From: Chitinophagaceae bacterium
GTDB taxonomy: Bacteria > Bacteroidota > Bacteroidia > Chitinophagales > Chitinophagaceae
Length of the DNA stretch: 35,267 bases
Direction of reading: 5' to 3'
Assembly: GCA_947455425.1 (NCBI GenBank)
Contig: CANGOT010000002.1
Coordinates: forward strand, 1 to 35,267
The position numbers and the translations under genes were made by a program. The notes beneath the pieces are model-generated. The model searched no databases, was not told where the DNA came from, and saw only the letters and a program-made list of their open reading frames with translations. Positions 1 to 35,267 of this stretch are shown here, piece after piece. Position 1 is the stretch's first letter. Each line of letters opens with the position of its first letter.

Positions 1-2
1 CA

Positions 3-463
3 AGAAAAAGATACAAGGATATCATAATCGACAGACTTAATTATTATAAACAAAACAAGGGATTACAAATTGGTGGTTATGTAATTATGACAAATCATAT
101 TCATTTTATATGGACTACAAAAAACAATAATCTTAGCGATGTGGTTAGAGATTTTAAAACTTTTACCAGCAAAGCAATTTTAAAAGCATACAAGAAGAAC
201 CTGAAAGCAGAAAAGATTGGTTGTTGTATATGTATAAGTTTTATGCCAATAGAACCAACGAAAATGCAGTGTTTAAACTATGGACAAGTAACAACCATCC
301 TGAAGCCATTTACTCAAAGAAATTTTTGATAAGCAAATTAAACTACATACACCAAAACCCTGTAAGGGCTGGCATTGTAGCAGAATCTGAACATTATAAT
401 AATAGTAGTGCAACTAATTACACCAATAACAAAGGCATTATTGAAATAGATTTGTTGTATTAA
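3..463 (+). pseudogene. REP-associated tyrosine transposase (RAYT / Y1_Tnp, IS200-like), 5'-truncated by the window edge and frameshifted
   Basis: Frame 3 reads RKRYKDIIIDRLNYYKQNKGLQIGGYVIMTNHIHFIWTTKNNNLSDVVRDFKTFTSKAIL (MxNHxH HUH-type motif). The reading continues in another frame as AIQEEPESRKDWLLYMYKFYANRTNENAVFKLW...YIHQNPVRAGIV (typical RAYT C-terminal NPVRAG). One base appears to be missing near 187-190. Confidence 0.85.
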
Positions 464-495
464 TATTGTTTATTGCTAAAAGCAACATAATAAAG

Positions 496-518
496 CTTCT
501 AGGCTACAAGCCTCGAAG
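496..518. repeat. REP-like hairpin downstream of the RAYT relic
   Basis: CTTC-T-AGGCT-ACA-AGCCT-C-GAAG: imperfect palindrome with 3-nt loop, 33 nt after the RAYT stop. Confidence 0.4.
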
Positions 519-649
519 AGCTGAGAGCTGAGAATAGTTTTCAACAACTACAACATCTTAATAGCATAAAAATTACTTACACCTATTATACACAACAAAT
601 CATAATGAAGTATCAAATCAGTTTAAAAAACAGATACTTAGACGCGACT

Positions 650-775
650 CTTCCCCACTAGTTGGTGAAACTTCCCCAGCTGTCTGTAATACTTCCCAAC
701 CAGTTGATGAAGCTTCCCCAGCAATTTGTGATGCACCCCCAATGGGTTGTAATTGTTATAGCCCAGCTGTAATTA
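650..775. repeat. Degenerate 21-bp tandem repeat (six units)
   Basis: Units cttccccactagttggtgaaa / cttccccagctgtctgtaata / cttcccaaccagttgatgaag / cttccccagcaatttgtgatg / cacccccaatgggttgtaatt / gttatagcccagctgtaatta; exact 21-nt spacing. Confidence 0.8.
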
Positions 776-926
776 GTTTTTTGATAAAGCAAATAAGCAT
801 TGCTAGTTTGGTTAAAATATATGTTTAAGTATTGGATGATTATCTAAACATATTGCTATGCTAAAAAAAGAGGATTTGTTAAAAAACCACCTGTGGCAAT
901 TTAAACTCGCCAGTTTTTCATTGCAA

Positions 927-959
927 TTGTTGTGGGTGTAGCTGTACCCAATACAACAA
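927..959. repeat. Imperfect inverted repeat / hairpin
   Basis: TTGTTG-TGGGT-gtagctgt-ACCCA-ata-CAACAA. Confidence 0.4.
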
Positions 960-1091
960 ATACTTATCTACTTAGAGTTAAATCAACCAATCTATTTAGC
1001 TGGTATAAAGCACCTAACTACAATAAATATTTTTTATAATTGCAATATTTTTTATATTCGTAGCTAATACATTCGTTTAATCTAATTATCT

Positions 1092-2270
1092 ATGCAAAAA
1101 TTTACTACTAAAAACCCTCAGTCACACCATTCTTTAAAGCTTAGTTTTCTTTCATCTAAGCTGAAACGCGTTTATTTTATATTTTCGTTATTACTATTTT
1201 CCTTTTTTATCATGGGTAATTCTGGTGGTCCTGCTGCTGCTGGAAATGGTGGTAGAACTGGTGCACCTGGTGATGCAGGTAACTGTAGTAATTGCCATAG
1301 TGGCGGTTCTTTTGGTACAGTTTCAACTACAACAAGTGTTTTTAAATCTGGCACAACAACAAGTGTAACAAGTTATAATGCCGATTCTACTTATGATATA
1401 AAAGTTACTGTTAATCATACTAGTGGAAATCCAGGTGGGCATGGCTTTCAAATGACCGCTCTAAAAACAACAAACACTGCTGCAGGCAGCTTTAAAAATC
1501 CGGGTGCCAATGTTCAAATAAGTTCTACTAGTGGAAGACAATATCCTGAACATACCTCTATCAATACATCAAATATTTTTACAATCCAATGGAAAGCACC
1601 TGCTGTAGGAACGGGTAAGGTTACATTTTATTCTTATGGAAATTGTGTTGATGGCACAGGTGGTACAGGAGGCGATAAAGCTGGGGGTGGAACCTTAGCA
1701 TTAACAGAAGCTATTGTTGCACCGGTTAAAATTTCAAGTTTTACTGTGCAAGCTAACAACAATAACAACTTATTAAATTGGGTAAGCAGCAATGAACAAA
1801 ACAATTGCTGTTACAATGTACAATATAGTAGTAACGGTAAAGATTTTACTACCATTGCCACAGTTAATTCCAAAGCTACCAATGGCAATAGTAGTAGTAA
1901 CATTTCTTATTCGTTTACACATGAAAATATAATTTTACAACATAGTTATTATAGATTGCAACAAATAGATAAAGATGGAAAATTATCTTATGTTTCAGAA
2001 ATAAAAGAAAGTTTATTAAAGAATAAAGAAAATATTGTTTCCATATTTCCTAATCCAGTACTAGATGTTATTAATCTTACAACTAATAATGAAAAAGAAG
2101 TAATAGTTAAAGTTTTTGATATGAATGGTTTTCTTGTAAAACAAGCAGTAAAGTCATCTGGTTCAAACTCCATAAAAATTAATGCTTTGGATATGAGCAA
2201 AGGGTTTTATACAATTAGCCTTTTTCAGGATGGTCGCTTTTTAACAAGTCAAAAAGTAATTAAACTTTAA
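1092..2270 (+). CDS. T9SS-sorted secreted protein with N-terminal CXXCH motif (choice-of-anchor V-like region)
   Basis: N-terminal hydrophobic segment, then GGRTGAPGDAGNCSNCHSGG. C-terminal FPNPVLDVINL...VKVFDMNGFLVKQ...GFYTISLFQDGRFLTSQKVIKL is a type A T9SS sorting domain. Confidence 0.75.
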   Translation: MQKFTTKNPQSHHSLKLSFLSSKLKRVYFIFSLLLFSFFIMGNSGGPAAAGNGGRTGAPGDAGNCSNCHSGGSFGTVSTTTSVFKSGTTTSVTSYNADSTYDIKVTVNHTSGNPGGHGFQMTALKTTNTAAGSFKNPGANVQISSTSGRQYPEHTSINTSNIFTIQWKAPAVGTGKVTFYSYGNCVDGTGGTGGDKAGGGTLALTEAIVAPVKISSFTVQANNNNNLLNWVSSNEQNNCCYNVQYSSNGKDFTTIATVNSKATNGNSSSNISYSFTHENIILQHSYYRLQQIDKDGKLSYVSEIKESLLKNKENIVSIFPNPVLDVINLTTNNEKEVIVKVFDMNGFLVKQAVKSSGSNSIKINALDMSKGFYTISLFQDGRFLTSQKVIKL

Positions 2271-2397
2271 AACAAGTAGAAAGCTTCATTAAGTCTTGCT
2301 GCAAATTTTTAATCAATTTAGGACTTTTAGTTATTGGGGATCGTTATTAGATTATTCATACAAATGTCAATTTCTATGCTTTAACCATTCAACAATT

Positions 2398-2832
2398 ATG
2401 GAAATTAAAAAGGGCAGCTTAGATTTTGTAGAAAAAGTTTTAACTGCTTGTTACAATAGCAATAAAGATGACTTATTTGTAATGAGTTTAATGCATCAAT
2501 ACGAAGAAAGAGGCTTTTTAACTAAGGGGCAATTGCAAGGATTATTTTATAAAGCTGAAAAAGTAGCCGATTTACCAACAGGCTTATTGGCAACCCTTGA
2601 AGCAACCATCATTAAACTACCCACACGAGAAAAAAAGAATACCCCCATTGTAATTACTGAAGTAAAAAAAGATGAAGAAACTGAAAAAAGAATTAACCAG
2701 ATTTTAGGAAAATATCCGCAACATAAAGCAGTAATTGGCTTTCAAAATAATTTTAATAAATATGATAAGCTAAGTTCTTCCGAGAAATTGGAATTAGATA
2801 GAATATATAAAATGCTTATTAAAAAATCCTAA
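2398..2832 (+). CDS. Conserved hypothetical protein (likely start at internal ATG 2398)
   Basis: Long ORF 2296-2832; the segment from MEIKKGSLDFVEKVL... looks like a soluble protein, while the upstream portion has atypical composition. Confidence 0.6.
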   Translation: MEIKKGSLDFVEKVLTACYNSNKDDLFVMSLMHQYEERGFLTKGQLQGLFYKAEKVADLPTGLLATLEATIIKLPTREKKNTPIVITEVKKDEETEKRINQILGKYPQHKAVIGFQNNFNKYDKLSSSEKLELDRIYKMLIKKS

Positions 2833-2855
2833 TACTATCGTTAAAGTAAATATTA

Positions 2856-2899
2856 TATAACAAAAAACGCTTCAATTAATTGAAGCGTTTTTTGTTATA
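2856..2899. terminator. Bidirectional intrinsic terminator (44-bp perfect palindrome)
   Basis: TATAACAAAAAACGCTTCAATTAATTGAAGCGTTTTTTGTTATA, located between convergent genes; T-tracts on both strands. Confidence 0.9.
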
Positions 2900-2922
2900 G
2901 TAAAATCTATATATAAGTTCTT

Positions 2923-3786
2923 TTATCTAAGCAATACAAACTTATAATTTGCCAAGCCTGTTTGAGGTTGACCAGTCGTTGGGTCAAGTAGGTCTACTAC
3001 CAAGGTAAATGTTTGATCGCAAGATGAAAATGTGCTAGGCTTACTAGATGATGTTCTGATATCTGTTGTTGCATCAGCACTTTGTGTTGGTATGGTAATT
3101 TTAAAATTAGAAGGGTCTGTCCAATCCATTGTAAAGGTAATATCGTTCCAACCAGCATCATATAAATTACCAAATGTTCCAGTTGCAGTTGTTGCACTTG
3201 TTTGAACTAAGTTAGTAACAGTTGCTGGTGCTGAATATGGATTTGCTGGTGCTCCCCAGGTTTGTGTGTACACTGTACCACTCAATTTGAATTCAGCAGT
3301 ATTAGGATAATCCCCAGCTAAATCAGCTAAAACAACAGGGCAATATTTTTGCAATATAACCCAAACAGAGTCTCTGCCATAAACACCTGCTATTCCAGCA
3401 CCACCAAGTTTTACTTTAACTGAATCTTTTTTACCACCAGCATATTGTGAATATACCCCGGTAATTCTTAAAGAATCATACAATTTACCCCCCTTAATAG
3501 TAACACTTGAAGGTCCATTGAAATCGGTTCCTATAAGTGCACCTGTAGGTGAAGAGTATGTTACAGGTATAGAAACATCATTTGCAAAAATACTAGTTAC
3601 TGCTACAGGAACAGCTAATGCAACTGGCGTGCTTTGAACAGGATAAGCAATGGTATAATTGCTCAAAACAAATTCTCCTGCAGCTACTGTAAGAGCTGGT
3701 CTGTCTACAACCAAATTATTTTTTTTACACCCAATACTTCCAATAAGCATTAGTGCTACAATACTAAAATTTATATATTTTTTCAT
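2923..3786 (-). CDS. SusCD-associated lipoprotein, hypothetical
   Basis: MKKYINFSIVALMLIGSIGCKKN lipobox; last gene of the SusC-SusD operon. Confidence 0.7.
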   Translation of the reverse strand: MKKYINFSIVALMLIGSIGCKKNNLVVDRPALTVAAGEFVLSNYTIAYPVQSTPVALAVPVAVTSIFANDVSIPVTYSSPTGALIGTDFNGPSSVTIKGGKLYDSLRITGVYSQYAGGKKDSVKVKLGGAGIAGVYGRDSVWVILQKYCPVVLADLAGDYPNTAEFKLSGTVYTQTWGAPANPYSAPATVTNLVQTSATTATGTFGNLYDAGWNDITFTMDWTDPSNFKITIPTQSADATTDIRTSSSKPSTFSSCDQTFTLVVDLLDPTTGQPQTGLANYKFVLLR

Positions 3787-3807
3787 ATTTATCATATTAT
3801 TTTAAAT

Positions 3808-5301
3808 TTATGGGTTTTGATCACCAGCTGTGAAAGTAGAATTAACGTCAATCTCTTTTTGCGGGATTTTCATTATCATTTGAGCATCTCCAGGAGCTAA
3901 TACATAAATTTTAGGATCAAAATTTGGCGAACCGTGGTTTCCTGCACCAGTTGGTCTGTTTAAACCAGTCTTTAATCTCTTAATATCAAATAATGAGAAT
4001 CCCTCACCCCATAATTCGATTCTTCTTTGCAACAAAATTTCATTTAATAAAGCCGGGCTTGCAGTAGGAGCTGAATATCCAGCATATCTTGTTTTAATTA
4101 ATGTTTCCAAAGTAGTTTTTGCAGCAGCATCATTTCCTTGTCTAGCCAATGCTTCAGCTTCGATTAAATACATTTCTGCAGCTCTCATAAATAAATAGTC
4201 ACCAGCCCAAGCACTCGGACTTGCTAAGTGAAATTTAGTTTGGCAATAGTCTGGAAATTTAGCACTATTAGGAGAACCGGTAGGTTTAGTAAATACTTTG
4301 TATCTAATGTCAGAACTATTGATTTTAGAATATAATTCTTTAGTGATTTTCTTTTGACCACCTAATTGAGCATAATCAAATGCAGCAGCATCCATATGAG
4401 AAAAGAATGAAGCATATATAGTAGCCTGATCAGTAATAACTTCTGCACCCCACATCCATTCTGGATTAGAGATTGAATTAAACCCTTTTGTATATTCTGT
4501 AGAAGCCATTGGAGTATAACCAGTTCTTGCTTTATTAGCATAGCTTGCTGCATCAGCCCAATTTTCCATTGTTAAAGCAACTCTAGCTCTAATAGCTTGG
4601 CATACGTGAATATCAATATGTGATTTATGATCTTGTGTTTTACCCACTAATAACGGTTCCGCAGCGTTTAAATCTTTTATGATTTGATCATAAACTTGTT
4701 GAACTGTTCCTCTAGGTAAATCACCATATGGTGGTGTTAACACCAATGGAACCCCTGGCTTAGTTTCGTTGCCTTTGTAGGTTTGTTGAAAATAATTAAT
4801 CAAATTATAATAACAAAATGCTCTCATTGCTAACGCTTGACCCTTAATATTTTCTTTATCAGTTGCTGGACCTGTAGCTCCATCTATATAATAAATTAAA
4901 TTGTTAGCATTTTTTATTAGCGTATAATAATAAGTCCAAATGCAGAATGGTCTTCTGTTATCAGTCAATTGTGCACGTTCAGTATATTGATAGTCCCTAT
5001 TAAACCATCCATAACCTTGAAGGTTAACAACCATATCATTACCCATAAGGTCATTAACAACATCATAGGCTTTTTGTCCAAAATCGGAGTGAAGTGTTCC
5101 ACTTGCATACCCAACAGCTGGTGCATGAGAATATGTAATTCTATACATACCATCTAGTGCAGTATATGAAGTGGTTGTTGTTTTAAAAACCAAAGTATTA
5201 TCAACATCGGTCGAAGATGATGTTTCTAAATAATCTTTTTTACAGCTAGATGCAAAAAGCAACACTAAGCAAATTGCTGACAGTTTAGTTATTTTATTCA
5301 T
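3808..5301 (-). CDS. susD-like: RagB/SusD family nutrient uptake outer membrane lipoprotein
   Basis: MNKITKLSAICLVLLFASSCKKDYLETSSS lipobox; MRAFCYYNLINYF, EMYLIEAEALARQGN, LLNEILLQRRIELWGEGFSLFDIKR are SusD signatures. Confidence 0.95.
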   Translation of the reverse strand: MNKITKLSAICLVLLFASSCKKDYLETSSSTDVDNTLVFKTTTTSYTALDGMYRITYSHAPAVGYASGTLHSDFGQKAYDVVNDLMGNDMVVNLQGYGWFNRDYQYTERAQLTDNRRPFCIWTYYYTLIKNANNLIYYIDGATGPATDKENIKGQALAMRAFCYYNLINYFQQTYKGNETKPGVPLVLTPPYGDLPRGTVQQVYDQIIKDLNAAEPLLVGKTQDHKSHIDIHVCQAIRARVALTMENWADAASYANKARTGYTPMASTEYTKGFNSISNPEWMWGAEVITDQATIYASFFSHMDAAAFDYAQLGGQKKITKELYSKINSSDIRYKVFTKPTGSPNSAKFPDYCQTKFHLASPSAWAGDYLFMRAAEMYLIEAEALARQGNDAAAKTTLETLIKTRYAGYSAPTASPALLNEILLQRRIELWGEGFSLFDIKRLKTGLNRPTGAGNHGSPNFDPKIYVLAPGDAQMIMKIPQKEIDVNSTFTAGDQNP

Positions 5302-5320
5302 TTTATTTGTTTTTAAAAAT

Positions 5321-8300
5321 TTATAGATTAACATTTAATCCAAAAGTCAATGTTCTAATTGGAGGATATGTAGCATCAGATGTTCCTGTAAAATTACGTT
5401 GAGGATCGATTCCTTTTTTAGCAGTAAATAATGCAACGTTATCGATATTTCCAAATACAGACAAGCCAACTAAATGCAACTTGTTTGCTGTAGCTTTTGG
5501 TAAATTATATGTCAGTGAAATATTCTTAATATTGATATATGATCTATCAAATAAGTATCTAGAAGACGTACCCAATTGATCTGCAATACCATTTTGAACT
5601 CTTGGAACATTTGTTACATCACCTGGTTTTTTCCAAGCATTTAAAATATCTGTATGCCAAGCAGTTCCGTAAGAACCAGAATGCATTAATCCTTCATAGT
5701 TACCATCATAGAATTTACCACCATAAGAATATGTAGTTAAAATTGATAATTCATAGTTTCTAAATCTGAATGTATTAGTAATACCACCAGACCAATCAGC
5801 TAATGGTTTTCCAACATAATAACGATTTGCAGCACTCCATGAAGTAGTAACGGTTCTTGCACCAGTAGACTTTCCACCAGCATCTAAAACGTCTTTATAA
5901 TATAACGCATCACCAGTTGCAGCATCAACACCAGCAAATTCACGAATAAAGAAATCATAAACACCTTGTCCTACTTTAAGTTTATTTAAACCATTAATAG
6001 GTATATTAATAGCTTCTTTATTTTTGAAATTACCTGGTAAATAAGTTACTTCGTTTTTATACGCTGTAAAGTTTACATCTACTCTCCAATCAAAATTCTT
6101 TTTCATAATCACGTTACAACCAATTTGAATTTCAACACCCTTATTTTTCATGTTAGCAACGTTTCCTGGTGTTGTAACAAGAGCCGTTGATGGTGTATTT
6201 GGCACATCCAATAACATTCCATCCGATCCTCTTTCAAAATAATCTATCGAACCTTGAACTCTTTTATTAAATAAAACAAAGTCAACTCCGAAATTAGTTC
6301 CAAATTGTTTTTCCCAAGTTAGTTTAGGGTTCGCTCCATAAACATCTGGTACATATCCACTATAACCTGAGTTAGCAAAACCACCCAAATAATTTATTTG
6401 ATATGCATAATAGGTTCCAATATCCTCATTACCAAGACTTCCATAGTCAGCCTTTAATTTCAACTCATTTATCCAGCTAATTTTCTTCATAAATGATTCT
6501 TCTGAAATTCTCCATCCAGCACCAATGGACCAAAAGTCTCCTTGTCTTGCACTAGAAGAGAATCTAGAATTACCATCTCTCCTGTATGAACCACTAAAGA
6601 TATATCTATTATTATAGTCATATTGCAATCGACTAAAATATCCCTCTATTCTGTGATTATTCTGAAATGAATTACTACCCTCTTCTACAGTCGCCTGTCC
6701 CAATTCTATTGTTCCAGGAAAAGTAAAACCTGTTTTTGTTCCTGAAACATAATCGTTTTGGAAAAAATAATTTTCGTGACCAACTAAAGCACTAAAGTTG
6801 TTTTTTCCAAAAGACTGACTCCAGTTTAAAACTTCATTTAATGTATAAGTTAACTGACGTGTGTTTGATTTAGTAGTTCTACCTTTTACATTTGCAGCAT
6901 CTCCATACTGTCCATTTTGAAAGGTGGTTCCATAACCATTGTAATTATTCACCCCTAGAGTGGTTTTAAGGTTAAAATGCTTAGCCAACTTAATGTCTAA
7001 ATAAGCATTTGCATTTAAATTCAAATTAGTCGAATGTCTGTCATCTAGAGCTAAAGTACCAACTAAATTTGAATTAGCTGCGTATGGTCTTGAACCCATT
7101 TGAGAAGGAACACCCCAATCTAACGTTGGTTGGCCACTAACAGGGTCTATAACATAAGCACCAGTAGTAGTGTTGTGTTGGTAGATTGGATAGATCGGCC
7201 CCATCTGTTGAGAATAATAAAAAGGGTTACTAGTGGCAGTACCTCCATTAATAACATTTGTATTTTGTGTAACGCCTCCATCTAAATTAAGACCCGCTTT
7301 CAACCAATTGCTAGCTTCAGCATTCATGCTTAAACGCATATTATATCTCTTGAATCCAGAATTTATCATAGTTCCTTCTTCATTCAAGTAACCAAATGAC
7401 ATTAGGTAATCACTTCTATCCCCAGCACCAGCTATTGAAGTTGTAACATTTTGTCTTTGTGCTGTTCTGAATAAAGCTTTTGACCAAGACTCATTCCAAA
7501 GTAATTTGGCGTTTGAGTTAAGCTTTCCTGTTGTTGGATCTACTAATTGATCCCCAGGAACATTGTAAGCATTGTAAACTAAGTGACTTCCATCAGTTAA
7601 TTGTTGAGAAGCATTTTGTCCAGCTTGAGCCATAGTAATTGGGTTACCACTAGCTTGACCTGTTGCATATAATGAATTTTTCGTAGCTTCCCACATCATT
7701 TCATAATATTGCTTAGAATTCAATCTCTCATACTCAGGAATTCCACGATTTGAAAAGCCTTGAGTTATTTTAGCAGAAATTTGTGGTTTACCTTTTTTTC
7801 CTCTTTTTGTAGTTATCATTACAACTCCATTTGCTCCACGAGAACCAAACAATGCTCCAGATGCAGCGTCTTTTAAAATAGTTACGCTTTCAATATCATC
7901 GGGATTTAACGCAGATATAGAACCTGTGTAAACAACGCCATTTAAAACATATAAAGGACCAGTACCATTTGAAATCGAACCAATACCTCTAACAATAAGA
8001 TCTGAACTTGAACCAGGAGCTCCACCACCATTTGAAGAAGAAACACCCGCAACCAAACCATCAAGTGCCTTGGTAAAGTTAACAGGTTGTTGTTGTGCAA
8101 TTTGCTTAGCAGTAACAGTTCCTTCAGATCCGACAAATCCTGTTTTTTTCACAGTACCATAAGGCACCTGAACAACAACTTCATCTAAATCTTTAGTAGA
8201 AGTTTTTACACTTGCTAATACATTACCAGAAATTGGAATGGTAACTTTTTGGGGTTCCATTGAAGCACCTGTGATAGTTAATGTTTTAGCATTTGTAGGA

Positions 8301-8488
8301 ACAGAAATTGTAAATGTTCCGTCTTCCTTTGTAATAGCACCTTTAGTAGATCCTGATACAATTACTGAAGCACCGGCTACAGCCTTACCATTTTCATCGG
8401 TTACCTTACCTGTTACAGTTCGGTTTTGTGCCCAAACCTGAGCAACCGAGAAAAGAAAAAACATTAAAAGAATTGTGAGTTTTCTCAT
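5321..8488 (-). CDS. susC-like: SusC/RagA family TonB-linked outer membrane protein
   Basis: Signal peptide, carboxypeptidase-like domain (VTGKVTDENGKAVAGASV), plug (DLIVRGIGSISNGTGPLYVLNGV, SVTILKDAASGALFGSRGANGVVMITTKRGK), and C-terminal barrel PIRTLTFGLNVNL. Confidence 0.97.
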   Translation of the reverse strand: MRKLTILLMFFLFSVAQVWAQNRTVTGKVTDENGKAVAGASVIVSGSTKGAITKEDGTFTISVPTNAKTLTITGASMEPQKVTIPISGNVLASVKTSTKDLDEVVVQVPYGTVKKTGFVGSEGTVTAKQIAQQQPVNFTKALDGLVAGVSSSNGGGAPGSSSDLIVRGIGSISNGTGPLYVLNGVVYTGSISALNPDDIESVTILKDAASGALFGSRGANGVVMITTKRGKKGKPQISAKITQGFSNRGIPEYERLNSKQYYEMMWEATKNSLYATGQASGNPITMAQAGQNASQQLTDGSHLVYNAYNVPGDQLVDPTTGKLNSNAKLLWNESWSKALFRTAQRQNVTTSIAGAGDRSDYLMSFGYLNEEGTMINSGFKRYNMRLSMNAEASNWLKAGLNLDGGVTQNTNVINGGTATSNPFYYSQQMGPIYPIYQHNTTTGAYVIDPVSGQPTLDWGVPSQMGSRPYAANSNLVGTLALDDRHSTNLNLNANAYLDIKLAKHFNLKTTLGVNNYNGYGTTFQNGQYGDAANVKGRTTKSNTRQLTYTLNEVLNWSQSFGKNNFSALVGHENYFFQNDYVSGTKTGFTFPGTIELGQATVEEGSNSFQNNHRIEGYFSRLQYDYNNRYIFSGSYRRDGNSRFSSSARQGDFWSIGAGWRISEESFMKKISWINELKLKADYGSLGNEDIGTYYAYQINYLGGFANSGYSGYVPDVYGANPKLTWEKQFGTNFGVDFVLFNKRVQGSIDYFERGSDGMLLDVPNTPSTALVTTPGNVANMKNKGVEIQIGCNVIMKKNFDWRVDVNFTAYKNEVTYLPGNFKNKEAINIPINGLNKLKVGQGVYDFFIREFAGVDAATGDALYYKDVLDAGGKSTGARTVTTSWSAANRYYVGKPLADWSGGITNTFRFRNYELSILTTYSYGGKFYDGNYEGLMHSGSYGTAWHTDILNAWKKPGDVTNVPRVQNGIADQLGTSSRYLFDRSYINIKNISLTYNLPKATANKLHLVGLSVFGNIDNVALFTAKKGIDPQRNFTGTSDATYPPIRTLTFGLNVNL

Positions 8489-8787
8489 ATCGCGTTTTTA
8501 AGTTAAAAATTAAGTTTGCAATAATAAGACAAAAAAATTTAACATTTCGTTGCATCGTTTAGAAAAATATTTTTTATTTCTACTAACTTGCTCATTTTTA
8601 AATACTTGCATTTTGTCTTTTAGCAGCAAGCTGCCTGCACCACAACGCTTATTGATTCCATTTAAATAAATTTAACATTTTTATATCACTTAATTCCTTA
8701 TTAAAGTTTGTACTAAAAGTTTCCGAAAGATGTAATCAGGCTAATTTTACAAATGCTTCAAAGAATGAATCAGAAACAACCTTATTT

Positions 8788-9723
8788 ATGCATAAAATCA
8801 TCACACTAACACTTAATCCTTGTATTGATAAAACTATTTGGGTTGATAAACTGATTCCAGATAAAAAATTAAAAGCAAAACACCCTGAAGATGAACCTGG
8901 TGGCGGTGGAATCAATGTTTCGAGGGCTATTAATTATTTAAATAGAAAAAGTAAAGCACTTTTTCTGAACGGTGGAATGAATGCCCCCTATTTTAAACAA
9001 TTGATTACAGAAGAAGGTTTGGACTTTACTGAAATAAACATTGCTGGCAATACCAGAATGAACCTCATGCTGATTGACGAAAGCAACTCGCAAGAATATA
9101 GAATTGGAATGGATGGCCCAAATGTTTCTGATGCAGAAATCAGCAATCTGATAAATACACTGAAAAAACAGAAAGATTACGATTTTCTGGTAGCAAGTGG
9201 TAGTTTACCCAAAAATATGCCTGATAATATATATGTAGAGATTGCCAAAATTGTTGAATCTCACAATGCTAAGTTCATTTTAGATACTTCAGGTAAAGCA
9301 CTGCAAAATATGGTGCAGCAAAAAGTTTTTTTACTAAAGCCTAATCTGAACGAATTGAGTATTTTATGTGGTATTAATGAAAACGCAAGTATTGATGATA
9401 TTATTACCGCCACTCAAGAACTACTTAATAAAATATATTGCAACATTATTGTTGTTTCGTTGGGGAGCAAGGGTGCTATTATGGTCACAAAAAATGAAAC
9501 CCATCATATACTTCCCCCTGCAGTTGAGGTTAAAAGCACTGTGGGTGCTGGTGATTGTATGGTTGCTGGAATGACAATAGCTTTATCAGAAAATTTATCT
9601 TTTAAAGAAGTATTACAATATGGTATTGCTTGTGGCACGGCTGCTACACTAAACGCCGGTAGAGGCTTATGCAAAAAAGAAGATTTTGAGAAACTATTGA
9701 TTGAAATAAAAAGCAACACTTAA
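8788..9723 (+). CDS. PfkB-family hexose kinase (1-phosphofructokinase / 6-phosphofructokinase II-like)
   Basis: TLTLNPCIDKTIWVD, EPGGGGINVSRAI, STVGAGDCMVAGM (PfkB signature). Confidence 0.9.
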   Translation: MHKIITLTLNPCIDKTIWVDKLIPDKKLKAKHPEDEPGGGGINVSRAINYLNRKSKALFLNGGMNAPYFKQLITEEGLDFTEINIAGNTRMNLMLIDESNSQEYRIGMDGPNVSDAEISNLINTLKKQKDYDFLVASGSLPKNMPDNIYVEIAKIVESHNAKFILDTSGKALQNMVQQKVFLLKPNLNELSILCGINENASIDDIITATQELLNKIYCNIIVVSLGSKGAIMVTKNETHHILPPAVEVKSTVGAGDCMVAGMTIALSENLSFKEVLQYGIACGTAATLNAGRGLCKKEDFEKLLIEIKSNT

Positions 9724-9767
9724 AATATCTACCACATTTTACCTCATACTTTTATCTTCGCTGCTAT

Positions 9768-10970
9768 ATGCAGCAATTAACAAACGAACAACTAATTCAA
9801 GCAGCTCAGCAGTTTGGAACACCCCTTTATGTATATCATTCAGAAAAAATATCTGAAAAATATCAGCAACTTACTACTGCTTTTCACAAGTCTAATACAA
9901 AAATATTTTATGCTTGTAAAGCTTTAACCAATATCAGCATCTTAAAACATATTAAAAGTCTTGGTTGTAATGTAGATTGTAGCAGTATTAACGAAGTAAA
10001 ACTTGCCCTGTATGCAGGTTTTAAGCCAACTGAAATTTTATACACCAGTAATGGGATTGCGTTTAACGAAATTGTTGAGGCAAAAGAATTGGGTGTATAT
10101 ATTACCATAGATAGCCTTTCGAACCTTGCAAAATTTGGAGCTGCATTTGGCAACACTTATCCCATTAGTTTAAGAATAAGACCCAATATAATGGGTGGGG
10201 GCAATATTCAAATTTCTACGGGTCACGATGAAAGTAAATTTGGTATTCCCATTACACAACTTCAGCAAATTTTAGAGCTGGTTCAGCAATACAATATCAA
10301 CGTTCAAGGATTGCATATTCATACAGGAAGCGATATAGACAATATTGATGTTTTTATAAAGGGGATTGAAGTATTGTTCGAAATTATTCATCAGTTTCCA
10401 AACCTTAAGTTTATAGATTTGGGTAGTGGTTTTAAAGTAAAATATAAAGAGGGAGATAAGCCTACTGATATTTCTTTATTGGCTCAAAAGATTTATGAAG
10501 ATTTCGACAACCATCCATCTGCAAAGAATCTGGAGATTTGGTTTGAGCCCGGCAAGTTTTTAGTGAGCGAATGTGGCCATTTTATTACACAGGTAAATGT
10601 AATAAAACATAATGAAGAAGCTACTTTTATAGGTGTTGATAGTGGTTTTAATCATCTGATTCGCCCTATGTTTTATGGCTCTTATCATACTATTAAAAAC
10701 ATATCAAACCCCAATGGTGAAGAACAGGAATATGCCGTTGTAGGTAACCTTTGCGAAACAGACACATTTGCATGGAAAAGAAAAATTGCCACCACCCAAG
10801 AAGGGGATTACCTATGTTTTAGTAATGCCGGTGCTTATGGCTTTGAAATGAGCAGCAACTTTAATAGCCGTTATAAACCTGCCGAAGTTTTATTTAAAAA
10901 CAATGAGGCTTCATTAATTCGCAGAAGAGATGTTTTTGAAGATTTATTGAGAAACCAAACAGGGTTATAA
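9768..10970 (+). CDS. lysA: Diaminopimelate decarboxylase
   Basis: FYACKALTNISILKHIKSLGCNVDCSS (PLP lysine), GLHIHTGSDI, EPGKFLVSECG, LCETDTFAWKR, NAGAYGFEMSSNFNSR. Confidence 0.93.
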   Translation: MQQLTNEQLIQAAQQFGTPLYVYHSEKISEKYQQLTTAFHKSNTKIFYACKALTNISILKHIKSLGCNVDCSSINEVKLALYAGFKPTEILYTSNGIAFNEIVEAKELGVYITIDSLSNLAKFGAAFGNTYPISLRIRPNIMGGGNIQISTGHDESKFGIPITQLQQILELVQQYNINVQGLHIHTGSDIDNIDVFIKGIEVLFEIIHQFPNLKFIDLGSGFKVKYKEGDKPTDISLLAQKIYEDFDNHPSAKNLEIWFEPGKFLVSECGHFITQVNVIKHNEEATFIGVDSGFNHLIRPMFYGSYHTIKNISNPNGEEQEYAVVGNLCETDTFAWKRKIATTQEGDYLCFSNAGAYGFEMSSNFNSRYKPAEVLFKNNEASLIRRRDVFEDLLRNQTGL

Positions 10971-11279
10971 ATTTCTTTGCAACAGCCCTTTGTAAATGGC
11001 TACTTCTTTTTGCAAATCTTCTACTTGTTTTTGCAGAGCAAGCTCTTTATCTGATGGAATTTCAAGCGGTAGTTTATTTGCCAAAAGGCTAAACATATTT
11101 ACACCCAATACCAAACTTGCTTTCCATAAATCTTTGGTATACAAGCTATCTTTTTCTATAAATCTTTTAACTGCCATTTGATTGGTGTTAAGGGCAGCAG
11201 CAAACTCGGCTTTATTATACCGTTTTTGCTTCATTAATTCATACAACAAGCTTCCGTTGTGTGGCATTGATTGTGGCAT
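10965..11279 (-). CDS. Small HTH-like DNA-binding protein with C-terminal coiled coil
   Basis: LLYELMKQKRYNKAEFAAALNTNQMAVKRFIEKDSL helix-turn-helix-like region followed by LALQKQVEDLQKEVAIYKGLLQ heptad pattern. Confidence 0.6.
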   Translation of the reverse strand: MPQSMPHNGSLLYELMKQKRYNKAEFAAALNTNQMAVKRFIEKDSLYTKDLWKASLVLGVNMFSLLANKLPLEIPSDKELALQKQVEDLQKEVAIYKGLLQRNL

Positions 11280-11361
11280 AGTTTGATAGATTTTATAATA
11301 ATAATAACTGCTAAAATAGCAATAATTATCATTATATATATCATAAATGATAATTTATAAG

Positions 11362-11600
11362 CTTTCGGGGTTACCGGAATAACTTATAAGATATTGGTAT
11401 AACTTTCGGGGTTATCAGAATAAATGAAAAGATATGGATATAACTTTCGGGGTTACCGGAATATATTATAAGATATTGATATAACTTTCGGGGTTATCAG
11501 AACAACTCATAAGATATGAATACAGTTAATTATGTTATCAGAATAACATTTTTGCTAATAAAGAAGGTTTCGGGGTTAACGGAAAGCTACTAATAGTTTA
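11362..11600. repeat. 41-bp tandem repeat array (six units, alternating 82-bp higher-order structure)
   Basis: Unit starts at 11362, 11403, 11444, 11485, 11526 (degenerate), 11567. Consensus CTTTCGGGGTTAYCRGAATAACTTATAAGATATTGATATAA. Confidence 0.92.
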
Positions 11601-11669
11601 ATTCTATAAAGTTTTTAGACAACATAAGATTGATTATGGAAATCTATGTAGAATTATATTTGTGTAAAT

Positions 11670-12119
11670 ATGAAATACATTTTAATAGCAATTTTCTTTA
11701 TTTCAACAACGGCTATAACACAAACTAAAAATAACTTTGACTGGCTACTTGGTAATTGGAAAGTAAGTTCAGGAAAAGGTTTTATTATAGAAAAATGGGC
11801 AAAACAAAACGATAGTTTATATGTTGGTGTTAGTAGTTTTGTAAATAATAAGGATACAATTATTGAAGAAACAGTTGCATTGAAAAAAATAAATAACAAA
11901 TGGTTTTATATACCAACGGTTGCCAAACAAAACGGCAACAAACCGGTATCATTCAAGTTGATTTTAAATAATCAAGGCGAATTTATTTGCGAAAACACAA
12001 AACACGATTTTCCTCAACGTATTAACTACAGATTATTCAACAACAATTTACTGGCAAGCATTGAGGGAAGGGTGAAAGACACTTTCAAAAAAGTGAATTA
12101 CGACTATATTAAAAACTAG
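11670..12119 (+). CDS. DUF6265-like secreted protein
   Basis: Signal peptide, then FDWLLGNWKVSSGKGFIIEKW...FKLILNNQGEFICENTKHDFPQRINYR. Confidence 0.7.
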   Translation: MKYILIAIFFISTTAITQTKNNFDWLLGNWKVSSGKGFIIEKWAKQNDSLYVGVSSFVNNKDTIIEETVALKKINNKWFYIPTVAKQNGNKPVSFKLILNNQGEFICENTKHDFPQRINYRLFNNNLLASIEGRVKDTFKKVNYDYIKN

Positions 12120-12186
12120 TAAATTCATACCACAACTTATCAACTACTAAACTTTAAACCCAAAACCAAAGTATCTTGCACGCCTT

Positions 12187-14532
12187 ATGCAGGATTATTT
12201 AATTGGACTGAACGAACCACAAAAAACAGCTGTTACACATATTAAAGGCCCTTTGATGATTATAGCGGGTGCTGGAAGTGGTAAAACAAAAGTACTAACC
12301 ACACGTATTGCCCATTTAATGGCAAATGGTGTTGATTCTTTTAATATTCTGGCTTTAACTTTTACCAACAAAGCTGCTGCCGAAATGAAGGAGCGTATCG
12401 AAAGAATGTTGGGTAATAATGAAGCAAGAAACCTATATATAGGAACATTTCATAGCGTATTTGCAAGAATTTTAAGAGCAGAGGCGGGGCGTTTGGGCTA
12501 CCCCAGCAATTTCACTATTTATGATACAGATGATAGCAGAAGTGTGATTAAAGCTGTGATTAATGAAATGGATCTGGATGATAAACACTATAAACCCAAC
12601 ATTGTTCACAATAGAATTTCAAGTGCAAAAAATGCTTTGGTAAGTGCTGCCGAATATGCTGTTGATACCTATTTAACCCAGGAAGATGCCAGGGCAAACA
12701 GACCTGCCATTGCTAAAATTTATAAGGCTTATACCGATCGTTGCTTTAAAAGCGGTGCAATGGACTTTGATGATTTATTGTTCAAAATGTACGAGTTATT
12801 GAAGTATCATAACGAGGCCTTGGCTAAATATCAGCATAAGTTTAAATATGTGTTGATAGATGAGTACCAGGATACAAATGCTGTGCAGTATCAAATTACA
12901 AAATTATTGGCGGCTGTTCACGAAAACATTTGTGTAGTGGGCGATGATGCCCAAAGTATTTATAGTTTTAGAGGTGCTACCATTGAAAATATTTTGCAGT
13001 TTACCAAAGATTATGATGATGTAAAAGTGGTGAAGCTAGAACAGAATTACAGAAGTACATCGAACATTTTAAAAGTTGCCAACGAAGTTATTAGCAACAA
13101 TAAAGGTCAGTTACCAAAAGAATTATGGACCGATGCTGCCGATGGAGAAAAGATAAAATTGGTGCGAACCATGACAGATAATGAAGAAGGAAAATTTGTT
13201 GCCGATACTATTCAGGAACAAAAGCTTCGCAACCATTATCGCAATAGCGAGTTTGCTATTTTATATAGAACCAATGCACAATCTCGTGCCTTTGAAGAAT
13301 GTTTAAGAAGACAAGGCATTAAATATAAAATATATGGAGGTTTAAGTTTCTATCAACGCAAGGAAATTAAAGATATGATTGCTTATTTACGAGTGATTGT
13401 AAACACACGCGATGAAGAAGCATTGAAACGAATTATTAATTATCCGGTGCGTGGTATTGGAAAAACAACCATTGAAAAATGTTTGGTAATTGCTAATGAA
13501 CTGAATATTACTTTTTATAATGTTTTAGAGCGAGCTAAAGAATTTGGTTTTAAAGCGGGAACACTTGAATCTATTGAGAATTTCGTAATGATGATCAGGT
13601 ATTTTCAAACCTTATTGACCGATAAAAATGCTTATGATGTTGCGGTTGTTGTGGGCAAAAACACCAATCTGGTTAAAGAATTATTTAATGATAAAACAAC
13701 AGAAGGTTTAGCAAGATATGAAAACGTACAAGAATTGCTAAACTCTATTAAAGAATGGACCGAAAGTCCAAGCAATGAAGATGGAGAAGTGTTGGAAAAA
13801 ACACTGGGTTCATATCTGCAACAAATTACTTTATTAACCGATGCAGATGACGATAAAGAAGATGCAGATGTTGTGAAATTAATGACCATTCATGCTGCAA
13901 AAGGATTAGAATTTAGCTGTGTATTTGTGGTGGGAGTAGAAGAAACATTGTTCCCCAGTGCCATGAGTATAAACACTCGTGAAGAATTAGAAGAAGAAAG
14001 AAGGTTGTTTTATGTAGCTGTAACCCGTGCCAAACAAAGGTTATGGCTTACTTATGCCAATGCACGTTATAGATTTGGACAATTACAACAAAACGAACCT
14101 AGCCGTTTTATTGATGAAATGCCCGAAGCACAAATTGATAAGAGTTATAGTGGTGGCGGAGCAAAAAATAATGATTGGAGCAGTCAGGGTTCTGCATTTC
14201 AAAGAATGCAAAGAGGCTTAGGATTTGGAGATAATGATGCTGCTTTAGCCGAAAAAAAGTATGGAGCTCCCCCAACTAAAAAAGAAAAGCCAACTTATGT
14301 AGTACCACCATCAAGAAACACAACAATTAATCACATTCCTTCAACCGACTTTGTAGCTAGTGATACAAGTGGCTTGCAAGCAGGGCAGAAAGTAGAGCAT
14401 CAAAAATTTGGATTTGGTAATGTTACTAAAGTGGAAGGTTCGGCACATAACCCTATTGCCACCATTATGTTCGATAAAAATGGCGAAAGGAAAATTATGT
14501 TAAACTATGCTAAGTTGAGAATTGTGGAGTAA
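12187..14532 (+). CDS. uvrD/pcrA: ATP-dependent DNA helicase, UvrD/PcrA family
   Basis: LNEPQKTAV, IAGAGSGKTKVL (Walker A), VLIDEYQDTNAVQY, VGDDAQSIYSFRGA, LEQNYRST, TIHAAKGLEFSCVFVVG, VAVTRAKQRLWL. Confidence 0.96.
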   Translation: MQDYLIGLNEPQKTAVTHIKGPLMIIAGAGSGKTKVLTTRIAHLMANGVDSFNILALTFTNKAAAEMKERIERMLGNNEARNLYIGTFHSVFARILRAEAGRLGYPSNFTIYDTDDSRSVIKAVINEMDLDDKHYKPNIVHNRISSAKNALVSAAEYAVDTYLTQEDARANRPAIAKIYKAYTDRCFKSGAMDFDDLLFKMYELLKYHNEALAKYQHKFKYVLIDEYQDTNAVQYQITKLLAAVHENICVVGDDAQSIYSFRGATIENILQFTKDYDDVKVVKLEQNYRSTSNILKVANEVISNNKGQLPKELWTDAADGEKIKLVRTMTDNEEGKFVADTIQEQKLRNHYRNSEFAILYRTNAQSRAFEECLRRQGIKYKIYGGLSFYQRKEIKDMIAYLRVIVNTRDEEALKRIINYPVRGIGKTTIEKCLVIANELNITFYNVLERAKEFGFKAGTLESIENFVMMIRYFQTLLTDKNAYDVAVVVGKNTNLVKELFNDKTTEGLARYENVQELLNSIKEWTESPSNEDGEVLEKTLGSYLQQITLLTDADDDKEDADVVKLMTIHAAKGLEFSCVFVVGVEETLFPSAMSINTREELEEERRLFYVAVTRAKQRLWLTYANARYRFGQLQQNEPSRFIDEMPEAQIDKSYSGGGAKNNDWSSQGSAFQRMQRGLGFGDNDAALAEKKYGAPPTKKEKPTYVVPPSRNTTINHIPSTDFVASDTSGLQAGQKVEHQKFGFGNVTKVEGSAHNPIATIMFDKNGERKIMLNYAKLRIVE

Positions 14533-14538
14533 CCACTT

Positions 14539-14985
14539 TTATGCTGCAACCAACTTACTGGCACTTCTGTAAACAAAAGAATTGCAAATATGTCTTCTCG
14601 CAAATCTAGCTTGAGAAGGAGCATTTACAAGTTTTACATAAGTAGCTTTTGGCACACCAAAATATTCGTAACAACTACCATCAGAAAATGTAATATTTAG
14701 CTGTTCGTTTTTGTATTCAAAATCTTCAATGCTAGCATTGGTAATTGTTTCGGTATATTGATCTAAAGTTGCTGCAATGGTTTCAGGGGCAATACTTACC
14801 AAAAAATGATAGGCTTCAATTACTTTTTTACTTCTTGCTTCAGCAGCTAATTTTTCTTCTTCGTTATCTTGAAATTTATCAGGATGACAATCTTTCATCA
14901 CATTCCTATAAATCGTTTTTAGCTCTTTTAACTCAACGTCTTTTGTAACTTCTAATAACCTTCTGTAGTAATCTATTTTTTTCAT
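14539..14985 (-). CDS. J-domain protein fused to a KTSC domain
   Basis: N-terminal YYRRLLEVTKDVELKELKTIYRNVMKDCHPDKF (HPD); C-terminal LNITFSDGSCYEYFGVPKATYVKLVNAPSQARFARRHICNSFVYRS (KTSC-like). Confidence 0.8.
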   Translation of the reverse strand: MKKIDYYRRLLEVTKDVELKELKTIYRNVMKDCHPDKFQDNEEEKLAAEARSKKVIEAYHFLVSIAPETIAATLDQYTETITNASIEDFEYKNEQLNITFSDGSCYEYFGVPKATYVKLVNAPSQARFARRHICNSFVYRSASKLVAA

Positions 14986-15127
14986 AAAGCGGCGAAGGTA
15001 GTAGTTTGAGAAGCTTTGATAGCCATCAATTAAACAAAGGTTTGCGTTTATTTCTTAATTCAATATAAAAAAAGTAAAGAATTTCGTTACTCAACATTGC
15101 GATTTCATAACAATAAACATTGCCATT

Positions 15128-16495
15128 ATGAATAAAAATTTTCCCAGAAGAGATTTTATCAAAAACGCTAGCACATTGATTGCTGGAGGTTTATTACTTC
15201 CATCAGAAACATTAAAAGCATCAAACATTTTTGGTTCAACCAAAAAAAGATTTGCCATTGTAGGTACTGGTGATAGAGGCAGTGGCATGTGGGGAAAAGA
15301 TATTGTAAAAACGTATGGTGATAGCATTGAATTTGTTGGAATGTGTGATAAAAACAGTGGCAGAGTAAACGCTGCAAAGAAAATAATGGGTGTTACATGT
15401 CCAACGTTTACCAATTTTGAAAAGATGATGCTTGAAGCAAAACCCGAAGTGCTTATTGTTACTACTGTTGATGCTACACACAGTGAATTTATTATTCGTG
15501 GAATGGAATTAGGTGCAGATATTATTACTGAAAAACCAATGACCACAGATGAAGTAAAATGTCAATCTATTTTAGATGCTGAAAAAAGAACTGGTAAAAA
15601 AGTAACCGTTGCTTTCAATTATAGGTATTCACCACAACGAGCAAAAATGTATGAAATGCTTCGTGCTGGTGCAATTGGCAAAATTACTTCTGTAGATTTT
15701 CATTGGTATTTAGATGTGCATCATGGTGCTGATTATTTTAGACGTTGGCACAGATTAAGAGAAAATAGTGGCAGCCTTTGGGTGCACAAAGCAACACATC
15801 ATTTCGATTTATTAAATTGGTGGATAGATAGCGACCCTGAAGAAGTATTTGCTTATGGAGCTTTAGAACATTACGGTAAAGCAAATTCGTTTAGGGGTGA
15901 AAACTGTAGAACTTGTGTTCACAAAGACTCTTGTAAATTTCATTTTGATATTACTAAAAACCAACGCTATGTTGACTTGTATGTAAACAATGAAAGTTTT
16001 GATGGCTATTTACGTGATGGCTGTGTATTTAAAGAAGACATCAATATTTTTGATAAAATGAATGCCTCCATAAAATACAAAAATGGTGTGCAAGTTAGCT
16101 ACTCCCTAATTACCTATGCACCTTATGAAGGTTATCGAATTGCATTCAATGGCACAGAAGGTAGATTAGAAGCATGGATTCAAGAAAAGAACCCAACTAC
16201 AAATGTTGATTATGATGAATTTATTTATACCAAAAACTTTGGCAAGCCAGAATTTATAAAGGTTACTAAAACTGAAGGTGGACACGGTGGTGGTGATAAT
16301 TTAATGAAAGAAATGTTGTTTAAAACGGGAAAGCAAGATGATTTAAAACAAAAAGCAGGAACTAGAGATGGTGCTTTGTCTTGCCTAATTGGGATTGCGG
16401 CAAGAAATAGTTGCGATAGTGGTAAACCTATACGTATAAAGGATTTAACAACAATTGAACCTCAAATACAAAAGGTTTATGCAACACCATCATAA
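15128..16495 (+). CDS. Gfo/Idh/MocA family oxidoreductase with Tat-type signal
   Basis: RRDFIKNASTLIAGG Tat signal; FAIVGTGDRGSGMWG nucleotide-binding; DIITEKPMTTD (EKP). Confidence 0.92.
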   Translation: MNKNFPRRDFIKNASTLIAGGLLLPSETLKASNIFGSTKKRFAIVGTGDRGSGMWGKDIVKTYGDSIEFVGMCDKNSGRVNAAKKIMGVTCPTFTNFEKMMLEAKPEVLIVTTVDATHSEFIIRGMELGADIITEKPMTTDEVKCQSILDAEKRTGKKVTVAFNYRYSPQRAKMYEMLRAGAIGKITSVDFHWYLDVHHGADYFRRWHRLRENSGSLWVHKATHHFDLLNWWIDSDPEEVFAYGALEHYGKANSFRGENCRTCVHKDSCKFHFDITKNQRYVDLYVNNESFDGYLRDGCVFKEDINIFDKMNASIKYKNGVQVSYSLITYAPYEGYRIAFNGTEGRLEAWIQEKNPTTNVDYDEFIYTKNFGKPEFIKVTKTEGGHGGGDNLMKEMLFKTGKQDDLKQKAGTRDGALSCLIGIAARNSCDSGKPIRIKDLTTIEPQIQKVYATPS

Positions 16496-16505
16496 ACAAT
16501 TTTAG

Positions 16506-17687
16506 TTAGTTGTATTCAATGGAAACTTTATTTTGAATGATATGATGTAGTTTGATACTTAAAGCCTGAAACAACATTTTACCGTTAGCATTTCTTTCAA
16601 TGTAGTAACTGGCTTTGTCGAGCTCTTCAACAATGGCTTCTTGTTGACTTACGCTAGCAATTTTATTCAGTCGTTGGGCAAAGTCTTTTTCGTTTTGAGG
16701 TAGCATTACATTATCAACCCCCAAAACTTTTATTCTAATGCTTTGCTGCAGCAAATGATTAAAATATCGTAGGAATTGTTTTTGTTTCTCTCTACCAATC
16801 TTACTTATTTCATCAATCCACTTTACCTGCTCGGGTAACATTTTTTTTATGGTATAGTTCAGCCAGTGTTTCAATAAATCTTGCCAGTCTTCTTCGCTGT
16901 GCTGCAGTAGTTGCAGGGCTTCGCGATAATTTCCTTCGCAAATGCCGGCAATTTGTCTAGCTGTATCTGCAGCTACATTTGCACGTTCAATAAGTGCCTG
17001 CTCTATTTCATTTGTTTGTAGTTGTGGAATTTTTATCAGCTGACAGCGACTCAGAATTGTTGGTAAAATCTGTTCTTCATTTTCTGCAACAAAAACAAAT
17101 AAAGTATTAGGAGGTGGCTCTTCAATTAACTTTAAGAGTTTATTTCCTTCTTTACCCAAATATTCAGGCATCCACAATACAAGCACTTTATATTCTGCTT
17201 CAAAAGTTTTAAGACTAAGTTTTTTTCCAATCTCATTACATTCCTCGGCTGTAATATTTCCTTGTTTATTTTCAGCATGAATATTTTGTAGCCAGTCATA
17301 CACATTGCCATAAGGAGCAATTTTTACAAATTCTCTAAACTCGTTTATATAATCAGCACTTGTGGGTTTATCACCACTTTTTTTTGGAATAACAGGAAAT
17401 GAAAAATGTAAATCAGGATGAATCAATTGTTCTGCTCTTTGTATAGCTGCGTTCATTTCATCTTCATTGTTTGCTGGCATTGAGCTCATTCCACCAAACA
17501 AGTCTTCAACTACTGGAGCTGCTTTTGGCTGACACACCACATATTTCGCAAACTCAATAGCCAAAGGTAATGCACCACTTCCCTCCTTACCCAAAAACAA
17601 TAAAGCATGACTAAGACGATTGTGTTGCACCATATCTTTTAGATGTGCTTTCACTGTTTCTTGCCCTATAACATTATTCCAATTCAT
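16506..17687 (-). CDS. holB: DNA polymerase III subunit delta'
   Basis: MNWNNVIGQETVKAHLKDMVQHNRLSHALLFLGKEGSGALPLA; EGNKLLKLIEEPPPNTLFVFVAENEEQILPTILSRCQ. Confidence 0.92.
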   Translation of the reverse strand: MNWNNVIGQETVKAHLKDMVQHNRLSHALLFLGKEGSGALPLAIEFAKYVVCQPKAAPVVEDLFGGMSSMPANNEDEMNAAIQRAEQLIHPDLHFSFPVIPKKSGDKPTSADYINEFREFVKIAPYGNVYDWLQNIHAENKQGNITAEECNEIGKKLSLKTFEAEYKVLVLWMPEYLGKEGNKLLKLIEEPPPNTLFVFVAENEEQILPTILSRCQLIKIPQLQTNEIEQALIERANVAADTARQIAGICEGNYREALQLLQHSEEDWQDLLKHWLNYTIKKMLPEQVKWIDEISKIGREKQKQFLRYFNHLLQQSIRIKVLGVDNVMLPQNEKDFAQRLNKIASVSQQEAIVEELDKASYYIERNANGKMLFQALSIKLHHIIQNKVSIEYN

Positions 17688-17783
17688 TACTGCAAATATT
17701 GGTTTTCTTTTTTCGTTATCAAAAATGATTTACAAATGCAAGAAGCACTTATTTTCGATGACATTTTCATCAATAAACAACAT

Positions 17784-18452
17784 ATGCTTCAGTCTTCTAC
17801 TATAAAATTTTTAAAAGATTTAAAAAAAAATAATACTAAAGAATGGTTTGATAAAAACAGGAAAATATATGAAGCAGCCAAGCAAGATTTTCTTGATTTA
17901 ACCACTGAAGTCTTAAAAGGGATTGCATCCAAAGACAATACAGTGGCTCACTTAGAACCAAAAAAATGTTTATTTAGAATTAACAGAGATGTGCGATTTA
18001 GTAAAGATAAAAGCCCATACAAAACCAATATGGGAATGAGTATTGCCAAAGGTGGAAAAGTGGGTATTAGTGCAGGTTATTATTTTCATTTAGAGCCAGG
18101 TGCCTGTTTTATTGGAGGTGGCATTTATATGCCAATGCCCGATGAAGTAAAAAAAATAAGACAAGAAATAGACTATAACTTTAAAGATTTTAAAACAATT
18201 ATCAGTAGTAAAAAATTTATTGCAGCGTTTGGAGACATAACAAAATCTGCAGAATTTTCATTAACCCGTCCACCAAAAGGCTACGATGAAAACAACCCAG
18301 CGATTGAATATATTAAATTAAAAAGCTGGACAGCAAGTTGTACTTTGAATGATACAGAATTAACCGATAAAAATTTAGTTAAAACCATTGTATCAACTTT
18401 TGAGGCATTAAAACCCTTACTTGATTTTTTGAATAGAGCTATTGAAGAATAA
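17784..18452 (+). CDS. DUF2461 domain-containing protein (TIGR02453-like)
   Basis: TIKFLKDLKKNNTKEWFDKNRKIYEAAK, FRINRDVRFSKDKSPYKTNMG, GYYFHLEPG. The ORF opens at 17643 but that stretch overlaps holB antisense; ATGs at 17736 or 17784 are more plausible. Confidence 0.88.
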   Translation: MLQSSTIKFLKDLKKNNTKEWFDKNRKIYEAAKQDFLDLTTEVLKGIASKDNTVAHLEPKKCLFRINRDVRFSKDKSPYKTNMGMSIAKGGKVGISAGYYFHLEPGACFIGGGIYMPMPDEVKKIRQEIDYNFKDFKTIISSKKFIAAFGDITKSAEFSLTRPPKGYDENNPAIEYIKLKSWTASCTLNDTELTDKNLVKTIVSTFEALKPLLDFLNRAIEE

Positions 18453-18484
18453 AACCAACAACATATCAACAAAAACTAACACTA

Positions 18485-20578
18485 ATGCAATTAAAAAAAC
18501 TACTGCTTGCTATATGGCTACTGCTTTTGTTAAACGGGTATGCCCAACCCATTGAAAAAGCAGCAACAGATGCTTATATGATAACAAGAATGGCAGAAAA
18601 ATTTCACGTTCAGCCCAGAACTTTAAATGCCGATTTTTCAAAGGATGTATACAATGCATTATTAAAAAAAATAGATGGAGAAAAGATTTTTTTAACCCAG
18701 GAAGATATCAAACAGCTAGATGTTTATAAGTTTACATTAGACAAAGAAATTGCATCTCAAAAAACAAATTTTCTTCAAACCCTTATCAATATTTACTCCC
18801 TTCGCTTGCAGCAGGTAGATACAATGGCTGATCATATTTTAAAACAACCTTTTAATTTTAATTTGCCAGAAAAATATACTGTGCAGGAAGACACTTCATA
18901 CCCTGCAAACCTTGCTGCACTAAATGTGAAGCTCTATAAGAATTTTAAATATCCGATTGCTTCAGAAATTGCTGCGGTATTAAAAGAAGTAAAAGAAACA
19001 ACAAAACATAAAAAAATAATTGATAGTACTCAGACTGTTCTCAGAAAAAAAGTGCTCGAAATATTTAGACGCACCATTCAAAAAGAATTACAATCTCCTG
19101 GGGGTGTTGCACAAATTATTTCTAATGATTACTGTAAGTCAATTGCAAGTTGCTACGATCCTCACACAACTTATATGTCATTAACCGATAGAGAGAACTT
19201 TGAAAGTGAGTTAGGCAAGAAAAAAATGGCTTTTGGTTTTAATTTCGATGAGGATGAAGATGGAAATGCTACTATAAAAAAAATAGCTCCAGGCAGTGCT
19301 GCCTTTAAAAGTGGTATGATTAATAAAGGGGATAAAATTATTTCTATTCAATGGGAAGGCTCTAAAGCTATAGATGTGAGCAATGCCTCTGTTGGAGAAA
19401 TAAGTGAAATTTTAGCATCAGATAATCACGCAAAAGCAACCCTTACTTTTTTAAAAGCAGATGGCACTAAAAGACAGGTTGAGTTAAATAAAGAACAACA
19501 AATTGACGATACAGATGATAATAAAGTAAAAAGTTATTTGTTGAAAGGAGAGAAAACTATTGGCTACATATCCTTACCTTCTTTTTACGAGGATTGGGAA
19601 GATAAGAATAGTATTAATGGTTGCTCTAATGATGTTGCTAAAGAAATATTAAAACTAAAAAAAGAAAATATAGATGGTTTAGTTTTAGATGTTAGATACA
19701 ATGGTGGAGGTTCGGTTAGCGAAGCAGTTGACTTAGCCGGAATTTTTATTGATGCCGGCCCCATTGCACAAATAAAATTAAGAGAGCCCAAACCAATTAC
19801 TTTAAAAGATGGCAATAGAGGAACCATTTATGATGGCCCTCTAACATTGCTGGTAAATGGATTTAGTGCTTCTGCATCAGAGTTATTAGCTGGTACTTTA
19901 CAAGACTATCATCGTGCATTAATTATTGGCAGTTCAACCTATGGAAAAGCTACAGGGCAAATGGTTTTACCTTTCGATACAACTATCTCGCTAAAGGAAA
20001 AAATAGACAACATTCAAAAATCTTCTTTTATCAAATTAACAGATTTACAAGTCTACCGGGTTACAGGTGCCACTGCACAATTTAAAGGTGTTGTACCTGA
20101 TATTATTTTACCAGATGCTACAGATGCATACGATACAAAAGAAAGAAATGAACCTTTTGCAATTCCATCAAATAATATTGAAGCCAATAAATACTATTTG
20201 CCAAATAAGCCTTTACCTGTTGATTTGTTACATGAAAAAGCATTATTGTATAAAAAGGAAGATCCATATTTTACTACCATTTCTACATTTATAGATAAAA
20301 GAAAAAACAAAGTAAAGCAAGAAGATGTGTCTTTAAAAATAGAAGACTTGCTGAAAAAAAATTTATCGGAAGTTGATGATGACGATGAAAACGAAACAAC
20401 ATTCACAGAGTCAACCAAAGAAAAAAAGTTTTTTTCAATTAACTTAAATAGCTACGAAGCCGAAAGAGTAAAGTCTGATTCAAATTTAAAAAATGAAACT
20501 GATGAACTTAAAGACTATTTATCAAAAGATCCATATTTAAAAATTGCTTATCGTTTGATGTTATTGATGATAAAATAG
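18485..20578 (+). CDS. prc-like: Carboxy-terminal processing (tail-specific) protease, S41 family with PDZ
   Basis: YDPHTTYMSLTDRENFESELGKK, PDZ (IKKIAPGSAAFKSGMINKGDKI), LVLDVRYNGGGSVSEAVDLAGIF, VNGFSASASELLAGTLQDYHRALIIGSSTYGKATGQ. Confidence 0.95.
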   Translation: MQLKKLLLAIWLLLLLNGYAQPIEKAATDAYMITRMAEKFHVQPRTLNADFSKDVYNALLKKIDGEKIFLTQEDIKQLDVYKFTLDKEIASQKTNFLQTLINIYSLRLQQVDTMADHILKQPFNFNLPEKYTVQEDTSYPANLAALNVKLYKNFKYPIASEIAAVLKEVKETTKHKKIIDSTQTVLRKKVLEIFRRTIQKELQSPGGVAQIISNDYCKSIASCYDPHTTYMSLTDRENFESELGKKKMAFGFNFDEDEDGNATIKKIAPGSAAFKSGMINKGDKIISIQWEGSKAIDVSNASVGEISEILASDNHAKATLTFLKADGTKRQVELNKEQQIDDTDDNKVKSYLLKGEKTIGYISLPSFYEDWEDKNSINGCSNDVAKEILKLKKENIDGLVLDVRYNGGGSVSEAVDLAGIFIDAGPIAQIKLREPKPITLKDGNRGTIYDGPLTLLVNGFSASASELLAGTLQDYHRALIIGSSTYGKATGQMVLPFDTTISLKEKIDNIQKSSFIKLTDLQVYRVTGATAQFKGVVPDIILPDATDAYDTKERNEPFAIPSNNIEANKYYLPNKPLPVDLLHEKALLYKKEDPYFTTISTFIDKRKNKVKQEDVSLKIEDLLKKNLSEVDDDDENETTFTESTKEKKFFSINLNSYEAERVKSDSNLKNETDELKDYLSKDPYLKIAYRLMLLMIK

Positions 20579-20611
20579 TTTTATTATTGCTAAAATTACC
20601 AACTACTATTT

Positions 20612-21652
20612 ATGAAAAAAATTACACTATTTTTAATTTCTGTGTTTGTTGTTACTAACCTTTTAACAGCACAAGATTTAGATCAACCCGGAGCCTATAT
20701 GAATGCTATGAGTAGCACTCATAAAGAAATGGACCAAAAGTATATGGCGTATACCAGTGCTGCTGCACACGGAAAAAGAGCTAGAAAGGTTGAAAAACTT
20801 AGACTTCAGGTACTTGAGTCCATTAATAAAACGCTTGATAAAATTTCTGATTTGCCTTATTACAAAGGCGATAACAGTTTGCGTCAAAGTAATATAGAGT
20901 ATGTAAAATTTTGCTACACCATTTTCAATGAGGATTATGCAAAAATTGTAAACACAGAAGAAATTGCAGAGCAATCTTTTGATGAAATGCAGGCCCAGCT
21001 CTTATTAAGAGAGAAAGTTGATGAAAAATTAAAACTTGCTGTTGATAAAGTAAATAAAGCTGGTAAAGACTTTGCTGCTAAATACAAAGTGAATATTATT
21101 GATGGGGGCAAGGATGACCTGGGAGAAAAAATGGAACAAGCCGGCAAGGTTAACAAATATTATAAACCAATTTACCTGATATTTTTTAAATGTAATTGGC
21201 AGGACAATGCATTAACAAAAGCACTCAATGAGAATAAAGTTAATGATGTAGAACAAGCTCGAAGTGCAATTATCAAATATGCAGATGAAGGTTTAATGGC
21301 TATCGAAGCGATACAATCTTTTGAAGGAGATGCTTCATTAAAGATGGCTTGCAAACAGGCTTTACAGGCATTTAAGGCAATTGCCGAAAAAGAAACACCG
21401 AAGATTACAGACTACCACTTAAAAAAAGAGAATTTCGAAAAAATAAAAAAAGCATACGAAGCGAAATCACAAAGCGACAGAAGTAAAGAAGATGTAAATG
21501 CCTACAATAAAGCTGTTGCAGAGATGAATGCAGCTGTAAACATCTCTAATCAAGCTGATGCCAATGCAAATAACAAACGCAACGAGGCATATAAAAGCTG
21601 GGAAGATGCAGTTAAAGTATTTTATGATACACATGTGCCACACTATAAATAA
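20612..21652 (+). CDS. Secreted, lysine-rich helical protein; hypothetical (possibly LIC11966-like surface protein)
   Basis: Signal peptide MKKITLFLISVFVVTNLLTAQ, then Lys/Glu/Ala-rich helical sequence with no recognised catalytic motif. Confidence 0.55.
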   Translation: MKKITLFLISVFVVTNLLTAQDLDQPGAYMNAMSSTHKEMDQKYMAYTSAAAHGKRARKVEKLRLQVLESINKTLDKISDLPYYKGDNSLRQSNIEYVKFCYTIFNEDYAKIVNTEEIAEQSFDEMQAQLLLREKVDEKLKLAVDKVNKAGKDFAAKYKVNIIDGGKDDLGEKMEQAGKVNKYYKPIYLIFFKCNWQDNALTKALNENKVNDVEQARSAIIKYADEGLMAIEAIQSFEGDASLKMACKQALQAFKAIAEKETPKITDYHLKKENFEKIKKAYEAKSQSDRSKEDVNAYNKAVAEMNAAVNISNQADANANNKRNEAYKSWEDAVKVFYDTHVPHYK

Positions 21653-21709
21653 TCAGAGTTTAGTAAACTGGTAATGACGAAAATCATAATATGTCAAATT
21701 GATGTATAA

Positions 21710-21717
21710 TAGATTTG
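21710..21717 (+). promoter_or_regulatory. Bacteroidota -7 promoter element (TAnnTTTG) upstream of pdxH
   Basis: TAGATTTG 18 bp before the pdxH ATG. Confidence 0.45.
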
Positions 21718-21734
21718 CTTTTTAACTTTTATAT

Positions 21735-22373
21735 ATGAATAATTCTGTTGCAGATATTAGAAAGGATTATACGCTTAAGTCATTATCAGAAAACGATGTT
21801 ACATCTAATCCATTGTCACAATTTTCTGTTTGGTGGAATGAAGCAATTGATAGCAATATTGATGAAGTAAATGCTATGACTTTATCAACTATTAAACAGA
21901 ATTTAAGCCCTGCTTCACGAATTGTTTTGTTGAAAGATTTTTCCGAGAATGGATTCACTTTTTTTACTAATTATCAAAGTGCAAAAGGCGAACAGTTGTT
22001 TGAAAATCCCAATGCAGCTTTATGTTTTTTTTGGAAAGAATTGCAACGCCAAGTTCGTATAGAAGGTGTGGTAGAAAGGGTTTCTGCTGCAATTAATGAT
22101 GAGTACTTTAACTCTCGCCCAACCGGCAGTAAATTGGGAGCTTGGGCATCACCACAAAGCAAGGTTATTGAAAGCAGAGAGATTCTAATACAAAATGAAG
22201 AAAACTACAAAAAACAATTCGGAGGAAATATTATTCGACCACCACACTGGGGTGGCTATATTCTAAAGCCAAATTACATTGAGTTTTGGCAAGGCAGAAG
22301 CAATCGTTTACACGATAGAATTTGCTATACCCTAGAAAATAATCATTGGAAAATTGAACGTTTAGCTCCTTAA
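21735..22373 (+). CDS. pdxH: Pyridoxamine 5'-phosphate oxidase
   Basis: RKDYTLKSLSENDVTSNPLSQFSVWWNEAI, SRIVLLKDFSENGFTFFTNYQSAKG, PHWGGYILKPNYIEFWQGRSNRLHDR, WKIERLAP. Confidence 0.96.
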   Translation: MNNSVADIRKDYTLKSLSENDVTSNPLSQFSVWWNEAIDSNIDEVNAMTLSTIKQNLSPASRIVLLKDFSENGFTFFTNYQSAKGEQLFENPNAALCFFWKELQRQVRIEGVVERVSAAINDEYFNSRPTGSKLGAWASPQSKVIESREILIQNEENYKKQFGGNIIRPPHWGGYILKPNYIEFWQGRSNRLHDRICYTLENNHWKIERLAP

Positions 22374-22382
22374 ACAAAGTCG

Positions 22383-23417
22383 TTATACAATTTCCCAAAC
22401 TTCATTGCCTCTTAATAATTTATCTAAATTACCTTTTCCTTTAGAAGTAATTACTTCTTCAATTTGCATAGCCATTACATCTTCATAGCAAGCCCTGTTT
22501 GTTTGATAAAACACACCAAATGGTCTAGGCAAATGATCAATATTTTGAGGATTATCAAACATTCTTACGAGTACCTGAGCTTTATAAAAATCTGCTTCGT
22601 CATGAATCCATAAGTCATCAAGCCCAATACTATCGCCAATTTCAACAACAACAGGTTTAAATCCATCGAGCTTAATTCCTTTATTTTGGTTTGCTCCAAA
22701 TACAAGAGGTTTTCCTTGTTCTAAAAATATTACTTCATCTGCTTTACTGCTTTTCTCAGTAAAAATCTCAAAAGCTCCATCATTAAAAATATTACAGTTT
22801 TGATATATTTCAACAAACGAAGCTCCTTTATGCTGGCTGGCTCTCACTAATACCTGTTGCAAATGTTTGGGATCTCTATCCATACTTCTTGCTATAAAAG
22901 TAGCATCAGCTCCCATGGCTAGAGCCAATGGATTAAATGGATGATCGATACTTCCATAAGGCGTGCTTTTTGTTATTTTATGTTCTTCAGAAGTTGGAGA
23001 ATATTGTCCTTTTGTTAAACCATAAATCTGATTGTTGAATACCAGCATATTCAAATCAAAATTTCTTCTCAATAAGTGAATAGTATGATTACCTCCAATA
23101 CTTAAACTATCGCCATCACCACTCACAATCCAAACACTTAAGTCTGGTCGAGCAGCCTTCAAGCCACTTGCAATAGCTGTTGCCCTTCCATGTATACTAT
23201 GCATTCCATATGTATTCATATAATATGGAAAACGGCTACTACAGCCAATTCCAGAGACAATTACAATATTTTCTTTAGGAATACCGAGTGTTGGCATTAC
23301 TTTTTGCACTTGTGCCAAAATACTATAATCTCCACAACCCGGACACCAACGTACTTCCTGGTCGGTGGCAAAATCTTTGGCTGTTAATGTTTGAGGGGCA
23401 ATTGCTGTAGTACTCAT
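22383..23417 (-). CDS. korB: 2-oxoacid:ferredoxin oxidoreductase subunit beta
   Basis: VRWCPGCGDYSILAQVQKV, GIGCSSRFPYYMNTYGMHSIHGRATAIASGLK, VSGDGDSLSIGGNHTIHLLRRN (TPP motif). Confidence 0.93.
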   Translation of the reverse strand: MSTTAIAPQTLTAKDFATDQEVRWCPGCGDYSILAQVQKVMPTLGIPKENIVIVSGIGCSSRFPYYMNTYGMHSIHGRATAIASGLKAARPDLSVWIVSGDGDSLSIGGNHTIHLLRRNFDLNMLVFNNQIYGLTKGQYSPTSEEHKITKSTPYGSIDHPFNPLALAMGADATFIARSMDRDPKHLQQVLVRASQHKGASFVEIYQNCNIFNDGAFEIFTEKSSKADEVIFLEQGKPLVFGANQNKGIKLDGFKPVVVEIGDSIGLDDLWIHDEADFYKAQVLVRMFDNPQNIDHLPRPFGVFYQTNRACYEDVMAMQIEEVITSKGKGNLDKLLRGNEVWEIV

Positions 23418-23433
23418 ATGGTTAAAAATTAAA

Positions 23434-23441
23434 CAAATGTA
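23434..23441 (-). promoter_or_regulatory. Bacteroidota -7 element (TAnnTTTG) upstream of korB
   Basis: TACATTTG on the minus strand 16 bp before the korB start. Confidence 0.5.
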
Positions 23442-23540
23442 CTGCGAGTTTGGTTACATTAAACTTTTGAAATGCAAACGATGGCAAATCAGTGTGCTTT
23501 AAATTAGTTTTTGTTATTTCAAAATCTCTCCTCACCTTTG

Positions 23541-23562
23541 AATAGTTGCATAAACAACTATT
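23541..23562. promoter_or_regulatory. Probable MarR operator (22-bp inverted repeat abutting the marR start codon)
   Basis: AATAGTTG-CATAAA-CAACTATT, perfect 8-bp arms, immediately followed by ATG at 23563. Confidence 0.7.
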
Positions 23563-24009
23563 ATGGCAAATAATCAGTTTAAACGGGGTGAACTTTATAG
23601 TGTAATCAATGCAATGGCTGCTGCAGCGATAGCACGTCGCATGCAAAAAAATTTTAGAACAGCCGGGCTGGAAATAACCATTGAGCAATGGAGTATTTTA
23701 TATCATTTATGGAAAGAAGACGGTTTAAATCAGCAACAACTTTGTGATAAAACTTTTCGTGATAAACCAAGTATCACAAGGCTTATAGACAATCTGGTAA
23801 AGCTTAGTTTGGTTGAAAGAAAAGTCAGCCAAACCGATAAAAGAGTCAACTATATTTTTCTCACAGAGACAGCAAAAAACCTTCAAGATCAAACGATAGA
23901 AATAGCCAATCAAACAATGGATGAGGCTTTGATTGGTATTTCAAAAGCCGAAATAGAAACTGTGAAAAATGTGTTGCAAAAAGTGTATGATAATTTGAAT
24001 AACCAATAA
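23563..24009 (+). CDS. MarR family transcriptional regulator
   Basis: LEITIEQWSILYHLWKEDGLNQQQLCDKTFRDKPSITRLIDNLVKLSLVERKVSQTDKRVNYIFLTE (wHTH). Confidence 0.93.
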   Translation: MANNQFKRGELYSVINAMAAAAIARRMQKNFRTAGLEITIEQWSILYHLWKEDGLNQQQLCDKTFRDKPSITRLIDNLVKLSLVERKVSQTDKRVNYIFLTETAKNLQDQTIEIANQTMDEALIGISKAEIETVKNVLQKVYDNLNNQ

Positions 24010-24023
24010 TAAATAATTACAAT

Positions 24024-25796
24024 ATGTCAAAGAACTTATCAGGTGGGGAATGGCTCATAAAAGATAGCAATTACTTAGAAACATTTACGCCAGAAGATTT
24101 TAATGAAGAACAACAAATGGTAATGGATATGTGTCAACAGTTTTTAGACACAGAAATTTACCCTGTTGTAGAACAAATAGATAAACAGGAAGAAGGTTTA
24201 ATGCAAAGTTTAATGGTAAAAGCTGGTGAACAAGGATTACTATCTACTGCTTTTCCAGAACAATATGGTGGTTTAGGTAAAGACTTTATTACTGCAACCA
24301 TTGTAAATGAAGGATTAGGAGGCGGTCATAGCTTTAGTGTTGCTATTGCAGCACATACAGGTATTGGCAGTTTGCCCATTTTATATTTTGGAACCGAAGA
24401 ACAAAAACTAAAGTACATTCCCAAACTAGCCAATGGTGAATTTAAAGGAGCCTATGGTTTAACAGAACCTAATAGTGGCAGCGATGCGTTAAGTGCAAAA
24501 ACAACAGCTGTATTAAGTGAAGACGGGAAACATTATTTACTAAATGGACAAAAATGCTGGATTACCAATGGAGGCTTTGCAGATGTTTATACTGTATTTG
24601 CGAAAATTGATGGAACTCAATTTACTGCATTTATTGTAGAGCGTGGGTTTGAAGGATTTACACAAGGCCCGGAAGAACACAAAATGGGTATTAAAGGGTC
24701 ATCAACTGTACAACTATATTTTCAGGATTGTAAAGTACCCGTTGAGAATGTATTAGGAGAAATTGGTAAAGGACACATCATTGCTTTTAATATTCTAAAC
24801 ATTGGAAGATTAAAACTTTGTGCAGCTACTTTGGGTGGTGCAAAACGTGCAACTACAACAACTGTAAAGTATGCAAATACCCGTGAGCAATTTAAAATGC
24901 CTATAGCAAAGTTTGGTGCTGTTAAGCATAAGTTAGCAGAAATGGCCATTAGAATGTGGGTGAGTGAAAGTGCTTTATACAGAACAAGTAAATGGATTGA
25001 TACCAAAGAGCATGAGTTGCTTGAAAGTGGCGAAACCTTTGCTCATGCATTGCTTGGTGCTGCCGAAGAGTTTGCAATAGAATGTGCCATGTTAAAAGTA
25101 TTTGGTAGTGAAGTCTTAGATTATGTTGTAGATGAAGGGGTGCAAGTTCATGGTGGTAATGGATTTAGTGATGAATACTTAATTAGCAAAGCATATCGTG
25201 ATAGTCGTATCAACAGAATTTATGAAGGCACGAATGAAATAAATAGATTGCTGACTGTTGATATGATGTTAAAACGTGCCATGAAGGGTAAGTTGGACTT
25301 AATGACTCCTGCTATGAATGTACAAAAGGAGTTAATGAGTATTCCCGATTTTGGTAGTGATGATGAAACCCCTTTTGCTAAAGAAATTAAATACATCAAT
25401 AATTTTAAAAAAGCTATCCTAATGGTTGCAGGTGCTGCGGTTCAAAAGTTAATGATGCAATTAGAAAAAGAACAGGAAGTGTTGATGAATATTGCAGATA
25501 TGGCTATTGAAACTTTTCATTGTGAAAGTGCATTATTGCGAGTGATGAAAATGACTGGAAGTAATAATGAAAAAGCAGCCATTTGTGAAGATATCATGAA
25601 AACCTATATTTACGATGCTGCAGATAGAATTAATAAAGCTGGTAAAGATGCTTTAAATAGTTTTGCCGAAGGTGATGAGCTGAGAATGATGCACATTGGT
25701 TTAAAACGTTTTACTAAAGTAGAACCATTTAATACAAAGGAAAGCCGTAGAAGAATAGCTGCGAAGATGATTGAAGCAGATGCATATTGCTTCTAG
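24024..25796 (+). CDS. Acyl-CoA dehydrogenase family protein
   Basis: FPEQYGGLGKDFITATIVNEGLG, GAYGLTEPNSGSDALSAKTTA, LNGQKCWITNGGFAD, YANTREQFKMPIAKFGAVKHKLAEMA, QVHGGNGFSDEYLISKAYRDSRINRIYEGTNEINR. Confidence 0.95.
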   Translation: MSKNLSGGEWLIKDSNYLETFTPEDFNEEQQMVMDMCQQFLDTEIYPVVEQIDKQEEGLMQSLMVKAGEQGLLSTAFPEQYGGLGKDFITATIVNEGLGGGHSFSVAIAAHTGIGSLPILYFGTEEQKLKYIPKLANGEFKGAYGLTEPNSGSDALSAKTTAVLSEDGKHYLLNGQKCWITNGGFADVYTVFAKIDGTQFTAFIVERGFEGFTQGPEEHKMGIKGSSTVQLYFQDCKVPVENVLGEIGKGHIIAFNILNIGRLKLCAATLGGAKRATTTTVKYANTREQFKMPIAKFGAVKHKLAEMAIRMWVSESALYRTSKWIDTKEHELLESGETFAHALLGAAEEFAIECAMLKVFGSEVLDYVVDEGVQVHGGNGFSDEYLISKAYRDSRINRIYEGTNEINRLLTVDMMLKRAMKGKLDLMTPAMNVQKELMSIPDFGSDDETPFAKEIKYINNFKKAILMVAGAAVQKLMMQLEKEQEVLMNIADMAIETFHCESALLRVMKMTGSNNEKAAICEDIMKTYIYDAADRINKAGKDALNSFAEGDELRMMHIGLKRFTKVEPFNTKESRRRIAAKMIEADAYCF

Positions 25797-25814
25797 AATT
25801 TTATTTTTATTTAT

Positions 25815-25848
25815 AGAGGTTACATCTTTTTTTAAAGGTGTAACCTCT
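25815..25848 (+). terminator. Intrinsic terminator after acyl-CoA dehydrogenase
   Basis: AGAGGTTACATCTTTTTTTAAAGGTGTAACCTCT followed by TTTATTTT. Confidence 0.85.
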
Positions 25849-25878
25849 TTTATTTTAATTTGCAACACAAACCTACCA

Positions 25879-26448
25879 ATGCAACAAAATAAAATTATCA
25901 TCATCACTGCTCCATCAGGTGCTGGCAAAACATCCATTACGCATTTTTTACTAAACAAATATCCAAATCTTGCGTTCTCTGTTTCTGCTGCAACTCGCAA
26001 TCCACGTGGCAAAGAAAAAGATGGTATTGATTACTATTTTATTGGTGCCGAAGACTTTCAACAAAGAATAGAAAACAATGAGTTTGTAGAATGGGAAATG
26101 GTTTATGAGGGCAAGTATTATGGCACTTTAAAAAGTGAGTTACAAAGAATTTGGGATGCAGGAAAAACACCCATTTTAGATATTGATGTGAAAGGAGCCA
26201 TTCATGTTGAACAGCAATATATAAAGTCAACCCTTTCTATTTTTATTGAACCGCCTAGTATTGATGAATTAAAAATAAGACTTCAAGCGAGAGGCACAGA
26301 AAACCAAGATAGTATTGACGCACGTGTTAACAAAGCTGCTTACGAAATATCCTTTAAACATCATTTTAGTGTTAATATTATCAATGCAGATTTAGCAACA
26401 GCTTGTAAAGAAGCAGAGCAAGCGATTACAGATTTTCTCTCAAAATAA
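25879..26448 (+). CDS. gmk: Guanylate kinase
   Basis: IIIITAPSGAGKTSITHFLL, FSVSAATRNPRGKEKDGIDYYFI, EFVEWEMVYEGKYYGTLKSE, ILDIDVKGA. Start at 25879, since the ORF upstream of this crosses the terminator. Confidence 0.95.
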   Translation: MQQNKIIIITAPSGAGKTSITHFLLNKYPNLAFSVSAATRNPRGKEKDGIDYYFIGAEDFQQRIENNEFVEWEMVYEGKYYGTLKSELQRIWDAGKTPILDIDVKGAIHVEQQYIKSTLSIFIEPPSIDELKIRLQARGTENQDSIDARVNKAAYEISFKHHFSVNIINADLATACKEAEQAITDFLSK

Positions 26449-26462
26449 TTAAATTATTTAGA

Positions 26463-27794
26463 ATGCAATCTAAACAACAACTCAATCTTTTTTCTTTAGT
26501 AATGATTGTTGTGGGGTTAGTAATCGGAATGGGAATTTTTCGTACAGCAGCTACTTCTGCAAAAGGTGCCATTGAACCTTCTGTTTATTTCACAGCCTGG
26601 ATTATTGGCGGGTTTATTGCCATTTGCGGAGCTTTAACGTTTGCCGAAATTGGTAGCCGAATGCCTGTGATTGGTGGCTATTATAAAGTGTTTAGTTATG
26701 CTTATCATCCAAGCGTAGCATTTGGTGTAAATTGCATTATCATTATTAGTAACGCCGCAGGTGTGGCAGGCGTGGCCATTATTGGTAGCGGTTATATTAC
26801 CAAAATATTTCCCCAGCATTTATGGACAGATATTGACAAAGCTATTATCAGCAGCCTTGCTATTATTACATTTTACTGCATTAACTTAATGGGACTAAAA
26901 ACAAGTAGTCTTGCTCAGAATATTTTAATGCTCATTAAAATTGCAATGGTGATGATGCTTGCAGGATGTTTATTTTCAACATCAAACTATGAAGTACAAA
27001 CTCATAATACTGTTACACAACCTGTCAATACTTTAAATTGGATACAAAGTCTTGGTGTATCGCTCATCGCAGTCACATTTACTTGCAGTGGCTACGAACA
27101 CACCATAAATTTTGGTGGCGAAATAAAGAAGGCTGCTAAAAATATTCCTAGAGGTATATTCATTGGAATCAGCATTGTTATTACTTTATACCTGCTTGTA
27201 AGTCTTAGTTATTACTTAATTATTGGCTTCGAGAACATTAAAACAGAAAACGAAATTGCTTATGTCTTAATTAATAAAGTGTTTGGGCAAACTATAGCAA
27301 AAGTGTTTTCCTTCTTTTTATTTGTGGGTGTATTAGCTTATGTAAATACTTTGCTCATGAGCAATCCAAGAATTATGTTTGCAATGGGTCAAGATGGTAG
27401 TTTGCCAAAAATATTTGCAAAGCAACATCATAAAACACAAGTACAAACTATTGCTCTTACTGTATTTGCAGCCATTTGTATTATTATTTTATTTTATGCA
27501 CAAACCTTTGATAAGATACTCAACTTCTCTATTTTTTTAGATTGCTTTGGAATGGTTGCCAGCTCTGCATCTGTTTTTATTTTACGAAAACGAACCAGGC
27601 ATTTAAATAATACAGGCATCTACCAAATGAAATATAAAATTCTAACTGTATTATTTATTATCGCATATTTATTTGTTGGTATAAGTATTACCATTCAAAC
27701 CCCTGACCTGGCTTTAATTGGTCTTTGTGTGCTAATAGGATTCATAATTATATATTTTTTATTTTCAGAAAAGAAAAAAAGTATCAAGTTATAA
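26463..27794 (+). CDS. APC family amino acid permease
   Basis: LVIGMGIFRTAATSAKGAIEPSVYFTAWIIGGFIAICGALTFAEIGSRMPVIGGYYKVF; about 12 hydrophobic segments. Confidence 0.9.
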   Translation: MQSKQQLNLFSLVMIVVGLVIGMGIFRTAATSAKGAIEPSVYFTAWIIGGFIAICGALTFAEIGSRMPVIGGYYKVFSYAYHPSVAFGVNCIIIISNAAGVAGVAIIGSGYITKIFPQHLWTDIDKAIISSLAIITFYCINLMGLKTSSLAQNILMLIKIAMVMMLAGCLFSTSNYEVQTHNTVTQPVNTLNWIQSLGVSLIAVTFTCSGYEHTINFGGEIKKAAKNIPRGIFIGISIVITLYLLVSLSYYLIIGFENIKTENEIAYVLINKVFGQTIAKVFSFFLFVGVLAYVNTLLMSNPRIMFAMGQDGSLPKIFAKQHHKTQVQTIALTVFAAICIIILFYAQTFDKILNFSIFLDCFGMVASSASVFILRKRTRHLNNTGIYQMKYKILTVLFIIAYLFVGISITIQTPDLALIGLCVLIGFIIIYFLFSEKKKSIKL

Positions 27795-27866
27795 GTATTA
27801 TTTCATCGAAAAATTACTCCCTTCATAATATCAGTTTCATAATACATAATTCTTTTACTTTGCTAT

Positions 27867-30845
27867 ATGCCAGAAAAGAAACTCTTCCTACTAGATGCTT
27901 ACGCACTAATTTTTCGTGCTTATTATGCTCTCATTCGTAATCCACGTATTACGAGCAAAGGCCGTAACACCAATGCACAGTTTGGTTTCACCAATACTTT
28001 AATAGAGTTAATTAAAAAAGAAAAGCCAACACATTTGGCTGTTTGTTTCGATGTAAGTGGCCCCACTGTTCGCGATGAAAAATATGAGTTTTACAAAGCC
28101 AACAGACAAGATGCTCCAGAAGATTTACTGGCAGCTGTACCCGATATTAAAAAGATTATAGAAGCTTTTAATATTCCTGTAATTGGTATAGAGGGTTATG
28201 AGGCTGATGATGTGATTGGTACATTAGCTTGGGAAGCTCACGATGCAGGTTACGAAGTATTTATGGTAACACCAGATAAGGATTATGGTCAGTTGGTGCG
28301 TGATGGCATTTATATGTATAAACCGAGTTCAGGTGGTGGGGATATTGAAATTCTTGGCCCAAAAGAAGTATGTGAAAAATGGGATATTAAACGTGTTGAT
28401 CAGGTAATTGATATATTGGGATTAATGGGTGATGCTGTGGATAATATTCCTGGTATTAAAGGCGTGGGAGAAAAAACTGCTGCTAAATTGTTGAAGGAAT
28501 ACGATACGCTTGAAGGTGTTTTAGAAAATGCAGATAGCATAAAAGGTTCTATTGGTGAAAAAGTAAGAGCAGGAAAAGAAGATGCCATTATGAGCAAAAT
28601 GCTCGCAACCATTATTACCAATGTACCTGTTGAGTTTCACGAAGAAAACTTTAAGCTAACAGAATGGAATAAAGATGCTTTGCAAGAAATATTTAATGAG
28701 CTGGAGTTTAGAACATTGGCTAAAAGATTGTTTGGTGATGGGCCTGCAAACAGTGAGACTTATCAGGCAAAGGATTTGTTTGGAGATGTAATTTACAAAC
28801 CACTGGGTTCAAAAAAAGCAACTGGAACACAAAGTGCACAAGCACCATCGTTATTTGATAGTCCTGCCGATAATTCGCGTCACGGGTCTGTGGCTTTGCC
28901 ATCGTTTCTACAGAGTATAGCACCAGTTGATGATTCAAATGAAGAAGAAATCAGTGAAGCACACGTTGCTTTTTTCAAAACAATAAAAGACGTTGAACAT
29001 AATTATCATTTGGTAAACACTCCAGAACTAATTAACGAATTAATCAATAAACTAATTAAACAAACAGAGATTTGTTTCGATACTGAAACCACCAATATTG
29101 ACGCAAATGAAGCTGAGTTGGTAGGAATGAGTTTCTCCATCACACCACACGAAGCTTATTATGTTCCTTGCCCCAACGAGAAACAAGAAACAAGAAACTT
29201 ATTAGAGCATTTTATGTCATTATTTAATGATGAAAGTAAAGTGTGGATTGGTCAAAACCTAAAATATGATATGTTGGTGTTGAAGTGGTACAACATAGCA
29301 TTGAAAGGTAATATCTGCGATACTATGCTGATGCATTATGTGGTGGAGCCTGAGGGCAAACGCAGTATGGATGCATTGAGCCAACAATATTTAAACTATG
29401 AGCCAATCCATATTGATGAATTGATTGGTAAGAAAACACGTAAAGCAACGAATAAAATCGGAGAATTAGGGCTAGATGCAGCTTCTTTAAAACAAGGAAA
29501 TATGAGAGATGTGGATGTGGAAATTGTAAAAGATTATGCTGCAGAAGATGCAGATATAACCTTACAATTAAAACATCAACTGTTTCCAATGCTAAAAGAA
29601 AAAGAGGTAGAGAAAGTGTTTAATGAAGTGGAGAATCCATTGGTGAAAGTATTGACAGCTATGGAGTTTGAGGGTGTTAAAGTAGATGTTGACTTTTTAA
29701 ACGAATACAGTAAACTGCTTGATGTGGATGCACGCAAGGCAGAAGAAAGTGTATATATGCAGGCAGGGGTGAAGTTTAATCTGGCATCGCCAAAACAATT
29801 GGGCGAAGTGTTGTTCGATAAAATGCAATTAGATTCATCTGCTAAAAAAACCAAGACTGGACAATACCAGACGGGTGAAGATGTATTACAAAAACTAGCT
29901 ACCAAAGGTCATCAAATTGTAGAAGATATTCTGGTGTTCAGAGAATTGACCAAACTAAAATCTACCTATGTAGATGCTTTGCCTAAACTGATTAACAGTA
30001 AAACAGGACGTGTGCATACCAGCTATGCACAAGCTGTTGCGGTTACAGGACGTTTAAGCAGTAATAACCCCAACCTGCAAAACATTCCTATTAGAACAGA
30101 CAGAGGCAAAGAAATTCGTAAAGCATTTGTACCACGCAGTGCTGATAGAATTTTAGTAAGTGCCGATTACTCTCAAATAGAATTAAGAATTGTGGCTGCT
30201 ATTAGTGGCGACCCTAATATGTGTGAAGCTTTTCGTTTAGGTAAAGACATTCACACAGCCACAGCTGCAAAGGTTTATAATATTGAGGAAGCCGATGTAA
30301 CCAAAGAAATGCGATACAAAGCCAAGAGCGTGAACTTTGGAATTATTTATGGGCAAGGTGCATTTGGTTTAGCAGATAATTTGGGCATCAGCCGAACCGA
30401 ATCAAAAGAAATTATAGATAACTATAAACGCGAGTTTGCTAGCATTAAAAAGTATATGGACGATACCATCAACTTTGCTCGTGAAAATGGTTTTGTTGAA
30501 ACCTTAATGGGCAGAAAACGTTGGTTAAGAGATATTAACAGTAGCAATTTTACGGTGCGTGGCTTTGCTGAACGCAATGCCATTAACAGCCCCATACAAG
30601 GCACAGCAGCAGATATGATAAAACTGGCTATGATTAAAATACAGGCTCAGTTGGAAAAAGAAAAACTACAAAGCAAAATGATTTTGCAGGTGCACGATGA
30701 ATTGATTTTTGATGCTGTACCCGAAGAAATAGACATACTAAAACCACTGATTTTAGAGAATATGAAATCGGCATTGCTATTGCCAAACGATGTACCTGTA
30801 GAAGCAGAATTGGGAATGGGTAAAAACTGGTTGGATGCACATTAA
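27867..30845 (+). CDS. polA: DNA polymerase I with 5'-3' exo, 3'-5' exo and polymerase domains
   Basis: LFLLDAYALIFRAYYA; exo motifs CFDTETT, GQNLKYDMLVL, DYAAEDADI; polymerase motifs SADYSQIELRIVAAIS, YKAKSVNFGIIYGQG, ILQVHDELIFD. Confidence 0.97.
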   Translation: MPEKKLFLLDAYALIFRAYYALIRNPRITSKGRNTNAQFGFTNTLIELIKKEKPTHLAVCFDVSGPTVRDEKYEFYKANRQDAPEDLLAAVPDIKKIIEAFNIPVIGIEGYEADDVIGTLAWEAHDAGYEVFMVTPDKDYGQLVRDGIYMYKPSSGGGDIEILGPKEVCEKWDIKRVDQVIDILGLMGDAVDNIPGIKGVGEKTAAKLLKEYDTLEGVLENADSIKGSIGEKVRAGKEDAIMSKMLATIITNVPVEFHEENFKLTEWNKDALQEIFNELEFRTLAKRLFGDGPANSETYQAKDLFGDVIYKPLGSKKATGTQSAQAPSLFDSPADNSRHGSVALPSFLQSIAPVDDSNEEEISEAHVAFFKTIKDVEHNYHLVNTPELINELINKLIKQTEICFDTETTNIDANEAELVGMSFSITPHEAYYVPCPNEKQETRNLLEHFMSLFNDESKVWIGQNLKYDMLVLKWYNIALKGNICDTMLMHYVVEPEGKRSMDALSQQYLNYEPIHIDELIGKKTRKATNKIGELGLDAASLKQGNMRDVDVEIVKDYAAEDADITLQLKHQLFPMLKEKEVEKVFNEVENPLVKVLTAMEFEGVKVDVDFLNEYSKLLDVDARKAEESVYMQAGVKFNLASPKQLGEVLFDKMQLDSSAKKTKTGQYQTGEDVLQKLATKGHQIVEDILVFRELTKLKSTYVDALPKLINSKTGRVHTSYAQAVAVTGRLSSNNPNLQNIPIRTDRGKEIRKAFVPRSADRILVSADYSQIELRIVAAISGDPNMCEAFRLGKDIHTATAAKVYNIEEADVTKEMRYKAKSVNFGIIYGQGAFGLADNLGISRTESKEIIDNYKREFASIKKYMDDTINFARENGFVETLMGRKRWLRDINSSNFTVRGFAERNAINSPIQGTAADMIKLAMIKIQAQLEKEKLQSKMILQVHDELIFDAVPEEIDILKPLILENMKSALLLPNDVPVEAELGMGKNWLDAH

Positions 30846-30871
30846 AGAGTGACAAAATGTTAATGATTAAT

Positions 30872-30879
30872 TATATTTG
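30872..30879 (+). promoter_or_regulatory. TAnnTTTG promoter element driving the nucleotidyltransferase cassette
   Basis: TATATTTG, 5 nt before the ATG at 30885. Confidence 0.5.
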
Positions 30880-30884
30880 ATTTT

Positions 30885-31091
30885 ATGGATAAAGAATTTA
30901 AAATGGATAGGACATTAGTTTATTCTCAAACATTTGAAGAAGCTAATAATCACACAACATTTTACGATAATAAATCTATTCAAGAAAGAGTCAATGCTGC
31001 TTGCTTCATCATTTACAATATTTATGGAACTAATCAACACACAAAAGTTGATAGAACAATCATTACTAAAAGAAAACACGAAAACAAATGA
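30885..31091 (+). CDS. Small hypothetical protein, candidate partner/antitoxin of the downstream nucleotidyltransferase
   Basis: 68-aa ORF ending ...DRTIITKRKHENK; its stop overlaps the next start (ATGA). Confidence 0.6.
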   Translation: MDKEFKMDRTLVYSQTFEEANNHTTFYDNKSIQERVNAACFIIYNIYGTNQHTKVDRTIITKRKHENK

Positions 31092-31549
31092 GTAATTTTT
31101 TTAATGATGATTTCATTGATTTTTTAAAAGCATTACAAAACAATCAGGTAAAATATTTATTAGTTGGGGGTTATGCTGTAATTATGAATGGATATATTAG
31201 AAGTACGTCAGATATGGATGTTTGGATTGACAAGACAGAAGAAAATTACTTAAAACTAGCAAACGCATTTTACGAATTTGGTGCTCCAATTTTTTCTAAA
31301 AAAGACTTTTTAAGCAATGACTTTGATGTGTGGGCTATAGGAAGAGAACCTAATAAAATAGAAATATTAACCGCTGTAAAAGGTATTGAATTTGATGAAT
31401 CTTACAGAACACATAATCTCTTTGATATTGGATTGTTTAAAGTGCCTTTTATAAACCTTACAACATTACTAAAAGCAAAAGAAGCAGCAGGAAGATATAA
31501 AGACAAAGCAGATATTGAAGAGTTAAAAAAGAAAAACGGAGATAACTAG
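31088..31549 (+). CDS. Nucleotidyltransferase-fold protein (DUF6036 / AbiEii- or MNT-like)
   Basis: VKYLLVGGYAVIMNGYIRSTSDMDVWID (GG...DxD nucleotidyltransferase motif), TTLLKAKEAAGRYKDKADIEEL. Confidence 0.78.
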   Translation: MSNFFNDDFIDFLKALQNNQVKYLLVGGYAVIMNGYIRSTSDMDVWIDKTEENYLKLANAFYEFGAPIFSKKDFLSNDFDVWAIGREPNKIEILTAVKGIEFDESYRTHNLFDIGLFKVPFINLTTLLKAKEAAGRYKDKADIEELKKKNGDN

Positions 31550-31570
31550 TTTTTAAAACAACTGCAGTCA

Positions 31571-31636
31571 TTACCTAATGATGTGCCTGTTGAAGCAGAA
31601 TTGGGAATGGGTAAAAACTGGCTGGATGCACATTAG
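31571..31636 (+). pseudogene. Second copy of the polA 3' terminus (22 codons including stop)
   Basis: Encodes LPNDVPVEAELGMGKNWLDAH*, identical in protein to the end of polA (30780-30845); differences all synonymous. Confidence 0.95.
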
Positions 31637-31663
31637 GTGGCTTACTTTGTTTATAATAAAATG

Positions 31664-31696
31664 CCTACAATGCTTTGCAACATTGTAGGGTTTTAT
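31664..31696 (+). terminator. Intrinsic terminator downstream of the polA-tail copy
   Basis: CCTACAATG-ctttgcaa-CATTGTAGG-GTTTTAT. Confidence 0.75.
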
Positions 31697-31795
31697 ATTT
31701 AGTTACTTTTCTTTCATCTTAGCCAATGTAGTGTTATGCACTAATATTTTACTGTTTATTAAAGAATTGGAAATCTCTATAAACACTTAGTGTTC

Positions 31796-31878
31796 CAGCA
31801 GTGTCTCTCGATAGAGGACGCTGCGTTTGATTGAACTGTCTATTTGCAACGCAGAGTCCCCGTTGGGAGACTCTGCTG
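31796..31878. repeat. BIME-like inverted pair of about 31-nt REP-like palindromes
   Basis: CAGCAGTGTCTCTCGATAGAGGACGCTGCGTT (31796-31827) and, on the opposite strand, CAGCAGAGTCTCCCAACGGGGACTCTGCGTT (31848-31878); 20-nt spacer. Confidence 0.75.
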
Positions 31879-31890
31879 AGACAAAAAATA

Positions 31891-33630
31891 TTACTGTATT
31901 TGCACTGGGGTGTTTCTATCGGTTGTTGTACTATCGCCCAATTGTCCAGTACTATTACTACCCCAAGCCCATAAAGTACCGTCGTTTTTTAAGGCCATAG
32001 TATGATAATAACCAGCACTAACGCTTACCCAATTGGTTGCCGTGCCTATTTTGACAGGGCTGTTACTATTGGTGGTAGAACCAACGCCCAGTTGCCCTGC
32101 ATTATTCTGACCCCAAGCCCATAAACTACCATCGGTTTTTATGGCTGAACTATGAGCACCACCTGCACTATTGCTTGCCCAATTGGCTCCTATTTGCAGT
32201 GGACTGTTTTTATTGGTATTAGTGCCATCGCCCAATTGCCCATTGTCATTCCTACCCCAAGCCCATAAACTACCATCGGTTTTTATGGCTATGGTATGAG
32301 AAAAACCTGCAACTATGCTTGCCCAATTTGTTTCAGTGCCTATTTGCACGGGGCTGTGGTTCTCTGTAATATTTGTAGTGCCATCGCCTAATTGTCCAAA
32401 TCCATTATTACCCCAAGCCCATAAACTACCATCGTTTTTTATGGCTATGGTATTTAAAGTTCCTGCAATAATACTTGCCCAATTATTTGCAGTACCTATT
32501 TGCACTGGGCTGTTTTTATTGGTAGTAGTACCATCACCCAATTGTCCATTACTATTCCTACCCCAAGCCCATAAACTACCATCAGTTTTAATGGCTAATG
32601 TGTGATCGTCCCTTGCACTAATGCTTGCCCAATTTGTTTCAGTGCCTATTTGTACAGGACTATTTCTTTGGGTAAAAGTGCCATCGCCTAATTCCCCTAC
32701 GATATTATAACCCCAAGCCCACAAACTGCCATCGGTTTTAATGGCTATGGTGTGATGATCACCCGCACTAATGCTTGTCCAATTGGTTGCCGAGCCTATT
32801 TGTTTGGGGCTGTTTCTTTGGGTATTTGTGCCATCGCCTAACTCACCATAAGGATTATTACCCCAAGCCCACAAACTGCCATCAGTATTTATGGCTATGG
32901 TATAATACCCACCTGCACTTACTTTTTTCCAATTATGATTAATAGTAGTTATTTTAGTTGTTTTAAAACTTATTTCGTTTCCATAAGCTGTACCAACGGC
33001 GTTAATTGCATAGGCTCTAACATAGTAAATTGTACTATTTAGAAGCCCATTTAAGTTACTTGAATAAGCCCCTACACCACTGCTATCAGATGTTTTGGTA
33101 GATAAAAGAACTGAAGGATTTGGATTCGTGCTCCATACAATTCCTCTTGATGTTACTGGACTACCACCATCGCTGGTAATATTCCCACCACTATTTGCAC
33201 TAACACTTTTGATATTAGAAATAGGTGTTGTAACCAAAGTTGGCAGCTTAAGATTATTTTGTGTAGATATTGTTACCTCGTTTGTATAAGTTAAAGAACT
33301 ACCTGCTGCATTAAAAGCATAAACTCTATAGGTATAAGCTGTGTTGGCAACAAGATTACTATCGGTATAGTTTGTAATGTTAACAGCTGTTTTACCAATT
33401 ACAGTATAAGTGCCATTAGTTATCCTTCTTTCAATTTTAAAACTGTCTTCATTGGTAGAGTTGTCTGTCCACGCAAGGTTTACTTTGCTTGTAGATACAG
33501 CTTGTCCAGTAAGGTTAGTAGGTGCAATTGGCACTACTGTAACTGTGGTGGTGTTTCCATTAGTTTCTTTTTTACAAGATGTTATTTGCAAAAGAATAAT
33601 GGCTAATAGAAGGTAAATTATTTTTTTCAT
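31891..33630 (-). CDS. Lipoprotein with fibronectin type III region and seven RCC1-type repeats
   Basis: [22 protein letters not shown] lipobox; FN3-like [33 protein letters not shown]; seven copies of (D)GSLWAWGxNxxGxLGDGT...SPVQIGTxTNWASIxAGxxHTIAIK. Confidence 0.92.
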
Positions 33631-33643
33631 ATTTATTATTTAT

Positions 33644-33955
33644 TTAGTTTCTAATTAGTATTCCAAGTTCTTCAATTACTTGATTCGGAAATACATCTAA
33701 AACAAGTTTAGCTATGTAGGGGCAAAGTATCATATCGGGGCATTCTGCCCAGTGCGGTATTGTATAATACCCAGTCATTCTTGAATGTTCGGCATCATTC
33801 AATTGCAAATAGCTTACCCTTTGTATTACTGTTGCAATAAGACCTGCCGGTGCTTGTTGTTCTATGCCATTAGCACCAAACTTAATAGTTAGCTGCCCAC
33901 CAATACAAGTGAACTCAAAAAAGGCTTCTTCGCCCAAAGTTTTACATTTTTCCAT
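33644..33955 (-). CDS. Hypothetical protein
   Basis: 103-aa ORF in the same direction as neighbours with plausible composition; no recognised family. Confidence 0.5.
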   Translation of the reverse strand: MEKCKTLGEEAFFEFTCIGGQLTIKFGANGIEQQAPAGLIATVIQRVSYLQLNDAEHSRMTGYYTIPHWAECPDMILCPYIAKLVLDVFPNQVIEELGILIRN

Positions 33956-34017
33956 TTATGTATTATTTTTCTGCCTACTCTATTATCCCCTTTTCGGCTA
34001 TCGAGGTTTATAAAAAA

Positions 34018-34049
34018 GTTCATCCGTTTAAATGTTTAAACGGATGAAC
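34018..34049 (-). terminator. Intrinsic terminator (15-bp perfect stem)
   Basis: GTTCATCCGTTTAAA-TG-TTTAAACGGATGAAC; on the minus strand followed by TTTTTTATAAA. Confidence 0.88.
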
Positions 34050-34060
34050 CAATTAACATT

Positions 34061-34699
34061 TTAATCTGCCACCATTTTGCTAATAATAGCACTCCACACC
34101 AAGGTATCGCTATCGCTGCCTTTGTAGGCTGCTGCAAAGGGGTAGGTTTTGCCAGGGATTAAGCCACTAATGGTAATGCTGTGCCCATTGCTAAAGCGAT
34201 GAAACCAACCCTCATCTATGTTTGCAGGGGTTTCGCCCAAAGCAATATCCCAAAAAGCAAACACAGTTCCATTGTCGCCGTGCATTGGTTTATCTACACT
34301 TAAATCTATAGTGCCTGCTGCTTTGCCACGTGCTACTTGAAAATTAATTACATCTTCCATTACCCTGTGTTGGGGTGTTTTTGCCAAAGGAAAACCAGTG
34401 GTTTGCAGTTTGCCCAAATCGCCACTTGCTTGTATGTTTATTTGAGCAGTTAAAACGCTTAGTGCAGCTACTAAAGTGGCTTTTGCCACATTTTTTGCGG
34501 TTACACTTGCTGCATTGCCCACACCCACTGCTGCCAATGCATTGTGAAATGCTGCTAATGCAGTAGTAGCATTGGTGAGCTCGTTGTGGGTAAATGTAAA
34601 AGCAGCATTGCCTGTGGTGCCTTTAATGCCTGCTGATGCTGTTGTGTCTAAATCGGCATCGGCATAATTACTGTAATCGGTGATGATTTTCTTTCCCAT
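34061..34699 (-). CDS. Hypothetical protein, Ala/Thr-rich with a C-terminal FN3-like segment
   Basis: 212-aa ORF MGKKIITDYSNYADADLDTTASAG...GWFHRFSNGHSITISGLIPGKTYPFAAAYKGSDSDTLVWS, followed by a clear terminator. Confidence 0.65.
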   Translation of the reverse strand: MGKKIITDYSNYADADLDTTASAGIKGTTGNAAFTFTHNELTNATTALAAFHNALAAVGVGNAASVTAKNVAKATLVAALSVLTAQINIQASGDLGKLQTTGFPLAKTPQHRVMEDVINFQVARGKAAGTIDLSVDKPMHGDNGTVFAFWDIALGETPANIDEGWFHRFSNGHSITISGLIPGKTYPFAAAYKGSDSDTLVWSAIISKMVAD

Positions 34700-34876
34700 A
34701 AATTTTAGGTTTTTAAATTAAAAAATAGTTGTGTTTATATGTTTGATGAATACATATTGGGGTTGAGCGAAAAAGTATTTTGAATAAAAGTTTGTAGTTA
34801 TTTTGAATGAGGTACGAATGAGAAGTCTGCTGAAATTTTTGAGATTTTTGGGCAAGAACCTTGAAACGACCAATGG

Positions 34877-35134
34877 TTGAATAAGTATATTGTTGAATGC
34901 AACAGAAACGATGCTTTTTACGATAAAAAGGGTTCTTTCTGCAACAAAAAGGGTTCTTTTTTTTGTGAAAAGGGTTATGTAAATGATTTTAGGGATACTT
35001 TTTACGGTATAAAGGGTGCTTTTAGCAGTATAAAGGGTGCTTTTTTTGCTGGAAAGGGTTGTGGAAATTATTTTAGGGATGCTTTTTATAATAGAAACAA
35101 CACCAAAAAGTATTTTAAGGATAACAATATTTAA
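34877..35134 (+). repeat. 21-bp (heptapeptide) repeat region with a TTG-initiated ORF
   Basis: NDAFYDK KGSFCNK KGSFFCE KGYVNDF RDTFYGI KGAFSSI KGAFFAG KGCGNYF RDAFYNR: consecutive 7-codon units. There is no ATG in frame, and coding status is uncertain. Confidence 0.75.
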
Positions 35135-35173
35135 AAAGAAATTTAAGGCTAACTTAGATGCCCAAAATTTATA

Positions 35174-35267
35174 GTGCTGTGCTGTGCTGTGCTGTGCTGT
35201 GCTGTGCTGTGCTGTGCTGTGCTGTGCTGTGCTGTGCTGTGCTGTGCTGTGCTGTGCTGTGCTGTGC
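35174..35267. repeat. Perfect pentanucleotide tandem repeat (GTGCT)n, running off the window end
   Basis: 94 nt, about 18.8 uninterrupted copies. Confidence 0.98.

Follow-up and report, generated by a model that had tools for sequence, protein, structure and literature searches.

Diverged copies of a polA gene end around a nucleotidyltransferase cassette in a Chitinophagaceae bacterium: a probable footprint of one-sided gene capture

The window analysed in this study, a stretch of 35,267 nucleotides from a Chitinophagaceae bacterium, contains a complete polA gene whose last 22 codons recur behind a two-gene insert, and the locus is probably the footprint of a one-sided gene capture from the DNA of a related species. 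Both copies of the gene end come from coding selection, the same anatomy recurs at numerous further genes and around different cargo, and in the case of uvrB, in another genus, a congener carries the cassette with a single gene end.

The two polA tails and the gene pair between them

The features of the locus are collected in Table 1. The tail repeat comprises 66 nt with 91% identity, the second copy lying 791 bp downstream of the first, and it is not explained by chance (blastn E about 1e-22). An earlier note on this DNA had described the two copies as differing at seven positions, all synonymous, and comparison codon by codon confirmed this: the pairs are TTG/TTA, CCA/CCT, AAC/AAT, GTA/GTG, GTA/GTT, TTG/CTG and, for the stop codons, TAA/TAG (tail 1 first), with 0 amino-acid changes. 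For about 21 nt upstream of tail 2, TTTTTAAAACAACTGCAGTCA may be compared with polA ATTTTAGAGAATATGAAATCG if a 9-nt deletion is assumed, a weak likeness judged by eye that might represent extra homology. A scan of 419 kb (352 ORFs) of the 2.68 Mb genome found tail copies only at polA and cphA, a low-complexity repeat in the window being set aside.

Table 1. Features of the polA locus, in positions of the window
Feature	Position	Strand	Basis or remark
polA, complete, 992 aa	27867..30845	+	ORF; ends in tail 1, stop TAA
Functional polA end (tail 1), last 22 codons, stop TAA	30780..30845	+	would have arrived with the cassette
Inserted segment, 725 bp	30846..31570	+	missing behind polA in about 110 relatives
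ORF1, 68 aa, nucleotidyltransferase partner	30885..31091	+	ORF call
Nucleotidyltransferase, DUF6036-like, 153 aa	31088..31549	+	overlaps ORF1; Pfam, motifs, predicted fold
Displaced polA end (tail 2) with its 22 codons intact, stop TAG	31571..31636	+	probable native gene end
Hairpin with T-run (both strands), terminator-like, behind tail 2	31664..31689	+	sequence scan

The nearest named relatives of this polA belong to the Chitinophagaceae, and the last 280 amino acids of its product share 90-94% identity with those of three congeners. The alignment of the region behind polA across relatives, which the earlier note had proposed as a check, covered about 110 loci, including those of the three congeners, and every one of them has a single tail without the insert. 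The DNA behind polA is different in each congener, and the coding end is therefore the sole homology between species at this site. All three congeners end polA with TAG, as tail 2 does, while tail 1 ends with TAA. A terminator-like hairpin follows tail 2, and none was found on the plus strand from 30846 to 31663. Because the terminator adjoins tail 2 and the stop codon agrees with that of the three congeners, tail 2 is more likely to be the native end of polA, in keeping with what the note had suggested. A second stretch of the same genome (G000:C30:13437-13490) is 81% similar to the hairpin region (window 31646-31699). Farther downstream, the minus strand at 31891-33630 encodes a 579-aa RCC1/FN3-like lipoprotein with about seven internal repeats of 150 bp.

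The inserted segment holds only two ORFs: neither is a recombinase, the absence of which the note had also stated, and terminal inverted repeats, a transposase and a short exact target duplication, the features of insertion sequences, are all absent from the polA cassette. ORF1 has no match in Pfam, PADLOC or NCBIfam, and a small ORF lies upstream of the nucleotidyltransferase in most family members inspected. The second cassette protein is a small nucleotidyltransferase, with which the predicted fold and the DxD motif agree. It scores 22.5 bits (E 1e-4) against DUF6036 (Pfam PF19502), for which the gathering cut-off is 23.6, and its GG and DxD motif is invariant in 20 homologues. The predicted structure (mean pLDDT 86) has TM1012 and MenT1 (8an5, 8an4) among its best PDB matches, and a profile search matched the protein weakly to an AbiEii-type toxin. 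In its cargo, the locus is like the MenT and AbiEii-type toxins, having a predicted fold near that of MenT1 and a small upstream partner gene; it differs in that the structure matches share 14-20% identity and the protein has no match in PADLOC or NCBIfam. It is plausible that the nucleotidyltransferase and ORF1 form a toxin-antitoxin pair. Carriage of the cassette by a phage or plasmid was considered and rejected, with zero phage matches and only distant plasmid matches.

Flanked cassettes at other genes

A family-wide search found homologues of the nucleotidyltransferase in 143 of 399 genomes, and the loci were collected and scanned under uniform criteria for direct repeats flanking the nucleotidyltransferase gene. 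Such repeats flank 16 of 134 testable cassettes and 12 of 524 control short ORFs (Fisher P 1e-5), a contrast that is understated because the 12 control positives include five nucleotidyltransferase cassettes met again in larger loci, as well as the ORF6N case described below. Inspection by eye left about ten clean nucleotidyltransferase cases, multi-copy, palindromic or short-locus overlap artefacts (L116, L181, L206, L346, L361, L362, L381, L385, L393 and L055) not being counted. Genes at the surveyed loci were named by eye from their translations, without a family search, and the survey is bounded by its environmental genomes, its few clean cases and a simple neutral model.

Nucleotidyltransferase cassettes are flanked by duplicated tails of polA (the window), mutS (L150), uvrB (L162), an ABC-transporter gene (L130) and genes in L170 and L246, and by duplicated heads or upstream regions at cas1 (L220) and at the start of a downstream gene (L128). 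The pattern also occurs outside the family, in L340 and L356 (aroC tail). The duplications are 38-152 bp long, with one of 298 bp, and the clean gene-end pairs share 78-95% identity, none being near identical. The orientation of the cassette varies between loci, the flanking repeats are unalike at each locus, and neither inverted repeats nor a common core were found in the flanked cassettes.

The ABC-transporter gene of L130 lies upstream of atpB; in L249 this gene has an older relic, followed by a nucleotidyltransferase gene. The gap between the transporter gene and atpB may be a hotspot, since its insertions, accompanied by copies of the transporter tail, are not the same in the two genera. 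At L220 1604-2721, the cassette has a Cas9-like gene on one side and cas1 on the other, and a broken relic upstream repeats the initial 128 bp of cas1.

Other cargo leaves the same footprint. The genome that contains the window has such a case at cphA, a cyanophycin synthetase-like gene, 38 bp of whose tail are repeated around a single ORF6N gene (L251, G000:C1:20001-37132, reverse strand 7956-11217). Another ORF6N locus (L280) also has a duplicated tail, and two ParE loci (L371 and L368) show the same pattern. In L067 (4891-6150), a RAYT-like transposase gene with REP-like inverted ends stands beside a thrA-like gene, the leader and head of which, about 190 bp, occur in two copies (about 95%) around the RAYT gene. 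Transposition specific to the nucleotidyltransferase was rejected because of this recurrence at ORF6N, ParE and RAYT loci. The window's genome also contains, behind a phosphate transporter gene (L263, G000:C14, reverse strand 6075-6940), a phd-relE-like pair flanked by 40-bp repeats (80%) of noncoding DNA ending in ATCCTGATTCAGA.

Origin of the duplicated gene ends

Synonymous and nonsynonymous differences between the tails were counted for nine pairs: 6/0 plus the stop codon for polA, 12/0 for mutS, 10/6 for uvrB, 6/1 for the gene flanking ORF6N in L280, 3/0 for cphA, 3/1 for the ABC-transporter gene, and 4/4, 2/2 and, for the oldest, 15/14 for the rest. If one copy were free to change, the neutral model expects a synonymous share of 14-19%, and the 2/2 pair alone does not deviate significantly from it; nonsynonymous differences would prevail in a free second copy even if synonymous changes accumulated in the working copy after insertion. 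Where the flank scans were not cut at the stop, the homology of seven out of eight tails breaks off no more than 2 nt from the stop codon, and that of L130 goes on for 9 nt more. Such a halt is expected of the alleles of two species, since intergenic DNA diverges beyond recognition. The mostly synonymous differences and the halting of homology at the stop codon argue that the tail pairs are working gene ends, alleles from different lineages, rather than the products of a fresh target duplication. The analysis supports the view of the earlier note that a working polA, and not a recent local tandem duplication, is the source of the downstream copy.

Two comparisons of congeners bear on the process. 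In genus g12, G422 carries uvrB (TAA) followed by the cassette without a second tail, and G226 is collinear with it at 90% from uvrB through the 3' end of the nucleotidyltransferase gene; past that gene, G226 continues with another uvrB tail (TAG), of which 50 codons are readable, and then with its own flank. The single tail of G422 is a further argument against a decayed target-site duplication. Other g12 congeners have no cassette behind uvrB. Over the last 102 nt, the two tails of G226 differ at 11 sites, more than the seven at which its functional tail differs from each of two other species, G422 and G155. In genus g112, the order in G122 is mutS, tail 1 (TAA), cassette, tail 2 (TAG) and phd-relE, while in G200 mutS (TAG) is followed directly by phd-relE and the same cassette (92%) lies further on; the bases in front of it are those found after tail 1 of G122, and behind it comes a relic, 20 bp long, of the mutS tail. 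Congeners thus hold the same cassette on opposite sides of the phd-relE pair behind mutS (L150 and L147). Read from these alignments, the mutS arrangement suggests rearrangement or re-insertion via tail-containing intermediates. A recombination tract was sought along mutS between G122 and G200, and the divergence was uniform with no breakpoint.

The sequence of events that we propose for polA is as follows. A fragment of a related species' DNA would have carried the 3' end of its polA (TAA) together with the two-gene cassette, and the recipient would have had its own polA (TAG) followed by the terminator. The polA part of the fragment would recombine with the resident gene by homology, or rather homeology at about 10% divergence. 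The far end of the cassette, having no homology to the recipient's flank, would be attached by a non-homologous join within the resident polA, some 66 bp upstream of the stop codon, that is, by homology-facilitated illegitimate recombination (HFIR). Alternatively, the fragment might circularise and integrate by a single crossover in the tail, which would give the same anatomy; by either route, a hybrid gene end, the cargo and the resident gene end would be left in this order. polA would remain intact on the donor tail with the cassette next to it, the recipient tail would become a relic, and the cassette would need no recombinase of its own. From the context of the flanks, we infer that tail 1 is the donor's, and the joining mechanism is likewise inferred.

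This one-sided capture fits the uvrB pair, in which G422 has the cassette without, and G226 with, a second tail, and the independence of the footprint from the cargo also counts in its favour. At polA, the anatomy fits homology at one end only. Against the capture, neither a donor nor an empty-site strain near enough to the recipient allele was found to provide parental sequences for comparison. The count of congener-discordant sites is 10/16 in the last 150 bp of polA and 70/190 overall, a hint of a mosaic breakpoint in the last 100-150 bp, at a P value (0.03, uncorrected) that is not significant once several cut points are allowed for. ComEC-type competence genes, a further point in favour, were present in 13 of 13 genomes checked. 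Ku was present in only three of the 13; Ku-based end joining was accordingly rejected, and end joining would be Ku-independent in most of the genomes. Two further points weigh against the capture: the narrow spread of duplication lengths is left unexplained, and classical HFIR is expected to delete, not duplicate, recipient DNA (PMC3240628). In E. coli, most integrations of circularised molecules through one crossover left part of a gene duplicated over 109-950 bp (PMC3240628), and tail-containing intermediates at mutS would suit this circular variant.

An unlikely alternative is a transposition-like insertion in which a target of 40-150 bp was doubled and the working copy later swapped for another species' allele. 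Its anatomy is as reported for restriction-modification genes of Helicobacter pylori (Nobusato et al. 2000, Gene 259:99, as cited in PMC1643837 and PMC3031569), and the excess of flanked nucleotidyltransferase cassettes over other short genes is in its favour. Recent insertions should, however, exist among the clean gene-end pairs, none of which approaches identity; a second event would be required at each locus; and unrelated cargo leaves the same footprint without shared ends or a transposase. It is very unlikely that the cassette came long ago with an exact copy of the tail and that the copies have since drifted. The decayed tail of L249, in which two stop codons and 14 nonsynonymous changes are counted, and the in-frame stops of the cas1 head in L220 are what such a history would leave, but an unused copy should gain mostly nonsynonymous changes, with which the nonsynonymous/synonymous counts for polA (0/6), mutS (0/12) and cphA (0/3) are incompatible, and at the window locus an old duplication is largely refuted.

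Integrases that target gene ends restore gene function at the 3' end. A non-autonomous site-specific element that brings along a duplicate of the 3' end of its target, with a recombinase acting in trans, would do the same, and is highly improbable here since targets, repeats and cargo (nucleotidyltransferase, ORF6N, ParE, RAYT) all differ, as does orientation, heads are duplicated too, and no inverted repeats, common core or common attachment site unite the loci. Of the mechanisms that the earlier note had put forward, homologous exchange with a divergent strain is the one that the survey supports, and the small element that restores the 3' end of its target is not supported. An assembly artefact, which a genome in 364 contigs and 79% complete might invite, is the least probable explanation, as it would not yield seven synonymous-only differences and the same anatomy occurs within long contigs, for example of 3.32 Mb (L246, L335) and 222 kb (L324).

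Relation to known systems and significance

As far as it is described in the citing papers, insertion with long target duplication resembles the present loci in that small selfish-type genes without a recombinase are flanked by long, variable direct repeats of the target; at polA, such repeats flank the inserted genes and the site is empty in relatives, and the two copies appear to be different alleles rather than derivatives of one target at insertion. The cargo here is the nucleotidyltransferase pair, ORF6N or ParE rather than restriction-modification genes, the hosts are Chitinophagaceae and relatives, and synonymous differences mark the copies as diverged alleles. New here are the cargo, the host group, the intact anchor genes and the codon evidence for alleles from different lineages; if the copies are such alleles, "target duplication" may be a misnomer for cases of this kind. 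A homology that is apparently one-sided and a displaced resident 3' end persisting downstream are shared with HFIR and with T6SS immunity arrays (PMC5361080, PMC3240628), in the latter of which displaced 3' ends have been attributed to HFIR (PMC5361080); the polA locus is unlike these in that its anchor is a housekeeping gene that needs to stay intact and that a duplication, not a deletion, was left. In E. coli, Staphylococcus aureus and Streptococcus pyogenes, direct repeats flank about 10-18% of small variable segments (PMC2884548), close to the 12% flanked here; most of those repeats, unlike the present ones, are shorter than 30 bp, and they were interpreted as sites of deletion. Integrative elements that regenerate a 3' end differ by their recombinase and common attachment core, the repeats here being unrelated between loci.

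How small gene pairs without a recombinase move between genomes is an unsettled question. The scar that a displaced gene end represents preserves the event, the approximate distance of the donor and the side of the crossover, so that the sequence reveals how the genes moved, and the codon pattern offers a general test of allele capture against true target duplication. It is conceivable, and we offer it only tentatively, that small toxin-antitoxin-like pairs in Bacteroidota spread between species by being parked beside conserved genes, the homology of the gene serving as the address; such a recombinase-free capture at gene ends would regenerate the host gene and leave its displaced end as a datable scar.
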